From positions 1 to 64,000 of the forward strand of contig JALVUD010000008.1 in assembly GCA_027035765.1 (NCBI GenBank): a stretch of 64,000 nt of DNA, in the 5' to 3' direction. Source of the stretch: Campylobacteraceae bacterium (lineage in GTDB: Bacteria; Campylobacterota; Campylobacteria; Campylobacterales; Sulfurovaceae). Below, one piece after another: positions 1 through 64,000 of this stretch. Both the position numbers and the translations under genes were made by a program. A model generated the notes under the pieces. The model had not been told where the DNA came from. It worked only from the letters and a program-made list of their open reading frames with translations, and did not search any database. Each line of letters begins with the position of its first letter. Position 1 is the first letter of the stretch.

Positions 1-116
1 AAAACTTTGAAGTTCATCTCAAGGAGTGCGAGTTCCGCTGGAGGAAGTCCAACGAAACCATGTATAATATCCTCAATCAGAGGCTATCGAAGTATCTCAA
101 AAGAAAGGGCTGCTAG
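1..116 (+). CDS. C-terminal end of an IS1595-like transposase (5' end outside window)
   Basis: An open frame enters from the left edge (first full codon at base 3) and stops at TAG 114-116. The 37 visible residues include HLKECEFRWRKSNET, which resembles the C-terminal part of IS1595/IS1016-type DDE transposases (HLKE-EFR-N-R pattern). The catalytic triad would lie outside the window, so intactness cannot be judged. It abuts an AT-richer block of exported-protein genes, which fits a mobile-element boundary. Family assignment is from memory of the motif. Confidence 0.55.
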   Translation, partial: NFEVHLKECEFRWRKSNETMYNILNQRLSKYLKRKGC

Positions 117-437
117 TCTAGAGCCAAACAATATATGATTCCTATCGTCCACCGGAGTCCAGCCATGCCAGTCAAAGGGTCTCGGATTCTCTTTGTACAC
201 CAGCTTTCCCAGCGGCGTAACGATTGTTCGATTTCCGTCAATGGGGCAAACCTCTTTCCCATCATGGTAGAGGCGATACCAGATCCCCAGGCTCCGGGTC
301 CCCCGGCCTGTCAACCAGGCCCGCAGCTCCCAGCCCGCTTTTTTGAAGACTTTGTCCGGCGGACGGTCAAAGACTCTGGGCGGACAACCGGCCCAAAGCC
401 ATCCAATAAATGCAATCAGTAGAAAATATTTTTTCAT
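84..437 (-). CDS. Small exported protein, paralogue of the gene at 2453-2767
   Basis: The 117-residue product has an N-terminal hydrophobic segment ending WLWAGC, usable as a lipobox or a signal-peptidase I site. The mature part has the pattern GW-L--W-T--GTRS-G, then EVCP, TPLG-L-Y and WHGW-PV. The same pattern recurs in the product at 2453-2767, so the two are paralogues. ATG 437 lies 3 bases after the upstream gene's stop, and its ribosome site AGAAAGG overlaps that gene's end. Two cysteines survive in the mature chain. I do not recognise the family. The gene overlaps the transposase end by 33 bases in opposite orientation. Confidence 0.7.
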   Translation of the reverse strand: MKKYFLLIAFIGWLWAGCPPRVFDRPPDKVFKKAGWELRAWLTGRGTRSLGIWYRLYHDGKEVCPIDGNRTIVTPLGKLVYKENPRPFDWHGWTPVDDRNHILFGSRLAALSFEILR

Positions 438-440
438 TTC

Positions 441-1124
441 TCACCTTTCTGTTTCATTTTCAGTTTCCGGCTCTTCACCGAAGGGATGTAGCGGTTCAAC
501 CCACCGCAGGATCTTTCCGCCTTTTTTCGTCCATCGCAGCACCGCGACACCGAAGCGAGCCTCCTTTTCGGTTTCCTCAGGTGTGACGGCACGAGGGTAA
601 ATAGTTATCGTTGCAACGGCCATCCCGGGAGTTTTCCCCTCTTTTATCTCCGAAACCCATTGGCCGAAGGGCTCCAGAAAATTGTGAACCCAACGCACTG
701 TCCCTTTATTGCCGGATGGGAAATAGGCAAGATAGGCAGGTTTCATAGCCTCGAAGCGTCCGTTGCGCCATTTGAGGCGGTGATAACGGGTCGGAGAGAC
801 ATCACTCTGCGGTTCGGGAATGATCAACTCCGATGCTCCGTCTCTGTCAACATCCGCCAGCAGTTCGGGAAGTGACACGCCAAAATCGGTCTCGGCGACA
901 AAAAAAGGATTTTCCGGGTCCTTGGTAGCCTTCGATCTCCAAAGCACCTTTCCATTATCATCGCGAACTTCTAGAAAATAGTAGGTTCCCATCCCATCTT
1001 CCCCGGCTTTGATCCAAAAAAGCTGTTCGGGCTTGCCGTTGTGGTCCAGGTCAGCACTCAAAAAATTTCTAGCGGCAGCCGCCCCATAGACAAACAACAA
1101 CATGATCAAAAGATATTTTCTCAT
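441..1124 (-). CDS. Exported protein with two calcium-loop-like repeats (FG-GAP/VCBS style)
   Basis: From ATG 1124 the 227-residue product begins with a signal peptide (MRKYLLIMLLFVYGAAAA). Two loops, ADLDHNGKPE and ADVDRDGASELIIPEP, have the D-x-D-x-(D/N)-G spacing of calcium-binding beta-propeller repeats. A longer frame to 1247 exists, but ATG 1124 overlaps the previous stop as ATGA and gives a proper signal peptide. The C-terminus is acidic (EEPETENETER). It sits in a four-gene minus-strand run of exported proteins. A periplasmic or surface location is inferred; function is unknown. Confidence 0.65.
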   Translation of the reverse strand: MRKYLLIMLLFVYGAAAARNFLSADLDHNGKPEQLFWIKAGEDGMGTYYFLEVRDDNGKVLWRSKATKDPENPFFVAETDFGVSLPELLADVDRDGASELIIPEPQSDVSPTRYHRLKWRNGRFEAMKPAYLAYFPSGNKGTVRWVHNFLEPFGQWVSEIKEGKTPGMAVATITIYPRAVTPEETEKEARFGVAVLRWTKKGGKILRWVEPLHPFGEEPETENETER

Positions 1125-2379
1125 CGTTTCATCCTCTGTTCTTCGATTTTTCGACCCGTCCAGTCCCCGTCCCACCGGCCGGTGCCAAACCCATATCGCC
1201 ACTTCCCGGTAAATGAGCGTCCATCGTCGGAAAAATTGAAATAGCACTCTCCTGCATCATGAGCGGGACGATAAGTCGGAGCCTCAAACCATTGACAGAC
1301 CAGCCGTCGCCCCCTCATGGTTCCCGTGATCCGACCATGGTCATGGGTATAGGTCCCGCTCATATGACCGTTTTTCATTTGCAGTATCATCGTTCCAAAT
1401 GTGGTCTGCCATTTTCCGGCCGGGAAAGTCGACGCACCCGTAGGCAAAGTACCATTCACCCCCGAAAAAGGATTGATGAAGGGATCTGAATAGACCACCC
1501 TGTAGTGTTGATTCCCGATATCCAGAATCAAGCCTTTACCCTTTTGGAACCACATTCGGAAAATCTCTGCGGGCACATCCATTCCGGAACCGTTTGGATT
1601 TCCGGGACACCATACATGGGCCGCTTCCAGTGTCCCTTTTGCCGCCGGATGGGACATTCCGGTCAGATGGCCACGGTAAGGGATACGGGCACTGGTCCAA
1701 CACGGCTGTCCCGGTGGAGATGATTTTCCTTTGACCGTGTAAACCCCTTCGATCGATCCGCCTGGGGTGATCTTCAACGTCAATGTCGAAGCAAGACGAT
1801 CCTGCGTCCATCCGCTGTAATGAAAAGTTTTTACCGGAGAAGCAACCCCGCTTTGCGCTGCTTTCGGCGAAATCAAAGGCCTTGGTTTTTCAGCCGCATT
1901 GGAACACTCTTCCGGTTGGTTGGCATCCAGCCAATCCGGCCCGGAGATTGCATGGATTTTCCCCTCTTTATAAAGCTTTCCGTTTTTTTCGATGCAACGA
2001 TAGTAATAACCCTCCGATAAGATCGGCCCCCCGTCGCATGGCGATAAAACCAAAGTGCCACCAAATTTTCCCCGTTACGATAGCCCCTCATCCCCCCGAT
2101 CGCGTCATAGTAACCTGTTTCACCGGATGAATCGTCGGATGCTGTGAGACATTGGTGATCGCAGTATCCCGATCCGGTCTGAGGGATAGAAACAACCGGA
2201 TGATAAATTCCCAACTGTGCCGTTTGAGTAAATCGCCATCCTTGATAGCTATAACCGTCCGTACACCTTTCGCAATCGTAATCACTGACAATGCCTACTT
2301 TTTTCCAATCCGTTTTCTGCCATTCACCGGCTCCCAGCAGGACAATACCCAATCCGATCATCCCTATCAGATATTTCAT
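1121..2379 (-). pseudogene. Exported protein gene split by a -1 frame change at a G6 tract
   Basis: Two overlapping frames together look like one protein of about 418 residues. The first starts at ATG 2379 with a signal peptide (MKYLIGMIGLGIVLLGAG) and reads well to RHATG. Its frame then continues only with unconvincing sequence to a stop at 1873. The second frame becomes protein-like right after the same point (GGPILSEGYYYRCIEKNGK) and ends at 1121. Its only listed start, TTG 2053, has no ribosome site, and a stop lies at 2075-2077. The switch coincides with six G on the coding strand (C6 at 2027-2032), and one more G would restore the frame. A true mutation, a sequencing error, slippage variation or programmed -1 shifting are all possible. 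Function unknown. Confidence 0.6.
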
Positions 2380-2452
2380 CGATCATCTCCCAATCATGAT
2401 GGAAATTTTTACCCCTTTTCCCCCCTTTTCTGAACGAAAAGTATTTCTATGT

Positions 2453-2767
2453 TCAGGGAGCTATCAACACACGCTTCGAAACCGGTTCCCACCCGTGCCA
2501 TCCCCAACGATGGGGCGCATCGAGATATCGTAGTGTTCCCAGGGGAGTGGTTATTTTCATTTTACCGTTGACGGGGCAGACCTCCGAACCGTTATAATAA
2601 AGGTGGGAGATGTGCCCTTCACTCCGGGTTCCTTTGGCCGTCACCCAGATTTTCAGTACCCAGCCGTCTTTTCGCACGATCCGATCCGCTGCACCGTGGA
2701 GAGTACGGGGAGGACAGGCCAAGGTTACGACACTCATTGCTATCAAGCCAATCAATCCTTTTCGCAT
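2453..2767 (-). CDS. Small exported protein, paralogue of the gene at 84-437
   Basis: The product is about 104 residues with a hydrophobic N-terminus (MRKGLIGLIAMSVVTLACPP). It shares GW-L--W-T--GTRS-G, EVCP, TPLG-L-Y and WHGW-PV with the product at 84-437, at the same spacing, so the pair arose by duplication. Several starts are stacked (GTG 2773, ATG 2770, ATG 2767). ATG 2767 is best placed behind the GGGAG ribosome site. It is the first gene of the minus-strand run; an AT-rich upstream region with CATATAAT could hold the promoter. Family not recognised. Confidence 0.65.
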   Translation of the reverse strand: MRKGLIGLIAMSVVTLACPPRTLHGAADRIVRKDGWVLKIWVTAKGTRSEGHISHLYYNGSEVCPVNGKMKITTPLGTLRYLDAPHRWGWHGWEPVSKRVLIAP

Positions 2768-2904
2768 CATCACTCCCTTTATATAAACCTTAATAATTAT
2801 ATGAATATAAATGCTTAATTTTTAATAAAACTGCTTATAGAACAAGTCCCCGGTTTTTTGTTGGATTACGTATAATACGCACATCCAATCACGAGGAGCA
2901 TCCA

Positions 2905-4095
2905 ATGTTCACATTCTACTCCCTCAAAAACGGCCTGGCCAATGTCCAGGGCTTCAACTGCGACGCTGTCAATGCCGGACTCCGCCCCGACCCCGGTCAG
3001 GGGGACCTGGCCTTCATCCGCAGTGAAGTCCCCTGCCGCATCGCCGCCACTTACACCACCAACCGTTTCCAAGCCGCCCCCATCCGCCATGCCCTGCGCT
3101 ACGGCAAAACTTTCGAGGGGAATTTCATCCTCGTCAACGCCAAAAACGCCAACGCCATGACCGGTGAAGCGGGAATCCGGGACATCGAAACGATCCTGGC
3201 CTCCCTCCCCTCGGAAGCGAAAGCCGACAATCCCGTCATGAGCTCTACGGGGGTCATCGGCTATCGCCTGCCGGTTGACAAGATTGTCGGCGCCCTTGAC
3301 AAGCTCGATTACAATGCCAGAAACTCTGATGCCGCCGCCCGGGCGATTCTGACCACCGACAGCTTCAAAAAGGAGCTCTGTTTCGAAGTGGAGCTCGAAA
3401 ACGGCGAGCGTTTCCGCATCGCCGCCATCGCCAAAGGGGCCGGGATGATCAACCCCGCCATGGCGACCATGCTCTGCTTCATCGCCACCGATGCCACGGT
3501 TCCTGCCGACGAGATGGAAGATCTCCTCGAAGAAGCCGTCGCCCAATCCTTCAACCGGATCAGTGTCGACGGCGACACCTCCACCAACGATACCGTCTAC
3601 CTGATGGCCAACGGTGCCAGCGGCGTCTACGACCGGAAAGCCTTCGCCGAAGCCCTCCGGCGGCTTACGTTCGAACTGGCGATGCTGATCCTCAAAGACG
3701 GCGAAGGGGCCAACAAGGTGGTCGCTTTCGAAGTGACCGGCGCTGCCAGCGACGAGGAGGCCGCTGTCGCCGCGACCAACCTCTCCAACTCCCTGCTGGT
3801 CAAAACCGCGCTGTTTGGCGAAGATCCCAACTGGGGCCGGATCGCCTCCACCATCGGCGCCAGCGGGATCGAGTGCGACGAGGAGAAGCTGACGATTCAC
3901 TACGACGACCTGCTCATCTACGATGCCGAACATCGAGAACTCGATGCTAAGCGGGAGGAGAGAGCCTACAAAATCATGCAACAGGATTCGTTCAAAATCC
4001 GCTGCGATCTGGGAATCGGAGAGGGGAGCTTCACCGCCTACGGCTGCGACCTGAGCTACGAGTATGTGAAGATCAATGCGGAGTATAGAACATAG
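2905..4095 (+). CDS. argJ: Bifunctional ornithine acetyltransferase / N-acetylglutamate synthase
   Basis: ArgJ moves the acetyl group from N-acetylornithine to glutamate and can also use acetyl-CoA, so it closes the cyclic arginine pathway in the cytoplasm. The 396-residue length is typical. The autocleavage site is visible as MINPAMATMLCF, with Thr188 as the expected new N-terminal nucleophile of the beta chain. The oxyanion motif SSTGVIG lies at 113-119. GAGGAG 5 to 10 bases upstream supports ATG 2905, and TATAAT near 2872 suggests its own promoter. No other arg genes are adjacent. Confidence 0.95.
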   Translation: MFTFYSLKNGLANVQGFNCDAVNAGLRPDPGQGDLAFIRSEVPCRIAATYTTNRFQAAPIRHALRYGKTFEGNFILVNAKNANAMTGEAGIRDIETILASLPSEAKADNPVMSSTGVIGYRLPVDKIVGALDKLDYNARNSDAAARAILTTDSFKKELCFEVELENGERFRIAAIAKGAGMINPAMATMLCFIATDATVPADEMEDLLEEAVAQSFNRISVDGDTSTNDTVYLMANGASGVYDRKAFAEALRRLTFELAMLILKDGEGANKVVAFEVTGAASDEEAAVAATNLSNSLLVKTALFGEDPNWGRIASTIGASGIECDEEKLTIHYDDLLIYDAEHRELDAKREERAYKIMQQDSFKIRCDLGIGEGSFTAYGCDLSYEYVKINAEYRT

Positions 4096-4122
4096 GGAGT
4101 TAGGAGTTAGGAGTTAGGAGTT
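4096..4122. repeat. Short tandem repeat of a gttagga unit
   Basis: The 7-base unit is repeated about three and a half times directly after the argJ stop. Short reiterated runs of this style recur in other intergenic gaps of the window. No coding role is apparent. Confidence 0.8.
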
Positions 4123-4129
4123 TAAAGGA

Positions 4130-4148
4130 CTTGACAATTTTTGTCAAG
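4130..4148. terminator. Hairpin between convergent argJ and the HTH gene
   Basis: An 8-bp perfect stem, CTTGACAA / TTGTCAAG, closes a TTT loop. It sits between genes that converge, so it could end transcription from both sides. The T-run after it is weak. Nearly the same stem recurs at 60580-60599. Confidence 0.5.
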
Positions 4149-4174
4149 CCGATTTAAAATTTCCGAAGACCTCC

Positions 4175-4345
4175 TCACTTCGCCTGATAGTAGCAGCGTT
4201 TGGGGGAGTCGATCTTCCCTTCTTCCTTGAGCTTTTTGATCGCTTTGCTCACCTCTTTGCTATCGACGCCGAGGATCTTGGCGATATCACCGCTTTTCAT
4301 CGGTTCTCCACTTTTTTGCATCACTTCAAGGACCTTTTCTTCCAT
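4175..4345 (-). CDS. Small winged-helix DNA-binding protein
   Basis: ATG 4345 follows a strong GGAGGTG ribosome site and gives 56 residues, so I prefer it to the upstream start at 4381. The sequence reads as one helix-turn-helix: EKVLEVMQKSGEPMKSGDIA, then VDSKEVSKAIKKLKEEGKI and a basic tail. That resembles a minimal MarR/FeoC-like winged helix with no effector domain. It probably acts as a small regulator, but its target is unknown. It faces argJ across a hairpin. Confidence 0.7.
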   Translation of the reverse strand: MEEKVLEVMQKSGEPMKSGDIAKILGVDSKEVSKAIKKLKEEGKIDSPKRCYYQAK

Positions 4346-4465
4346 TTTTTCACCTCCATACGTTTTCGGAAATTTTATCATATCACCTCAACGCGCATGA
4401 AGAAATCGGGTATCACACACTGTTACATTGCCCCGGGAACGGGTGAAAGGAGTAAAATATCCCCC

Positions 4466-4500
4466 ATTCTCCATTCTCAATTCTCAATCCTCAATTCCCC
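4466..4500. repeat. Intergenic repeat of attctc-aattctc type
   Basis: An iterated run of ATTCTC/CAATTCTCAATCC-like words lies upstream of topA. Close relatives occur at 9379-9410 and 11351-11378, always between genes. Confidence 0.7.
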
Positions 4501-4544
4501 CATATGTTACAATGCCGGAAAAATTACCACAGGCAACCATATAT

Positions 4545-6740
4545 ATGAAAAACCTCATCATCGTCGAGTCGCCCGCCAAAGCGCGGACCATCAGCAACTT
4601 TCTGGGCAAGGACTACAAAGTCGTCGCCTCCAAGGGGCATATCCGGGATCTGCCCAAAAGCAGCTTCGGTATCACCGTCGAAGAGGGGAAGTTCATCCCC
4701 AAATACACCATCCCGAGAGATGCCAGCGCCACGGTCAAAGAGCTCAAAAAACTGGCCAAAGAGGCCGAGACCGTCTATATCGCGACGGATGAGGACCGTG
4801 AAGGAGAGGCGATCGGCTACCATATCGCCAAAGCCATCGGCAAAGATCCCGAGAGTCTGCCCCGCATCGTCTTTCACGAGATCACCAAAAGCGCCATTCA
4901 GCATGCCCTGGAGAATCCGAGGCATATCGATATGCAGAGTGTGGATGCCCAGCAGACCCGACGCCTGCTGGACCGGATTGTCGGCTACAAGCTCTCGCCC
5001 CTCCTGGCCAACAAGATCCAGAAGGGTCTCTCCGCCGGTCGGGTCCAGAGTGCGGCCCTCAAGCTCGTCGTCGACCGCGAACGGGAGATCAAGGCCTTCA
5101 AACCCGAAGAGTACTGGAGCATCCAGGGGATCTTCGAGAAAAGTATCGACGCCGACATCTACAGCTTCGAGGACAAAAAGATCGAAAAGATGACCCTCAA
5201 AAACGAGGAGGCGGCCCAACGCATCGTCCAATCGGCCAAAGGGGAGAGTTTCAAAGTCGGCTCCATTGAAACCGCCCGCCGCAAGAGCAAGACACCGCCT
5301 CCCTTTATGACCTCCACCCTCCAGCAGGCCGCCTCAACCCAGCTGGGATTCTCTCCCAAAAAGACCATGATGGTGGCCCAGAAGCTCTATGAAGGGGTCA
5401 AGACCCACAAGGGGACCATGGGGGTCATCACCTATATGCGAACCGATAGCCTCAACCTGGCCAAAGAGGCCGTGGCCGAGGCACGGCACTTCATCCAGGA
5501 GCAGTTTGGCGACCGCTACCTGCCCGCCAAACCCAAATATTACGCCTCCAAAGCCAAAGGTGCCCAGGAGGCCCACGAGGCGATCCGCCCCACGATGACC
5601 GAGTTCACGCCGGAGAAGGCGGCCAAATATCTGGCCCCTGACGAACTCAAACTCTACCGCCTCATCTACAACCGCTTCCTGGCCTGCCAGATGACCGAGG
5701 CGGAGTTCGAGACCCAGACAATCCTCTTCGAGGGGGAGAAATCGGTCTTCAAAGCTACCGGCCGCAAGCTGATCTTCGACGGTTTCTACCGCGTCACCGG
5801 CTACAGCGAAAAGGACAAACTCCTTCCGGAGCTCCAGGAAAAACAGCCGGTAGAACTGAGCGATATCAAAGCGGAACAGCACTTCACCGAGCCACCGCCG
5901 CGCTACAACGAGGCGAGCCTGATCAAAAAGCTCGAATCCCTGGGGATCGGCCGCCCCAGTACCTATGCGCCGACGATCACGATCCTGCAGAACCGCAAAT
6001 ACATCGAGATCGAAAAGAAACGGATTCACCCCACCGAGATCGCCTTTACCGTTATCGAGATGCTGGAGAAGCACTTCCCGGAGATTGTCGACAGCAACTT
6101 CACCGCCCGGATGGAAGAGACCCTGGACAAGATCGCCGAGGGCAAAGAGGACTGGCAGAAGGTCCTGCTGGAGTTCTACGAACCTTTCATCGAAAAGATC
6201 GCCGAGGGGAAAAAATCGATCCCTTCACTCAAGGTGGCCGAACCCATCGGAGAGAAGTGCCCCGAATGCGGATCGGAGCTGCTCAAACGCAAAGGGCGCT
6301 ACGGGGAGTTCATCGCCTGCAGCAACTTCCCCAAGTGCCGCTACAGCCGCAATCTCGACGGCACCGAACCGGAAAAGCCCGAAGCAACGGATGAGATCTG
6401 CGACAAATGCGGCGCCCCCATGGTGATCAAGAACTCCCGTCGGGGCAAATTCCTCGCCTGCAGCGCCTACCCCAAGTGCAAAAACGCCAAACCCCTCACC
6501 CCGCCAAAGGAGCTGGAGGTCCCCTGCCCCGAATGCGGCGGCAAGCTCATCGAGCGCCAGGGGCGCCGCGGCACCTTCTACGGCTGCGCCAACTATCCCA
6601 AATGCAAATTTATCGCCAACTTCGAGCCGGTGAACAAAAAGTGCCCCGAATGCGGCTACCTGATGGGGGTCAAGCACCTCAAGAGCGGGGATGTCTATGT
6701 CTGCTTCAAATGCAAACACAAAGAGGCAGTTTCCAAATAA
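4545..6740 (+). CDS. topA: DNA topoisomerase I
   Basis: TopA relaxes negative supercoils by cutting one strand through a phosphotyrosine. From ATG 4545 (MKNLIIVESPAKA, the usual family start) the product has 731 residues. The TOPRIM domain is at about 1-120, with the metal-binding D82-x-D84-x-E86. The active-site tyrosine is Tyr297 in GVITYMRTDS. The C-terminus carries four zinc ribbons with CPEC, CDKC, CPEC and CPEC leading pairs, the last one degenerate. In-frame starts at 4428 and 4512 would add an unconserved N-terminus that reads through the intergenic repeat. The next gene begins at the base after its stop, so the two are probably cotranscribed. Confidence 0.95.
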   Translation: MKNLIIVESPAKARTISNFLGKDYKVVASKGHIRDLPKSSFGITVEEGKFIPKYTIPRDASATVKELKKLAKEAETVYIATDEDREGEAIGYHIAKAIGKDPESLPRIVFHEITKSAIQHALENPRHIDMQSVDAQQTRRLLDRIVGYKLSPLLANKIQKGLSAGRVQSAALKLVVDREREIKAFKPEEYWSIQGIFEKSIDADIYSFEDKKIEKMTLKNEEAAQRIVQSAKGESFKVGSIETARRKSKTPPPFMTSTLQQAASTQLGFSPKKTMMVAQKLYEGVKTHKGTMGVITYMRTDSLNLAKEAVAEARHFIQEQFGDRYLPAKPKYYASKAKGAQEAHEAIRPTMTEFTPEKAAKYLAPDELKLYRLIYNRFLACQMTEAEFETQTILFEGEKSVFKATGRKLIFDGFYRVTGYSEKDKLLPELQEKQPVELSDIKAEQHFTEPPPRYNEASLIKKLESLGIGRPSTYAPTITILQNRKYIEIEKKRIHPTEIAFTVIEMLEKHFPEIVDSNFTARMEETLDKIAEGKEDWQKVLLEFYEPFIEKIAEGKKSIPSLKVAEPIGEKCPECGSELLKRKGRYGEFIACSNFPKCRYSRNLDGTEPEKPEATDEICDKCGAPMVIKNSRRGKFLACSAYPKCKNAKPLTPPKELEVPCPECGGKLIERQGRRGTFYGCANYPKCKFIANFEPVNKKCPECGYLMGVKHLKSGDVYVCFKCKHKEAVSK

Positions 6741-7559
6741 ATGCTGAAATCGAAAAAATCCCTCCTCAAAGAGTACTGGCTCTTCATCCGGGATTTTTTC
6801 AAAGACCTCTTCGACGATCGCCTCGGCTTCTATGCCGCCAGTATGAGCTGGAGCACGCTCTTTTTCATCATCCCTTTCATGGTGATCCTGCTGGTGCTCT
6901 TCACCCATATGCCGATCTTCGACACCGCCTACGGAAAACTCCATGAACTCATCGCCAAAAACCTGGTCTCCTCCGACTCCGCTACCATTATGGCCCATAT
7001 CGATCAGTTCGTGGCCAATGCCGACAAACTGGGCTATATCGGTATCGGCTATGTGATCGTCGCCGCAGTACTCTTCTTCAAAGATTATGATTTTATCGTC
7101 AATGATATTTTTGAAACCCCCAAGCGGAGTGCCTTCGGGGCCTTTCGTACCTATTTTTTTCTGCTCCTTTTCCTGCCGATGATGCTGGGAAGCTCTTTCT
7201 GGCTCTCCCAACGTATCGGACACTATCTGGAACAGCTGGGGATCGCCGGAACCCTCCATATCTACTACCTCCTTCCCTATCTGATCATCTGGTTCCTTTT
7301 CTATATCGCCTACCAGTTCTCTCCCCGGGGGCACATTGCTCCCCGCGCTGCCCTGACAAGCTCTTTCATCGCTTCGCTGATCTGGTACCTGGCCAAAAGC
7401 GCCTTTCTCTTCTATATCCTCTACAACAAAACCTACACCAGCATCTACGGCGGACTCAGCACGCTGCTCTTTCTCTTTCTCTGGATCTATATCTCCTGGG
7501 CGATCTTTCTCCATGGACTGCGTTTCTGCTACCTTCTGGACAAGGGTGAAGAGGAATGA
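6741..7559 (+). CDS. YihY/BrkB-family inner membrane protein
   Basis: The 272-residue protein has about six transmembrane segments after a short basic N-terminus. It includes the family hallmark near residues 32-45 (GFYAASMSWSTLFF) and a late conserved stretch, TYTSIYGGLSTLLFLFLWIY. YihY/UPF0761 members are often annotated as virulence factor BrkB or ribonuclease BN; the nuclease assignment is known to be wrong. The real role is unresolved. It starts directly at the topA stop and overlaps the modE start as ATGA, so it is translationally linked to both. Confidence 0.85.
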   Translation: MLKSKKSLLKEYWLFIRDFFKDLFDDRLGFYAASMSWSTLFFIIPFMVILLVLFTHMPIFDTAYGKLHELIAKNLVSSDSATIMAHIDQFVANADKLGYIGIGYVIVAAVLFFKDYDFIVNDIFETPKRSAFGAFRTYFFLLLFLPMMLGSSFWLSQRIGHYLEQLGIAGTLHIYYLLPYLIIWFLFYIAYQFSPRGHIAPRAALTSSFIASLIWYLAKSAFLFYILYNKTYTSIYGGLSTLLFLFLWIYISWAIFLHGLRFCYLLDKGEEE

Positions 7560-8332
7560 AGGTCCGGGGAAATCTCTGGTTTGAAGATCGTGAACGGGCC
7601 TGGTTCGGTCCGGGGCGGATCGAGCTGCTGGAGCAGATCGACCGGCACGGCTCCATCGCCAAGGCGGCCAAAGCCATGGGAATGAGTTACAAATCCGCCT
7701 GGGAAGCCCTCAACGAGATGAGTGCCGCCGAGGGGGAACCTCTGGTGATCCGCAGCACCGGCGGCAGCGGAGGAGGAGGCACCCGGCTCACTCCCAGAGG
7801 GCACGAATATATCCGGATCTACCGGGAGCTTCAGACGCTGCAGCAGAAGCTCTTCGATCTCCTGGAGCGCCAGAGCGATTCGCTGGAGGATCTCCTGGCT
7901 CTGGGGCGGCGGCTGACCCTCCAGACGAGTGCCCGCAATCAGTGGTTCGCCACGGTAGAATCCCTCGAAGGCGATGCGGTAGGCTGCCGGATCCGTCTGA
8001 ATGTCGAAGAGTCCTTCAGTTTGGATGCCTTCGTCACCCGTACCAGCGCGCAGCGGATGGGCCTGGAACCCGGCACGCCGGTCTATGTCCTGGCCAAAAG
8101 CGGCTGGGTCCGTCTCCACGCCACTGAGCCCGAAACGGAGGTTTCCAATCTCCTCCCCTGCACCGTGGAGAGTCTCAAAGAGGGCGTCCAACAGAGTGAA
8201 GTCCATCTGCGGCTCCCCGGCAGCCAGCCTCTGATCGCTCTCCTCCCCCACGATTCAGAACTCTCCACCCTTCAAGCGGGAGAGAATCTCTACGCCTCCA
8301 TCGATCCGCAACAGATCATCCTGGCACGATGA
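7556..8332 (+). CDS. modE: ModE-family molybdate-responsive transcriptional regulator
   Basis: The 258-residue product has a LysR-like winged helix at about 15-110 (RIELLEQIDRHGSIAKAAKA, then the wing with GGSGGGGTRLTPRG). Two C-terminal Mop domains follow at about 120-190 and 195-258, the usual molybdate-binding arrangement of E. coli ModE. It overlaps yihY by 4 bases (ATGA). A near-perfect ModE operator lies 38 bases beyond its stop, in front of modA, so it most likely represses modABC when molybdate or tungstate is plentiful. Confidence 0.9.
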   Translation: MKVRGNLWFEDRERAWFGPGRIELLEQIDRHGSIAKAAKAMGMSYKSAWEALNEMSAAEGEPLVIRSTGGSGGGGTRLTPRGHEYIRIYRELQTLQQKLFDLLERQSDSLEDLLALGRRLTLQTSARNQWFATVESLEGDAVGCRIRLNVEESFSLDAFVTRTSAQRMGLEPGTPVYVLAKSGWVRLHATEPETEVSNLLPCTVESLKEGVQQSEVHLRLPGSQPLIALLPHDSELSTLQAGENLYASIDPQQIILAR

Positions 8333-8370
8333 CCCTTTAACTTTTACCTAAAGATATGTTATGATCTAAT

Positions 8371-8394
8371 CGTTATTTCCAAAAATACATAACG
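8371..8394. promoter_or_regulatory. ModE operator in front of modA
   Basis: Half-sites CGTTAT (8371-8376) and ATAACG (8389-8394) are separated by 12 bases. The inner right flank reads TAC, which gives TACATAACG. E. coli modA carries the same outer halves at the same 24-bp spacing, from memory of that operator. TATGAT-like promoter sequence lies just upstream, so binding would block transcription. Confidence 0.8.
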
Positions 8395-8403
8395 GTGATT
8401 CCG

Positions 8404-9240
8404 ATGAAAAAGATTCCCCTACTGTTCTTCTTTCTGTTACTCGGGCTTTGGGCAGAAACACCCCGACTCCTGATCTTCGCCGGCAGCGCCAGCAAACCGC
8501 CCACACAGGAGGCAGCCCGTCTCTTCACCGAAAAGACCGGGATCCCCGTGGACCTGGTCTTCGGAGGCTCGGGTTATGTGCTGAGCCAGATGAAGCTCAC
8601 CCGGAAAGGGGATCTCTACTTCCCCGGTTCCTCCGACTATATGGAGATCGCCAAACGGCAGCATCTCGTCGATCCCAAAAGTGAAAAGATTATCGTCTAT
8701 CTGGTCCCCGCCATCACCGTCGCCAAAGGCAATCCCAAACGGATCCACTCGCTGGAAGATCTCACCCGTCCCGGGATCAAAGTGGCCATCGCCAACCCCG
8801 ACGGTGTCTGTCTCGGTGCCTACGCCGTGGAGATTCTGGAAAAGAACTTCACTCCGGAGCAGAAAAAGGCCTTTCGGAAGAATCTGATCAACTACACCGC
8901 CTCCTGCGCCAAAACCGCTACCGCCGTCAGCCTCCACCAGGTCGATACGGTGATCGGCTGGCGGGTCTTCGGCCACTGGGACCCCAAGCGTATCGAAACC
9001 GTCCCTATCAAAGCCTCCCGACTGGTACGTATCGGCTACATCCCCATCGCCGTCTCCCGTTTCAGTCGCCACCCCGATCTGGCCAAACGTTTCATCGATT
9101 TTCTCCTCTCCCCCGAAGGGCGAAAAATCTTCGCCAGATACCACTACTTCCCCTCCCCGCAGACGGCCGAAAAGTGGATCGGAGCAAAAAAACCCGTCGG
9201 CGGGGAGTACAAAGTCCCCAGGGAGTGGATCGCCCAATGA
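8404..9240 (+). CDS. modA: Molybdate/tungstate ABC transporter, periplasmic binding protein
   Basis: From ATG 8404 the product has 278 residues, with a signal peptide (KKIPLLFFFLLLGLWA) cut near AETP. The mature chain follows the ModA fold: LLIFAGSASKPP (oxyanion-binding loop), FGGSGYVLSQM, then a hinge and the C-terminal lobe. GTG 8395 is an alternative start, directly after the operator. Whether molybdate or tungstate is preferred cannot be read from the sequence. ATG 9237 overlaps its stop as ATGA, but that frame runs into a repeat rather than into modB. Confidence 0.85.
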   Translation: MKKIPLLFFFLLLGLWAETPRLLIFAGSASKPPTQEAARLFTEKTGIPVDLVFGGSGYVLSQMKLTRKGDLYFPGSSDYMEIAKRQHLVDPKSEKIIVYLVPAITVAKGNPKRIHSLEDLTRPGIKVAIANPDGVCLGAYAVEILEKNFTPEQKKAFRKNLINYTASCAKTATAVSLHQVDTVIGWRVFGHWDPKRIETVPIKASRLVRIGYIPIAVSRFSRHPDLAKRFIDFLLSPEGRKIFARYHYFPSPQTAEKWIGAKKPVGGEYKVPREWIAQ

Positions 9241-9283
9241 AGATAATAGCTCCTTTCGACATTTCAAACCGATGTGGGAATAT

Positions 9284-9362
9284 CGTCATCCTGAACTTGA
9301 TTCAGGATCCACAGTTTCGCAGCCATTCCAAGCCCTGGATTCCGGATCAGGTCCGGAATGAC
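9284..9362. repeat. Dispersed palindromic repeat between modA and modB
   Basis: Two inverted pairs are visible: CCTGAACTTGATTCAGG at the left and TTCCGGATCAGGTCCGGAA at the right, bracketed by CGTCAT and ATGAC. Elements of this look are widespread between genes in proteobacteria. They often yield false peptides containing words such as LNLIQDP and IPDQVRNDK, which this one does. Confidence 0.75.
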
Positions 9363-9378
9363 AAAGGTTTTTCAGAGA

Positions 9379-9410
9379 ATTCCATTCTCCACTCTCCATT
9401 CTCAATCAGA
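9379..9410. repeat. Intergenic repeat of attctc type, second copy
   Basis: This run of ATTCTCC/CTCTCCATTCTCAAT words ends 4 bases before the modB start. It is related to 4466-4500 and 11351-11378. Confidence 0.65.
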
Positions 9411-9414
9411 CACC

Positions 9415-10188
9415 ATGAATTTTAAACGCAACACCGTTCTCGCCGCCTTCGTCATTCTCCTGCTTTACGGAGGGCTGATCCTCTCCCTGGGGTATTTCCT
9501 GGATCCTCAGGAGTTCAGCCGGGCACTCCACTCCCCGCGAACCCTCTTCTCCATCCGATTGAGCCTGGAGGCGGCGACCCTGGCGACGCTGCTGGCCCTG
9601 GGATTGGCCATCCCCGCCGGTTACGCCCTCTCCCGCTACCGCTTTCGGGGGTGCGAACTTATCGATACCTTGCTGGAGTTTCCCATGATCGTCTCCCCGG
9701 CGGCCCTGGGAGCGATGCTGCTGATCTTTTTCAACAATCCCGCCGGGGAGTGGGTCCAGGAACATCTGGTCACCTTCGTCTTCGCCTTCGCCGGGATCGT
9801 CCTCACCCAGTTCGTCACGATCCTCGGCGTCAGCGTCCGGATGGTCAAAAGCGCCTTCGATGAAGTCCCGGTAGAGCTGGAGTCCACCGCCCGGACCCTG
9901 GGAGCGTCCCCCGGACATGTGCTGCGCACCGTCACCCTCCCCCTGGCAAAACGGGGGCTCGTCGCCGCCACAATTCTCAGCTGGGCCAAGGCTCTGGGGG
10001 AGTTCGGGGCCACCATCACCGTCGCCGGGACGATGGCCATGCGCACCGAGACCCTCCCCATCGCCATCTATATGCGCCTGGAGACTGCGGATATTCCCGC
10101 AACGGTGGTGCTGATTCTGATCCTGGTCACGATTGGGCTTGCGGCTCTCTTCCTGGCCCGCAAACTCCTGGGGAGGATTCAACTATGA
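9415..10188 (+). CDS. modB: Molybdate ABC transporter permease
   Basis: From ATG 9415 the product has 257 residues with about five membrane helices. The cytoplasmic coupling loop is clear: VELESTARTLGASPGHVLRT, with GEFGAT nearby. It forms the channel dimer that works with ModA and ModC in the inner membrane. Two intergenic repeats separate it from modA, and no clear ribosome site precedes ATG 9415, so its translation may be weak. It overlaps modC by 4 bases. Confidence 0.9.
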   Translation: MNFKRNTVLAAFVILLLYGGLILSLGYFLDPQEFSRALHSPRTLFSIRLSLEAATLATLLALGLAIPAGYALSRYRFRGCELIDTLLEFPMIVSPAALGAMLLIFFNNPAGEWVQEHLVTFVFAFAGIVLTQFVTILGVSVRMVKSAFDEVPVELESTARTLGASPGHVLRTVTLPLAKRGLVAATILSWAKALGEFGATITVAGTMAMRTETLPIAIYMRLETADIPATVVLILILVTIGLAALFLARKLLGRIQL

Positions 10189-11231
10189 TGGTGCTCGACG
10201 GACTGGAGGCCAAGGCCGGGGATTTCCGTCTCGGCCCCATCGACCTGAAACTCCCCACCGGAGCTTCCCACGCCCTGCTGGGGCCTTCGGGAGCGGGCAA
10301 AAGCACTCTGCTCAAGCTGTTGCTGGGCCTGGAGCCCCCCTCTGCCGGGGAGATCCGTTTCAGAGGGGAAGAGATCTCCCGCACCCCCGTCGAAGCGCGG
10401 GGCTTCGGCTACCTGCCTCAGCATCTGGCCCTCTTCCCCCACCTGGATGTAGAGGCAAATCTCCGCTACGGCCTCAGAGCCCGAGGGCTGCGCGGTGACA
10501 CCCATGAAAAGCATCTGCAGCGCCTCATCGACGCCACCGGCATCGCTCCGCTACTGAAACGCAGACCCGAGACCCTCAGCGGCGGGGAGCGCCAGCGGGT
10601 CGCTCTGGTGCGGGCCCTGGCTCCCAGGCCGGAACTCCTACTCCTCGACGAACCCTTCAGCGCCCTCGATCCGGCACTGCGCCGGGAACTCTGGGACCTG
10701 ACCCGCTCCCTGCAACGGCTGGAGGGCACCACGATGTTGCTTATTACCCACGATATGGAGGAGGCCTTCGCCCTGGCGGATCGGATCCACCTCATCATCA
10801 ACGGAAAGATCCGCCAGGAGGGAACGCCGGCTGAGCTCTGGGAACACCCTGCCGATCGGGAGAGTGCCCGCTATCTGGGCTTCCGGAATATCTTTCGGAT
10901 CCAATCCTTCGATCGGGATAGTTTACGCGTTCGACTGGAGGGCTTCCCCGAGGAGTTGATCGTCACACGGGAGAACTGGCCCGAGACAACGCCAAAATGG
11001 TGCGCCATCCGGGCAGAAAATCTCCGCTTTGTCCAACCGGAAGAGAATGTTCCCAACCGGCTCACCCTCCGGGCGGTGCATCGTTCCGGTCCGGGGGTGG
11101 ACTATTGGGATCTTTATGATGCTGAAGAAAAGTTGCTGTTGGAGATGAAGGGAAAAGCATCAGAAGAGTCGATCCACACAAAAAAGTGTACCGTCATCCT
11201 GCCTCCGGAAAAACTGCTGCTCTTTTTTTAA
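10185..11231 (+). CDS. modC: Molybdate ABC transporter ATP-binding protein
   Basis: This is the 348-residue ATPase that energises ModB. Walker A GPSGAGKST is at about 33-41, signature LSGGERQR at about 126-133, Walker B LLLLDEP follows, and the switch histidine is in LLITHDMEE. A C-terminal domain of about 110 residues lies where ModC proteins carry a Mop/TOBE regulatory domain, but it is weakly conserved here. Its ATG overlaps the modB stop as ATGA; a second ATG follows at once. Confidence 0.9.
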   Translation: MMVLDGLEAKAGDFRLGPIDLKLPTGASHALLGPSGAGKSTLLKLLLGLEPPSAGEIRFRGEEISRTPVEARGFGYLPQHLALFPHLDVEANLRYGLRARGLRGDTHEKHLQRLIDATGIAPLLKRRPETLSGGERQRVALVRALAPRPELLLLDEPFSALDPALRRELWDLTRSLQRLEGTTMLLITHDMEEAFALADRIHLIINGKIRQEGTPAELWEHPADRESARYLGFRNIFRIQSFDRDSLRVRLEGFPEELIVTRENWPETTPKWCAIRAENLRFVQPEENVPNRLTLRAVHRSGPGVDYWDLYDAEEKLLLEMKGKASEESIHTKKCTVILPPEKLLLFF

Positions 11232-11343
11232 CTCGTTCCCATGCTCCCGCGTGGGAATGCATACCTGAATCTTACATGCAAAAAATCTGCTTCTGCATAC
11301 AAAACACCTATAATACACTCCCACGCAGGAGCGTGGGAGCGAG
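11232..11343. repeat. Pair of inverted GC-rich palindromic repeats
   Basis: The left unit (11232-11261) is built on TTCCCATGC...GCGTGGGAATGC. The right unit (11317-11343) is built on CTCCCACGCAGGAGCGTGGGAG. They are inverted relative to each other, and the right unit ends in GCGAG, complementary to the CTCGT at the left edge. They directly follow modC. Such elements are common dispersed repeats in proteobacteria. Together with the next two entries they fill the 297-base gap between modC and rnhB. Confidence 0.7.
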
Positions 11344-11350
11344 AAGAAAA

Positions 11351-11378
11351 ATTCTCCATTCCCAATCCTCAATTCCCC
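11351..11378. repeat. Intergenic repeat of attctc type, third copy
   Basis: The run ATTCTCCATTCCCAATCC followed by CAATTCCC matches the copy upstream of topA (4466-4500) in most positions. Confidence 0.65.
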
Positions 11379-11410
11379 TGGCACTTTCTGAGTGACGGCA
11401 GTAACTCGCG

Positions 11411-11480
11411 CTTTCTTTTTTCTTTGCTTCGTTTCTCTTTTTCTTTGTCATGAAACAAAGAAAAAAGAAATGAAGGAAAG
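11411..11480. repeat. Pyrimidine/purine inverted repeat between convergent modC and rnhB
   Basis: TTTTTCTTTG (11438-11447) pairs with CAAAGAAAAA (11457-11466) around TCATGAAA. Outer CTTTC and GAAAG words extend the symmetry. Its place between converging genes suggests a bidirectional terminator, but it also resembles a dispersed repeat family. Confidence 0.55.
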
Positions 11481-11528
11481 AAGCCCGGAAACTTTGGGAA
11501 TGCAATCATGCACTTATAGATTTTTGGT

Positions 11529-12164
11529 TTAAAAAAGCGTCGGCACGTCAGAGAGCTTTTTGAGATGAAAGCTTCGGCGGTGGATGGGGCAGAGGCCGTA
11601 GCGTTCGATCGCCTCCAGATGTTCGGCGGTGCCGTAGCCTTTGTGCTGCTCGAAACCGTATTGGGGGTAGATCTGCGCCTGCTGCACCATGATCCGGTCC
11701 CGTGTCACCTTGGCCAGAATACTGGCGGCGCTCACTTCCCGGATCTTGCCGTCGGCCTTGACCATCGTGGTGATCTCCATCACGCCGTAGCGGCTGTTCC
11801 CGTCGAAGAGGAAGCGCACCCCCGGTTCTCCCAAGACCGCCACGATCTCCGCCAGGGCCTTGCGCAGGCACCAGGAGATGCCGTGCCCATCGATCTCGGC
11901 AGGCGGAATCACCACCAGATGGTAACGGCTGCGCTCCAGAATCCGCTCATAGAGCCGCTCCCGCCGTTTCGCATCGAGTTTTTTGGAGTCCTGCAATCCG
12001 TTGATCCTCTGCAACAGGATCACCCCTGCCACCACCAGGGGACCGGCCAGGGGTCCCCGGCCCGCTTCGTCGATACCGCAGAGGGAAAACTCCTCCTCTT
12101 CCGGGAGGTTTTCGAAGAGATTTCGTACTTTTTTACTCTGATTAACCACTGGTTTACCCCTCAT
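11529..12164 (-). CDS. rnhB: Ribonuclease HII
   Basis: RNase HII removes RNA from RNA-DNA hybrids and single ribonucleotides from DNA. The 211-residue product shows CGIDEAGRGPLAGP (first Asp-Glu pair of the active site), LQDSKKL, and later FDGNSRYG and SAASILAKVTRD, as in the family. About 25 residues precede the core. A GTG at 12149, behind AGGGG, is an alternative start. It is separated by 241 bases from the ankyrin gene upstream in the same direction and may have its own promoter. Confidence 0.92.
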   Translation of the reverse strand: MRGKPVVNQSKKVRNLFENLPEEEEFSLCGIDEAGRGPLAGPLVVAGVILLQRINGLQDSKKLDAKRRERLYERILERSRYHLVVIPPAEIDGHGISWCLRKALAEIVAVLGEPGVRFLFDGNSRYGVMEITTMVKADGKIREVSAASILAKVTRDRIMVQQAQIYPQYGFEQHKGYGTAEHLEAIERYGLCPIHRRSFHLKKLSDVPTLF

Positions 12165-12206
12165 TGGCTGACGGTTTATAAGCCTGGCCTATACTAGCAC
12201 TATCAG

Positions 12207-12228
12207 AAGGTCGATGCGGGTCGACCTT
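12207..12228. terminator. Hairpin in the rnhB / ankyrin-gene gap
   Basis: The perfect 8-bp stem AAGGTCGA / TCGACCTT closes a TGCGGG loop. It lies downstream of the ankyrin gene and upstream of rnhB on the minus strand. It could terminate the panD-ybaB-ankyrin transcript or be a leader structure for rnhB. No long T-run follows. Confidence 0.4.
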
Positions 12229-12405
12229 CCGAGAGCTCCTTGTTTTTACTGTGATTTGCAGGAAAGAGTTTCTCTCCTTGTTTCCTCTTTCCTTTTCCCC
12301 TCTTTTAGCTACCATTGAGTCGAGAAGATCTGCCGCCGAAAGGCGGTTTGCGGTTTTGCCGCCGCTATGTGTTGCTCCAGTTCACTCTCTCCAAACGATT
12401 CGGTA

Positions 12406-12954
12406 TCAATCCTGATAATGCCGATGTTTCGCTCCATGCTCTTCCAGGAGCTCTTTGACACGACCCTGCCCCATCTTTCGGGCGTAGTCCAGGGCGGTCA
12501 TCCCGTAACGGTCTACCGCATTGATATCGGCCCCTTCCTGCAGCAGATACTCCACCATCTCCGTATCGTTGAAGGCCGCCGCCAGCATCAGGGGGGTCAT
12601 CCCGCTTTTGCGGCGGCTCTGATCGAGACTGATCCCCCGCTCTTTGCAGAGACGGACGATATCGGGACGGCGGTATTTGATGGCGATATCCAGAGCCCCC
12701 AGCCCCTCACGGTTGGTATAGTCCAGATCCAGACCCGCCTTCAGCAGCAGATCCAAAGCCTCCAGGCTGATCCCCTTCATGATGACATAAAAGAGCAGCG
12801 GAATCTCGTCCGGTTCGTCCAGATCATACTCCTCCCCGATCACCACTTCGGCATCGAGATCGACCTTCCCCTCACCCAGAAGCTTGCGGATCGCCACCAG
12901 ATTGTCCCGCTCGATCGCTTCCAGCAGAGTTTTGAGCTCGGTTCGGGGCTTCAT
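12406..12954 (-). CDS. Ankyrin-repeat protein
   Basis: The 182-residue product is built of ankyrin-type helix-loop-helix units. The clearest are GLGALDIAIKYRRPDIVRLC, then GMTPLMLAAAFNDTEMVEYL followed by LQEGADINAVD, and a last partial unit GMTALDYARKMGQGRVKELL. An acidic insert (DLDEPDE) interrupts the first units. There is no signal peptide, so it is probably a cytoplasmic binding protein. Its ATG overlaps the ybaB stop as ATGA. The partner is unknown. Confidence 0.85.
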   Translation of the reverse strand: MKPRTELKTLLEAIERDNLVAIRKLLGEGKVDLDAEVVIGEEYDLDEPDEIPLLFYVIMKGISLEALDLLLKAGLDLDYTNREGLGALDIAIKYRRPDIVRLCKERGISLDQSRRKSGMTPLMLAAAFNDTEMVEYLLQEGADINAVDRYGMTALDYARKMGQGRVKELLEEHGAKHRHYQD

Positions 12955-13268
12955 GCGCCTCCACCGAAGGGGTTGAGGCCGCCCAGCATTCCCATCGCCT
13001 GGGCCTTTTTGTTGTCTTCTACCATCTTCATTGCATCGTTGATGGTACTGATGAGCAGTATCTGGAGAGCCTCTTTATCCTCCATGAGCGAATCGTCAAT
13101 TGTGATATCAATGATCTCTCCCGCTCCGTTGGCACTGACCTGCACCATACCCCCGCCCCCTTTGGCGGTGAGGATCGTCTCTTTGGACTTCTCCTGGAGC
13201 TCCTGGGCTTTCGCCTGCATCTGCTCCATCATCTTGCCCATATTCTTCAGATCGAGACCTTCAAACAT
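12951..13268 (-). CDS. YbaB/EbfC-family nucleoid-associated protein
   Basis: The 105-residue product has an N-terminal helix rich in Met, Gln and Lys (MGKMMEQMQAKAQELQEK), then a beta stretch with GGGGMVQVSANGAGEI, and ends FGGGA. This is the YbaB/EbfC layout of small dimeric DNA-binding proteins. In many bacteria the gene pairs with dnaX-recR; here it lies between panD and the ankyrin gene, with only 8 bases to panD. Confidence 0.88.
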   Translation of the reverse strand: MFEGLDLKNMGKMMEQMQAKAQELQEKSKETILTAKGGGGMVQVSANGAGEIIDITIDDSLMEDKEALQILLISTINDAMKMVEDNKKAQAMGMLGGLNPFGGGA

Positions 13269-13276
13269 TTTCGCTC

Positions 13277-13645
13277 CTACTCCAGACCCTCGAAGGCCTG
13301 GGCAATGGTATTGTCGTCATTGAGAATGACGATCCTGGGCCGATAGCTGTCGGCCTCTTTCTCCTCCATCTGGGCATAGGCGATGATGATGATCTTGTCA
13401 CCCCGGTGCACCTTCCTCGCGGCGGCGCCGTTGAGGCAGATCTCCCGTTGGCCCGCTTCGCCGGGGATGATGTAGGTGGAGAAACGCTCACCGTTGTTGA
13501 CATTGACGATATCGACCTTCTGTCCCACCCGCATGCCGGCGGCTTCCAGCAGCTTCCGGTCTATGGTGATGGAACCGACATAGTCGAGATTGGCGTCGGT
13601 AACCGTCGCCCGATGGATTTTGCCCTGCAGCATCGTGATCTGCAT
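13277..13645 (-). CDS. panD: Aspartate 1-decarboxylase (proenzyme)
   Basis: PanD makes beta-alanine for pantothenate and coenzyme A. The 122-residue proenzyme has the self-cleavage site Gly24-Ser25 in DYVGSITID, where Ser25 becomes the pyruvoyl group. The family stretch [12 protein letters not shown] and the loop [13 protein letters not shown] are present. Start ATG 13645 gives the standard [14 protein letters not shown]-terminus. It leads a tight cluster with ybaB and the ankyrin gene. Confidence 0.95.
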
Positions 13646-13770
13646 CCCTTGCTACTCCTTTGCAGCGTCAGAAGCGCCACGTTGAAAATTCAGAAAGAAA
13701 CACTGAATCAGCCCTTCTTTCTATTTTTTCATTATAACAAAACGGCAATATGCCGCCTGGAGACCGGAAC

Positions 13771-14151
13771 TCAGCGCGCCATCTCGGACGGGTTGACCGG
13801 CTCGCCCCAGAACTCTTCGGGGATCACATACTCCTCGACGACTTTGCCGCCGAGGATATGTTCCTCGATGATCCGGTCGATCTTCTCTTTGGTCAGGTTG
13901 ACATACATGGTATGACCGGGTTCGACCAGCATCACCGGCCCCTGCTGGCAGCGCCCCAGGCATCCGGTTTGCACCGGCTGAACCGTCCCGATGATCCCTT
14001 TCATCATCAACTGCTGGGCCAGATGCTGAAAGAGCTGCTGACTCTCGGGGTCATCCTGGCGGACACAGCTGGGCTTTGGCATCCCCGGAGGGGCACTCTG
14101 CTGGCATTTGAAGATGTAATAGGCGGGTTGCGGCATTCCGGGTGTGGTCAT
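13771..14151 (-). CDS. Thioredoxin-like [2Fe-2S] ferredoxin
   Basis: The 126-residue protein has four cysteines in the thioredoxin-fold ferredoxin spacing: Cys16-x12-Cys29, then Cys64-x3-Cys68 in TGCLGRCQQGP. The loop PVMLVEPGHTMYVNLTKEKI follows, as in the NuoE-like and Shethna-type families. It is likely a cytoplasmic electron carrier or iron-sulfur sensor. It is transcribed away from the hemerythrin/FmdE-like cluster from a shared 144-base region, which suggests a related role. Confidence 0.82.
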   Translation of the reverse strand: MTTPGMPQPAYYIFKCQQSAPPGMPKPSCVRQDDPESQQLFQHLAQQLMMKGIIGTVQPVQTGCLGRCQQGPVMLVEPGHTMYVNLTKEKIDRIIEEHILGGKVVEEYVIPEEFWGEPVNPSEMAR

Positions 14152-14255
14152 CGTGACTCCTTTTAAATCTGAGTGATTTTGTCTGGTTTGTAAGGAATTT
14201 TAGCATAAAATGTTGAAAAGATTGACGACGGTCATGCTGTCAGGAAGAACAAGCC

Positions 14256-14271
14256 GTTACAATACTGTAAC
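14256..14271. promoter_or_regulatory. Perfect palindrome in the divergent promoter region
   Basis: The 16-bp sequence GTTACA-ATAC-TGTAAC is perfectly symmetric and contains the -10-like hexamer TACAAT. It lies 24 bases before the start of the FmdE-like gene. Its size and symmetry fit a dimeric regulator of the CRP/FNR superfamily. The regulator identity is inferred only from the nearby genes. Confidence 0.5.
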
Positions 14272-14295
14272 AATGAAACCATTGAGGAGTAAGGA

Positions 14296-14913
14296 ATGAA
14301 CTATCCGGAATTTTTTGATCGGGCACCGGTCTTCCGGCTCTTTGACCCCCTGGGTGATTTCCTGGGAGCTTTCGAGGAGGGACTTGTGGAGATCCGTTAC
14401 CTGGATTGTGTCAAACTGGCCGGTCACTCCTGCCCTACCGTCGCGGGGGCTTTCCTGCTAACCTGGTGGGGGATGGAAGCTCTTTTCGGACCGGAGGCAC
14501 TGCCGACCCGCAGCGAAATCCGGGTAGAGCTTCAGCAGAGCAAAAGCGAAGGGGTCACCGGGGTTATCGGCAACGTAGCCGCCTTCATTTGCGGAGCGGG
14601 TGACGAAGGGGGCTTCGCCGGAATCGGCGGCCACTTCTCCCGGCGGGGGCTGCTGCATTTCGGTGTTTCCGATGTCGCAGGAGATGTCCGCTTTACCCGA
14701 ATCGACACCGGAGCTTCGGTGACTCTCCGGCTCGATACCTCCCCGGTTGCCGCTCCCGGAGAGATGATGCCTCTGATGCAAAAGGCCCTTCGGGGAGAAG
14801 CCCTGCCCGAAGAGCTCCTCAAATTCCGGGAGCTCTGGCAGGGGCGGGTGGAAGCGATGCTCACGACCCCGGAGCTTTGGGAAAAAATCGCGATCATTAC
14901 TCAACAGTCTTAA
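14296..14913 (+). CDS. FmdE-like domain protein
   Basis: The 205-residue product has no signal peptide. Its central motif, DCVKLAGHSCPTVAGAF, resembles the Cys/His metal site of FmdE-domain proteins (G-H-x-C-P). A glycine-rich stretch, CGAGDEGGFAGIGGHFSRRG, follows. FmdE relatives occur in molybdo-enzyme and redox loci, but no reaction can be assigned. GAGGAGTAAGG precedes ATG 14296. It heads a plus-strand cluster with a hemerythrin, a DUF2249-type protein and a membrane protein. Confidence 0.55.
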   Translation: MNYPEFFDRAPVFRLFDPLGDFLGAFEEGLVEIRYLDCVKLAGHSCPTVAGAFLLTWWGMEALFGPEALPTRSEIRVELQQSKSEGVTGVIGNVAAFICGAGDEGGFAGIGGHFSRRGLLHFGVSDVAGDVRFTRIDTGASVTLRLDTSPVAAPGEMMPLMQKALRGEALPEELLKFRELWQGRVEAMLTTPELWEKIAIITQQS

Positions 14914-14934
14914 GATTTCAACCAAGGAGTTACG

Positions 14935-15375
14935 ATGCAGATTTCCAACTACATGACCCATGAACACCGTGCCTGCGATGCGGTCTTCGCCGAAGCAGAA
15001 AAGGCGGCTGCGGCCGGCAACTGGGCCGAGGCGGAGAAAAAGTTCCTGGAGTTTTCCAACGGCACCCTGACCCATTTCAAGAAGGAGGAGGAAGAACTCT
15101 TCCCCGCTTTCGAAGCAAAAACCGGCTCCAGCGAAGGGCCCACCCAGGTGATGCGCTTCGAACACGAGCAGGTGCGGGGGCTCATCGGCAAGATGGCCGA
15201 AGCGGTGGAAAAACAGGATCGCGATGCCTATCTCTCTCTGGCCGAATCGATGATGATTCTTCTCCAGCAACACAACATGAAAGAGGAGCAGATGCTCTAC
15301 GCCATGTGTGACCGGGTTCTTCCTCCGGAAGAGAAGAGCACCCTGATTGATGAGATGGAGAAGGTGGCGCTGTGA
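14935..15375 (+). CDS. Hemerythrin HHE-domain protein
   Basis: The 146-residue all-helical product has the di-iron ligand pattern: His9/His11 near the start, His47 with E51 in THFKKEEEE, His77 in FEHEQ, and His113 with E117/E118 in QQHNMKEEQ. Such proteins bind oxygen or nitric oxide, or help repair iron centres (RIC/YtfE-like); this one lacks an N-terminal ScdA domain. AAGGAG precedes ATG 14935. Its TGA overlaps the next start as GTGA, so the two are translationally coupled. Confidence 0.85.
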   Translation: MQISNYMTHEHRACDAVFAEAEKAAAAGNWAEAEKKFLEFSNGTLTHFKKEEEELFPAFEAKTGSSEGPTQVMRFEHEQVRGLIGKMAEAVEKQDRDAYLSLAESMMILLQQHNMKEEQMLYAMCDRVLPPEEKSTLIDEMEKVAL

Positions 15376-15638
15376 CCAAACGTTCTCTGGACGCACGACA
15401 GATGGAGCATCCCGAGCCTCTGGAAAAAGCCATTGCCATTCTGCGGGAGCTCGACGAGGGGAGCTATCTTTATATGCTCCACCGCAAAGAACCGCTGCCG
15501 CTGCTGGCACTGGCGAGAGAGCACCGCCTCAATCATCTCAGCCGTTGCGATGCGACTGGCGTGTGGCACATCCTCATCACCCCCAACGTGTCGGCAGACC
15601 TGGCCCAACTCCTGGAGACCGAAAGCGTTCCGGCTTAG
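15372..15638 (+). CDS. DUF2249-type small protein
   Basis: The 88-residue product begins at GTG 15372, overlapping the hemerythrin stop. It has the DUF2249 pattern: LDARQMEHPEPLEKAI, LDEGSYLYMLHRKEPLPL, then a short strand and a final WHILIT. DUF2249 proteins are frequent neighbours of hemerythrins and of nitric oxide response genes, but their activity is unknown. It is probably cytoplasmic. Confidence 0.8.
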   Translation: MTKRSLDARQMEHPEPLEKAIAILRELDEGSYLYMLHRKEPLPLLALAREHRLNHLSRCDATGVWHILITPNVSADLAQLLETESVPA

Positions 15639-15678
15639 TTCGGATTTTTTCTCCCCAAAATCACACAAGGAGTCACCG

Positions 15679-16968
15679 ATGTTTCAAAACAGCGGACTCT
15701 CCCTCGACCAGGCACCGCCGATCTCCGTGGTCCTGCGCTTCTTTCTGGCCGGTTCTCTCTGGGGGATCGCCGCCGGAACCTGGCTTCTGCTGCAGGGGCC
15801 GTCGGCCCTGAACCCCGCCGCGCCTCAGGGCCTGATTCTCACCCATCTTCTGACCCTGGGGGTGATGCTCTCCTTTATGCTGGGAGCGCTCTTTCAGATG
15901 CTGCCGGTCCTGGCAGGAATCGCCCTGAAAGATCCGGTCACTCTGGCGATCCGCAGCCAATGGCCGATCCTTTTCGGAACGATTCTGCTGCTGAGTGCTT
16001 TCGGCAGCGGATCCTCTACGCTCTACCTCCTGGCAGTCCTCCTGCTGGGGGTGGGGCTCCTTCCTGTCGCCTGGCGAATGTTGCGGCGGCTTTACCTGTT
16101 GAGGAATCACTCCGCCTCCTCCCGTGGGATGGGCTTTGCCCTCTACAATCTTCTGCTGCTGGTTCTGCTAGGCTTTTGGATGGTCGCGCTCCTGGGAGGA
16201 TGGACGTTCCGGGGCGATCTGCTGGCGCTGCGGCAGGTCCATCTGGGGCTAGGGCTGCTGGGATGGATCGCCCTGCTGATCATCGCTGTCAGCTTCCAGG
16301 TCATCGAGATGTTCTATGTCACACCCCCCTATCCCAAACCCTACGCTCGATGGTTGCCCTCTCTCGTTACGGGGCTGCTGACTCTGGAGCTTGTCGCAGC
16401 GCTGAACCTGCCGGCATTGCAGCCCTGGTTTGAAAGCTTGGCCGCCTTTTTGGTGGGGATCCATGCGCTTTTGACTCTGCGGCGGCTCTCCCAGCGCCAA
16501 CGCCCCCTCGCCGATGCCACGGTCTGGTTCTGGCGGGTCGGCATGGGGGCTCTCGCCGCCGCAATGCTCCTCTGGATCGTAGGCGACTTTACAACCCTGT
16601 CAATCGCCTGGAGTGAAACGCTTTACACGCTTTATGCCGCGTTCGCTCTCAGTGTTGTTTTTGCCATGGCCTACAAGATCGTTCCCTTCCTTACCTGGTT
16701 CCACCTCAACGCCCAGGGCTATTTCAACGCTCCCATGATGCATGAGGTGATCCATCCCCGGTATGCGATGCGTCACCTCTCTATCCATTTGACAACGCTC
16801 TTTACGGCCCTGTTCGCTGCCTGGACGACCCCGGAGCTCTGGCATCTGACCGGGGCGCTGCTGCTTTTTTCCTTCGCCTGGATCGCCCTGGCGATCTACC
16901 GGGCCTGGCATCGCTATCTCGAGGTGCAGACAAGCGGGGAAAAGTTCGAGTTTCCTTCGATGAAATAG
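15679..16968 (+). CDS. Polytopic membrane protein of the nitrogen-oxide-type cluster
   Basis: ATG 15679 follows AAGGAG and gives 429 residues; a longer frame overlapping the DUF2249 gene can be dismissed. About twelve hydrophobic segments are visible. Histidines lie inside or at the edges of several (ILTHLLTLGVMLSF, QVHLGLGLLGW, FLTWFHLNAQGYF, MMHEVIHP), an arrangement reminiscent of heme-copper-oxidase subunit I or NnrS-like proteins. No CuB or heme ligand set can be assigned with certainty. It is the last gene of the cluster that starts at 14296. Confidence 0.6.
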   Translation: MFQNSGLSLDQAPPISVVLRFFLAGSLWGIAAGTWLLLQGPSALNPAAPQGLILTHLLTLGVMLSFMLGALFQMLPVLAGIALKDPVTLAIRSQWPILFGTILLLSAFGSGSSTLYLLAVLLLGVGLLPVAWRMLRRLYLLRNHSASSRGMGFALYNLLLLVLLGFWMVALLGGWTFRGDLLALRQVHLGLGLLGWIALLIIAVSFQVIEMFYVTPPYPKPYARWLPSLVTGLLTLELVAALNLPALQPWFESLAAFLVGIHALLTLRRLSQRQRPLADATVWFWRVGMGALAAAMLLWIVGDFTTLSIAWSETLYTLYAAFALSVVFAMAYKIVPFLTWFHLNAQGYFNAPMMHEVIHPRYAMRHLSIHLTTLFTALFAAWTTPELWHLTGALLLFSFAWIALAIYRAWHRYLEVQTSGEKFEFPSMK

Positions 16969-17058
16969 GCCCGGATGATCTCGGGGTTTCTCTGACAAAT
17001 CATGCTTTACATCTTGTCAATCAGCGTGACAATGCTCGGAAAAAAGCGGGAAAGAAAA

Positions 17059-17463
17059 TCAGCGTTTGAGATAGTCGGAAAAAATCTGAGCATGGTCGAA
17101 ACAGAGCTTCTCCAGCGGGATCGCTTCCAAGGGATAGATCCGAGCCGTCTTGGCATCGTCCCCACCCCTTGGGATGCCGGAGGCTTCACAGAGAAAGACG
17201 CAGCTGACGGTATGAAAGCGGGGATCCCGCCTGGGATCGCTGTAGACCCCCAGCAGACGGCGGATCTGTACCTCCAGTCCCGTCTCCTCCCTCATCTCCC
17301 GCACGCAGGCCTCCTCAACGCGTTCCCCCACCTCGACAAAGCCGCCGGGCAAGGCCAGGCCTCGGGGTTCGTTTCTGCGTTCGATGAGGACGATCCCTTT
17401 GAAATCATCCCCTTCGTAAATCTCGATGATCCCGTCGGTGGCCAGATGGGGGGTGCGGATCAT
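17059..17463 (-). CDS. Nudix hydrolase
   Basis: The 134-residue product carries the Nudix box at about 40-63: GGFVEVGERVEEACVREMRE followed by ETGLEV, which fits G-x5-E-x7-REUxEExGU. Members cleave nucleoside diphosphates linked to another moiety; ADP-ribose-type substrates are plausible by overall size, but this is not proven. Its ATG overlaps the murE stop as ATGA, so it depends on the murE transcript. Confidence 0.88.
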   Translation of the reverse strand: MIRTPHLATDGIIEIYEGDDFKGIVLIERRNEPRGLALPGGFVEVGERVEEACVREMREETGLEVQIRRLLGVYSDPRRDPRFHTVSCVFLCEASGIPRGGDDAKTARIYPLEAIPLEKLCFDHAQIFSDYLKR

Positions 17464-18767
17464 ACGTTACTCTCGCCTTTTGCAGCCAGGATCTCCCGTA
17501 CGACAGCCCGGTCGTCAAAGGGGTGTTTGACCCCGGCGATCTCCTGATAGTCCTCGTCCCCTTTGCCGAGGATCAGCAGGATCTCCCCCTCCTCCAATTC
17601 GTCGACGGCCCGCTCGATGGCTTCTCTTCTGTCGACAATCGCCTGGACATTCTCTTTGCCTTTCAGGCCGACCAAAATCTCGTCGATGATCGCTTCGGGA
17701 TCTTCGCTGCGAGGGTTGTCACTGGTGACGTAAATCTTTTTGGCAAAACGGCCGGCGACGGCTCCCATCTTGGGACGCTTGCCCCGGTCCCGGTCTCCGC
17801 CGGCACCGAAGACCACTGCCAAATCCTTGTCCTTGAGACTGTCGAGAACCCGGTACATCCCGTCATCGGTGTGGGCGAAATCGACGATGATCATGGGCTT
17901 CCGGCTCACCACCTCCATCCGTCCGCTGACCCCGCCGAAATACTCAACCTGTTCACAGATCTCCGCCAGGGGACGGTCGGTCAGGAGTTTGACCCCCGCA
18001 ATGGCCGCCGTCAGGTTGTAGAGATTGAAGAGCCCCATCATATTGGAGAAGAAGGCCTCCTGCTCCTGCCGGTACTGGATCACCCCGCTGATACCTCCCT
18101 GAAGCGAATAGGCCATAATTTTGAAGGTCGCCGGCTCTTCAATCCCGTAGGTGTAGGCGTTGTTCGCATTGAAGTGAATCGCTTTGATCTCGTCTTTATT
18201 GAGCAGTTTGGGGGCACTGTCGGCGAAAAAGCGGCTTTTGACCCGCCGATACTCCTCGACCGTGCCGTGGTAGTCCAGATGGTCCCGGGTGACGTTGGTG
18301 TGGATCTTCAGGGCGAAGTCGATCCCCTCGATCCGCTCCTGATCGATGGCATGTGAGCTCACCTCCATCACGAAATAATCCGCCCCCGCCTCTTTGGCAC
18401 GCTTCATGTTCCAGAGGGTTTCCAGAATCGACGGTGTCGTCATATGTTTCTCTTCGATGGCTCGATCGTCTACAAAGAGTCCCCGGGTTCCCTGCAGAGC
18501 GGCCGAGTATCCCAGGTCAATCAGAAGGGAGTAGAGAAGCGCCGTCGTCGTGGTCTTCCCGTTGGTTCCAGTCACACCGACGACCTTCATCCCCTCCAGC
18601 CCCCAGGCTTCGATCAGCTCCCTGGGTGTCAGAGTGGGCGTCGATTCCTCGAGTGCTTTCCTATAGGGAGCATTCTGGGCTGTCGCCAGCAGCAGACGGC
18701 CTTCCTCAAGCTCCTGGGTATTGTCGGTCAATTCACGGAGAGATTCCGTTTGGAAAGGAACGATCAC
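17460..18767 (-). CDS. murE: UDP-MurNAc-L-alanyl-D-glutamate--2,6-diaminopimelate ligase
   Basis: MurE adds meso-diaminopimelate to the peptidoglycan precursor in the cytoplasm. The 435-residue product has the ATP loop VTGTNGKTTTT at about 65-75. The DNPR motif, here in VTSDNPRSEDP, is the signature for diaminopimelate rather than lysine. The N-terminal UDP-binding domain is shorter than in E. coli (about 495 residues), as in other members of this phylum. GTG 18767 overlaps the upstream stop as GTGA, and the Nudix gene follows with ATGA. Confidence 0.95.
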   Translation of the reverse strand: MIVPFQTESLRELTDNTQELEEGRLLLATAQNAPYRKALEESTPTLTPRELIEAWGLEGMKVVGVTGTNGKTTTTALLYSLLIDLGYSAALQGTRGLFVDDRAIEEKHMTTPSILETLWNMKRAKEAGADYFVMEVSSHAIDQERIEGIDFALKIHTNVTRDHLDYHGTVEEYRRVKSRFFADSAPKLLNKDEIKAIHFNANNAYTYGIEEPATFKIMAYSLQGGISGVIQYRQEQEAFFSNMMGLFNLYNLTAAIAGVKLLTDRPLAEICEQVEYFGGVSGRMEVVSRKPMIIVDFAHTDDGMYRVLDSLKDKDLAVVFGAGGDRDRGKRPKMGAVAGRFAKKIYVTSDNPRSEDPEAIIDEILVGLKGKENVQAIVDRREAIERAVDELEEGEILLILGKGDEDYQEIAGVKHPFDDRAVVREILAAKGESNV

Positions 18768-19336
18768 TTTTGTTCATCTTTCACCAGATGGTAGAGGGCA
18801 TAGATCTCCTGATCCTGGCCAAAACTCTCCGCCAGAGAATCCAGATATCCCAGGGCCATCTCCCGATATCCGGCCTCAATCAGCCGCTGGATGAAATCGA
18901 TGAACTCTTCCCGGGTACGGATCACGACACGGGTCGAGAACATGATATCTTCAAAGGCCTCCCGAAAGCTGCCCTTCTCTTCCACCAGATCGATGAAGTC
19001 GCTGTAACGGATCCCTTCTTCGATCTCCGCCTCTTCCAATCCGCCCAGCAGTTGTTCCTGGATGACAACCCTTGTGGCATAGATCGTCTGCATCAACTCA
19101 TCGATAATCTCTTCGGCATCTTCGTTGGAACCTTTGATCGCCTGATAGTAGTCAAAAAGCGCCTGAGCATCCTCGTCGCTCTCCAGGCCCATATCGCTCA
19201 GGAAGACTCCGATGCGCGCATCTTTGAGCTGGGGATAGTCCCGAAGAAGCAGACTGTATATTTTCAAAGCGTTGTTATAGTCTCTTTTGAGGAACTGCTC
19301 TTCGGCACGTTGCAATAAAACACGTTTATTTGTCAT
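18764..19336 (-). CDS. TPR-like helical protein of unknown function
   Basis: From ATG 19336 the product has 190 residues; an upstream frame to 19387 starts without support. The N-terminus reads as one tetratricopeptide repeat (AEEQFLKRDYNNALKIYSLL, then LRDYPQLKDARIG). The remaining sequence is strongly acidic and helical, with two copies of a TRVVI element (YATRVVIQE and FSTRVVIRT), which suggests internal duplication. No signal peptide is seen. It is coupled to murE by a GTGA overlap, so a link to cell-wall assembly or division is possible. Confidence 0.7.
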   Translation of the reverse strand: MTNKRVLLQRAEEQFLKRDYNNALKIYSLLLRDYPQLKDARIGVFLSDMGLESDEDAQALFDYYQAIKGSNEDAEEIIDELMQTIYATRVVIQEQLLGGLEEAEIEEGIRYSDFIDLVEEKGSFREAFEDIMFSTRVVIRTREEFIDFIQRLIEAGYREMALGYLDSLAESFGQDQEIYALYHLVKDEQK

Positions 19337-19452
19337 TGTACCTCTCTTTCTCTTGCTCGGATTATTGTAGCACATACTACAATTCATATAAGCATAAATT
19401 CAGGGATTTACAAGCGACTTAGGTTGCATTTTTTTAAAAGGGAAATGTGGAG

Positions 19453-19529
19453 TGGTACGCCCAGGAGGATTCGAACCCCCGACCTTCGGAACCGGAATCC
19501 GACGCTCTATCCAGCTGAGCTATGGGCGC
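19453..19529 (-). tRNA. tRNA-Arg (anticodon CCG)
   Basis: The 77-base cloverleaf includes an encoded CCA. Acceptor strands are GCGCCCA / TGGGCGT, the anticodon stem is TCGGA / TCCGA around TTCCGGT, and the T arm has GGTTCGAATCC. It reads CGG codons. A TATAAT on the minus strand (19561-19566) lies 32 bases upstream, at the very end of rplQ, so it has its own promoter. Confidence 0.95.
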
Positions 19530-19573
19530 ATATTGAAGGGCCGGACGCAAGAGGTCCGGAATTATAGCAGAAC

Positions 19574-19924
19574 TCAGACGAGTTCGATAATCGCCATCTC
19601 CGCGGCATCGCCTTTGCGGACCCGGGTCTTGATGATCCGGGTGTATCCGCCGTTGCGTTCCTTATACTCGGGAGCGATCTCTTCGACCAGCTTTTTGGTG
19701 GATTCTTTGTCCTGAAGCTGGGCAAAGACAGCACGGTGGGCATTGAAATCCCCCTCGGCGGCCTTGCTGATCAGCTTCTCGTAATATTTCCGCAGCTCTT
19801 TGGCTTTGGGGAGGGTCGTCTCGATCCGTCCATGCTCCGTCAGGGCGATGGCCAGATTTTTTAGCAACGCGGCGCGATGCTGGGATTTGCGGCCCAGTTT
19901 GCGATATCCATGTCTATGTCTCAT
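19574..19924 (-). CDS. rplQ: 50S ribosomal protein L17
   Basis: The 116-residue product starts with the conserved [20 protein letters not shown] and continues [20 protein letters not shown], as in all bacterial L17. It lies near the exit tunnel. It is the last gene of the alpha operon, 12 bases after rpoA. A hairpin, CCGGAC / GTCCGG, lies between it and tRNA-Arg but has no clear T-run. Confidence 0.97.
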
Positions 19925-19936
19925 GGCTGTCCTTTG

Positions 19937-20935
19937 TTATTCTTTTAGTTGTGCGATTTTCTTGCTCAGGGCTGCACGGGTCTCTTCGTCCAGCTCAAAA
20001 TCGGGACCGAAGCCATGCTCCGCCAGAACTTCCTGGATCTCATCCAGGGATTTTTTGCCCAGGTTCTTGATCTCTTTGAGCTCATTCTCGCCCATCAGGA
20101 CCAGTTCTCCCAGGTATTTGATCCCGGCACGATCCAGGGAGTTGAAGCTCCGGGCACCCAGTCCCAGGGTGTCAACAGGAACCAGGAAACTTTTGAGCTC
20201 ACTGCCGGCACCCGCACTCTCGTTCTCACGCTGGAGGTCCAGGTTCATGACGTTCCCGAAAACCGACATCTGCTTGTGCATCGTCTCCAATGCGTTGGCA
20301 AAAGCCGTCACCGGAGCGATCTGTCCGTCGGTCTCGATCTCGAAAACGATCTTCTCGTAGTCGGGATTGTCTTCGACCAGCACGTTCTCGATCGTATAGT
20401 TGGCTTTGCGGACCGGGGTGAAGAAGGCGTCCAGCGCAATGGCATCGCTGTCGATCTCGTCCCGCAGGTCTTCACTGGGAACGTAGCCGATCCCTTTGGC
20501 GATCTCCAAAGTGAACTCCAGCTCTCCGTCCTCGTTCAGTGTTGCCAGAGGCAACTCGGGGTTGACCACCTCAACCTGATCGTTGTTCAGATCGCCGGCC
20601 TTGACCTCTTTGGGGCCCTTGAAGCTGTAGCTGACTACGGCGCGGTCCAGCCCCTCGTTGATCTTGAAACGGATATTCTTGAGGTTGATGATGAAGACAG
20701 CGATGTCCTCATGCATCCCACGGATCGAGTCGAACTCGTGGGCGGCACCTTCGATCTTCAGAGAGATGGGAGCGTATCCGATGGAGCTTCCCAGCAGCAA
20801 CCGCCGCAGAGGATGGGCCAACGTCACCGCATAACCGCTCTCGAAAGGGTAGGCGATCACCTGCGCCCGGTTTTCGCTGATCTCATTGATTTCCACCTCA
20901 CTGGGCAGAAAAGGCGCGGTTTTAATTTTTCTCAT
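19937..20935 (-). CDS. rpoA: RNA polymerase alpha subunit
   Basis: This 332-residue subunit assembles beta and beta' and contacts promoters and activators. The N-terminal dimer domain (about 1-235) has NEISENRAQVIAYPFESGYA and HPLRRLLLGSSIGYAP. The C-terminal domain (about 255-320) has LGARSFNSLDRAGIKYLGEL and NLGKKSLDEIQEVLAEHG, the helix-hairpin-helix that binds UP elements. Order rpsD-rpoA-rplQ is standard. Confidence 0.97.
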   Translation of the reverse strand: MRKIKTAPFLPSEVEINEISENRAQVIAYPFESGYAVTLAHPLRRLLLGSSIGYAPISLKIEGAAHEFDSIRGMHEDIAVFIINLKNIRFKINEGLDRAVVSYSFKGPKEVKAGDLNNDQVEVVNPELPLATLNEDGELEFTLEIAKGIGYVPSEDLRDEIDSDAIALDAFFTPVRKANYTIENVLVEDNPDYEKIVFEIETDGQIAPVTAFANALETMHKQMSVFGNVMNLDLQRENESAGAGSELKSFLVPVDTLGLGARSFNSLDRAGIKYLGELVLMGENELKEIKNLGKKSLDEIQEVLAEHGFGPDFELDEETRAALSKKIAQLKE

Positions 20936-20954
20936 AAGCCAGCCTTTGCTAATT

Positions 20955-21581
20955 TTACTTGGAGTAAAGCTCGACGATCAGACGCTCTTCAACGGGGATG
21001 GAGATCTCTTCTCTCTCGGGAATCCGGGTAAAGATTCCGAAGAGCTTCTCTTTGTCCACATCCACCCACTCGACGATCCCGGTCTGATTGGTCAGTTCCA
21101 TCGCCCGCTGGATCTGGGGGTTGTTTTTGCTCTTCTCGCGCACTTCGACCTTCTGGCCGGGCTTGACCCGGTAGGAGGGAATATCCACCCGCTTGCCGTC
21201 GACCAGGATGTGACCGTGGTTGACCAGCTGTCGGGCAAAAGCGCGGGTCGTTGCGAAGCCCATACGGTAGACCACGTTGTCCAGGCGCTGTTCCAGCAGT
21301 TGGATCAACAGCTCACCGGTGTTGCCTTCGCGGCGGTTGGCTTCTTGGAAAATTGCACGGAACTGCTTTTCGCTGACACCGTACATGAACTTGGCCTTCT
21401 GCTTTTCGCGCAGCTGCAGGCCGTATTCGCTGATCTTGGTCCGGCGCTGACCGTGCTGCCCGGGAGGATAGGGGCGCTTCTCCAGCGCACTCTTGCCGGC
21501 GAGACGACGCTCGCCCTTGAGACCGAGATCGACTCCGAGTCTCCGCTCCAGTTTTTCTCTGGGACCTCTGTATCTTGCCAT
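20955..21581 (-). CDS. rpsD: 30S ribosomal protein S4
   Basis: The 208-residue product begins [20 protein letters not shown] and lacks the N-terminal zinc cysteines, so it is of the zinc-free type. The S4 RNA-binding fold is seen in [20 protein letters not shown]. It nucleates assembly of the 30S body. In some bacteria S4 also represses its own operon; here the rpmJ leader (22518-22757) would be the place to look for a target. Confidence 0.97.
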
Positions 21582-21650
21582 CTGTTTACCTTTTGACTTT
21601 TTTCTTGTTCGTTATTCAGTAATATTCGCTCAACCCGAAAAACGGCATCA

Positions 21651-22025
21651 TCAGACGCGGCGTTTTTTCGGGGGACGGCATCCGTTGTGGGGCAGCGGCG
21701 TGATATCCTTGAACCAGATCACACGAATCCCCTCGACGGCACCGACGGACTTGACAGCCGTATCCCGACCGGAACCGGGGCCCTGGACTTTGATCCCGAC
21801 CTCTTTGATTCCGTACTCTTTGGCCTTGCTCATGGCATCTTCGACCGCCTGCTGTGCCGCATAGGGCGTGGACTTTTTGCTTCCCTTGAAGCCCAGCGCA
21901 CCGGCGCTGCTCCAGGTCAGAACATTGCCCATCTCATCGGTCACGGTGATGACGGTATTGTTGAAAGTAGCCGCGATATAGACGACACCTCTCGCGACGC
22001 TCTTTTTGATCTTTTTCTTAGCCAT
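21651..22025 (-). CDS. rpsK: 30S ribosomal protein S11
   Basis: The 124-residue S11 of the 30S platform has the conserved [34 protein letters not shown] and the C-terminal [12 protein letters not shown]. It lies 13 bases after rpsM and 69 bases before rpsD in the same direction. Confidence 0.97.
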
Positions 22026-22038
22026 ACTCTACTGCTCC

Positions 22039-22401
22039 TTATGCTGAACCGACAGTTTTACGCTTGCCCTTGCGGGTCCGGGCGTTGGTCTTGGTCTTCT
22101 GTCCGCGGACGGGCAGACCTCTACGATGGCGAAGGCCACGGTAGTTTCCGAGATCCATCAGGGTTTTGATGTCCATCATGACCTTTTTGCGGAGGTCTCC
22201 CTCCACCATATAGTTCTCCTGGATCTCTTTCCGGATGGTCGCCGCTTCAGCATCGGTCAGCTCATGAACGCGCTTGTCGTAGCTGATGCCGGTCGCGTCC
22301 AGAATCTTGCGGGAGCTGGTCAGACCGATCCCGTAGATATAGGTCAGGGCATACTCCATACGCTTGCTTTTGGGCAAATCTACACCTGCAATACGTGCCA
22401 T
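22039..22401 (-). CDS. rpsM: 30S ribosomal protein S13
   Basis: The 120-residue S13 of the 30S head starts [20 protein letters not shown]. It carries the helix-two-turn-helix [14 protein letters not shown] and the basic tail [20 protein letters not shown] that reaches toward the P-site tRNA. rpmJ ends 2 bases before its start codon region. Confidence 0.97.
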
Positions 22402-22403
22402 GC

Positions 22404-22517
22404 TTATCCTTGTCTCTGTTTATGCTTGGGATTTTTGCAAATCACTCTGACGACGCCTTTGCGCTTGATGATCTTGCAATCATCGCACATCTTCTTGACC
22501 GAGGGTCTAACCTTCAT
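22404..22517 (-). CDS. rpmJ: 50S ribosomal protein L36
   Basis: This 37-residue protein begins [20 protein letters not shown] and ends NPKHKQRQG. Zinc ligands Cys11, Cys14, Cys27 and His32 are all present, so it is the zinc-binding (C+) type. AGGAG lies 6 bases before ATG 22517. It is the first gene of the alpha-operon segment, separated by 240 bases from infA, with a promoter and structured leader in that gap. Confidence 0.95.
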
Positions 22518-22757
22518 AGGGTTCTCCTGTACTGTTTTGCACCTGGTTGTCGCGTGGTTCGTTGAGAGTCTCTACGAACCAACCCTTAGCGAAGCGGTGC
22601 CACCTCGATAAAGGTTCTTCACGCAGTCCCTTCCCACTCCGCCATACGTGTATGTGCGGAATTTTAGGGGACGTGATTTTATCAAATTTTTTTTGATTTT
22701 CCGCTTAAACGGAAGAGAGGAACGGCGAAGCTCCAGCCTGCAGGAGGAATGCCGTGT
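22518..22757 (-). promoter_or_regulatory. Promoter and structured leader of the rpmJ-rpsM-rpsK-rpsD-rpoA-rplQ unit
   Basis: On the minus strand a TTTGATAAAATCAC segment (about 22675-22690) offers a -10 TAAAAT. About 130 bases of leader follow. Within it GGTTCGT (22574-22580 read in reverse) pairs with ACGAACC (22556-22562) around an 11-base loop that is itself nearly symmetric. No gene is present here. Autogenous control by S4 is a possibility by analogy with other bacteria, not shown. Confidence 0.45.
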
Positions 22758-22976
22758 TTACTTGTAACGGAAAGTGATCCGTCCTTTGTCGAGGCTGTAG
22801 GGGGTCAGCTCCACCTTGACGCGGTCGCCGGGGAGGATCTTGATATAGTGCATCCGCATCTTTCCGGCGATGTGGCAGAGGACCACATGGCCGTTGTCCA
22901 GCTCGACACGGAAGGTCGCGTTGGGGAGTGCTTCGATCACTTTGCCGTCAATTTCGATTACATCATCTTTCGCCAA
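22758..22976 (-). CDS. infA: Translation initiation factor IF-1
   Basis: The 72-residue product starts at TTG 22976, giving [20 protein letters not shown], the family N-terminus. AAGGAT lies about 7 bases upstream. An upstream in-frame extension to 23045 is not supported. The OB fold with [20 protein letters not shown] and [19 protein letters not shown] is complete. It follows map by 85 bases. A rare TTG start on a highly expressed factor may limit its output. Confidence 0.95.
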
Positions 22977-23061
22977 GTTTCCATCCTTTTGTTCTTGGTT
23001 TGTCTCTGCCGCTTCGGGCACACCCGCGACCGCCGCAGCGGGCACAGGTCTGACTGCCGGC

Positions 23062-23817
23062 TCAGGGGAGGGTCAGGATGACCGCTTTGCCATCAACGAC
23101 CGCCACCTGATGCTCGTAGTGGCTGCCACGCTGGCCGTCCTCACTCACCACCGACCACTCGTCCTCCAGAATCACCGGCTCGCCGCTCTGCTGGCACACC
23201 ATCGGCTCCAGACAGAAAACCATACCGTTTTTGATCTTGGGGCCCTGGTTGGCTTTGCCCTCCAGATAGTTGAGGATATTGGGTTCGTCGTGAGGTTTGG
23301 TACCGATACCGTGACCGCAGTAGTTACGTAGTGGAACGTATCCTCGGGAGGTGATCCCCTTTTCGAGGATCGCACTGAGCTCTTTGAAGCGCATCCCCTG
23401 TCGGATGGCTTCAATCGCTTCATAGAGGGTCTCGCGGGAACAGTCAATGAGACGCTGATCCTCTTCCGAGATTTTTCCCACCGGCATAGTAATGGCCGCA
23501 TCCCCGTAATAACCTTCGAGTTTCGTCCCGATATCCAGCCCCAGTATGTCTCCCTCCTGGACTTTGTAATCGGTCGGAACGCCGTGAATGATCACTTCGT
23601 TGACCGAGGTACAGACGGCGGCGGGGAAACCATACAATCCTTTGAAAGAGGGTTCGGCACCAAGTTTCCGCAGAAACTCCTCTCCCAAAGCATCGATCTC
23701 TTTGAGACTCATTCCAGGCTTGACCGTCTCTTCGAGATAAGCCAGGGTCTGTCCGACGATGGCTCCGGCACGCCGCAGCGTGTCGATCTCGGACGGTTTA
23801 CGCAGAGGAATCGCCAT
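23062..23817 (-). CDS. map: Type I methionine aminopeptidase
   Basis: The 251-residue enzyme removes the initiator methionine. Metal ligands are visible: the two aspartates in [18 protein letters not shown], the histidine in [16 protein letters not shown], the glutamate in FCLEPMV and the final glutamate in [10 protein letters not shown]. It lacks the N-terminal zinc extension of MetAP1c forms. It overlaps secY by one base (TGATG), the usual secY-map-infA order. Confidence 0.96.
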
Positions 23818-25079
23818 CAGAGCCCCACATTCCCGAGTGTTTCATACTGGCTCATGGTCCGCTGCGCCTCGATTTTACGCATCGTATCCAATGCCACCTG
23901 CACCACAATCAGCACGGCGGTTCCTCCGAAATAGAAGGAGGCCCCCAGCGCATTGATGATGATAAATGGCAATGTCGAGATAATCGCCAGGTAGAGCGAC
24001 CCCCACACGGTCAGCTTGCTGGCCACATCGGTCAGGAAGGCTGCGGTCTGTTCACCGGGACGTACCCCGGGAATGAAACCGCCCTGACGCTTGAGGTTGT
24101 CGGCGATATCCTTGGCGTTGAAGGCAATGGACGCGTAGAAGAAGGCGAAAAAGATCACCAGTAGGAACATGATCGCATTGTAGACCAGCCCGCCTGGGTG
24201 GAGGATATCCGCCACCGTCGTGACCCACTTGTTGCTGCTCTCCTGCAGCAGCGTCAGCGGGAACATCAGTACCGCACTGGCGAAAATCGGAGGAATGACG
24301 CCGGAGAGGTTGACCCGGACCGGGATATAGTTCATCACCCGCTTGTGCTGATTCTGCATGATCGTCTTACGTGAGTAGCTGATGGGGATCCGACGTTCGC
24401 CAAGTTCCACATAAATGATAATGAGGATCGTCGCAATCATGATCACCAGGATCGCCAGGACCACCAGAAAGTTCATGGTCCCGGAGTTGACCGCAGCGAT
24501 GGTATTACCGATAGCCGCGGGAATCCCTGAGACAATTCCGGCAAAAATGATCAGGGAGATTCCGTTACCGACTCCTTTTTGCGTGATCTGTTCACCGAAC
24601 CACATCAGCAGCATGGTCCCTGTCAGCATCGAAAAGACGGCAAGAATCACGAAATGGGTAGGATCGATCATCACGGCGCTCTGTCCCGCACCGCCTTTCA
24701 TCGCCTGAAGCCCCATGGAGACCCCGACAGCCTGGACCACGGTGATGAAAATCGTACCGTAGCGGATGATCTGCATATATTTCTGCATACCGTCACGCTC
24801 TTTTTTCATCTGTCCGAGTGCCGGGAAAGTGGCAGCCAGCAATTCCATGACGATAGCGGCGGTAATGTAGGGCATGATTCCGAGAGAGATGATGGACATA
24901 CGGCGGATGGCGTTGCCGCTGAACATATTGGCGAGGCCGAGGGCGTTGTTGGCGTTCTGATCAAAGAAGTGTTTGATCACTTCCAGATCGACCCCCGGGA
25001 TCGGGATGTATGCTAAAACTCTGTAAGCAAAAAGAAATCCGAGCGTAATCAGGATCTTCTGAGTCAAAGCATTTCCCAT
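23817..25079 (-). CDS. secY: Protein translocase subunit SecY
   Basis: The 420-residue product has about ten membrane helices and forms the protein-conducting channel with SecE and SecG. Conserved elements include FAYRVLAYIPIPGVD at the first helix, GIMPYITAAIVMELL, the loop ELGERRIPISYSRK that contacts the ribosome, and the GGFIPGVRPGEQTAAFL loop that meets SecA. It begins 2 bases after the rplO stop. Confidence 0.97.
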   Translation of the reverse strand: MGNALTQKILITLGFLFAYRVLAYIPIPGVDLEVIKHFFDQNANNALGLANMFSGNAIRRMSIISLGIMPYITAAIVMELLAATFPALGQMKKERDGMQKYMQIIRYGTIFITVVQAVGVSMGLQAMKGGAGQSAVMIDPTHFVILAVFSMLTGTMLLMWFGEQITQKGVGNGISLIIFAGIVSGIPAAIGNTIAAVNSGTMNFLVVLAILVIMIATILIIIYVELGERRIPISYSRKTIMQNQHKRVMNYIPVRVNLSGVIPPIFASAVLMFPLTLLQESSNKWVTTVADILHPGGLVYNAIMFLLVIFFAFFYASIAFNAKDIADNLKRQGGFIPGVRPGEQTAAFLTDVASKLTVWGSLYLAIISTLPFIIINALGASFYFGGTAVLIVVQVALDTMRKIEAQRTMSQYETLGNVGL

Positions 25080-25081
25080 GA

Positions 25082-25480
25082 TTACTTCCTGCTGGTGGTA
25101 ACAGCATCATCCTTGATCTTGGACGCGAGCTCTTTGGCTCCCGTACCGATAAGTTTAACGCGTGTGACGTTTTTGCCCAGTTTGTGGACGCCGCGGATGG
25201 TTTCCAGCGTGATCTCTTCCAGCTCGGCAACCGCTTTGATCCGATCGACGTTGATCACGTAGGGTTTCTCGACATGAGAAACGAATCCCACTTTGGGCAA
25301 CCGCTTGTACAGAGGCTGCTGGCCCCCTTCGAATCCGCGTTTGCGGCTGTATCCTGTACGGGATTTCTGGCCTTTCTGACCCCGTCCGGCAGTTTTTCCT
25401 GTTCCGGATCCCTGACCGCGGCCTACACGCTTTTTGCTGTGAGTCGAGCCGGGTGCCGGCTGAAGATTATGCAAACCCAT
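25082..25480 (-). CDS. rplO: 50S ribosomal protein L15
   Basis: The 132-residue L15 has the glycine/lysine-rich N-terminal tail [20 protein letters not shown] and the core [13 protein letters not shown]. It directly follows rpsE; the rpmD gene for L30, which many bacteria have between them, is absent here (9-base gap). Absence of L30 is shared by Campylobacterota. Confidence 0.97.
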
Positions 25481-25489
25481 AACTGCTCC

Positions 25490-25936
25490 TTAACCTTTGA
25501 TTCTGGCGAGCGCTTCGATGGTGCAGCGTACCAGGTTGTTGGGGTTGTTGGACCCGATCGATTTGGCGATCACATCTTTGATGCCTGCCAGTTCGATAAC
25601 GGGACGTGCCGCTCCACCGGCGATCGCACCGGTACCTTCGCTGGCCGGGCGCAGAACGATTCGGCTGGCGTTGTACTTGTGCTCGATGTCATGGGCGATA
25701 GTGGTGCCTTTGATCCCTTTGATGGTCACCAGGTTTTTGAAAGCATCGTCGACAGCTTTCTTGATGGCATCGGGAACCTCTTTGGCTTTGCCGTATCCGT
25801 ATCCGATGGTACCGTTGCGGTCACCGATAACGACCAGTGCCGTGAAGCGGAAACGGCGTCCACCCTTGACAACCTTGGTCACCCGTCCGATATTGACGAC
25901 GACCTCTTCGAAATCTTCTCTGTTGATGTGTTCCAT
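25490..25936 (-). CDS. rpsE: 30S ribosomal protein S5
   Basis: The 148-residue S5 has the double-stranded-RNA-binding-like fold, with [20 protein letters not shown] and [20 protein letters not shown]-like stretches and the C-terminal [16 protein letters not shown]. It works with S4 in decoding accuracy. It starts at ATG 25936, 10 bases after rplR. Confidence 0.97.
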
Positions 25937-25946
25937 TTACGCTTCC

Positions 25947-26303
25947 TTAAAACTTGATCCCGGCGTCCCGGAGAGCGTCGGCAAAGGACGCCACCACGCC
26001 GTGATAGAGATATCCGTTACGATCGAAGACGATCTGCTCGATCTGGGCGGCCTTGAGCTTTTCGGCCAGATCCGCCGCCACCTTCTTGACATCCTCTTTG
26101 TTGGCTTTCAGCCCCAGTTTGCGGCCGTCGGCATAGGCGAGGGTATGCCCGCGATCGTCGTCGATCGCCTGGGCATAGAAGTGTTTGTTGGAGCGGAAAA
26201 CCGTCACACGAGGCAGCTCGGCAGTTCCGTGGATCTTGCCGCGGACACGCTGCTTGCGCTGAGCGTACATTTTATTCTTTTTCTTCTGAATACTTTTCAA
26301 CAT
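25947..26303 (-). CDS. rplR: 50S ribosomal protein L18
   Basis: The 118-residue L18 binds 5S rRNA. It shows RVRGKIHGTAELPRVTVFRS, then NKHFYAQAIDDDRGHTLAYA, and ends FDRNGYLYHGVVASFADALR with the short tail after it. It lies 11 bases from rplF in the spc array. Confidence 0.97.
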   Translation of the reverse strand: MLKSIQKKKNKMYAQRKQRVRGKIHGTAELPRVTVFRSNKHFYAQAIDDDRGHTLAYADGRKLGLKANKEDVKKVAADLAEKLKAAQIEQIVFDRNGYLYHGVVASFADALRDAGIKF

Positions 26304-26314
26304 GCGGGCGCTCC

Positions 26315-26851
26315 TTACTTACCTGCCGCTTTACCGGCTTTTCTGATGATCACTTCATCGGTGTACTTGACACCCTTGCCTTTGTAGGGCTCGGGGGGAC
26401 GGAATCCGCGGATCTCCGCCGCAACCTGTCCGACCTGCTGCTTATCGGTTCCGCTGACGGTGATGATGTTCTTCTCCACCTTGATCTCGATTCCCTCGGG
26501 GATCTCGAAATTGATGGGGTGGGAGTAGCCCAGCTGAAGCTCCAGAGTCTTGCCGCTAACGTTGGCACGGTAACCGACCCCGTTGATCTCCAGGGACTTG
26601 CTGAACCCTTTGTCCAGTCCGATGATGATGTTGTTGAAGAGTGAACGGTAGGTTCCCCAGAAGGCCGAAGATTCTTTGCTCTCGTCCTTGCGGGTAAAGA
26701 CCACTTCGTTCTCTTTGACTTCCATATTGACCCGTCCATGGGTCTCCAGGCGCTTCTCCTGGTTGCCTTTCTTGGCCACCAGCTCGGTTCCTTCGATTTT
26801 GACCTCGATCCCGGAGGGGATGCTGACGGGTACTTTTCCTACACGTGACAT
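26315..26851 (-). CDS. rplF: 50S ribosomal protein L6
   Basis: The 178-residue protein begins [20 protein letters not shown], with two repeated alpha/beta domains. The C-terminal signature is [21 protein letters not shown]6 sits near the factor-binding site of the large subunit. Lengths and spacing to rpsH (11 bases) are ordinary. Confidence 0.97.
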
Positions 26852-26862
26852 AGCTTCCCTCC

Positions 26863-27258
26863 TTACCAGATGCTGCAGATGACTTCGCCACCGCGCCCCT
26901 GCTTGTAGGCTTCATCATTGGGAAGCACGCCGGCGCTGGTGGATACGATCAGGGTTCCGTAACCGTTCTTGAACCGCTTGATCTCCTCTTTGCCCTTGTA
27001 GATACGGCGACCGGGTTTGGAGATCTTTTTGATCTCGTTGATCACGCTGTTGCCGTTGTCATCGTACTTGAGCACCACTTTGATGGTCTTCTTGTTGCCA
27101 TCTTCCTCGACCGTATAACTCTCCAGATATCCCTTGTCTACCAGAATAGAAACGATTGCCTCAATCATTTTGGAGTGGAGAAGTTCCGTGGTCTCCAGCT
27201 TGCGTTGTGCAGCATTTCTTATTCGAGTAAGAGAGTCTGCAATAATGTCTGTCATCAT
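26863..27258 (-). CDS. rpsH: 30S ribosomal protein S8
   Basis: The 131-residue S8 begins [20 protein letters not shown] and ends [10 protein letters not shown]. The central-domain rRNA contact [20 protein letters not shown] matches the family STS-G loop. In E. coli S8 represses the spc operon; no target site is evident before rplE here. Confidence 0.97.
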
Positions 27259-27272
27259 CTTTTACTCCTTCA

Positions 27273-27458
27273 TTACCAGCTTGCTTTACGCATGCCGGGG
27301 ATCTGACCCTCGGAGGCCATCTTTCTCAGACAAATCCGGCAGATCCCGAAATCTCTGTAGACAGAGTGGGGACGGCCGCAGATGTTACAGCGGGTGTAGG
27401 CTTGAACCGCAAACTTGGGCTTGCGCTTCTGCTTGGCGATCATCGATTTCTTTGCCAT
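27273..27458 (-). CDS. rpsN: 30S ribosomal protein S14, zinc-binding type
   Basis: This short 61-residue form has two zinc pairs, CNIC and CRIC (in [20 protein letters not shown] and [16 protein letters not shown]), so it is type Z. Its ATG shares one base with the rplE stop (TAATG). Confidence 0.97.
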
Positions 27459-28003
27459 TATTTTCTTCCTTTCGCAAACGGCATGCCCAGCTTCTCCAGC
27501 AGGACAAACGCCTCTTTGTCGTCGTCGGTGCTGGTGACGATGGTGATGTTCATCCCGTGGGTCTTCATGATCTTGTCATAGACCACCTCGGGGAACATCA
27601 GCTGCTCGTCCAGACCGAAGTTGTAGTTGCCGCGTCCGTCGAAGCCCTTGCGGGGAACCCCCCGGAAGTCCTTCACCCTCGGCAGGGCGATGGAGATGAG
27701 CTTGTCGAGGAAGTTGTACATATTCTCGCCCCGAAGGGTGACTTTGATCCCGCTGGGGGCTCCCTCTCTGGCTTTGAATCCGGCGACGGACTTCTTGGCC
27801 AGGGTGATGACAGCGTGCTGACCGGCGATCAGGCTGATGGTATCGGCCATGTTCTGGATCAGTTTGCTGTCTTTGCCCTCTTCACCGGCACCGACGCTGA
27901 TAACGATCTTTTCCAGCTTGGGAGTCTGCATCACGTTTTTGATCTGCAGCTCCTCGCGGAGTGCGGGCACGATGGATGCGTATTTCTCTTTCATTCTGCT
28001 CAT
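27458..28003 (-). CDS. rplE: 50S ribosomal protein L5
   Basis: The 181-residue L5 contacts 5S rRNA and the P-site tRNA. It has [20 protein letters not shown], then [20 protein letters not shown] and the C-terminal [20 protein letters not shown]. It begins 2 bases after the rplX stop. Confidence 0.97.
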
Positions 28004-28005
28004 GA

Positions 28006-28239
28006 TCAGCCCTCCACTTTCTTGACGTTGGAGATGTGGATGGGCATCTCTTTGTTGATGAAACCACCCTCTTTGTTCTCTTCGCTGGGCTTGACCGCTT
28101 TGCGGGCGATCTTGCAGCCGGCGACGATGACTGCATCTTTTTTGGGGAGGACCTTGAGGACTTCGCCGGTCTTGCCTTTGTCATCGCCGGCGATGATCAT
28201 CACCTGGTCACCCTTTTTGATTTTGAATTTCTTTGCCAT
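28006..28239 (-). CDS. rplX: 50S ribosomal protein L24
   Basis: From ATG 28239 the product has 77 residues: [20 protein letters not shown], then the KOW motif [20 protein letters not shown]. The ATG shares one base with the rplN stop (TAATG), so I prefer it to ATG 28245. It initiates large-subunit assembly. Confidence 0.96.
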
Positions 28240-28607
28240 TACCATACCTCCGGTGCGAGCGATACGATCTTCATGAAGCCCGCATAGCGTGTTTCACGGC
28301 TCACCGGTCCGAAGATACGGGTACCGATGGGCTCTTTCTTGTCGTCGATAATGACGGCGGCGTTGTCGTCGAAGCGGATCAGGGATCCGTTTTCACGCTG
28401 GATCTCTTTTTTGGTCCGCACTACCACTGCCTTGACGACCTTTCCTTTTTTGACCTTTCCGTTGGGGATCGCTTTCTTGACGGAAGCGACGATGACGTCA
28501 CCGACACTGGCGTAGCGACGTTTGGATCCCCCCAGGACCTTGATACACATGATCTCTTTGGCGCCGCTGTTGTCCGCGACGTTCAATCGGGTAAAACTCT
28601 GGATCAT
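28239..28607 (-). CDS. rplN: 50S ribosomal protein L14
   Basis: From ATG 28607 the product has the standard 122 residues, starting [20 protein letters not shown] and ending SLAPEVW. An upstream frame to 28673 only reads through rpsQ. The ATG overlaps the rpsQ stop by one base (TGATG). Confidence 0.96.
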
Positions 28608-28855
28608 CAGCCCTCTCCTCTCTCTACGATTTCGAGAAGACGGAACGCCTTGTTCTTGGAGATGGGTCGGCACTCGATGGCGCTGACGGTATCTCCCACG
28701 TTGGCTTCGTTCCGCTCGTCATGGATCAGATACTTCTTGAAGCGCTTGACGGTCTTGTGGTAGCGGGGGTGCAGGACCTTCCGCTCCACCAGAACCGTTG
28801 CGGTCTTGTCTCCGGCCTTTTTGATGACCGTTCCTGAAATTACTCTTTTCGGCAT
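28607..28855 (-). CDS. rpsQ: 30S ribosomal protein S17
   Basis: This 82-residue OB-fold protein begins [20 protein letters not shown] and has [20 protein letters not shown], then [20 protein letters not shown]. It binds 16S rRNA early in 30S assembly. rpmC ends 10 bases before it. Confidence 0.97.
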
Positions 28856-28865
28856 GCTACACCCT

Positions 28866-29057
28866 TTACTTGGATCTCGCGGCGTTCAGCGCCGTCATGA
28901 TTCTGGCGACATCTTTTTTGGCCGCTCTCAGCTCGCTGGTATTGGTCAGCTGCATTGTCTTGAGCTTCGCCCGGAGGGTGAAGACTTCCAGTTTTTTCTC
29001 TTTGAGCATCGACTCGAGTTCTGCGACGCTCTTCTCTTGCAGATCAGTATATTTCAT
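28866..29057 (-). CDS. rpmC: 50S ribosomal protein L29
   Basis: The 63-residue helical hairpin begins [40 protein letters not shown] follows. It sits at the tunnel exit near L23. Its start overlaps the end of rplP by 14 bases, the common arrangement. Confidence 0.97.
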
Positions 29058-29469
29058 TGCTCTCTTCCCTTGAAATGATTTTCGTCTTGAAAGGAAGCTT
29101 GTGGCAAGCCAGCGTCAGCGCCTCACGTGCCAGTTCCTCGGGTACGCCTGCCATCTCGAAGATGATCCGGCCCGGCTTGACGTTCATCACCCACTTTTCG
29201 ACAGCACCTTTACCTTTACCCATCCGGGTTTCCAGAGGCTTTTTTGTCAGCGGTTTGTCGGGGAAGACACGGATCCACGTTTTCCCGGTACGGCTGACCC
29301 GGCGGGTCATGGCGATACGCGCCGATTCGATCTGTCGGGAGTCGATCCGGCCCGCTTCGGTCGCCTTGATAGCGAATTCACCGAACTCGATTCTGTTGCC
29401 GCGGAAGGACTTTCCGCGGTTGCGGCCCTTCTGCTGCTTTCTCCATTTGGTTCGTTTGGGCATCAACAT
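29044..29469 (-). CDS. rplP: 50S ribosomal protein L16
   Basis: The 141-residue L16 begins [20 protein letters not shown], which supports ATG 29469 over the internal ATG 29463. It has the loop [20 protein letters not shown] and the C-terminal [16 protein letters not shown]. It lies next to the peptidyl-transferase centre. It begins 2 bases after rpsC. Confidence 0.97.
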
Positions 29470-29471
29470 GA

Positions 29472-30164
29472 TTATTCACCTCTTCTTCTGGGTTTACGGC
29501 TCTTGCGCTCTTCTTTGGGCTCGGGCTGGATCCCTTTCTGGAGAACCTCCCCTTTGAAGATCCAGACTTTGACCCCGATGTTTCCATAGGTAGTCAGGGC
29601 TTCGGCAAAACCGTAGTCGATCTTGGCACGCAGAGTATGCAGAGGCACACGGCCCTCCAGATACCACTCGGTCCGAGCCATTTCGGCACCGCCGAGACGA
29701 CCGGCAACCTGAACCTTGATCCCTTTGGCACCCGATTTGAGTGCTCCCTGGATCGCCTTTTTCATCGCACGGCGGAAGGCGACACGACGCTCAAGCTGTG
29801 TCGCGATATTTTCGGCCGCCAGCTGTGCGGAGGCCTGAGGGCGCTTCTCCTCTTTGATGTTGATGGCGACCTCTTTGCCCAGCATCTGCTGGAGGCGCGC
29901 CTTGAGCTTCTCGATGTCGGCACCGCGTTTCCCGATGATGATTCCGGGACGGGCAGTGACGATCGTGATACGGATCTTCTTGACGGTCCGCTCGATGATA
30001 ATGTTACTCACACCCGCATAGAAGAGCTCCTTTTTCAGGAACTTGCGGATTTTGTAATCCTCCGCCAGGAAGTTGGGTGCCCGGTCTTTGGAGGGGTACC
30101 AGCGAGACTCCCAGTTGCGGTTGATTCCCAGTCTGAGACCGATAGGATTGACTTTCTGACCCAT
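29472..30164 (-). CDS. rpsC: 30S ribosomal protein S3
   Basis: The 230-residue S3 begins [20 protein letters not shown]. The KH domain contains [20 protein letters not shown]. The C-terminal domain has [20 protein letters not shown], and the tail is basic ([10 protein letters not shown]). It helps form the mRNA entry channel. It begins 2 bases after rplV. Confidence 0.97.
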
Positions 30165-30166
30165 GG

Positions 30167-30814
30167 TTACGCTTCCTTTCCGTTAACGAAATTTTTGGCA
30201 TCGGCGACCGACTCGCGGAAATCACCTTTGAAGCTGTACTTCTCTTCCATCATGGCGATCTGCTCGTCGCTCATGTTGGCCACATCCTCGTAGGTGTAGA
30301 TTCCCTCGTCGTTGAGCTTCTGCTGATAGGCTTTGCCGATCCCTTTGATTTTGGTCAGATCGTCACCTTTCTTTTCCGAAGCTTTGGCTGCCTCTTTGGC
30401 GGCGGTTTTGGCCGCAGCCTCGGCGGGAGCCTCTTTTTGGGCCGCTTTTTTGGGAGCCTTTTTCTCAGCCGCTTTGGTCGCGGGCTTTTCCGCTTTGGAA
30501 GCCTCAGCGACCTCCACAATGATGTGGGAGGTGGGCTTGAGGATCCGGGTCGCGGTTCCCCGCGCCCGGGGACGCCAGCGCTTCATGACCGCCGCTTTGT
30601 CGACACGGCAGGAGGTGATCACCACCTCTTCGGGCTCGTAGTCGCCGTTGGCGACAGCGGAGGCGATCACCTTGGAGATGATGCCGGCAGCTTTGTTGGG
30701 CATGAAGTCCAAAGCGGCCAGGGCCAACTCGGCGTTCATTCCCTGCACTTCACGGGCAACCAGTCTCGCCTTGGTGGGGGAGACTCTGACATATCGGAGT
30801 ACTGCTCTGCTCAT
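30167..30814 (-). CDS. rplV: 50S ribosomal protein L22 with a C-terminal helix-hairpin-helix extension
   Basis: From ATG 30814 the product has 215 residues, about twice the usual 110. Residues 1-105 are a normal L22 ([20 protein letters not shown] to HIIVEVAEA), with the tunnel hairpin near 80-95. Residues 106-150 are an Ala/Lys-rich linker. Residues 151-215 read [20 protein letters not shown] then [20 protein letters not shown], a helix-hairpin-helix domain of the type found at the ends of some other ribosomal and DNA-repair proteins. The upstream TTG 30820 is less likely. No frameshift or base-composition break is seen, so the fusion looks real. Confidence 0.93.
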
Positions 30815-30816
30815 GA

Positions 30817-31095
30817 TCAACCTACCTTCTTCTGGACACTGCCTTTGTGTCCTTTGAATGTACGGGTGGGGGCAAATTCACCCAGCTTGTAGCCGACATG
30901 GTTCTCCGTGATGTAGACGGGAACGAACTGGCGCCCGTTGTGGACGTTGATGGTCAGGCCGATCATCTCCGGGAAGATGACCGAACGGCGAGACCATGTT
31001 TTGATAGGCTTGGTAGAGCCCTCTTCTTTTGCTTTGAGTACCTTTTTCATCAGATGGTCGTCGATGAAAGGACCTTTTTTCAGTGATCGTGCCAT
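30817..31095 (-). CDS. rpsS: 30S ribosomal protein S19
   Basis: The 92-residue S19 begins [20 protein letters not shown] and ends [13 protein letters not shown]. The loop [20 protein letters not shown] is the family core. It sits in the 30S head beside S13. The gap to rplB is 9 bases. Confidence 0.97.
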
Positions 31096-31104
31096 ACTTA
31101 TCCC

Positions 31105-31935
31105 TTACTTTTTCTTCTTGCGTGAGATGATCAGCTTGTCGCTGGCCTTCTTCCGACGGGTCTTGTAACCCTTGGTGGGCATACCCCAGGGAGAGACGGG
31201 GTGGCGACCCGAGTTGGTCTTTCCTTCACCACCTCCGTGGGGGTGGTCGATGGGGTTCATTGCCGAACCGCGGGTCTGGGGGCGGATACCGCGATGGCGG
31301 TTCCGTCCGGCTTTTCCGATGACCATGTTGGCGAAGTCTTCGTTGCCGATGGTTCCCACGGTCGCCATACACTCACCCAGGATATAGCGCATCTCACCGG
31401 AAGGCAGACGCAGAGAGACGTACTTGCCGTCCCGACCCATGATCTGAGCGTAACCGCCGGCGCTTCGGGCGATCTTGCCGCCCTGACCGGGGTTCATCTC
31501 GATATTGTGGACCAGGGTACCGACAGGAATGTTCTTGAGCTTCATCGCGTTGCCCGCTTTGATATCCAGGCCAGCTTCCGCCGCCATAACAATATCGCCC
31601 ACCTTGAGCCCCTTGGGCTGGAGGATGTAGCGTTTCTCACCATCGGTGTAGTTGACGAGGCAGATCCGGCAGTTGCGGTAGGGGTCGTACTCGACTGTAG
31701 CGATACGCCCCTCAACACCGAACTTGTTCCGTTTGAAGTCGATGATCCGGTAGAGCTTTTTGGCTCCGGCCTCTTTGTGGCGGGAGGTAATTCGGCCGTT
31801 GTTGTTGCGGCCCGCTTTACGGGGCAGCTTTTTCAGCAGAGAGCGGACACTCGCCTTGGCGGTGATGTCGCTGCTGTCCAGGACCGTCATGAAACGACGG
31901 GAGGGTGTGGTCGGTTTGAATGTTTTAATTGCCAT
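31105..31935 (-). CDS. rplB: 50S ribosomal protein L2
   Basis: The 276-residue L2 begins [20 protein letters not shown]. The C-terminal signature near the peptidyl-transferase centre is [20 protein letters not shown], with the conserved histidine. It is needed for subunit joining. It lies 10 bases after rplW. Confidence 0.97.
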
Positions 31936-31945
31936 CGCTGTCCCC

Positions 31946-32227
31946 TTATACCGCTAAGCTTTCGATCTTGGCGTCTTCAGGGAGCTTGACATAGAACTTT
32001 TTGCTGTCGGGGCGCTTGCCCTCGACTCCCTTGAAACGCTTCACTTTGCCGTTGACTCGCATGGAGTTAACCTTCAGAGGCTTGATACCGAAGTACTCTT
32101 TGAAGACCTCTTTGAGACCATTCTTGGTCATGCGGGGAGTGGTCTGGACGACGATGACTCCCTCTTCCTGCAGACCCAGGGTCTTTTCCGTATATATAAT
32201 CGCTTTGATATCTGTAATGTCTGCCAT
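31946..32227 (-). CDS. rplW: 50S ribosomal protein L23
   Basis: The 93-residue L23 begins [20 protein letters not shown]. Its C-terminal part has [20 protein letters not shown]. It provides the docking site for signal recognition particle and trigger factor at the exit tunnel. It begins 3 bases after rplD. Confidence 0.96.
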
Positions 32228-32230
32228 GGC

Positions 32231-32824
32231 TTAACTCTCTTTTGTCAGTTTGTCCCAGACGGCTTTTTCAATCACGATGGCGTGATAAGCCGCTGCCAGG
32301 TATCCGTTGAGCTCGTTCTCTTCGATCAGATAGCTCTGCTGCAGGTTGCGGAAGGCCAGGAAAGTCTTGTCGTCGATCATCTCTTTGACCACCAGCAGAT
32401 CCCGCTGGCCAAAGCTGTCGACGAAAGCTTTCGCATCTTTGGTCTTCCCGGATTCGACGGCGACACTGTCGACAACGAAGAGTTTTTCGTTAGCCGCTTT
32501 GTCCGCCAGGGCATGCATCAGCGCCAGGCGCTTCTGCTTTTTGTTGACCTTCTGGGTGTAATTGCGATCGGTCGTGGGACCGAAGACCACACCGCCGCCC
32601 CGGAAATGGGGAGCGCGGATAGAGCCCTGGCGGGCCCGTCCGCCGCCTTTCTGGGCGAAGGGTTTCTTGCCGCCGCCGCTGACTGCGGAACGATTTTTGG
32701 TCTGGGCCGTGTTGGCGCGCAGGTTGGCCGCGTAGGCTTTGCAGTAGAGATAAAGGTTATGGGGATGCACCTCCAGGAAGGCCTGGGGCAGATCCGCTGT
32801 TTTGATTACTGTTGCGTTGCTCAT
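32231..32824 (-). CDS. rplD: 50S ribosomal protein L4
   Basis: The 197-residue L4 has the tunnel loop [20 protein letters not shown], then [20 protein letters not shown]. In E. coli L4 controls the S10 operon, but the leader here is short and shows only one small hairpin. Its ATG overlaps the rplC stop as ATGA. Confidence 0.97.
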
Positions 32825-33402
32825 TTGACAATCCTTACTACTCCGCGGGCACCCTTGTGGCCGGGAACGGCTCCCTTGAGTACCAGGATGCCGTTTTCGG
32901 CATCGAAGGAGATCACTTCATTTTTGACCGTAGTCTTGGCGTTGCCGTAGTGGCCGGGCATCTTCTGTCCGGGCTGGACGCGGCCGGGCCACTCACACAT
33001 GCCGATAGATCCGGGAGCCCGGTGGAAGCGGCTACCGTGGGCGCCGGGACCTCCGGCGAAGTTGTGACGCTTCATGACCCCGCTGAATCCGCGGCCCTTG
33101 CTGTTGAAAGAGGTTTTGACAACGCTGGCATTGGCCAGAGGCTCGGTGCTCAAATCACCGGGCTCGGTTCCCTCGGCGACCTTGAGGGTCATAAACTTGT
33201 TGAACTCTTTGCTGATGCTGAATTTCTTCTGCTGACCCTCGATCGCTTTGTTGATCTTTTTGCTGCTGTTGTAGGCCACCAGCGCTTTACCGTCTTCCCG
33301 GACTTCGCAGACTTTCGCCTCGACGACTTTCAGGAGAGTCACGGGAACACTGGGGACGTCAATCGTTCGGCTCATGCCGATTTTTTCTACGATAAATTCC
33401 AT
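32821..33402 (-). CDS. rplC: 50S ribosomal protein L3
   Basis: The 193-residue L3 starts [20 protein letters not shown]. The core has [20 protein letters not shown], then [20 protein letters not shown], the stretch reaching the peptidyl-transferase centre. An initiator of 50S assembly, it lies 17 bases after rpsJ. Confidence 0.97.
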
Positions 33403-33419
33403 AATTATGACTCCTTACC

Positions 33420-33731
33420 TTACTTGTCCATAGACCGGATTTCGACTTCCACTTCGGGAGCTAGGTCCAGTTTCATCAGCGAATCGATGGTCTCGCTGGT
33501 CGCGGAGACGATATCGATCATCCGGGAGTGGATCCGGATCTCAAACTGCTCCCGACTGTCCTTGTTGACATGGGGTGAGCGCAGCACGGTGTAGCGCTTG
33601 ATCTTCGTGGGCATGGGAATGGGGCCACGAAGCTCCGCGCCGGTGCGGCGGACGGCGTCCACGATGGAAGCCACAGAGCGGTCGAGTACACGGTGATCGT
33701 AAGCTTTAAGCTTCAATCGGATCTTTTCCAT
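33420..33731 (-). CDS. rpsJ: 30S ribosomal protein S10
   Basis: The 103-residue S10 (NusE) begins [20 protein letters not shown] and has [20 protein letters not shown]. It works in the ribosome and in transcription antitermination. AGAAGGAAAACA precedes the ATG. It is the first gene of the S10-spc-alpha array. Confidence 0.97.
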
Positions 33732-33786
33732 TGTTTTCCTTCTCTAAAGAACTCGTCGGATCTCCCGACATGAATTTGGGAAGGAG

Positions 33787-33792
33787 ATTATA
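33787..33792 (-). promoter_or_regulatory. -10 box of the S10 operon promoter
   Basis: TATAAT on the minus strand lies 55 bases before the rpsJ start, in CTGTATAATCTCC. No good -35 is visible at 17 bases. The leader after it is short and holds one hairpin, GTCGG-GAGAT-CCGAC. Confidence 0.55.
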
Positions 33793-33875
33793 CAGAAAAG
33801 GCCCTCGCATCTCCTTGATTTTCTGTGAAAAAAGTGTATGATACTGTATTTAGTTTCCTTTTGAAAAGGAAAGAT

Positions 33876-34952
33876 ATGGACATTTTGGAATATTTTCTGG
33901 ATCTCAAACCCAGAAATGAGGTCTTTTATCCCCGTAAACTCCGGCTTCCCCTTTCGGAATCCTTTCTACTCTTCGGGGCACGGGCCACCGGCAAAACCAC
34001 CCTGATTCTGGAGTATCTGGAACGCCTGGACAATCAGGAGTGGCTCTATCTGGACGCCCAGGATCCAGCGTTTGCTTTGGAAGATATCGACATAGATCAG
34101 TTGGAGATGTTTCTGGATGAAGAGGCCATACGGACCCTGGTACTCGATCACTGGTATCCCGGATTTCTGGAGCGTCTGCCCCGCTGCGGCCAGCTGATTC
34201 TGGTCTCCAGACAATCCTATGCCGAACTTTCACTGCCAAAGTATGAGCTCTTTCCGCTCGATTACGAGGAGTTCCTGGGCTTCGACCGAAGCCACTCCCC
34301 TACGTTGGCCTTCAACCGTTTTCTGAAGCTGGGAACGCTGCCGGCCATGGGACGCAGTACTCCGGCTTCGGCAGTCCTGCGTCTGCGCGAACTCTTTTAT
34401 GAGATGTTCGATGACGCCGAGAGTCGTCTGCTGCTCATTCTGGCGCGTTTTCAGGGGCGGCGGGTCACCGCCCACCAGATCTACACCACTGCGCGTGAGT
34501 ACTTTCGCATCTCCAAAGACTGGACCTATGCCACCCTCAAGCGCTTTGAAGAGGAGAAACTGATCTTTTTCATTCCCGATATCCAGCGAGGCTCCGGGAG
34601 GAAGCTGATCCTCTACGATTTCATCCTCACCCGATATCTCAACAAACATCAACCCTTCCCTGCCACGTTTGATGCGATGGTCGCTCTGGCACTGATCAAA
34701 CACTCTCTTCCTTTTCAGGCCGCCGGCGCGATGGGCTATCTGTTACAGGAGCGAAGAGAATTGATTCTTCCCTCCGCCTTTGAGGGAGAAGAACAGTTCT
34801 GGCAACGAGCACAGAAGCAGTATGGGAATTTCAAAAAACTTGGGATTTCAAAAGTCTGGATTGTCACCGTCTCCAATCGCTACCGTTTTCGCCTGGGTGA
34901 GATAGATTTCGAAGGGATTCCTTTTTATGAGTGGAGCATACTTAATGAATGA
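33876..34952 (+). CDS. AAA_14/DUF4143-style P-loop ATPase
   Basis: ATG 33876 follows AAAGGAAAG and gives 358 residues; an upstream in-frame start at 33825 lies in the promoter region. Walker A is GARATGKTTL (about residues 37-46). Walker B looks weak (TLVLDHWYPGF lacks the usual Asp-Glu pair), and a sensor-like ILVSRQSY follows. A helical domain and a C-terminal region ending in KVWIVTVSNRYRFRLGEIDF complete it. This layout fits the family often found in mobile or toxin-related contexts, but here it stands alone, divergent from the S10 operon. Function unknown. Confidence 0.65.
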   Translation: MDILEYFLDLKPRNEVFYPRKLRLPLSESFLLFGARATGKTTLILEYLERLDNQEWLYLDAQDPAFALEDIDIDQLEMFLDEEAIRTLVLDHWYPGFLERLPRCGQLILVSRQSYAELSLPKYELFPLDYEEFLGFDRSHSPTLAFNRFLKLGTLPAMGRSTPASAVLRLRELFYEMFDDAESRLLLILARFQGRRVTAHQIYTTAREYFRISKDWTYATLKRFEEEKLIFFIPDIQRGSGRKLILYDFILTRYLNKHQPFPATFDAMVALALIKHSLPFQAAGAMGYLLQERRELILPSAFEGEEQFWQRAQKQYGNFKKLGISKVWIVTVSNRYRFRLGEIDFEGIPFYEWSILNE

Positions 34953-34965
34953 GAAATGAGGGGAA

Positions 34966-35071
34966 GACCTCTCCCCAGATGGCTGCGGCACACGAATGCG
35001 GAGGGTGGGCTGCTATGTTCCCATCCTGACCCGGTGTCCTCCACACCCGTTGCACAGGTCTGGAAAGAGGC
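34966..35071 (-). ncRNA. ffs: Signal recognition particle RNA (small 4.5S type)
   Basis: Read on the minus strand, the RNA begins near GCCTCTTTCCAGA and ends near TCTGGGGAGAGG, which pair as the terminal helix. The domain IV hallmark GGTCAGGATGGGAACATAGC followed by AGCC (tetraloop and symmetric loop) is intact. About 105 bases, no Alu domain. The RNA binds Ffh for cotranslational membrane targeting. Ends are estimated to a few bases. Confidence 0.9.
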
Positions 35072-35077
35072 GAAGGA

Positions 35078-35106
35078 ATTATAACAGAAACTCCCAGAGG
35101 GTGCAA
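35078..35106 (-). promoter_or_regulatory. Promoter of the SRP RNA gene
   Basis: On the minus strand TTGCAC (35101-35106) and TATAAT (35078-35083) are 17 bases apart, a near-ideal sigma-70 promoter. Initiation would be close to 35071. Confidence 0.85.
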
Positions 35107-35108
35107 TA

Positions 35109-35137
35109 TTGCATTTTCAGAAGCTTTCCGTTATAAT
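35109..35137 (+). promoter_or_regulatory. Promoter of tRNA-Ser
   Basis: TTGCAT (35109-35114) and TATAAT (35132-35137) are 17 bases apart on the plus strand. The -35 lies 2 bases from the -35 of the divergent SRP RNA promoter, and both sit in the palindrome TGCAATATTGCA (35102-35113). Confidence 0.85.
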
Positions 35138-35154
35138 TGCGCCTCTTTTGAAAT

Positions 35155-35242
35155 AGAGGGGTGTCCGAGCGGTCGAAGGAGCACGCCTGGAACGCGTGTG
35201 TAGCGCAAGCTACCGTGGGTTCGAATCCCATCCCCTCTGCCA
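35155..35242 (+). tRNA. tRNA-Ser (anticodon GGA)
   Basis: The 88-base class II tRNA has acceptor AGAGGGG / CCCCTCT, discriminator G and encoded CCA. The anticodon loop CTGGAAC lies between CACGC and GCGTG. A long variable arm (GTAGCGCAAGCTAC) is typical of serine tRNAs. It reads UCC/UCU. Confidence 0.95.
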
Positions 35243-35289
35243 TCTCTTTCTCCAATCACTTTCCGAAGAATCCACTCAGAAGAAAGTTT

Positions 35290-37032
35290 CTACATATGGA
35301 ACTTTTCCGAAAAGTATTTCTCCACATCGAAATAGATCTCTCCGTTGCTGTTTTTGTAGGTCAGATTTTCTCTGCCGAGTTCTCGAATGTTGCGTTTGCC
35401 CATAATGGCCAGAAGGGTACGGACCCCTTTGAGAAGATTGTTATGATAGTTGGCAATTTCGTGACCTTTCTTCACGACCAGATAGGAGCGACGCAGGCGA
35501 GGATCCTGAGTCGCCATCCCCACGGGGCATTGATGGCTTCCGTATCCCGAACACATCCTGGCGCGTATGCACCCTCCACTCATCATGAATCCCCGGGCGA
35601 TGCCCACGGCATCTGCTCCCATTGAGAGTGTGATAACCACATCATCCGGTGTCAGAATCTTTCCGCTGGCAATGATCCTCACCTCATCTCTGAGTCCATG
35701 TTTCCTCAGGGAACTGTCAAGAACATAGAGGGCGTTGTGCAGTGTCAACCCCACCGACTCCATCATCTCAAGAGGTGCTGTCGCACTGCCTCCATCTGCA
35801 CTGTCAATGGTGATAAAATCCGGGAGGGCTTTGCCCTTGCGCTTACGGATCGCCGCAGCCTCGACCATGCGATCCACCGACTTGGCATCGCTGACCACGA
35901 TCTTGATGCCTACCGGCTTGCCGGAAAGCGCCTGAAGCTCTCCGACGAAATTGAAAAGACGATCCATCGTATCGGCATAGGGAAAACGGTTTGGACTGAA
36001 GAGATCTTTTCCCTCTTCGACTCCCCGGTAATAAGCGATATCCGCCGTAACTTTGCTGCCGGCGAGCTTCCCTCCGGTCTGTTTGGCCCCTTGGGCCAGT
36101 TTGATCTCGGTCATCCGGCAGAAGCGCATCACCTTCTGGTAACGTTCCGGATCGAATTTACCCTCCCGATCCCTGACGCCGTAAAGTCCCGAACTGATCT
36201 GAAAGATGTAATCGGGGAGTGATTCCGGGACCTTCTGTGGAAAGGCATCCAGCAGCGCTTGCCAGTTGATCCGGAAAAGGCAGTGATTTTTCTCGTCGTA
36301 GATATAGGTGTTGGCAGTGCGTTTGCCCCTGAGCAAAATCCGACGGTAAATTTTGATTGCATTTGCCCGATTAGAGATCATTCTGACAAGATTAAAGACC
36401 CTCTTGGCATACTGGGTTCCGGAGACAATTTCCAGAAAATCGGCCTCAGTCATATTTGGTGTATAAGTGTAGAGATGATTGGAGGTCAATCCTCCCTCTC
36501 CCGTGTTGTAGGTGAAACCCGCCAGAGAAGCCCCCAGCGTAAAAGCGCGAGTCGCTTCGGGACTCAACGCCCCATCGCTCATCGCTGAACGAATCACAGG
36601 GCTTTTAGCGATAAACGGTTCACGGCGATTGGGACCGAATATAACAGGGAGTTCCGTGTCCACCTCATCTTCATTGAGTACTGCAGCAGAGTGTTTAAGT
36701 ACGAAACGAGATACCGGTAATGGCTGGGAAACAGAAAACGAGATATAGTTGGGCCGGTCTTTTGCAGCCTTGTAGACCCAGTCCACCTTGTCCCGGGATT
36801 CAAAAAAAGTCTCTTCCGCAAAATATTGACGCAGTGGTTCCCTAAGCAGTTCGAAAAGATAGCGAAAACGACCGATAACCGGGTAGTTGATCAAAAGCTG
36901 ATGTTGACGCTGGATGTATCGGTCATAGACGAAGAGTACGACAATCGCCGACAGAAACAGGACCCCCATCATGCCGGCCAATTGCCAGAAGAACGAACCG
37001 GTTGCTATCTCGGCATCACGCAGACTCCCCAT
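35290..37032 (-). CDS. Membrane-anchored FMN-binding glutamate-synthase-family protein
   Basis: The 580-residue protein has one N-terminal membrane helix (about 15-38: FWQLAGMMGVLFLSAIVVLF). A linker and a glutamate-synthase FMN/iron-sulfur domain follow. Family marks are AKSPVIRSAMSDGALS, FTYNTGEGGLTSNH, TIDSADGGSATAPLEMMESV for FMN binding, and a cysteine cluster CIRARMCSGYGSHQCPVGMA typical of the 3Fe-4S site. It lacks the amidotransferase and the C-terminal beta-helix of true GltB. Its substrate is not known; annotation as glutamate synthase would overreach. Confidence 0.85.
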   Translation of the reverse strand: MGSLRDAEIATGSFFWQLAGMMGVLFLSAIVVLFVYDRYIQRQHQLLINYPVIGRFRYLFELLREPLRQYFAEETFFESRDKVDWVYKAAKDRPNYISFSVSQPLPVSRFVLKHSAAVLNEDEVDTELPVIFGPNRREPFIAKSPVIRSAMSDGALSPEATRAFTLGASLAGFTYNTGEGGLTSNHLYTYTPNMTEADFLEIVSGTQYAKRVFNLVRMISNRANAIKIYRRILLRGKRTANTYIYDEKNHCLFRINWQALLDAFPQKVPESLPDYIFQISSGLYGVRDREGKFDPERYQKVMRFCRMTEIKLAQGAKQTGGKLAGSKVTADIAYYRGVEEGKDLFSPNRFPYADTMDRLFNFVGELQALSGKPVGIKIVVSDAKSVDRMVEAAAIRKRKGKALPDFITIDSADGGSATAPLEMMESVGLTLHNALYVLDSSLRKHGLRDEVRIIASGKILTPDDVVITLSMGADAVGIARGFMMSGGCIRARMCSGYGSHQCPVGMATQDPRLRRSYLVVKKGHEIANYHNNLLKGVRTLLAIMGKRNIRELGRENLTYKNSNGEIYFDVEKYFSEKFHM

Positions 37033-37242
37033 ACCTTTTCCTTCTAGAGAGTGGGATGGCTGATTGTATCCTCAAATCACTTCGAATACAAAAACGTTCT
37101 AAAGGCAATGTGAAGCGGAGTAGAATTTGGAACTATAGGTGGAAATTTTAGAGGATGAAAACTAATCAGGTAAGTGCCAAGCTATCCACGTTGCTTGAGA
37201 GCTATCAGAATGCCGGAGAGCTCCTCCGGCAAAAATTCCGGC

Positions 37243-37950
37243 TCAGTCTGCCAGAATCTCCTCGAGGGTTATGTAGTCACCGACACGGCCGGTCATGGGC
37301 TCGACATCGGTATTGACCGGGAGGGTCTTTTTACCGGGCTTCCAGCCGGCAGGGCAGACCTCACCGGTTTTGTAGGCATGCTGATGCGCCTGGATCTGAC
37401 GGATGAACTCCTTGACATTCCGTCCGACCGGCGGTGCCTGAACTTCCTGGGCGACGACAACACCGTCAGGGTTGATGAGGAAGCGGCCCCGCAGTGCGAT
37501 GCCCGCATCTTCAATCAAGACGCCAAACTTGCGGCTCATTTCGTGGGTGGGATCCGCAGCAATAGTCAGCTTGAGACCCTCCAAAAGAGGTTCAGTCTCA
37601 GCGAAACGCTTGTGGCTGAACTTGGTATCGGTAGAGACCGCCAGGACCTCACAGCCGAGCTTGCCTTTGATCGTATCGAGATGTGCGTTCATCGCCGCGA
37701 TCTCGGTGGGGCAGACGAAGGTGAAGTCTGCAGGGTAGAAACAGACGATCGTCCATTTCCCTTTGTAATCGTCACTGCTGACTTCCGTATAGTGTCCGGT
37801 CTCGGCATTGTAGGCCTCCACCTTGAACTCGGGCATATTCTTCAGGACCAGGACGCCTGCCTGTGTCTGTACATTTTCTTCCATGGTACGTACCTCCTTG
37901 GTAGTTGTTGTAGTGTTCTGCTTTGCAGCAGTTGGTTTGTCACACGCCAT
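37243..37950 (-). CDS. 2-Cys peroxiredoxin (AhpC/Prx1 type)
   Basis: It reduces hydrogen peroxide and organic peroxides through cysteine. The peroxidatic Cys80 lies in FTFVCPTE and the resolving cysteine near 200 in TGEVCPAGW. The family arginine and KGKWTIVCFYPADF are present. Two in-frame starts are both well equipped: ATG 37950 with AAAGGAG and ATG 37884 with AAGGAGG. The longer form adds a Thr-rich 22-residue leader with a Cys3. The promoter 38014-38042 and a Fur/PerR-like box 38056-38072 lie upstream. Typical reductants (thioredoxin) are not encoded nearby. Confidence 0.93.
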   Translation of the reverse strand: MACDKPTAAKQNTTTTTKEVRTMEENVQTQAGVLVLKNMPEFKVEAYNAETGHYTEVSSDDYKGKWTIVCFYPADFTFVCPTEIAAMNAHLDTIKGKLGCEVLAVSTDTKFSHKRFAETEPLLEGLKLTIAADPTHEMSRKFGVLIEDAGIALRGRFLINPDGVVVAQEVQAPPVGRNVKEFIRQIQAHQHAYKTGEVCPAGWKPGKKTLPVNTDVEPMTGRVGDYITLEEILAD

Positions 37951-38013
37951 TGGGTTCTCCTTTCTCTCCGTACGGGACGGTTACCACCGATCCTCGTTTC
38001 AAGAGATAAGGGA

Positions 38014-38042
38014 ATGATAGCAGAAGCAGAAATCATTGTCAA
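38014..38042 (-). promoter_or_regulatory. Peroxiredoxin promoter
   Basis: On the minus strand TTGACA (38037-38042) and TATCAT (38014-38019) are separated by 17 bases. The start of transcription would be near 38007, giving a leader of about 55 bases. Confidence 0.8.
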
Positions 38043-38055
38043 GTATTTTTATGAG

Positions 38056-38072
38056 TTGATAATTATTATCCT
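38056..38072. promoter_or_regulatory. Fur/PerR-like inverted repeat
   Basis: TTGATAAT-T-ATTATCCT is a nearly perfect 7-1-7 inverted repeat of the Fur-superfamily type. It lies 14 bases upstream of the peroxiredoxin -35 and also upstream of the small plus-strand gene at 38166. PerR control is inferred from the peroxiredoxin target. Confidence 0.55.
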
Positions 38073-38125
38073 ATATCCTCTCTGCCTCTTCCCTTTCGCT
38101 AAAACACTATGGCGGGAGATCTCTG

Positions 38126-38134
38126 TGATATAAT
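38126..38134 (+). promoter_or_regulatory. Extended -10 of the small cysteine-protein gene
   Basis: TGATATAAT (TG-N-TATAAT) lies 32 bases before ATG 38166. No -35 hexamer is obvious, as expected for extended -10 promoters. Confidence 0.6.
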
Positions 38135-38165
38135 CCGCCGAAATTTCAACCGTGAAGGAGCAAAT

Positions 38166-38327
38166 ATGGCCGTACCTGAAGATGTAGGCTGCCGCAACGA
38201 GTCCTGTATCAAGCATCCGGAGTGCAATCGGGCCAAGATCGCCAAAGAGGGAAAGGCCAGGGAAGTCAAAAGCTTCGGAGGCACCCCGGAAAAAGGGTGT
38301 GGCAAGTTCCTCCCCATCAAAGAGTAG
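38166..38327 (+). CDS. Small four-cysteine protein
   Basis: ATG 38166 follows GAAGGAGC and gives 53 residues, beginning MAVPEDVGCRNESCIKHPEC. Four cysteines occur as C-x4-C-x4-C and one later (KGCGK); together with His they could bind zinc or an iron centre. It is highly charged and cytoplasmic by appearance. I do not recognise a named family. It lies directly before a tRNA cluster and shares an intergenic region with peroxiredoxin. Confidence 0.7.
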   Translation: MAVPEDVGCRNESCIKHPECNRAKIAKEGKAREVKSFGGTPEKGCGKFLPIKE

Positions 38328-38383
38328 TTTTTCATTGACTTTACAGTTTTCTTTGGCTAGAATTGCACTCCTTTTTCAGGAAA

Positions 38384-38460
38384 CGGAGTGTAGCGCAGCC
38401 TGGTAGCGCACCTGCTTTGGGAGCAGGGGGTCGAAGGTTCGAATCCTTTCACTCCGACCA
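38384..38460 (+). tRNA. tRNA-Pro (anticodon TGG)
   Basis: It is 77 bases with CCA; acceptor CGGAGTG / CACTCCG. The anticodon stem-loop is CTGCT-TTGGGAG-like, with TGG at the anticodon. It is the first of five clustered tRNAs. Confidence 0.95.
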
Positions 38461-38484
38461 GGCTCCTGTCTCCTGAAACCGATG

Positions 38485-38561
38485 GTGGGTATAGCTCAGT
38501 TGGTTAGAGCGCCAGATTGTGGCTCTGGAGGTCGTGGGTTCGAGACCCATTACCCACCCCA
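38485..38561 (+). tRNA. tRNA-His (anticodon GTG)
   Basis: Acceptor GTGGGTA / TACCCAC with discriminator C and encoded CCA. A G precedes position 1 (38484), as needed for the histidine G-1:C73 pair. The anticodon loop is TTGTGGC between CCAGA and TCTGG. Confidence 0.95.
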
Positions 38562-38594
38562 TCTTTCAACGACAATCCTGAAAAACAGACCAAT

Positions 38595-38671
38595 GCGCCA
38601 GTAGCTCAATTGGATAGAGCATCAGACTTCGGATCTGAGGGTTAGGGGTTCGACTCCTCTCTGGCGTACCA
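38595..38671 (+). tRNA. tRNA-Arg (anticodon TCG)
   Basis: It is 77 bases with CCA; acceptor GCGCCAG / CTGGCGT; anticodon loop CTTCGGA between TCAGA and TCTGA. It would read CGA and, with a TCG anticodon, other CGN codons. Confidence 0.94.
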
Positions 38672-38686
38672 CATCTTCTGATCAAT

Positions 38687-38763
38687 GCGCTCGTAGCTCA
38701 GCTGGATAGAGCACTCGCCTTCTAAGCGAGCGGTCTCAGGTTCGAATCCTGACGGGCGTACCA
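38687..38763 (+). tRNA. tRNA-Arg (anticodon TCT)
   Basis: It is 77 bases with CCA; acceptor GCGCTCG / CGGGCGT; anticodon loop CTTCTAA between CTCGC and GCGAG. It reads AGA/AGG. Confidence 0.95.
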
Positions 38764-38778
38764 CCCTTTCATCTTAGC

Positions 38779-38861
38779 GCGGACGTGGTGGAATTGGTAG
38801 ACACGCTGGATTTAGGATCCAGTGCTTCGGCGTGAGAGTTCGAGTCTCTCCGTCCGCACCA
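38779..38861 (+). tRNA. tRNA-Leu (anticodon TAG)
   Basis: It is 83 bases with CCA; acceptor GCGGACG / CGTCCGC; anticodon loop TTTAGGA between CTGGA and TCCAG. The variable arm is TGCTTCGGCG-like. A T-run follows 12 bases downstream and could end the tRNA transcript. Confidence 0.95.
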
Positions 38862-38875
38862 CCCTTCTCTTTTTT

Positions 38876-39550
38876 TCAATATGCATTCTTCTCTTCCGTA
38901 ATGTTGCGTTCCGGCGGAGTTTCATCCATATTTGGCTTTATAGGGACCATCGTTTTGAGATAGTTTTTGATGTATTGGGGGGTCTGCTTGTCAACTTTGT
39001 AACCCACCTTGGCCAGATCGTAGTAGACATAAGGAAGATAGTGCTCCCGGGTGACGACAACCCAGGTTTTGGCGTTGGCCCATTTGAACATCGTCGCCGC
39101 TCCCTTCTCTCCCACGTGGATGCAGCCGTGGCTCATGGCATTGGTGTTGCCCATATGCAGGGCGTGTCCCTGATTGGTGAAGAAGAGGGAAAAGTCCATA
39201 TTGTTTTTGCCGCTGGGATCAGGGTGGGCCTTGGACATATAGTAGCGCACCTTGCGCAGGACGTGGAAGATGCCGGAGGGGGTCTCATGCCCTTTGGCTC
39301 CCGATGAAATGGAAGCGGCCCACCAGACCACTCCATCCCGGTCGATGGCGTAGGCGATCCCGTCTGCTCCCTTTTCCCGCAGTGAGATAACAATATAGTC
39401 CTTCCCACTCATGTCAACAATCTTCTCTTTCCCGTTTTTGTCCACGACCTTGAAATGGGTTTTATCCAGAGGGAATACCCGGCTGGCAGGATCTGCCGCC
39501 ATGAGGAGTATCGTCCCCGCCATTAGTGTCCAGATCACTAATCGTTTCAT
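38876..39550 (-). CDS. L,D-transpeptidase (YkuD-type) with signal peptide
   Basis: The 224-residue product starts with a signal peptide (MKRLVIWTLMAGTILLMAAD). The YkuD domain shows TPSGIFHV and the catalytic motif SHGCIHVG, with Cys143 as nucleophile and His141 nearby, though the usual SHGC-R arginine is replaced by I-H-V. Such enzymes make or trim 3-3 cross-links or attach proteins to peptidoglycan in the periplasm. The C-terminal 45 residues are a charged extension. It converges on the tRNA cluster. Confidence 0.88.
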   Translation of the reverse strand: MKRLVIWTLMAGTILLMAADPASRVFPLDKTHFKVVDKNGKEKIVDMSGKDYIVISLREKGADGIAYAIDRDGVVWWAASISSGAKGHETPSGIFHVLRKVRYYMSKAHPDPSGKNNMDFSLFFTNQGHALHMGNTNAMSHGCIHVGEKGAATMFKWANAKTWVVVTREHYLPYVYYDLAKVGYKVDKQTPQYIKNYLKTMVPIKPNMDETPPERNITEEKNAY

Positions 39551-39673
39551 CTCTGTTCCTTTTTATGATGGTTTGCTTTGAATAAGCACATTATAATCGT
39601 TTCCCCTGAAGTAGAGCGACCTGGTACCCTCAAACGAACTTTTGTTACAATCGATGGAAAAAAGGAGAGAACG

Positions 39674-39916
39674 ATGTGGAAGGCAACAATCTTGACAGGA
39701 GTGACAATCTTTCTATTCAGCTTGAGCGGATGCGGGATGAGCAATTCACAGGGACCGGCCCCGGCGAATGTCAACAGTCCCAATTACCAGAATGGCTATC
39801 AGGACGGCTGTAGCACCGCACATGGAGACTACACAAAAAACCATGAGCTATTCAAAAGCGATCGCGACTACTATGACGGCTGGTTTGCCGGTCGTAGCGG
39901 ATGTCAGGGGAAATAG
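39674..39916 (+). CDS. Small lipoprotein
   Basis: ATG 39674 follows AAAAAGGAGAG and gives 80 residues. The lipobox is FSLSGC, so lipidation at Cys18 is expected. The mature chain has the repeat-like pattern NGYQDGCSTAHGDYTKN, then DRDYYDGWFAGRSGC, with paired cysteines that could form a disulfide. YxDGxxxG-type motifs suggest a small cell-envelope protein of unknown role. It converges on nrdA. Confidence 0.75.
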   Translation: MWKATILTGVTIFLFSLSGCGMSNSQGPAPANVNSPNYQNGYQDGCSTAHGDYTKNHELFKSDRDYYDGWFAGRSGCQGK

Positions 39917-39988
39917 GCCTCTTACTGAGAAAAATTGTGCATCGATAGTTTCGGGAGGAAATAGTGCGGAGAAAAGTCCGCTAGAGAA

Positions 39989-42364
39989 TCACTGGCAGCC
40001 GACACACTCCATACTGCGATCTTCGACCCCTTCCTCTGCCGCCACAGCCTCGGGAGACTGGCTGCGGAGGTAATAGGTCGATTTGAGGCCGAATTTCCAT
40101 GCCTCCATATAGATCTCGTTTAGATAGCGGCCGCTGGCCCGATCAAGACTGATAAAGATATTGAGGCTCTGCCCCTGATCGATCCACTTCTGGCGGATCG
40201 CTCCGGCCCGCACCAGCAGGCGCTGATCCAATTCGTAGCTGGGGGTGTAGTAGGCCCAGGTGTCGGCGTTGAGATTGGGAACGACCACCGGGATCATTCC
40301 CGAGAGATTCTCTTCGAACCATTTGCGTTTGTAGACCGGTTCGATCGCCTGGGTGGTCCCCGTCAGGATGGAGATGGAGCTGGTGGGGGCAATGGCCATC
40401 AGGTAGCCGTTGCGCATCCCGTCTTTTTTGACCTTCTCCTTCAGCGCCAGCCAGTCATGGGCATAGCCGAAGAGCCCGCCTCTGTCAACCAGTTTACACG
40501 CCTCGGGGTTGGCCTTGTCGATGGGGAAGATCCCCTTGGACCAGTCGGATCCCTCAAAATTGGGGTAGGTTCCCTTCTCCAGCGCCAGATCGCTGGAGGC
40601 TTTGATGGCGTAGTAACTGACGGATTCCATTACCTCATCGATCTTGTGGAAATGCTCGTTGCTGCCCCACTCGATCCCCGCTTCGGCCAGCATCTGGGCC
40701 TCCCCCATAACACCCAAACCGATGGAACGGCTCTTCTGGTTGGTCTTTTTGACCTTGGCGAGGGGGTAGAAATTGAGGTCGATGACATTGTCAAGCATCC
40801 GGATCGCCGTCGGCACAACCCGGGCGATATCCTCCGGAGTGTTGATCTTGGAGAGGTTGACAGAGGCCAGGTTGCAGACGGCAGTTTCCCCGTCGACAGC
40901 CTCTTTCTCCACCATCCAGATCTTTTTGCCTTCCAGGGTATCCAGGGCGGTGATCTTCTTGGCGGGTTTGGTGACACCGTTGTCAACCGTCACCGCTTCC
41001 TCCTCCTCGAAATAGGCTACGGTCTGATCCTCGAAGATAATCTTCATCCGGTAGTGGTTGGGGGAGGTGTTCTGGAAGATCTCGGTACAGAGATTGGAGC
41101 TGCGGATGATCCCGGCATGGCGGTTGGGGTTGGCCCGGTTGGCGGCGTCTTTGAAGCAGAGGAAGGGGTTGCCGGTCTCGAAATAGCTGCGCAGCACCTC
41201 TTTCCAGAGCTGTTTGGCGGAGATCACCTCTTTGGTCAGGCTCTCATCCTGTTCCAGCTCCTCATATCGTTTCTCGAACTCCTCGCCGTAAAGTTCTGTC
41301 AACTCCTTGACTTCATAGGGGTCGAAAAGTGTCCAGGTCTCATCCGCTTCGACCCGTTTCATGAAAAGATCGTTGATCCAGAGGGCAGGAAAAAGATCGT
41401 GGGCACGGCGACGCTCTTCGCCGGAGTTCTTCTTGAGATCCAGGAAATCGCGCACGTCGATATGCCAGGGTTCGATATAGACGGCGATGGCCCCTTTGCG
41501 GGTGCCGAGCTGATCGACGGCGATGGCCACGTCGTTGGCGATCTTGAGGAAAGGGACGATCCCGCCGGCGGCATGCTTATGTCCGTCGATGTAGGAACCC
41601 ATCCCCCGCACCTGGGTCCAGTCCCAGCCGATCCCTCCGCCGAATTTGGAGAGCAGCGCCATCTCTTTGTATCCGTCGAAGATCCCTTCGATATTGTCGG
41701 GAGTGGAGCCGATATAGCAGGAGCTGAGCTGGTGACGGGTGGTCCGGGCGTTGGAAAGGGTGGGCGTGGCCGCCATCACTTCGAACTTGCTGAGAATGTC
41801 GTAGAACTTCTTCGCCCAGGTCTGGCAGTCGAACTCGTTCTGGGCCAGGAACATCGCCACCGCCATGAAGAGATGCTGGGGCAGTTCAATGGGCTGCCCG
41901 TTGCGGTCCTTGATGAGATAACGGTCGTAGAGTGTCCGGATCCCCAGATAGGTAAACTGCAGATCCCGCTCAGGTTTGATGTAGTCGTTCAGATCGTCCA
42001 GATCATACTTCTCCTTGAGCCCCAGAAGGATCCGGCCCTCCTTCTCACCCCGCTCAAAATACTCCCGCAGATGGATATAGCCGGTAAAGCCGGAGACCTT
42101 GTGGTAAAGATCGTAGAGGAACAGACGGGCCGCGACAAAGGTCCAGTTGGGCCGATCGATGTCGATCTTGTCCACGGCGGTTTTGATCAGGGTGAGCTGG
42201 ATATCCTCGGTTCGGATCATATCCTGAAACTGGAGTTTGGCATCGACCTCCAGCTCGCTCTGGCTAACACCGTCGAGCCCCTCGACGGCAGCGGAGGTGT
42301 ATTTCTGAATCTTGGAGACATCCAGGGGTTCGACTCTTCCGTTACGCTTGACAACTCTGATCAT
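39989..42364 (-). CDS. nrdA: Ribonucleoside-diphosphate reductase, alpha subunit (class Ia)
   Basis: NrdA makes deoxyribonucleotides in aerobic conditions together with NrdB. The 791-residue protein starts with an ATP-cone (MIRVVKRNGRVEPLDVSKIQ). Active-site parts are HQLSSCYIGSTPDN, the radical-relay stretch SSNLCTEIFQN, and a C-terminal redox pair in MECVGCQ. nrdB is not in the window. The upstream 237 bases hold TTGTTTTTGAGTAAAATCC, usable as a promoter; purB lies on the other side in the same direction. Confidence 0.96.
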   Translation of the reverse strand: MIRVVKRNGRVEPLDVSKIQKYTSAAVEGLDGVSQSELEVDAKLQFQDMIRTEDIQLTLIKTAVDKIDIDRPNWTFVAARLFLYDLYHKVSGFTGYIHLREYFERGEKEGRILLGLKEKYDLDDLNDYIKPERDLQFTYLGIRTLYDRYLIKDRNGQPIELPQHLFMAVAMFLAQNEFDCQTWAKKFYDILSKFEVMAATPTLSNARTTRHQLSSCYIGSTPDNIEGIFDGYKEMALLSKFGGGIGWDWTQVRGMGSYIDGHKHAAGGIVPFLKIANDVAIAVDQLGTRKGAIAVYIEPWHIDVRDFLDLKKNSGEERRRAHDLFPALWINDLFMKRVEADETWTLFDPYEVKELTELYGEEFEKRYEELEQDESLTKEVISAKQLWKEVLRSYFETGNPFLCFKDAANRANPNRHAGIIRSSNLCTEIFQNTSPNHYRMKIIFEDQTVAYFEEEEAVTVDNGVTKPAKKITALDTLEGKKIWMVEKEAVDGETAVCNLASVNLSKINTPEDIARVVPTAIRMLDNVIDLNFYPLAKVKKTNQKSRSIGLGVMGEAQMLAEAGIEWGSNEHFHKIDEVMESVSYYAIKASSDLALEKGTYPNFEGSDWSKGIFPIDKANPEACKLVDRGGLFGYAHDWLALKEKVKKDGMRNGYLMAIAPTSSISILTGTTQAIEPVYKRKWFEENLSGMIPVVVPNLNADTWAYYTPSYELDQRLLVRAGAIRQKWIDQGQSLNIFISLDRASGRYLNEIYMEAWKFGLKSTYYLRSQSPEAVAAEEGVEDRSMECVGCQ

Positions 42365-42601
42365 TCTCTCTCCTGCGGGGAAGTATCTTTTGCATTCGGC
42401 AACCGGTCAGGTGGAGAAATCCGGCATTCCACATCGGAAAATCAGGCAAAACCGATGCGGCTTTTCGTGCAAAACAAGTAATTGGATTTTACTCAAAAAC
42501 AACTGATGGTCATGTTAAAAATCGGGGGAGAAAAGGCAGAAGTTTTATAACATTTTCTAATAAAATCTATGGGATCCCAAAAGGGCCCATGGGATGGCTT
42601 T

Positions 42602-43939
42602 TCAGTCCTCTTTTCCAAAAACCCGTTCAAAAATTCTGTCGACATTTTTGGTGTAGTAGCTGTAATCGAAAGCCTCCCGGATCTGCCCTTCACTCAACTT
42701 GCTGCGCAGCTCTTCATCTGCGAGGAGGTACTGCAGGAAGAGGCTCTCCCCCTTCTCATTAACAGGAGGATTGCCCTGCTGGAGCGCCTCCCAGACCTTC
42801 ATGGCGTTGCGCTGGACGATCTTGTAGGCCTGCTCACGGCTCACACCCGCTTTGGGCAGTTCCAGCAGGATCCGCTGACTGAAGACCAGGCCGCCGGTGC
42901 GGTTGAGGTTTTTGAGCATGTTCTCGGGCATCACCGTCAGGTTGGCGATAACATTGTTGAAGCGGTGAAGCATAAAGTCCGAGGTGACGAAACTGTCGGG
43001 AAGCCAGAAGCGTTCGGTGGAGCTGTGGGAGATGTCCCGCTCGTGCCAGAGGGCGACATTCTCCATGGCAGGAATGACATAGGCCCGGATGATCCGGGCC
43101 AGGCCGGTGATGTTCTCCGTCAGGATCGGGTTGCGTTTGTGGGGCATAGCCGAAGAGCCCTTCTGCCCTTTGGCGAAATACTCCTCGGCTTCGTAGACCT
43201 CGGTCCGCTGCCAGTGGCGAACCTGGACGGCAAACTTTTCGATGGAGCTGGCCAGCAGTGCCAGCGCCGAGGCCAGCCGGGCATAGCGGTCCCGCTGGAT
43301 CACCTGATTGCTCACCGGGGCCGGCTTGAGGCCCAGCTCTTCACAGGCGATCTCTTCCAATTCCAGGGGGGCATGGGCGAAGTTACCCATGGCACCGCTG
43401 ATCTGACCCACGGCGATCACCTCCATGGTCTGCTCCAGGTTCTCCAGGTGCCGTCGCAGTTCGTCGTACCAGACCGCCAGGACGAGACCGAAAGTGATGG
43501 GTTCACCGTGAATTCCGTGGCTGCGCCCCACCATCAGGGTATATTTGTGCTCCATCGCCCGCTTTTTGACCGACTCCATCACCATCTTTACATCCTCGAT
43601 GATGAGCTCGAGAGAGTCTTTCATCTGGAGTGCCACAGCGGTATCGACCGTATCGGAACTGGTCATCCCGTAGTGGAACCAGCGGCTCTCCTCCCCCAGG
43701 CTCTCGGCGACACTGGTGGTAAAGGCGATGAGGTCGTGCCGGGTCTCAGCCTCGATCTCGTCGATACGTTCAACGGAGAAGGTAGCGTTATCGACGATCT
43801 TCCTGGCATCCTCGTCGGGGATCAGTCCCAGTTTGTTCCAAGCTTTGACCACCGCCTTCTCCACCTCCAGCCAGGCGGCATAGCGGGCGTGCTGCGTCCA
43901 TTTCTCTTTCATCTCTTTGCGTGCGTATCGTTCTACCAC
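42602..43939 (-). CDS. purB: Adenylosuccinate lyase
   Basis: PurB releases fumarate in two steps of purine synthesis. The 445-residue product starts MVERYARKEMKEKWTQHARY. It has TSSDTVDTAVALQM, HGIHGEPITFGL and the fumarase-superfamily signature GSSAMPHKRNPI. The homotetramer has three-part active sites. A stem with ATGGG / CCCAT lies just downstream (42568-42590) and may terminate it before nrdA. Confidence 0.96.
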   Translation of the reverse strand: MVERYARKEMKEKWTQHARYAAWLEVEKAVVKAWNKLGLIPDEDARKIVDNATFSVERIDEIEAETRHDLIAFTTSVAESLGEESRWFHYGMTSSDTVDTAVALQMKDSLELIIEDVKMVMESVKKRAMEHKYTLMVGRSHGIHGEPITFGLVLAVWYDELRRHLENLEQTMEVIAVGQISGAMGNFAHAPLELEEIACEELGLKPAPVSNQVIQRDRYARLASALALLASSIEKFAVQVRHWQRTEVYEAEEYFAKGQKGSSAMPHKRNPILTENITGLARIIRAYVIPAMENVALWHERDISHSSTERFWLPDSFVTSDFMLHRFNNVIANLTVMPENMLKNLNRTGGLVFSQRILLELPKAGVSREQAYKIVQRNAMKVWEALQQGNPPVNEKGESLFLQYLLADEELRSKLSEGQIREAFDYSYYTKNVDRIFERVFGKED

Positions 43940-44061
43940 TTACTTCCCTTTCATGGTGCAATATCAATATGTAAATCTATCCAAATAGACCAATAACCAA
44001 TACACCAATAACAAATAAAATTGGCTAATATTCTACTCAAATCCCCGTGAAGGAGTCCTGA

Positions 44062-45036
44062 TTGCCCTTTGTCCAACGCACCTTTTCCCTGGAAGAAGAA
44101 CAGCTGGCCTTCGTCTGGCTGATGCGAACCTTTGGTATCACCCAGGGGGAGGCCCAGCGGATCATCGACCGGGGACGTCTACTCTGCCACGGAGAGACCC
44201 TGCCGGATAAATCGGCCCGGATCTCCGGCAAAGTGGAGGTGGTCTATTTCGAACCCCAAAGCCGGGGCAATGCTCCGATCCTGACCACTCCCGATTTCTA
44301 TCTTTTCGACAAACCCAGCGGCGTACTGGTCCATCCCAAAAAGATGACGACCCCCTACTCCATGCTGGACGAGGTCCGCCATTTCGGTGGACAGCACGCC
44401 AATGCCGTTCACCGGATTGACAAAGAGACCTCCGGCCTGCTCCTGGCCAGCCACCATAAAGAGGCGGAGCGTTTCCTCAAAGGCGCCTTCGAACGCAAGG
44501 CGATCCAAAAGAGCTACCGGGCCTGGGTCCAGGGCAAAGTCGAAAAAGCCTTCAGCGTCGACGCCCCGATCCGCCTCAACGACAATTACGGTCCGACAAA
44601 ACATAAAGTCTTTATCCATCATCATGGGAAACGGGCCTATACCTCTTTTATGCCGTTACAATATGACGAGGAACTCGATGCCACCCTCCTGGAATGCATT
44701 CCCCATACCGGCCGCACCCACCAGATCCGCATCCATTTGTTTCACGTGAAACATCCCATTCTGGGCGATCCCATTTATGGAACAAGCTACGAAACAGCTG
44801 AAGCCTATCTGGAGGAGCGTCTAAGCCCCGAAGAGCGACAACGGCACACCGGAGCCGACCGGTTGATGCTCCACGCCTATTCGGTAGAGTTCGATTACAA
44901 ACAACACTGGAAACTCTTTAGCCGCAATGACTTTTCTCACGAAAAAACAGCGATTGCCCTACCCGGTAAGAGAGAATTCAATTTGACGAACGGATGGAAG
45001 ATAGAGAGCGAAAAGCCTGAAGAGGTTTTGTCATAG
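44062..45036 (+). CDS. RluA-family pseudouridine synthase
   Basis: The 324-residue product starts at TTG 44062 after GAAGGAG. An S4-like domain (about 20-70: FGITQGEAQRIIDRGRLLCH) precedes the catalytic domain. The active-site aspartate is in AVHRIDKETSGLLL. The C-terminal motif HTGRTHQIRIHLFHVKHPIL then GDPIYG is standard. RNA target is not clear (rRNA or tRNA). A perfect parS site lies within this gene at 44738-44753, fitting the codons of HLFHVKH. Confidence 0.93.
   Translation: MPFVQRTFSLEEEQLAFVWLMRTFGITQGEAQRIIDRGRLLCHGETLPDKSARISGKVEVVYFEPQSRGNAPILTTPDFYLFDKPSGVLVHPKKMTTPYSMLDEVRHFGGQHANAVHRIDKETSGLLLASHHKEAERFLKGAFERKAIQKSYRAWVQGKVEKAFSVDAPIRLNDNYGPTKHKVFIHHHGKRAYTSFMPLQYDEELDATLLECIPHTGRTHQIRIHLFHVKHPILGDPIYGTSYETAEAYLEERLSPEERQRHTGADRLMLHAYSVEFDYKQHWKLFSRNDFSHEKTAIALPGKREFNLTNGWKIESEKPEEVLS
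44738..44753. other. parS centromere-like site, copy 1
   Basis: The 16-base palindrome TGTTTCACGTGAAACA is identical to the ParB-binding consensus of chromosomal ParABS systems. It lies inside the RluA-family gene. A second identical copy is at 46761-46776. Confidence 0.85.
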
Positions 45037-45302
45037 ACAATGGTCATTTGTCACTGGCCATTGGTCATTGGGAGTTGGGCAAAAAACTTGCATTTATTAA
45101 CTCGGCGTGGTTTTTTGTACCAGGAGACAGAACTTATTACGGCAATGCAGGGCTAAAGCCCTGCCTCCAATGTTGGGATAATATCCACCGGAGCAATACT
45201 GGCTTATCCCACGCGGATTCTACTGCAACATTTAGACGGACAAAAAGTGCCCAAGGCACTCACCAGTAACCAATTACCAATAACCAATGACTACTTTATT
45301 TA
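45037..45302. repeat. Mosaic intergenic repeat flanked by inverted ggtcattgg-type runs
   Basis: The 266-base gap after the RluA-type gene starts with runs of GGTCATTtGTCACTGGCC words and ends with the complementary ACCAATTACCAATAACCAAT. An inner GCAGGGCT-aa-AGCCCTGC hairpin lies at 45147-45164. An open frame 45048-45269 runs through it and is not a gene. I see no other features in the gap. Confidence 0.65.
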
Positions 45303-45395
45303 TCACTCACTCCGAATCACCATAATGAACCCGATGACGCCTACAATCACCACACCACCGATAATAATATAGAGCGCCAGATCTACCGGTGTCAT
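45303..45395 (-). CDS. 30-residue single-helix membrane protein coupled to rlmN
   Basis: ATG 45395 overlaps the rlmN stop as ATGA and follows AAGGAGTGGG inside the rlmN 3' end. The product reads [20 protein letters not shown] then [10 protein letters not shown]. Residues 6-27 form one hydrophobic helix with [10 protein letters not shown] small-residue spacing, and the tail is charged. Coupling and a good ribosome site argue that it is expressed. Its role is unknown; no paralogue is seen in the window. Confidence 0.7.
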
Positions 45396-46468
45396 CTTCC
45401 CACTCCTTCACTGAGTTTCTGTTCCCGCAACTGTCCGCAGGCGGCGGAGATATCCAGCCCTTTGGATTCGCGGATCGTACAAAGGACGCCTTTGCCCAGA
45501 AGATACTCCTGAAAACGGCGCATGTCCTCCGGTTCGGGACGCTGAAAATCGGTACCCGGATAGGGGTTGAAATAAATCAGGTTGACTTTGGCCTTGATAC
45601 CGTTGAGCAGTTTGACCAATTTTTTCGCCGCTGCGATGTCGTCGTTGACATCCTTGATGACAAGATATTCGAAGAGGACCTTTTTGCGCTGGTTGACAGG
45701 GAAATTCCGCACCGCCTCCATGATCGAAGCGATGTTATAGGCCTTGTTGATCGGCATGAGCTGTTGACGAAGCTCATCGTCTACCGCATGGAGACTGATC
45801 GCCAGGTTGATCCCCAGATCCATTTTGCCGAGTCTTTCGATTTTACTGCTCAATCCCGAGGTAGAGATGGTCTGGCGGTTGGGAGAGATGCTCATTCCGT
45901 CCATATCGGAAAAAATCTTTACCGCCTTGGCCACGTTGTCAAGGTTGTCCAGCGGCTCTCCCATTCCCATATAGACCAGGTTGACACGATGATTGGAAGG
46001 GATCGCCTGATCCTTGTAGATCTCTAAGACCTGATCCACGATCTCCCCGGCACTCAGGTTCCGAATGAATCCCCCTTTGGCCGTCAGGCAGAAGGCACAT
46101 CCCACCTTGCACCCGACCTGGGAGGAGATACAGACGGTATAGCGCCGGTGATGTTTGAGAGTGCCGTCTTCGTGATACTCGGCCTCTTTCATCAGCAATA
46201 GCACCGCTTCGACAGTGTGCCCGTCATGCAAACGGTATAGATATTTGATGCTGCCGTCCCGACTCTCCTGCTTTGAAACCATCTCCAGAGGATGAAGCTC
46301 ATACTGCTCCTCCAACTCCTGACGGAGCGTTTTGGGGAGATTGGCCATCTCCTCGAAACGGTGGGCATGTTTGTGATAGATCCAGTTGTAGATCTGTTTG
46401 GCGCGGAAAGAAGGCTGGATCTCTTTGGAGAGTTCCTCTTTTGTATAATCATGGATAATCTTTTTCAT
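45392..46468 (-). CDS. rlmN: 23S rRNA/tRNA adenine-C2 methyltransferase
   Basis: This radical-SAM enzyme methylates A2503 of 23S rRNA and A37 of some tRNAs. The 358-residue product shows the cluster motif Cys120-x3-Cys124-x2-Cys127 in [13 protein letters not shown], plus Cys113. The C-terminal catalytic cysteine lies near [13 protein letters not shown]-terminal accessory domain at about 1-90. It ends in the ribosome site and start of the 30-residue membrane protein. Confidence 0.95.
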
Positions 46469-46505
46469 TGCCTTTTGCCTATTTCTCTATTTTCTGCAAT
46501 TGAAT

Positions 46506-47039
46506 TCACTTCAATAGGCCTTTCTCTTTGAGATACTCTTCGAGTCGTTTCATCGCTTCCGGCTGATTCTTCAGAAAATCCTCGTGGGCCTTTTCGTCAC
46601 AGTAGTTGGTGACACAAAAAACTCCTCCGGCCGGGATGCCGAAAGTCTTGGCAACGGCCAGGACCGAAAAGAACTCCATGTTCTCCAGCTCCAACCGTCG
46701 GGAGAGAAAACGTTCGGCCATCTCCGGATCGGTCGTGATGTAGTTGGAGGTGTTGACGATTGTTTCACGTGAAACATCTTCGGCGGCAGAGACCACGTTG
46801 TTGATGGGGGTATAGGCACTGCCCAGTAGAAAGCCCTGCTCCACGTTGGCGGCTGTTTTGGATTCGACGATATCGAAGATCCCATGATTTCCATAACTTC
46901 CTGCCGTCCCGACAAAGAGGAGAAACTCGGGAGCCTCCATCGTCGCCAGACGGGTCAGATTGATCGCCGCCTCTACCATCCCTACTCCGATCGGCAGGGC
47001 AAATTCGAACTGTTCACTGTTTCCGGCACAGAGAAACAT
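46506..47039 (-). CDS. Nucleoside phosphorylase-family protein (MTA/SAH nucleosidase or purine phosphorylase)
   Basis: The 177-residue product has phosphorylase-superfamily marks: LPIGVGMVEAAINLTRLATM, FLLFVGTAGSYGN, then ELENMEFFSVLAVAKTFGIP, which matches the purine-binding E-M-E region. It is shorter than typical MTA/SAH nucleosidase (about 230), so the start or substrate may be unusual. A second perfect parS site overlaps it (46761-46776), coding DVSRET. It starts 2 bases after hisF. Confidence 0.8.
   Translation of the reverse strand: MFLCAGNSEQFEFALPIGVGMVEAAINLTRLATMEAPEFLLFVGTAGSYGNHGIFDIVESKTAANVEQGFLLGSAYTPINNVVSAAEDVSRETIVNTSNYITTDPEMAERFLSRRLELENMEFFSVLAVAKTFGIPAGGVFCVTNYCDEKAHEDFLKNQPEAMKRLEEYLKEKGLLK
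46761..46776. other. parS centromere-like site, copy 2
   Basis: An identical palindrome, TGTTTCACGTGAAACA, lies 2,023 bases from copy 1, inside the nucleoside phosphorylase-family gene. Chromosomal ParB binds such sites, usually near the replication origin. Confidence 0.85.
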
Positions 47040-47041
47040 CC

Positions 47042-47806
47042 CTACAACCTCACAGGAATATCACGGGATTTGAGATAGCGTTTCAGATCCATGATGTCGA
47101 TCTCCCGGAAATGGAAGATACTGGCTGCCAGTGCAGCATCGGCCTTCCCGATCGTAAAGGCCTCCTCGATATGCTGCATCGTCCCGGCACCGCCGCTGGC
47201 GATGATGGGGATGGGCGCCACTTCACCGATACGGCGGTTGAGCTCGTTGTCGAAGCCCGCTTTGGTACCGTCGGCATCCATGGAGGTCACCAACAGCTCC
47301 CCCGCCCCCCGGTTGTAGGCTTCCCTCGCCCACTCGACGGCGTCGATACCCGTGTCCTGCCGTCCCCCATGGGTAAAGATATTCCAGCGTCCCTCCCCCA
47401 CCCGCTTGGCATCGATGGCTACGACGATGCACTGGGAGCCGAAGCGTTTGGCCCCCTCTTCGATGAAAGTGGGACGCTTGATAGCGGCGGAGTTGACGCT
47501 GACTTTGTCACACCCCGCATCCAATAGGCGGTAGATATCCTCCAGCTCCCGAATCCCCCCGCCGACAGTCAGAGGAATAAAGACCTCCTTGGCCACCTGC
47601 CGGACCACCTCGACCATTGTCCCCCGCTCTTCATGCGTCGCCGTAATATCGAGAAAGGTAATCTCATCCGCCCCCTCTTCGTTGTAACGTCGAGCCACCT
47701 CGACAGGATCTCCCGCATCCCGGAGGTTGACGAAGTTCACCCCCTTGACCACCCGGCCGGCATTGACATCGAGGCATGGTATAATCCGTTTGGCAAAAGT
47801 TTCCAT
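47042..47806 (-). CDS. hisF: Imidazole glycerol phosphate synthase, cyclase subunit
   Basis: HisF works with HisH in histidine biosynthesis. The 254-residue (beta-alpha)8 barrel shows catalytic Asp13 in IIPCLDV and Asp132 in VVAIDAKR. Phosphate loops are [13 protein letters not shown] and [12 protein letters not shown]. The rest of the his pathway is not here. TATAAT (minus, 47839-47844) lies before it, and divergent rsmA starts 91 bases away. Confidence 0.96.
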
Positions 47807-47897
47807 TCCTGTTTCTGAATCCTTACAAAGTTTATGCGATTATATCGAAAGTGGAAAACTGTGGATCGGATTGCTATTTGAGTAGAAAAAGAGTATA

Positions 47898-48746
47898 ATG
47901 AAAAACTATAGGCCCAACGCTTCCGAGATCGCCGATAAGAGATTCGGACAGAACTTCCTGGAAGACGAAAGCGTTGTGGAGCAAATCATCCAAGCGATGC
48001 CCGATGACGATCTGCCGGTGGTGGAGATCGGGCCTGGCTTAGGTGATTTAACCAAAAAGCTCGTCCAAGTTCGCCGGGTGACGGCGTACGAGGTAGACAA
48101 ACGGTTGTGCGACTATCTGGGAAAAACCTTTTCCCGGGAGATCGCCGACGGCAGACTCCGTCTGGAGTGCGGAGATGTTCTGGAACGATGGAGCGGCGGC
48201 AGCCTGTGTGACCGGCCCTATAGGCTGGTGGCCAACCTGCCCTACTACATCGCGACCACGATCATCCTGAAAGCGCTGCGGGACCCCCATTGTCGATCCA
48301 CACTCACAATGGTACAGAAGGAGGTCGCCGAGAAGTTCGCCGCCCGTGAGGGGGATCGGAACTTCTCGGCCCTCTCAGTCCTGGCCCAAAGTGCCGGCGA
48401 GGCGGCCATCCGCCTCCTGGTACCGCCGGCAGCCTTCAATCCGCCCCCCAAGGTCGATTCGGCCGTGCTGGAGATCCGCAAGGAGCACACCCTGGACGAC
48501 GAGGCCTTCGAAGCCTTTCTCAAAGCCGCTTTCCGGCAGCCGAGGAAGACCCTGATGAAGAACCTCTCCGCCCTCTACCCCAAAGCTGTCCTCGAGCCCC
48601 TTTTCGAAAAGCTGGGGCTTCAGCGGACCCTGCGGCCCCATCAGGTCGGGACGACGCTTTATCATCGAATCTATCAAGCATTGACAAAGGAACCCGACCA
48701 TGGAAAAGAATCAGAATCAATCCACGGAGAACCAAACCCGGAATAA
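47898..48746 (+). CDS. rsmA: 16S rRNA dimethyladenosine transferase
   Basis: RsmA (KsgA) dimethylates A1518 and A1519 of 16S rRNA. The 282-residue product has RFGQNFLEDESVV, the SAM loop VVEIGPGLGDLT and the catalytic N-L-P-Y in VANLPYYIAT. The C-terminal helical domain has FRQPRKTLMKNL. AAAGAG precedes the start. It overlaps rnj by 47 bases. Its start sits next to a TATAAT-like stretch, but that box would transcribe from inside the gene. Confidence 0.95.
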   Translation: MKNYRPNASEIADKRFGQNFLEDESVVEQIIQAMPDDDLPVVEIGPGLGDLTKKLVQVRRVTAYEVDKRLCDYLGKTFSREIADGRLRLECGDVLERWSGGSLCDRPYRLVANLPYYIATTIILKALRDPHCRSTLTMVQKEVAEKFAAREGDRNFSALSVLAQSAGEAAIRLLVPPAAFNPPPKVDSAVLEIRKEHTLDDEAFEAFLKAAFRQPRKTLMKNLSALYPKAVLEPLFEKLGLQRTLRPHQVGTTLYHRIYQALTKEPDHGKESESIHGEPNPE

Positions 48747-50760
48747 CAACAACCGGAACCGTCGCCGCCCCAATCCCTTCCGTAACAACAAAAAAGCGGA
48801 AGGCGCAGCCGAAACCGGCGGCAGCGAGCGCAAAGAGGGCAATTCCCAGAACGGGAATCGCCAACAGAACAACAGCGGAAACCGCAATGAGAATCGCCGT
48901 GGCGGCAACAGCAACAACAAGAACCGCAACCAGGGCAACCGCTCCCAGGGACAGAACCGCAGCAGCGGCGGACGGGGACGCGGCGGACGCCGTCCCAAGA
49001 TCGACACCACCGTCCCCGCCGATATGAAAGCGGCGATCCTGGAGAACGAGCGGGTCCAGCAGGAGCGGATGAATCCCTGGAAGCAGCTGGATCTCAGTGC
49101 CAAAGGCAAACTCCGTTTTACCCCCCTGGGGGGCCTGGGTGAGATCGGCGGCAATATCGCCGTTTTGGAGACCGAAAAAGACGCCATCATCATCGATGTA
49201 GGGATGAGTTTCCCCGACGAGACGATGCACGGTGTGGACATCCTGGTCCCCGATTTCAGCTATCTGCACGCCATCAAGGACAAAATCCGGGGAATCGTCA
49301 TCACCCACGCCCACGAAGACCACATCGGAGCCGTCCCCTATCTCTTCAAAGAGCTCAAATTCCCGATCTACGGCACACCCCTGGCCCTGGCGATGATCGG
49401 CAACAAGTTCGACGAGCACGGTCTGCAGGCAGACAAAAAGTATTTCAACTACATCGTCAAACGCAAAATCTATGAGATCGGCGAATTCAAGGTGGAGTTC
49501 ATGCATATGACCCACTCCATCATCGACGCCTGCTCTCTGGCGATTCAGACTCCCATCGGGACGCTGATCCATACGGCGGACTTCAAGATCGACCATACCC
49601 CCATCGACGGCTATACCGCCGATCTGCACCGCTTCGCCCATTACGGAGCCCAGGGGGTGCTCTGCCTCTTCTCCGACTCCACCAACAGCCACAACCCCGG
49701 CTTCACCAAAAGTGAAGCGGTCGTGGGCAAAACCTTCGACAACCTCTTCGAAATGGCCAAAGGGCGGGTGATCATGTCCACCTTCTCCTCCAATGCCCAC
49801 CGGATCTTCCAGGCGATCGAGCGGGGCGTGAGACACGGTCGCAAGATCTGTGTCATCGGCCGTTCCATGGAGCGCAACATCGAGACGGTCCGCCGTCTGG
49901 GCTACATCGACGTGGATGACAAACACTTCATCGAAGCCCATGAAGTGAACAAATACAAGGACAGCGAAATCCTCGTCGTCACCACCGGCAGCCAGGGAGA
50001 GACCATGGCCGCTCTCTCAAGGATGGCCACCGACGAGCACCGCCATATCAAGCTCAAGCCCACCGACACCGTCATCATCTCCGCCAGCGCCATCCCCGGC
50101 AACGAAGCCAGCGTCTCCAAGCTGCTGAACCTGCTCCTCAAGGCCGGCGTCACCGTCCGCTACAAAGAGTGCAGCGACATCCATGTCTCCGGACACGCCT
50201 CCCAGGAGGAGCAGAAGCTGATCCTGCGCCTGGTTCAGCCCAAGTTCTTCCTCCCGGTCCACGGGGAATACAACCATATTGCCGCCCACGCCCGCACCGC
50301 TGTCAGCTGCGGCGTCGACGAGCGCAACATCCTGCTGATGAGCGACGGCGACCAGGTGGAGATCACCCCCAAATATCTCAAAAAAGTCAAAACGGTCAAA
50401 GCGGGCAAACGCTACATCGACAACCAGAACAACAAAGAGATCTACGCCGATGTGGTGGACGATCGTCAGAAACTCTCCACCGAGGGAATCGTCAACATCG
50501 TCGCCCAGATCTCCACCCAGAGCGGAAAACTGGTGGATAAACCTGTCGTAACCTCCCACGGGCTGGTCCCTGACCGGGAGGACAAGCAGTTCGCCAAGGA
50601 TATCGAGCAGCTGCTGGAGAGCTATCTGATCAACTCCCCCATCGAAAAATCGGCCAATCCCAAGGTGATCGAGGATGACATCCGCGGTGCCGTCCGCAAA
50701 CATATCCTCAAACGCTACAAAAAATATCCCATCATCATCCCCACGGTCTTCCTGGTCTGA
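48700..50760 (+). CDS. rnj: Ribonuclease J with a basic N-terminal extension
   Basis: RNase J is a metallo-beta-lactamase ribonuclease with 5'-exo and endo activity and is central to mRNA turnover in Campylobacterota. The 686-residue product has HxHxDH at 203-208 (ITHAHEDHIGA) and the beta-CASP region FSSNAHRIFQAIERGVR. Residues 1-100 are Asn/Arg/Gly-rich and probably disordered, longer than Bacillus RNase J and similar in kind to the H. pylori extension that helps bind partners. It starts inside rsmA. Confidence 0.95.
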   Translation: MEKNQNQSTENQTRNNNNRNRRRPNPFRNNKKAEGAAETGGSERKEGNSQNGNRQQNNSGNRNENRRGGNSNNKNRNQGNRSQGQNRSSGGRGRGGRRPKIDTTVPADMKAAILENERVQQERMNPWKQLDLSAKGKLRFTPLGGLGEIGGNIAVLETEKDAIIIDVGMSFPDETMHGVDILVPDFSYLHAIKDKIRGIVITHAHEDHIGAVPYLFKELKFPIYGTPLALAMIGNKFDEHGLQADKKYFNYIVKRKIYEIGEFKVEFMHMTHSIIDACSLAIQTPIGTLIHTADFKIDHTPIDGYTADLHRFAHYGAQGVLCLFSDSTNSHNPGFTKSEAVVGKTFDNLFEMAKGRVIMSTFSSNAHRIFQAIERGVRHGRKICVIGRSMERNIETVRRLGYIDVDDKHFIEAHEVNKYKDSEILVVTTGSQGETMAALSRMATDEHRHIKLKPTDTVIISASAIPGNEASVSKLLNLLLKAGVTVRYKECSDIHVSGHASQEEQKLILRLVQPKFFLPVHGEYNHIAAHARTAVSCGVDERNILLMSDGDQVEITPKYLKKVKTVKAGKRYIDNQNNKEIYADVVDDRQKLSTEGIVNIVAQISTQSGKLVDKPVVTSHGLVPDREDKQFAKDIEQLLESYLINSPIEKSANPKVIEDDIRGAVRKHILKRYKKYPIIIPTVFLV

Positions 50761-50794
50761 ACCAGTCAGACCGGGGAGTGTCACACCTCCCCTG

Positions 50795-50803
50795 TGATAT
50801 AAT
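50795..50803 (+). promoter_or_regulatory. Extended -10 immediately upstream of kdsD
   Basis: TGATATAAT ends 8 bases before ATG 50811, so transcription would begin at or next to the start codon. There is no purine-rich ribosome site in CGTCTCC, so a leaderless mRNA is possible. Confidence 0.6.
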
Positions 50804-50810
50804 CGTCTCC

Positions 50811-51806
50811 ATGAATTCCAAGAATCCGAACTCCCAATCCCTTGTCGAAAGTGCCCGTGAAACGTTACGGATCGAAGCCGAGGCGCTGCTGGCGGCCGAA
50901 AAAAAGATCGACGAACGCTTTGCTGAGGCGGTCGAGAGCATCTACGGGCTGCGGGGCAAGCTGATCGTCACCGGGATCGGAAAATCGGGACTGGTCGGTG
51001 CCAAAATCGCCGCCACACTGGCCAGTACCGGTACCTCCAGCTTCTTCCTGCACCCCAGTGAAGCCCTGCATGGCGACCTGGGGATGATCGGTCCCGAAGA
51101 CGGCGTTCTGGCTATCAGCTATAGCGGAGAGAGCGAGGAGCTCTCCAATATCCTGCCCCATATCCGACGTTTCGGGATCCCGCTGCTGGCTATGACGGCC
51201 AGCCTCGGCTCCACCCTGGCCCGTTATGCCGATACGGTGCTCGATATCTCTGTAGCAAGAGAGGCCTGCCCTCTGGGTGCCGCTCCCACCTCCAGTACGA
51301 CGCTGACCATGGCCATGGGGGATGCCCTGGCTGTCGCCTTGATGAAAAAACGGGATTTTCGTCGCGAAGATTTTGCCTCCTTCCATCCCGGCGGTTCGCT
51401 GGGGCGCCGTCTCTTCGTCAAGGTGGAGGATCTGATGCGGCGGGAGAATCTGCCGATCGTGGAGGCCCAGACGCCCCTTAAAGAGGCGATCGTCGTCATG
51501 AGCGAGGGGAAGCTCGGCAACGTCCTCGTCACGCACGACGGACGCCTGGAGGCGATCATGAGCGACGGAGATCTCCGCCGGGCCCTGATGAAAGAGGGTT
51601 TTGAGATGGAGCGACCGGTCATCGACTACGCGACCCCTCATCCGAAAGTCATCCGGGATGCTTCCCTGCTGGCCAGCGATGCCCTGGCGATGATCGAAGA
51701 GGCCAAAGTTCAGCTGCTCCCGGTCTTGGGAGACTCCGACCGGATTCAGGGGGTCATTCATCTCCACGATCTGGTCAGTGCCGGTATCAAGTCCGACCGA
51801 AGCTGA
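50811..51806 (+). CDS. kdsD: D-arabinose 5-phosphate isomerase
   Basis: This enzyme makes arabinose 5-phosphate for Kdo in lipopolysaccharide. From ATG 50811 the product has 331 residues: an SIS domain (TGIGKSGLVGAKIAATLAST, SYSGESEELSNI) at about 35-170, and two CBS domains at about 200-325 (ALREAIV-like, SDGDLRRAL). The upstream start at 50778 would add residues that overlap the promoter-like box. The name kpsF is used for capsule-linked copies; no capsule genes are here. Confidence 0.92.
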   Translation: MNSKNPNSQSLVESARETLRIEAEALLAAEKKIDERFAEAVESIYGLRGKLIVTGIGKSGLVGAKIAATLASTGTSSFFLHPSEALHGDLGMIGPEDGVLAISYSGESEELSNILPHIRRFGIPLLAMTASLGSTLARYADTVLDISVAREACPLGAAPTSSTTLTMAMGDALAVALMKKRDFRREDFASFHPGGSLGRRLFVKVEDLMRRENLPIVEAQTPLKEAIVVMSEGKLGNVLVTHDGRLEAIMSDGDLRRALMKEGFEMERPVIDYATPHPKVIRDASLLASDALAMIEEAKVQLLPVLGDSDRIQGVIHLHDLVSAGIKSDRS

Positions 51807-51836
51807 AGCGAAACATAACAAAATGAAAAGAGCCCG

Positions 51837-52613
51837 ATGCGCCTGAACAAATACATTTCACACAACACCCCCTACTCCCGACGGGAAGCCGATCGGCTTA
51901 TCAAAGAGGGCCTGGTCACGGTCAACCGACAGCCGATGAAAGATTTCTCCTACCGGGTACAGCCTGGGGATAAAGTGGCCGTCAAAGGACGGCTGGTAGA
52001 ACCCAGAAAACGGGGGGAGGTGACAATGGTCGTCTACAACAAACCCCGAGGGGTCCTGGTGACCAAAAAGGATGACCGGGGACGCACGACGATCTACCAT
52101 AAACTGCCCGGAAAATTCCGTCACTTCATCCCGGTGGGCCGGCTGGACTATGCCAGCGAAGGGCTGCTGCTGCTGACCGACAATCCGGAGGTCGCCGACG
52201 TGCTAATGCGCAGTCGGCTGCCACGCTCCTACAACATCAAGATCGACAAGCCCCTCACTGAAGAGATGCTCCGGGCCATGCGGGAGGGGCTGGTTCTGGA
52301 GGATGCCAGAGAGGGCGGCCACGAAGCCAGTGAGATTACCCGGATGGAGTTCGCCCCGTTTCAGGAGGTGACCGTGCGGGGGCAAAGCGGCAAATATACC
52401 AAACTGCGGGTCACGATCACCGAAGGGAAGAACCGGGAACTTCGACGCTTTTTCGGCCACTTCGGCGCCAAAGTCCTGGATCTGAAGCGGGTGGCCTTCG
52501 GCTGGGTCGAACTCAACAACCTGCCCGAGAATAAGACCCGCTACTTCACCCGCCAGGAGTACGAAACCCTGCACCAATTTCTGAAAGAGGAGCGCAAAAA
52601 TGACTCGCATTGA
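51837..52613 (+). CDS. rluB: RsuA/RluB-family rRNA pseudouridine synthase
   Basis: The 258-residue product has an S4 domain (about 1-55: MRLNKYISHNTPYSRREADR) and a catalytic domain with Asp in FIPVGRLDYASEGLLLLT and KLRVTITEGKNRELRRFF. This fits RluB/RsuA enzymes acting on rRNA; the exact target (U2605 for RluB) is inferred. ATG 51837 lies 30 bases after kdsD. It overlaps the YjbQ gene by 14 bases. Confidence 0.88.
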   Translation: MRLNKYISHNTPYSRREADRLIKEGLVTVNRQPMKDFSYRVQPGDKVAVKGRLVEPRKRGEVTMVVYNKPRGVLVTKKDDRGRTTIYHKLPGKFRHFIPVGRLDYASEGLLLLTDNPEVADVLMRSRLPRSYNIKIDKPLTEEMLRAMREGLVLEDAREGGHEASEITRMEFAPFQEVTVRGQSGKYTKLRVTITEGKNRELRRFFGHFGAKVLDLKRVAFGWVELNNLPENKTRYFTRQEYETLHQFLKEERKNDSH

Positions 52614-52995
52614 ACTCGACAGCAACTACAAGACCGAAATGATCGACATCACCGAGACTGTCGCCCATGAAGTGATGAAGCTGGGCATCCGGGATGGCCT
52701 TTGCACCGTTTTCACTCCCCACACCACCGCTTCCATCGTTCTGTTTGAAAAGACCGATCCCAAGCTTCGCCGGGACTTCCTCTCTTCGCTCAGCCGAATC
52801 GCTCCTGCCGATATGAACTATGAGAGCGAGGGGGACAACACCCCCGCCCATATCAAATCGACCCTCTGCGGCCCCCGCATCGTCGTCCCGGTCAAAGACG
52901 GGCAACTCTATCTGGGTGAGTGGCAGGCGATTTTCTTCTGCGAGTTCGACGGACCGCGGGAGAATCGGGAATATATCGTGCAGGTGATTCAGTGA
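52600..52995 (+). CDS. YjbQ-family protein
   Basis: The 131-residue product is the YjbQ (UPF0047) fold. Conserved residues include HTTASIVLFE and the C-terminal GEWQAIFFCEFDGPRENREY. Its members show weak thiamin-phosphate synthase activity; the real role is unclear. It starts inside the end of rluB. Confidence 0.85.
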   Translation: MTRIELDSNYKTEMIDITETVAHEVMKLGIRDGLCTVFTPHTTASIVLFEKTDPKLRRDFLSSLSRIAPADMNYESEGDNTPAHIKSTLCGPRIVVPVKDGQLYLGEWQAIFFCEFDGPRENREYIVQVIQ

Positions 52996-53134
52996 ACTTA
53001 GTCGCTGGTCATTAGTCATTGGGGGAACGTGCTATGTACTATGTGTTAAGTGCCAAGAGAGCTACTCTCCACCTCTTCTCCTACTCACACATTCAACACT
53101 CGGCACACCCTCCGAAAGCTCTCAAGGGGACATT
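52996..53134. repeat. Reiterated intergenic spacer before rarA
   Basis: The spacer holds GGTCATTAGTCATTGG and TGTACTATGTGTTAAGTGCC words, similar to the 45037-45302 element and to 60552-60575. AAGGGG at its end serves rarA. No gene is seen. Confidence 0.5.
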
Positions 53135-54325
53135 TTGCTCTCGCTCGCTCTGAAATATCGCCCCAAAACCCTTGAAGAAATGGTGGGGCAGGAGCATCTG
53201 CTCGCACCCGACGCGCCCTTCCGCAAACTGGTGGAGGCAGACACCCTGCCCCACTCGCTGCTTTTTGGCCCTCCCGGCTGCGGCAAAACCACCCTGGCCA
53301 GGATCCTGGCTACCAAACTGGGACGCCCTTTTCACGAGTTCAACGCCACGACCCTCAAGATCGACGAACTACGCAAGCTCTTCCGGGACTACGCCAACGC
53401 CTTGCAGAAGCCACTGGTCTTCATCGACGAGGTCCACCGCCTCAGCAAGACCCAGCAGGAGGTGCTGCTGCCCTATATGGAGGAGCAACGGGCCCTGATC
53501 GTCGGTGCCTCCACCCAAAACCCCTACTACGCCCTCACCGCCGCCATCCGCTCCCGCAGCCATCTCTTCGAGCTCAAAGCGATCGACGAGCTCGCGATGC
53601 AGCGGATGCTCGAGGGGGTTCTCGAAGCGGAAGCAATCGAAATCGAACCGGAAGCGGCCGACTATCTCATCCACTCAAGCAGCGGGGATCTAAGGGCGAT
53701 GCTGGGGCTCCTGGAGAGTGCCGCCGCGGTAGAGCGTCCGGTGGGCCTGGAGACCCTGCGCTCCCTGCGCCCCCAGGCGATCCGGGCTGGCTCCGCCGAG
53801 GCCGACAGCCACTACGATCTGGCGTCGGCGATGATCAAGAGCATCCGGGGCAGCGATGTGGATGCGGGGCTTTACTGGCTGGCGCGGCTCATCGAAGGGG
53901 GTGAACCGCCCGAGTTTCTCGCCCGACGCCTGGCGATCCTGGCTGCCGAAGATATCGGCAACGCCAACCCCCACGCCCTGAACCTGGCTGCCTCTACCCT
54001 CACCATCGTGGAGCATATCGGCTATCCCGAAGCCCGCATCCCTCTGTCCCAGCTGGTGATCTATCTCGCCTCCTCCCCCAAATCCAATCATGCCTACGAA
54101 GCGATCAATCGGGCCCAGAAGGCGATACGGGAAGGGGATCTGCTGCCGGTGCCGGAGCATATCAAAACCCACAGCAAAAGCTACCGCTATCCCCACAGCT
54201 ACGGCGGCTGGGTTGCACAGGAGTATCTGCCGGAGCCCCGGAGTTTCTACACTGGCGGATCGATCGGGTATGAAAAGAGACTTGCCGAGTGGCTGGAAAA
54301 GATCAAAAACAAAGAAGAGGAATAG
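53135..54325 (+). CDS. rarA: Replication-associated recombination protein A (RarA/MgsA)
   Basis: This AAA+ ATPase acts at stalled replication forks. The 396-residue product starts at TTG 53135 after AAGGGGACAT. Walker A is FGPPGCGKTTLA, Walker B is VFIDEVHRL, sensor 1 is VGASTQNP, and the arginine finger region has LRAMLGLL. The C-terminal tetramer domain has HSYGGWVAQEYLPE. It is followed by a gene in the opposite direction. Confidence 0.95.
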   Translation: MLSLALKYRPKTLEEMVGQEHLLAPDAPFRKLVEADTLPHSLLFGPPGCGKTTLARILATKLGRPFHEFNATTLKIDELRKLFRDYANALQKPLVFIDEVHRLSKTQQEVLLPYMEEQRALIVGASTQNPYYALTAAIRSRSHLFELKAIDELAMQRMLEGVLEAEAIEIEPEAADYLIHSSSGDLRAMLGLLESAAAVERPVGLETLRSLRPQAIRAGSAEADSHYDLASAMIKSIRGSDVDAGLYWLARLIEGGEPPEFLARRLAILAAEDIGNANPHALNLAASTLTIVEHIGYPEARIPLSQLVIYLASSPKSNHAYEAINRAQKAIREGDLLPVPEHIKTHSKSYRYPHSYGGWVAQEYLPEPRSFYTGGSIGYEKRLAEWLEKIKNKEEE

Positions 54326-54329
54326 ACGC

Positions 54330-54743
54330 TTAGAGGTTTTTGAGCATCTCCTTGGCTTTGTCGGAATCGATCGTACCTCCAAGATATTGGCTCTCCACCT
54401 CATCGAGTCTTTTGAGCAGATAGCGCCGGAACGGGCCGTCATCCACCTGGGTGTTGATCGTCCCTTTCATCAACTCGAATTGAGGGAAAAGATCCAACAC
54501 TTCTCTCATTACCGGACTCTCTTTCCAGACTTCCCTGGCTTTGGCGATCGGTGTGTTACCGAAGACCAGTACCGGGTATCCCGCTGCATCTTTTTTGTAA
54601 TATTTGGCAAACTCCTTTGCCTTTTTCGCATCTTTGCTGAGCTGTGTCGTCGGATCGTCCTCTTCGACCTGTCCGACAAAATTGAAGACGAAATAGGCGA
54701 AAAGTCCCCCGATTATCGCGAGGATAACAAATCCTTTGAACAT
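54330..54743 (-). CDS. Single-pass membrane protein of unknown function
   Basis: ATG 54743 follows AAGGAAGAAA and gives 137 residues; the upstream start at 54788 is unsupported. One N-terminal helix (FKGFVILAIIGGLFAYFVFN) is followed by a charged periplasmic or cytoplasmic part of about 110 residues with EESPVMREVL-like helices and the C-terminal TIDSDKAKEMLKNL. It converges on rarA and diverges from the HerA-like gene. No family recognised. Confidence 0.65.
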   Translation of the reverse strand: MFKGFVILAIIGGLFAYFVFNFVGQVEEDDPTTQLSKDAKKAKEFAKYYKKDAAGYPVLVFGNTPIAKAREVWKESPVMREVLDLFPQFELMKGTINTQVDDGPFRRYLLKRLDEVESQYLGGTIDSDKAKEMLKNL

Positions 54744-54897
54744 TTTCTTCCTTTTATCTAACTTTTTACAGAGAATTATCGCTATCATCTATTATAGCAG
54801 ACCAGAATCGGATCTCCGAAAAGCGAGAAGATGATCTCAAGTTATCTTCTGCATAAAGAGTATAAAATAGACGAAAATCCATTCAAAAGGGGGAGAA

Positions 54898-57240
54898 ATG
54901 GGAGAGAAGGCGATCTACGAAAAAGCGGGGCTCTTCTATCTGGGGAAGGATGTCGATCCTCAGACGATGGAACCCACGGAGCTGCTGACACTGCTCAAAA
55001 ACAAAAACTTCACCACTCATGCCGCCATCATCGGAATGACCGGCAGCGGCAAAACCGGACTGGGGATCGATCTGCTGGAAGAGGCGGCCATCGACAACAT
55101 CCCCTCCATCGTCATCGATCCCAAGGGAGATATGGGGGATCTCTGCCTGACCGATCCGCAGTTCCGTCCCGAGAGTTTCCTCCCCTGGGTCGAAGAGGAA
55201 GCCAAAGCCAAGGGCGTCGACCCGATGGAGTATGCCGCCAAAACCGCCAAAACCTGGAAAGAGGGGATCGAGGGCTGGGGGCAGGATAGCGATCGTGTCG
55301 CCCGCTTCCAACAGGTCCCCAAGACGATCTACACCCCGGGGAGCCGGGCCGGTATCCCGATCAATCTGATGAGCTCGCTGCAGGTGCCTCCCGAGGCGAT
55401 CCTCTCCGACGGAGACAATCTCGCTGCCTATCTCAAAAGCACCGTCAGCGGACTCCTGGCTCTGCTGGATATCGAGGCCGATCCTCTGGAATCCAAAGAG
55501 TACATTCTTCTGGCCCAGATCATCAGCCACGCCTGGAGCAACGGAGAGGATCTCAATCTCGAAAAGCTTATCGGCCAGATCGTTACTCCGCCCTTCAAGA
55601 AGGTCGGGGTCCTTCCCCTGGAGAGTTTCTACCCCGAAAAGGAGCGCTTCCGCTTCGCCACCCGCTTCAACAGCGTCATCGCCTCGCCCGGCTTCCTCAA
55701 CTGGCTTAGCGGTGAGAGCCTCGATATCCAGAAGCTGCTCTACGACGAGGAGGGGAGGGCGAAGATCTCCATCTTTACCATCGCCCACCTCAGTGACGAG
55801 GAGCGGATGTTTTTCGTCACCCTGCTGCTCAACAAATATATCGCCTGGATGCGGATGCAAAGCGGCTCCTCCCGGCTGCGCAACCTCCTCTATATGGACG
55901 AAATCTACGGCTTCTTCCCTCCGGTCAAGAACCCGCCCTCCAAAGAGCCGATGATCACCCTGCTCAAACAGGCACGGGCCTACGGAACCGGGATCGTCCT
56001 CAGCACTCAAAACCCTGTCGACCTGGACTACAAAGGGCTCTCCAATATCGGCACCTGGTTCATCGGACGGCTTCAGACCCGCCAGGATATCGAACGGGTC
56101 ATCGACGGGCTGGGAGGCAAAGCCGACGAGCAGATCAGTCGGGAAGAGATCGCCCGGACCCTGGCCAACCTCCCCAAACGAACCTTCTTCCTCAAAAGCG
56201 CCCATCTGGAGGGGATCCGACTCTTCGTCACCCGCTGGGTCATGAGCTACCTCAAAGGCCCGCTGACCAAAGAGGAGATCTCAGGACTCATGGCAGACAG
56301 GAAACAACCGGAATCCTCCGATGCCATCGCTTCCCGGAGCGAAAGCACTGACGGATACGGCAGTGCACCGGTCCTGGAGGCCTCCATCCCCCAGCATTAC
56401 GAACCCGATCCCTCCGGGACCCATCGCTACCGTCCCTGGCTGGCCGCCCGCTGCAATATCGAATATCATGACCAACGGCGGGGTATTGACCAGGGCGTGA
56501 CAGAAACCGACTGGCTGGAACTGGATCCGGGTATGAACGGACCCGAGTGGGAAGGGCGCCAGGTGGAGGATCGCCCCTTCGATCGCTGGCCGGTCAAACC
56601 CCCGACCGACGCCAGTTTTGCGCCACTACCCGGCTTTGTCAGCCGGGATTCGGGCCTGCGAAAAAGTGCGGCCGCCTTGAAAGATCTCCTTTACCAAAAC
56701 GAACGACTCTCTCTCTTTCGCTGCCGCAAACTTCGTCTGGAATCCACACCGGGTGAGAGCGAATCCGACTTCATGGTCCGGGTCCGAGAGAAACTGAACG
56801 AACTCAAAGAAGCGGAGATCGAAAAGCTGCAGGAACGGTACGGTGCCAAAGAGGCCCGCCTTCAAGATCAGCTCAAACGGGCCCAAGATCGGGTTGACAA
56901 GGAAAAAACCGATCAGACCAGTTCCCTCATCAGCGTGGGGGCCTCCATCCTCGGAGCCCTCTTTGGAGGACGCGGTCCTTCCGCCAGCAAAATCGGCACG
57001 GTCATCAACCGCAGTGGTCGGGTTCTGAAAGAACGGGGCGATCTGAGCCGGGCCCAGGAGCGGGTCGAAGCGGTCCGGGAGAAGCTCGAAGCGCTCGCCG
57101 ATGAACTGGAAGAGAAGATCGACGCCATCGATGCCAAATATTCACTGGAGAACTATCCGATCGAGACTTTCGCTCTGCGGCCGAAAAAGAGCGATATCCA
57201 TATCGAAGAGATCACCCTGGTCTGGCGTCCGGAGCTTTGA
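54898..57240 (+). CDS. HerA/DUF87-like ATP-binding protein
   Basis: The 780-residue protein has Walker A GMTGSGKTGL at 46-55, then IDPKGDMGDL, a Walker B near 338-346 (LLYMDEIYGF) and QARAYGTGIVLSTQNPVDLD, the conserved HerA/VirD4 region. The C-terminal third is helical and Lys/Glu-rich (about 600-770) around a glycine-rich hydrophobic patch, LISVGASILGALFGGRG. HerA partners such as NurA are absent. ATG 54898 follows GGGGGAG. Its biological role is not known; a DNA-translocase or envelope function is possible. Confidence 0.75.
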   Translation: MGEKAIYEKAGLFYLGKDVDPQTMEPTELLTLLKNKNFTTHAAIIGMTGSGKTGLGIDLLEEAAIDNIPSIVIDPKGDMGDLCLTDPQFRPESFLPWVEEEAKAKGVDPMEYAAKTAKTWKEGIEGWGQDSDRVARFQQVPKTIYTPGSRAGIPINLMSSLQVPPEAILSDGDNLAAYLKSTVSGLLALLDIEADPLESKEYILLAQIISHAWSNGEDLNLEKLIGQIVTPPFKKVGVLPLESFYPEKERFRFATRFNSVIASPGFLNWLSGESLDIQKLLYDEEGRAKISIFTIAHLSDEERMFFVTLLLNKYIAWMRMQSGSSRLRNLLYMDEIYGFFPPVKNPPSKEPMITLLKQARAYGTGIVLSTQNPVDLDYKGLSNIGTWFIGRLQTRQDIERVIDGLGGKADEQISREEIARTLANLPKRTFFLKSAHLEGIRLFVTRWVMSYLKGPLTKEEISGLMADRKQPESSDAIASRSESTDGYGSAPVLEASIPQHYEPDPSGTHRYRPWLAARCNIEYHDQRRGIDQGVTETDWLELDPGMNGPEWEGRQVEDRPFDRWPVKPPTDASFAPLPGFVSRDSGLRKSAAALKDLLYQNERLSLFRCRKLRLESTPGESESDFMVRVREKLNELKEAEIEKLQERYGAKEARLQDQLKRAQDRVDKEKTDQTSSLISVGASILGALFGGRGPSASKIGTVINRSGRVLKERGDLSRAQERVEAVREKLEALADELEEKIDAIDAKYSLENYPIETFALRPKKSDIHIEEITLVWRPEL

Positions 57241-57338
57241 GACCTTCCGATCCAGCCTGAATTAAAGAGAGTTGGGTATAATACCGTCCCATTTTCTATC
57301 TCTATATAGAGAATATATATCTTTATGAAAGGACCGTC

Positions 57339-57530
57339 ATGCCGAAGATGAAAAGCGTCAAGGGCGCCGTCAAACGCTTCAAGGTCAAGAAGAGCGGCAA
57401 GATCAAACGCGGCACCGCGTTTCGCAGCCACATTCTGACCAAAGTGGACGGCAAGCATCACCGCCAGATGCGCAAAGCCAAATACGTCGACAAGGCCGAT
57501 GCCAAGAACATCAAAGAGATGATCGCCTAA
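57339..57530 (+). CDS. rpmI: 50S ribosomal protein L35
   Basis: The 63-residue L35 begins [20 protein letters not shown] and has [20 protein letters not shown]. infC, its usual upstream neighbour, is not here. GAAAGGACCGTC precedes it, and TATAAT near 57275 may be its promoter. Confidence 0.96.
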
Positions 57531-57539
57531 GGGCGATCG

Positions 57540-57610
57540 GTTATGCTCCCCCGATCAGGGGCAAGTTCGGACAGAGAGAATGTCCGACACCTGACTTTTC
57601 AAAAGAAAAT
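57540..57610 (+). promoter_or_regulatory. Structured spacer between rpmI and rplT
   Basis: Two hairpins are visible: GATCGG / CCGATC near 57534-57556 and TCGGACA / TGTCCGA near 57568-57588. In other bacteria L20 represses its own messenger through structures in this region; that role is inferred here. Confidence 0.4.
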
Positions 57611-57630
57611 CAAGGTAAAGGAAAGCACCT

Positions 57631-57987
57631 ATGAGAGTCAAAAACGGAATGACCCGCCATCGGCGGCACAAGAAACTCCTGAAGCAGGCCCGCGGTTTCT
57701 ACAGCGGACGCCGCAAACATTTCAGAAAGGCCAAAGAGCAGCTCGAGCGCTCTCTGGTCTATGCCTATAGAGATAGAAGACAGCGCAAGCGCGATTTCCG
57801 CAAGCTCTGGATCATCCGGATCAACGCGGCCGCCCGCCTGAACGACATGAACTATTCCCGCTTCATGCACGGCCTGAAACTGGCCGGCGTCGAGCTGGAC
57901 CGCAAGATCCTGGCCGATATGGCCATGAACAATCCCGCCGCTTTCACCCAGCTGGCGGAAACCTCCAAAGCCGCACTGGCAAAATAA
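57631..57987 (+). CDS. rplT: 50S ribosomal protein L20
   Basis: The 118-residue L20 begins [20 protein letters not shown], a basic extended tail, then [20 protein letters not shown]. It is an early 50S assembly protein. GGTAAAGG precedes it. A GC-rich stem in the gap to the convergent lipoprotein gene may end transcription. Confidence 0.97.
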
Positions 57988-58010
57988 CGCCGTTTCCCCT
58001 CTCTCTGCCG

Positions 58011-58502
58011 TCAGGGCAGGGGAGCCAGGGAACGGTTCAACTCCTCCCCAAATATTCTCACCGCATCGATCCATTCCTGCATGAAGTGGCGTGTTCTGTT
58101 CAGATCGATCTCCACCCTGTCCGGTGATACACGAATACCCAGATCTGCCCCCCGCGGCGCCTGTTTGCCGGCCTTTTGGGTCCCCTGACGGATTCCCCTC
58201 TCCAGTTGACGGCCCAAGGCATCCAGATAGGCTTTGGCCCGGCGCGTATCGATGATGATCCGTCCCGGTTCCACCTCCACCCCCATCTTTTTCAAACCGG
58301 AGGAGCCCGGAGAGGGAGAGGCCAGTTGCAGGTTACGGGATTGCGATACAGCCGGAGAAGAAGAGGGTAGGGCAGCCGGCGATGCCTTCGGCAGGATCAG
58401 ATGAGGGCGGGAGACATCCGTCGTGTTCCGGTCGTTCTGTTCCCCGCCACAGCCGCTCAAGAGCACTCCGCATATCAGAATTGTCACTATCTTGCCTTGC
58501 AT
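58011..58502 (-). CDS. Putative lipoprotein
   Basis: The 163-residue product has a lipobox LLSGCGG with Cys18. A Pro/Ser-rich linker (about 38-70: LPKASPAALPSSSPAVSQS) leads to a C-terminal domain with VEVEPGRIIIDTRRAKAYLD and GIRVSPDRVEIDLNRTRHFM, two related strands that suggest an internal repeat. Family not recognised. It converges on rplT. Confidence 0.65.
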   Translation of the reverse strand: MQGKIVTILICGVLLSGCGGEQNDRNTTDVSRPHLILPKASPAALPSSSPAVSQSRNLQLASPSPGSSGLKKMGVEVEPGRIIIDTRRAKAYLDALGRQLERGIRQGTQKAGKQAPRGADLGIRVSPDRVEIDLNRTRHFMQEWIDAVRIFGEELNRSLAPLP

Positions 58503-58569
58503 ACCGACTCCTTTTCATACCTACCATTATAGCCTCCCGATAGCTCCGCCTGTCTACAAGAGGTTAACA

Positions 58570-58596
58570 AACGATTTGCAGATCGTTATTTTTTCC
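58570..58596 (+). terminator. Rho-independent terminator-like hairpin
   Basis: AACGAT-TTGCAG-ATCGTT is followed by ATTTTTTCCC, a proper terminator in the plus direction. No plus-strand gene ends near it, so it may stop read-through from rplT or an unseen transcript. Confidence 0.45.
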
Positions 58597-58638
58597 CTGA
58601 TATAGTTCCATCCATACCAAAAGCATGCATTCCGATTC

Positions 58639-58692
58639 TCCTGTTTCTCCAAAGCCATGGCAACAGACAAAAGACAAGCTAAAGAAACAGGA
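58639..58692. repeat. 10-bp inverted repeat with 34-base loop
   Basis: TCCTGTTTCT (58639-58648) and AGAAACAGGA (58683-58692) are perfectly complementary. They lie upstream of the LysM gene, in a 297-base gap (58503-58799) that contains no gene apart from the terminator-like hairpin. A promoter TTGTAG-N18-TATACT follows and should serve the LysM gene. Confidence 0.6.
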
Positions 58693-58799
58693 TTGATTTG
58701 TAGTCTAAGTAAAAACTATGTTATACTTGAATTATGATATTTTTTAGTATTGAACGATCATCGTTTCACGAAAGACATGCGGACAAAGGAACGAACCTT

Positions 58800-60551
58800 A
58801 TGATACGTACCCTCTTGACTCTTTTTATTGTGTTGGCGACGGTGCCTTCGCTGCTTTCAGCCAGCCGGACCCCCTCCCATATGGCCAATGAAAAGGGGAA
58901 AACCTACACGATCCGGAGCGGGGATTCCCTCTCAACCATCGCCCACCGGTATCACGTCACGATCCAAGCTCTACGCCAGGCCAACGATCTGGGAAAGCAG
59001 AGTATGATCCATCCCGGACAGAAGCTCAGAATTCCTTCTGCCAAAACAAACAACTCGACAAAGACCTCTCTGGGCAAGAGCAGCAAGAAGCCGACACAGA
59101 ATCTTGCCAAAAAGGGCGCTAAAACCGTATCGAAGAAAACGGCTTCCAAAAAATCGTCCGTGAAAAAGACTTCCCGGACCTACAAAGTCCAGGCCGGAGA
59201 TACACTTTCCGGCATCGCCCATGCACACGGCATCTCCACCCGGGAACTCCTCCAGGCCAACGGTCTCAAAGCCGATTCGATGATCCGTGTCGGGCAGACA
59301 CTCAGCCTTCCCGGCAAAGCTCCGAAAACCGAAAAAGGCAATAAAAAAATCGCAAAAACCAAAACCGGGAAAAACAAAGCAACCAGAACTTCCAAGAAGT
59401 CGGACAAATCCGCAAAAGGCGTTCCCGATCTTTACGAAGTGCAGTCAGGAGATACCCTCTTCTCCATCGCCCGAAAGTACCATACCCCACTCAAGGACCT
59501 GATGAGCCTCAACAAGATCGCACCGACCGATGTGATCCATCCCGGACAAAAGCTCAAAATCCCCGGTGTCACCTATCGTGCCGCCGCTTCCAAAACCAAA
59601 ACCGAAAAAATGGCGAAAAAGAAGAGCCCCAAAGCCTCGAAATCGGTGATCTATACCGTCAAGCACGGTGACTCTCTCTGGGGCATCGCCCACAAAAACA
59701 AGGTCTCCATCGCGACGATCCGCAAACTCAACAAGCTCAAGCAGGGACAGCCCTTGCGCAGCGGCATGAAACTTGTCCTCAAAGAGGGCAAGAAACCTCA
59801 AACAGCAACCCCCGCCAAAAAAAAGGGAAAAGCTCGAATCTACACCGTCAAGAAGGGGGACACCCTCTGGGGAATTGCTCGCAAGAACAAAACCACCGTC
59901 GCCAAACTGCGTGAACTCAACAAAATGGACAAAAAGGCGGTGATCCATCGCGGGATGAATCTGACCGTCGGGTACACGGAGGCTCCTCAAACCCGGCTGG
60001 CCAAAAAGAGTAAAAAAAGTGCGAACAAAATCGCTGCCAAAAAGAGCAGCAGGGGAAAAACCCGGATGGCCCGTACAAGCAAAGTCAAAACACGCCGCAG
60101 CAAAGCTGACCGCCGCATCCACGATGCACTGGCCGCTCTCAATGCCAAAGGGAGCAGCCACGGGTCACGAGGGGGGGACTACAACGTCATTCGGATAGCC
60201 AAGCGCTATCTCGGCCGCCGTTATGTCTGGGGAGCCGAAGGGCCCAGTACTTTCGACTGTTCCGGGTTTACGCAATATGTTATGCGTAAATCCAAAGGGG
60301 TCCGTATTCCGAGAGTTTCACGAAAGCAGGCCTACTACGGCAAATATGTGAGCCGACGCAATCTCAAACCGGGTGATTTGATTTTCTTCGATACCTCCCA
60401 TCGTCGGAGAGGCTATGTCAACCATGTGGGGATCTACATCGGCAACAACAAATTCATCCACGCCAGCTCTGCGCGTCATCGGGTGGTCATCACCAGCCTC
60501 AACCGTCCCTTCTACCGGGCACGTTTCAAATGGGGGCGGCGAATCAACTGA
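58800..60551 (+). CDS. LysM-NlpC/P60 peptidoglycan endopeptidase
   Basis: From ATG 58800 (after AAAGGAACG) the product has 583 residues. A signal peptide (MIRTLLTLFIVLATVPSLLSAS) is followed by five LysM repeats (YTIRSGDSLSTIAHRYHVT, YKVQAGDTLSGIAHAHGIST, YEVQSGDTLFSIARKYHTPL, YTVKHGDSLWGIAHKNKVSI, YTVKKGDTLWGIARKNKTTV). They are joined by Lys/Thr-rich linkers. The C-terminal NlpC/P60 domain has the catalytic Cys in TFDCSGFTQYV and His in VNHVGIYIGNNKFIHAS. It would bind and cut cell-wall peptides between D-Glu and DAP. A hairpin follows its stop. Confidence 0.92.
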   Translation: MIRTLLTLFIVLATVPSLLSASRTPSHMANEKGKTYTIRSGDSLSTIAHRYHVTIQALRQANDLGKQSMIHPGQKLRIPSAKTNNSTKTSLGKSSKKPTQNLAKKGAKTVSKKTASKKSSVKKTSRTYKVQAGDTLSGIAHAHGISTRELLQANGLKADSMIRVGQTLSLPGKAPKTEKGNKKIAKTKTGKNKATRTSKKSDKSAKGVPDLYEVQSGDTLFSIARKYHTPLKDLMSLNKIAPTDVIHPGQKLKIPGVTYRAAASKTKTEKMAKKKSPKASKSVIYTVKHGDSLWGIAHKNKVSIATIRKLNKLKQGQPLRSGMKLVLKEGKKPQTATPAKKKGKARIYTVKKGDTLWGIARKNKTTVAKLRELNKMDKKAVIHRGMNLTVGYTEAPQTRLAKKSKKSANKIAAKKSSRGKTRMARTSKVKTRRSKADRRIHDALAALNAKGSSHGSRGGDYNVIRIAKRYLGRRYVWGAEGPSTFDCSGFTQYVMRKSKGVRIPRVSRKQAYYGKYVSRRNLKPGDLIFFDTSHRRRGYVNHVGIYIGNNKFIHASSARHRVVITSLNRPFYRARFKWGRRIN

Positions 60552-60579
60552 GTCAATGCCAAGTGCTGAGTTTGACATC

Positions 60580-60599
60580 ACTTGACATATCTGTCAAGT
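60580..60599 (+). terminator. Terminator hairpin after the LysM gene
   Basis: ACTTGACA / TGTCAAGT with a TATC loop is followed by CTTTTCCCC. The stem matches the hairpin after argJ (4130-4148) in seven of eight pairs. Confidence 0.65.
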
Positions 60600-60754
60600 C
60601 TTTTCCCCACTGCTCTTCTTTTCTTCTTCTTCATCCATTTGTTCCATATTTTACCCGGGATCACAGGCATTGTGCTGTCATAAGCTCTTTGTCCTTCCTC
60701 CTATTCGGATGAAGGAGGAGAGCAGTAAATCATGTGGAGGAAAGGAGAAGAAGC

Positions 60755-62440
60755 CTACTCGGCTTCGAGAACCGCCCCTTTGCTGGCGTTGGTAACCAGG
60801 GCACGGTACTGACGGAGCCAGCGGCTCTCAAGGGGTTTGACCTTGGGGGTGAAGGCGGCGCGACGGCGCTCAATCTCTTCGTCGCTGAGGCGAACCTCCA
60901 GGATATAGTTGTCAACATCCAGATGGATCTCGTCTCCATCCTGCAGGAGACCGATCATCCCTCCTTCGGCCGCTTCCGGTGAAACGTGGCCGATGCTGGC
61001 ACCACGGGTCGCCCCGCTGAAACGTCCGTCGGTGATCAGGGCCACCTTGTCCCCCAGGCCCATTCCCATAATGAGACTGGTGGGGGCCAGCATCTCCTGC
61101 ATCCCGGGGCCGCCTTTGGGACCCTCGTAGCGGATCACCACCACATGGCCCGGCTTGACTTTGCCCGAGGTAATCCCCTCGATCGCCTCCTGCTGGCTGT
61201 CGAAGCAGATCGCCTTGCCGGTAAAGACCCGATCACCGACGATGCCGGCGGTTTTGATGACCGCCCCCTGTTCCGCCAGATTGCCGAAGAGGATCGCCAG
61301 CCCTCCGACCTCGGAGTAGGGGTTTTCGATCCGGTGAATGATCGTTTCGTCCTTGATCTCCGCACCGGCGATCCGCTCGAAGAGGCTCTCCCCCGTCACG
61401 GTCAGATTATCCCGGAGTACCCCGTCCTTGCGCCGGTTCATCTCGTGCATCACCGCCGAAACCCCGCCGGCCTTGTTAATGTCTTCCATATGGACCGTGG
61501 TCAGCGAGGGAGAGATCTTGGCGATGTGGGCGACGTGCTTACTGATCTCGTTGATCTCGGCAATATCGAAGTCCACGCCGGCCTCATCGGCGATGGCCAG
61601 CATGTGTAGGATGGTATTGGAGCTGCCGCCCATGGCCATATCCACGGCAAAAGCATTGCGAACCGCCTTTTCGTTGAGGATATTGCGCAGGCGAAATTTC
61701 TCGGTCACCTCTTCACTCTTGGCGATCTCGCAGATCCGACGGGCTGCCTGTCGGTAGAGCTCCTCCCGTTCCGGCGTCAGCGCCGGGATGGTGCCGTTGC
61801 CCGGCAGGGCGATTCCCATGGCCTCCATGAGGGTGTTCATGGAGTTGGCGGTGAACATCCCCGAGCAGCTGCCGCCGCTGGGGCAGGCATTGCACTCCAT
61901 CTCCGTCAGGGCCGCTTCGTCGATCTCTCCCGCCTCGTACTGCCCGACTCCTTCAAAAACCGTCGCCAGGTCAATAGGCGTGCCATCGGCAAGGTGACCG
62001 GCTGCCATAGGGCCGCCGCTGACGAAAACCGTAGGGACGTTGACCCGCAAGGCGCCCATGATCATCCCCGGGACGATCTTGTCACAGTTGGGAATGGCGA
62101 TCATCGCATCGAGCTTGTGGGCATTCATCATCGTCTCGACGCTGTTGGCGATGATCTCCCGGCTGGGGAGGGAATAGAGCATCCCGTCATGCCCCATGGC
62201 GATCCCGTCATCCACACCGATGGTGTTGAATTCGAAAGGGACGCATCCGTTGGCCCGGATCTCCTCCTTGATGATCTGGGCGACTTTGTTGAGAAAGAAG
62301 TGCCCGGGGATCATATCGGTGTAGGAGTTGGCCACGCCGATGAAGGGTTTGTCGAAATCCTCGTCTTTGAGCCCGGTGGCCCGAAGCAGGCTCCGGTGAG
62401 GAGCCCGGTCATAACCTTTTTTGATCTCGTCACTGCGCAT
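60755..62440 (-). CDS. ilvD: Dihydroxy-acid dehydratase
   Basis: IlvD makes the keto acids of valine and isoleucine synthesis; it carries an iron-sulfur cluster. The 561-residue product has cluster cysteines in [12 protein letters not shown] and [20 protein letters not shown] and the C-terminal [20 protein letters not shown]. It starts at ATG 62440. The convergent LysM gene lies 203 bases from its 3' end across a terminator. Confidence 0.96.
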
Positions 62441-62540
62441 CGCACTGTCCTTTGTCGTAAAATATATTCCTGATGATTATACTCAGGTTAGCTTTGACAT
62501 TTTAGAATTGTCTGTTATAATTGCAGTCCGATTTTTGAGC

Positions 62541-62615
62541 GCGGGAGTAGCTCAGGGGTAGAGCACAACCTTGCCAAGGTTGGGGTCGCGGGTTCGAATC
62601 CCGTCTCCCGCTCCA
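62541..62615 (+). tRNA. tRNA-Gly (anticodon GCC)
   Basis: It is 75 bases with CCA; acceptor GCGGGAG / CTCCCGC; anticodon loop TTGCCAA between CAACC and GGTTG. First of a four-tRNA run; TATAAT (62515-62520) lies 21 bases before it. Confidence 0.95.
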
Positions 62616-62670
62616 GAATCACGATATCGATCTTTCATAAAAAATCGGAAACTTTTACGATGTTCCCGGA

Positions 62671-62758
62671 GCCCGGATGGTGGAATTGGTAGACACAGGG
62701 GACTTAAAATCCCCCGGCCATTGCGGCTGTGCCGGTTCAAGCCCGGCTCCGGGCACCA
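62671..62758 (+). tRNA. tRNA-Leu (anticodon TAA)
   Basis: It is 88 bases with CCA; acceptor GCCCGGA / TCCGGGC; anticodon loop CTTAAAA between GGGGA and TCCCC; long variable arm. It reads UUA/UUG. Confidence 0.95.
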
Positions 62759-62769
62759 TCCCTGATTTC

Positions 62770-62843
62770 GGCGCCATAGCCAAGTGGTAAGGCACGGGCC
62801 TGCAAAGCCCTGATCCCCGGTTCGAATCCGGGTGGCGCCTCCA
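62770..62843 (+). tRNA. tRNA-Cys (anticodon GCA)
   Basis: It is 74 bases with CCA; acceptor GGCGCCA / TGGCGCC; anticodon loop CTGCAAA between GGGC and GCCC. Confidence 0.95.
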
Positions 62844-62876
62844 AGCCTCCGAATATAACTATTCCCCCATTCTTTC

Positions 62877-62964
62877 CGGGAGATGGCCGAGCGGTTGAAG
62901 GCACCGGTCTTGAAAACCGGCGTAGGGAAACCTACCGTGGGTTCGAATCCCACTCTCCCGGCCA
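62877..62964 (+). tRNA. tRNA-Ser (anticodon TGA)
   Basis: It is 88 bases with CCA; acceptor CGGGAGA / TCTCCCG; anticodon loop CTTGAAA between CCGGT and ACCGG; long variable arm (GTAGGGAAACCTAC). It reads UCA. Confidence 0.95.
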
Positions 62965-63026
62965 CCGTATAAAATCAAAACCCCATTTATCCTGATAGTA
63001 ATATAGAGAAGAGAAAAATCGTAACT

Positions 63027-63278
63027 TCAGAGACCGCAACTTCCATTGATACTGAAACTGTTCTGATAACCGCACTCCGGACAGCTGAAGGTCACAAGCT
63101 TCGGTCCGCAGCCGCCGCCACGCTGATCACTCAATACAATACTTTTGTGACCGCACTTGGGGCAGGTACCTGTCTGGATGATCTGCAGTTGGTCGTTTTT
63201 TTCCCGGAGATAGTAGACATAAGCTACGACACTCCCGACTCCGGCAATCAACAGAAAAAGCAGTAGATAAAAATCGAT
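63027..63278 (-). CDS. Zinc-ribbon membrane protein, start uncertain
   Basis: The product has one membrane helix and a C-terminal double-cysteine ribbon: CPKCGHKSIVL, a glycine-rich stretch with one cysteine, and CPECGYQNSF. The only regular start, TTG 63251, falls inside the helix and has no ribosome site. The frame stays open upstream. ATC 63278 lies 6 bases after GAGGAG and would give RID-type context then DFYLLLFLLIAGVGS, a complete helix. I give that start tentatively. It lies 10 bases after the host-attachment-family gene, in the same direction. Confidence 0.55.
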   Translation of the reverse strand: MDFYLLLFLLIAGVGSVVAYVYYLREKNDQLQIIQTGTCPKCGHKSIVLSDQRGGGCGPKLVTFSCPECGYQNSFSINGSCGL

Positions 63279-63288
63279 CCTGGACTCC

Positions 63289-63798
63289 TCAGGCGCCGAA
63301 GCGCTCCAGGAGTTTCTCGGGCTTGAGTTTGGTCAGATCTTCAGGGATGTTCCGATCCAGGGTTTGGGTCACATCGGGATCGATCCGATCGAGCAGGGCT
63401 TTATTGTGTTCGGCAGGAAAGGCGAGATGCCAACGTTTGGGAGAGAGCTCCCGAATCTCTTCCATAATGAAGTCAGCGATCTCTTTCAGCAACCGATGCT
63501 CGATCTCCAGCTTCAGATTGTGAGGTTCTCCGCTCTCTCCGGCACCGTGAGGAGCTTTGTTGCGTCCGACTTTGTCGGTAACCTCCTCGGAGATCTTACG
63601 GTGGGCATCCACAAAATCCGCCGCACTCACCAGTTCGGTGCGCAACGCTTCGATGAGCGTACCCCGGTTGTGTTTGTGGCTGGTCTGGGCATCATCTTTG
63701 GGGTTAATGACGGTCTCTTCATACACACGATAGATTTTGACCTCGCCCAGGTCACCGACGACAATCAGGCTTTCCAAAAGTTCATTGACATTTTTCAT
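63289..63798 (-). CDS. Host-attachment-family protein (PF10116-like)
   Basis: ATG 63798 gives 169 residues and suits the AAGGAG ribosome site; ATG 63804 is too close to it. The pattern LIVVGDLGEVKIYRV at the start, SHKHNRGTLIEALRTELVSA in the middle and ERFGA at the end resembles the family annotated as proteins required for attachment to host cells. In environmental bacteria the role is unknown. No signal peptide is seen, so a cytoplasmic location fits. Confidence 0.6.
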   Translation of the reverse strand: MKNVNELLESLIVVGDLGEVKIYRVYEETVINPKDDAQTSHKHNRGTLIEALRTELVSAADFVDAHRKISEEVTDKVGRNKAPHGAGESGEPHNLKLEIEHRLLKEIADFIMEEIRELSPKRWHLAFPAEHNKALLDRIDPDVTQTLDRNIPEDLTKLKPEKLLERFGA

Positions 63799-63955
63799 TT
63801 TCATTCTCCTTACTCCTTTTTAGACATTATAGCATCACCGGGATCAAGGAATGCGGCAACTTATGTCACTTTTGCCTTGATAAAAGCATTACCGCATTTC
63901 AGCCGGGAATGGTATATAATAGGCTGATGATATATCTGGAAAAGGAGGAGAAAGT

Positions 63956-64000
63956 ATGTCCAGAACAAGGATAGGCAAAAGTATTCCATTGGCAGTTGTA
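63956..64000 (+). CDS. Start of a gene that continues past the window
   Basis: ATG 63956 follows AAGGAGGAGAAAGT and begins MSRTRIGKSIPLAVV, open to the window's end. TATAAT (63915-63920) lies 36 bases upstream. Basic N-terminus followed by hydrophobic residues would fit a signal or membrane anchor. Too short to name. Confidence 0.6.
   Translation, partial: MSRTRIGKSIPLAVV

Follow-up and report, generated by a model that had tools for sequence, protein, structure and literature searches.

Near the start of the 64,000-nucleotide stretch analysed here (contig JALVUD010000008.1 of a Campylobacteraceae bacterium; hereafter the window), an exported protein is encoded on the minus strand in two halves that lie in different reading frames, and the locus raises the question of whether this change of frame is regulated frameshifting, slippage variation, a dead gene or an error, the four readings that the first-pass annotation had set side by side. 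That annotation had described a G6 tract with a slippery-heptamer layout at the switch, and in the sequence itself the tract, the layout and the frame switch are all as it described them. The G6 lies at 2027-2032 on the minus strand (C6 on the plus strand), the zero-frame codons across it are ACG GGG GGC CGA, and the second half is read as GGG GGG CCG ATC. This is a -1 relation, and the G GGG GGC heptamer (read from 2032 to 2026) is in the correct phase and direction for programmed -1 frameshifting. The first half of the protein occupies 2379-2033 and the second 2029-1124 (Table 1); no second copy of the broken gene is present in the organism's own genome.

Table 1. Features at the locus of the frame-broken gene (window coordinates).
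Feature	Coordinates	Strand	Description	Basis
ORF1 (first half)	1873..2379	-	168 aa; signal-peptide-like start; the intact relative matches about 117 residues, and about 51 wrong-frame residues follow	ORF scan, alignment
Second-half ORF	1121..2053	-	310 aa from TTG 2053, -1 frame; homologous part 2029-1124, 302 codons	ORF scan, homology
Partner gene C	441..1124	-	227 aa from ATG 1124; adjoins the broken gene; weak, sub-threshold resemblance to FG-GAP	G010 likewise has a homologue after the gene
Slippery-type heptamer	2026..2032	-	G GGG GGC, containing the G6 at 2027-2032; site of the frame change	Window sequence; alignment to intact relative

The first-pass annotation had also placed the switch exactly at the tract, and here the change of frame stands whereas its exact position is not fixed by the window alone. 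The two open frames overlap there for 199 nt, from 2074 to 1876, and in this doubly open stretch heptamers of the form X_XXY_YYZ fall in phase three times (AAATTTG at 2068, GGGGGGC at 2032 and GGGAAAA at 1963), so that a heptamer is no marker of the switch site. In-phase heptamers of the general pattern occur 62 times across 49 long greedy ORFs with 16,542 codons in total, or about 0.25 expected per 66 codons, an average that the three found here exceed. Two further in-phase copies of G GGG GGC sit in long frames that show no switch (at 43366 and 49128, plus strand), and the 2.03 Mb genome contains GGGGGGC 289 times, against 355 for the reversed word. G runs of at least six number 20 in the window, namely the present one, 18 other G6 places and one G7. 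Homopolymers are the usual places for indels, and since one in three six-base runs will have the phase of a heptamer, the layout is unremarkable; the heptamer would be an incidental outcome of glycine codons that happen to form a run of Gs.

That the lengths differ within the G/C run is known only from a DNA alignment with the closest relative that holds the gene (G009; MAG contig JALWPZ010000025.1, titled Campylobacteraceae bacterium). In this relative the gene is a single intact ORF of 419 residues, which supplies the intact homologue with one ancestral frame expected of an indel pseudogene; its run is one base longer, and neither the G6 nor the heptamer is present there. The second half in the window is 89% identical to the G009 protein, and over 301 codons it carries no second lesion (stop or uncompensated indel) relative to G009. 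Omega against G009 is 0.157 over the first 116 codons and 0.178 over the last 301. Both halves are thus under similar purifying selection, and, with these values and no second lesion, the further decay or relaxed selection of an indel pseudogene is not seen. The first frame extended past the tract, by comparison, looks unconstrained (omega 2.7 over 49 codons, a rough value with one synonymous change) and runs into a stop in G009. Since purifying selection is evident on both halves, the break is either recent or an error. The dS between the window and G009 is lower in the gene (0.24-0.32) than in its neighbours (0.71-0.99), and a fully identical stretch lies near 2133-2252 (L002 in G009). Both are signs of recombination, and the lower dS suggests that it has transferred the gene itself at a later date than the sequence on either side.

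We consider the most probable reading, at roughly 0.6, to be that an indel has recently inactivated an exported-protein gene that is dispensable and patchily distributed. A one-base length change in the G/C-rich run would have put the last 302 codons out of frame, and the cell would make a 168-residue product of about 117 native and 51 foreign residues. The organism would then truly carry the sequence as printed, and no useful frameshifting would take place at the tract. In addition to the intact G009 ORF that lacks both G6 and heptamer, and to the similar omega of the two halves, several observations on the distribution and state of the gene support a recent break. Homologues are found in 4 of the 13 genomes of the genus, the organism's own included; the homologue in G008 (L032:6423-7304), which is shorter and has a signal-peptide-like start, contains an in-frame TAG; and in G009 it is the partner gene that is frame-broken (L002:851-1624). 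As most members of the genus are without the gene and the homologue in one other carrier is interrupted by a nonsense codon, the gene would be dispensable in the genus and its loss here recent. The patchy distribution extends further, with homologues of the full-length query in 8 of 199 relatives and of the G010 query in 10 of 175 family genomes; many of the wider matches span only about the last 100 residues. No match to the gene was found in the two genomes most closely related over the flanks, G001 (75% complete) and G006 (88%), and G006 has at the site a single small gene where the window has two paralogous ones, which likewise favours a recent break. Against this reading, the absence of a second lesion in 301 codons means that there is no independent sign of gene death, and purifying selection on the second half would be expected equally if the break were an error or were rescued by frameshifting.

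The main rival to recent inactivation is that a short homopolymer was missequenced or misassembled and the gene is intact in the organism, and we regard it as possible though clearly less likely. It would account for a single homopolymer lesion with no other decay and with purifying selection on both halves, and the contig ends in a repeat 2 kb away from the break, a position that also counts against a real mutation. Antonov et al. (2013; PMC3711429) expect singleton frameshifted genes to be mostly sequencing errors, which favours an error here and weighs against a recent break; the present case resembles that class, with no difference of note, in its one break, its intact homologue, its unconserved site and the lack of a second genome with the break, and the class itself covers both indel pseudogenes and sequencing errors. 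The quality of the assembly speaks the other way. The genome is 99.89% complete in 47 contigs, and no other clear break was seen at the 18 other G6 places or the one G7 of the window.

A control for split genes, in which 123 ORFs of relatives matched the window at 60% identity or more (stretches of G001 and G006, together with G008 and G009; the fetched G001 and G006 stretches covered 55 of the 62 greedy window ORFs of at least 100 aa), flagged four as split in the window, and the broken exported-protein gene was the only clear case among them. Of the other three, L042:1705-2190 is a chance ORF overlying what we take to be an SRP RNA and a tRNA-Ser, L025:8098-8847 looks by eye antisense to an ankyrin-like gene, and L025:10890-12002 spans two neighbouring ORFs across about 110 nt. 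In the reverse direction three ORFs of the window came out as split in a relative (22749-23081, 32812-33594 and 62552-62965); at the last of these a one-base difference in an A run near the ORF end leaves the last 30 or so codons in another frame in G001. A nucleotide version returned 12 pairings of an ORF with a relative in which the net frame differed; by eye, most of these lie at ORF starts, alignment ends or low-complexity sequence. One clear split gene among 123, with no other found in the window, argues against an error-rich assembly, and a single error would still be compatible with it.

Readings in which the break has a function fare much worse. Poly-G phase variation is common in Campylobacter, which belongs to the same phylum, and the G run here likewise lies in frame within a gene for an exported-type protein, so tract-length differences between cells might switch the protein on and off. 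Phase-variable loci in C. jejuni are, however, defined by seven or more repeats (PMC4965091, excerpt), and the present tract is a G6 rather than a long hypermutable run, is absent from the intact relative, and stands in a genome with only two G8 runs; we rejected phase variation on these grounds as very improbable, and the slippage variation proposed earlier finds no support. Regulated frameshifting, or a -1 ribosomal (or transcriptional) slip on G GGG GGC that rescues the full-length protein, is more improbable still. The heptamer layout, its phase and direction are those of programmed -1 frameshifting on X_XXY_YYZ (PMC4066793, excerpt), and the second half is still under purifying selection, but the site is not conserved (the G009 gene is a single ORF without the heptamer, and the G010 homologue is also a single ORF), and the same heptamer is common in unbroken frames. 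Folding of three downstream stretches is no more stable than that of shuffled sequence (z of +1.73, +1.21 and +0.10 in pseudoknot-free folding), so no stimulatory structure was found in them, and by eye no Shine-Dalgarno-like sequence is present in the 20 nt before the heptamer. One member of the motif class is also reported to slip very rarely: G_GG.G_GG.U, a related motif, gave 0.018% in E. coli without a stimulator, the lowest frequency reported; the excerpt of that paper does not name G_GG.G_GG.C itself, and the motifs it gives as picked for the genome search include no G_GG.G_GG motif (PMC4066793). Programmed frameshifting was therefore rejected, an intact relative without the tract being what the first-pass annotation had itself named as telling against it, and a new indel whose effect is offset in part by low-level -1 slippage on the G6 heptamer, leaving both halves visible to selection, is no more credible. 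The least probable course is translation of the second half alone from the internal TTG at 2053; the ORF is open from that codon, and in G010 a homologue of the C-terminal module is a separate exported-type protein, but the product here would have no signal peptide and the TTG is out of register with the gene in G009.

The intact gene without the tract in G009, the lack of a stimulatory structure in the stretches folded and the shortness of the tract thus favour the last pair of the original readings, a dead gene or an error. The locus is either an ordinary accessory gene whose frame is broken or a slip in the assembly, and not a recoding candidate. Annotation should show a single broken gene, or a suspected assembly error, in place of two genes; and where the site is not conserved, a G run that combines a frame break with a slippery-heptamer layout deserves little weight.

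Searches for the nature of the encoded proteins gave little. Neither half of the broken gene nor the two small genes had a Pfam match at E up to 1, partner gene C had weak FG-GAP and RHS Pfam matches below the cut-off, the four proteins queried against NCBIfam had no match, and PADLOC and PDB searches likewise returned none. A structure model of the intact relative's protein, built from a 3-row alignment, was useless (mean pLDDT 31.5), and a scan for promoters and terminators yielded about as much as shuffled sequence. The homologue in G010 is an intact single ORF of 300 aa, and behind it lies a gene homologous to the partner gene. In the window the accessory pair is bracketed by two paralogous small exported-type genes, at 84-437 and 2453-2773 (41% identity), and the single small gene in G006 may mean that recombination between these paralogues led to a gain or a loss. 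Positions 1-127 of the window are the end of a repeat present five times in the organism's own genome, once identical over the 127 bases, which presumably resembles the end of an IS1595-type transposase; the small gene at 84-437 appears to have lost its final codons to this repeat.
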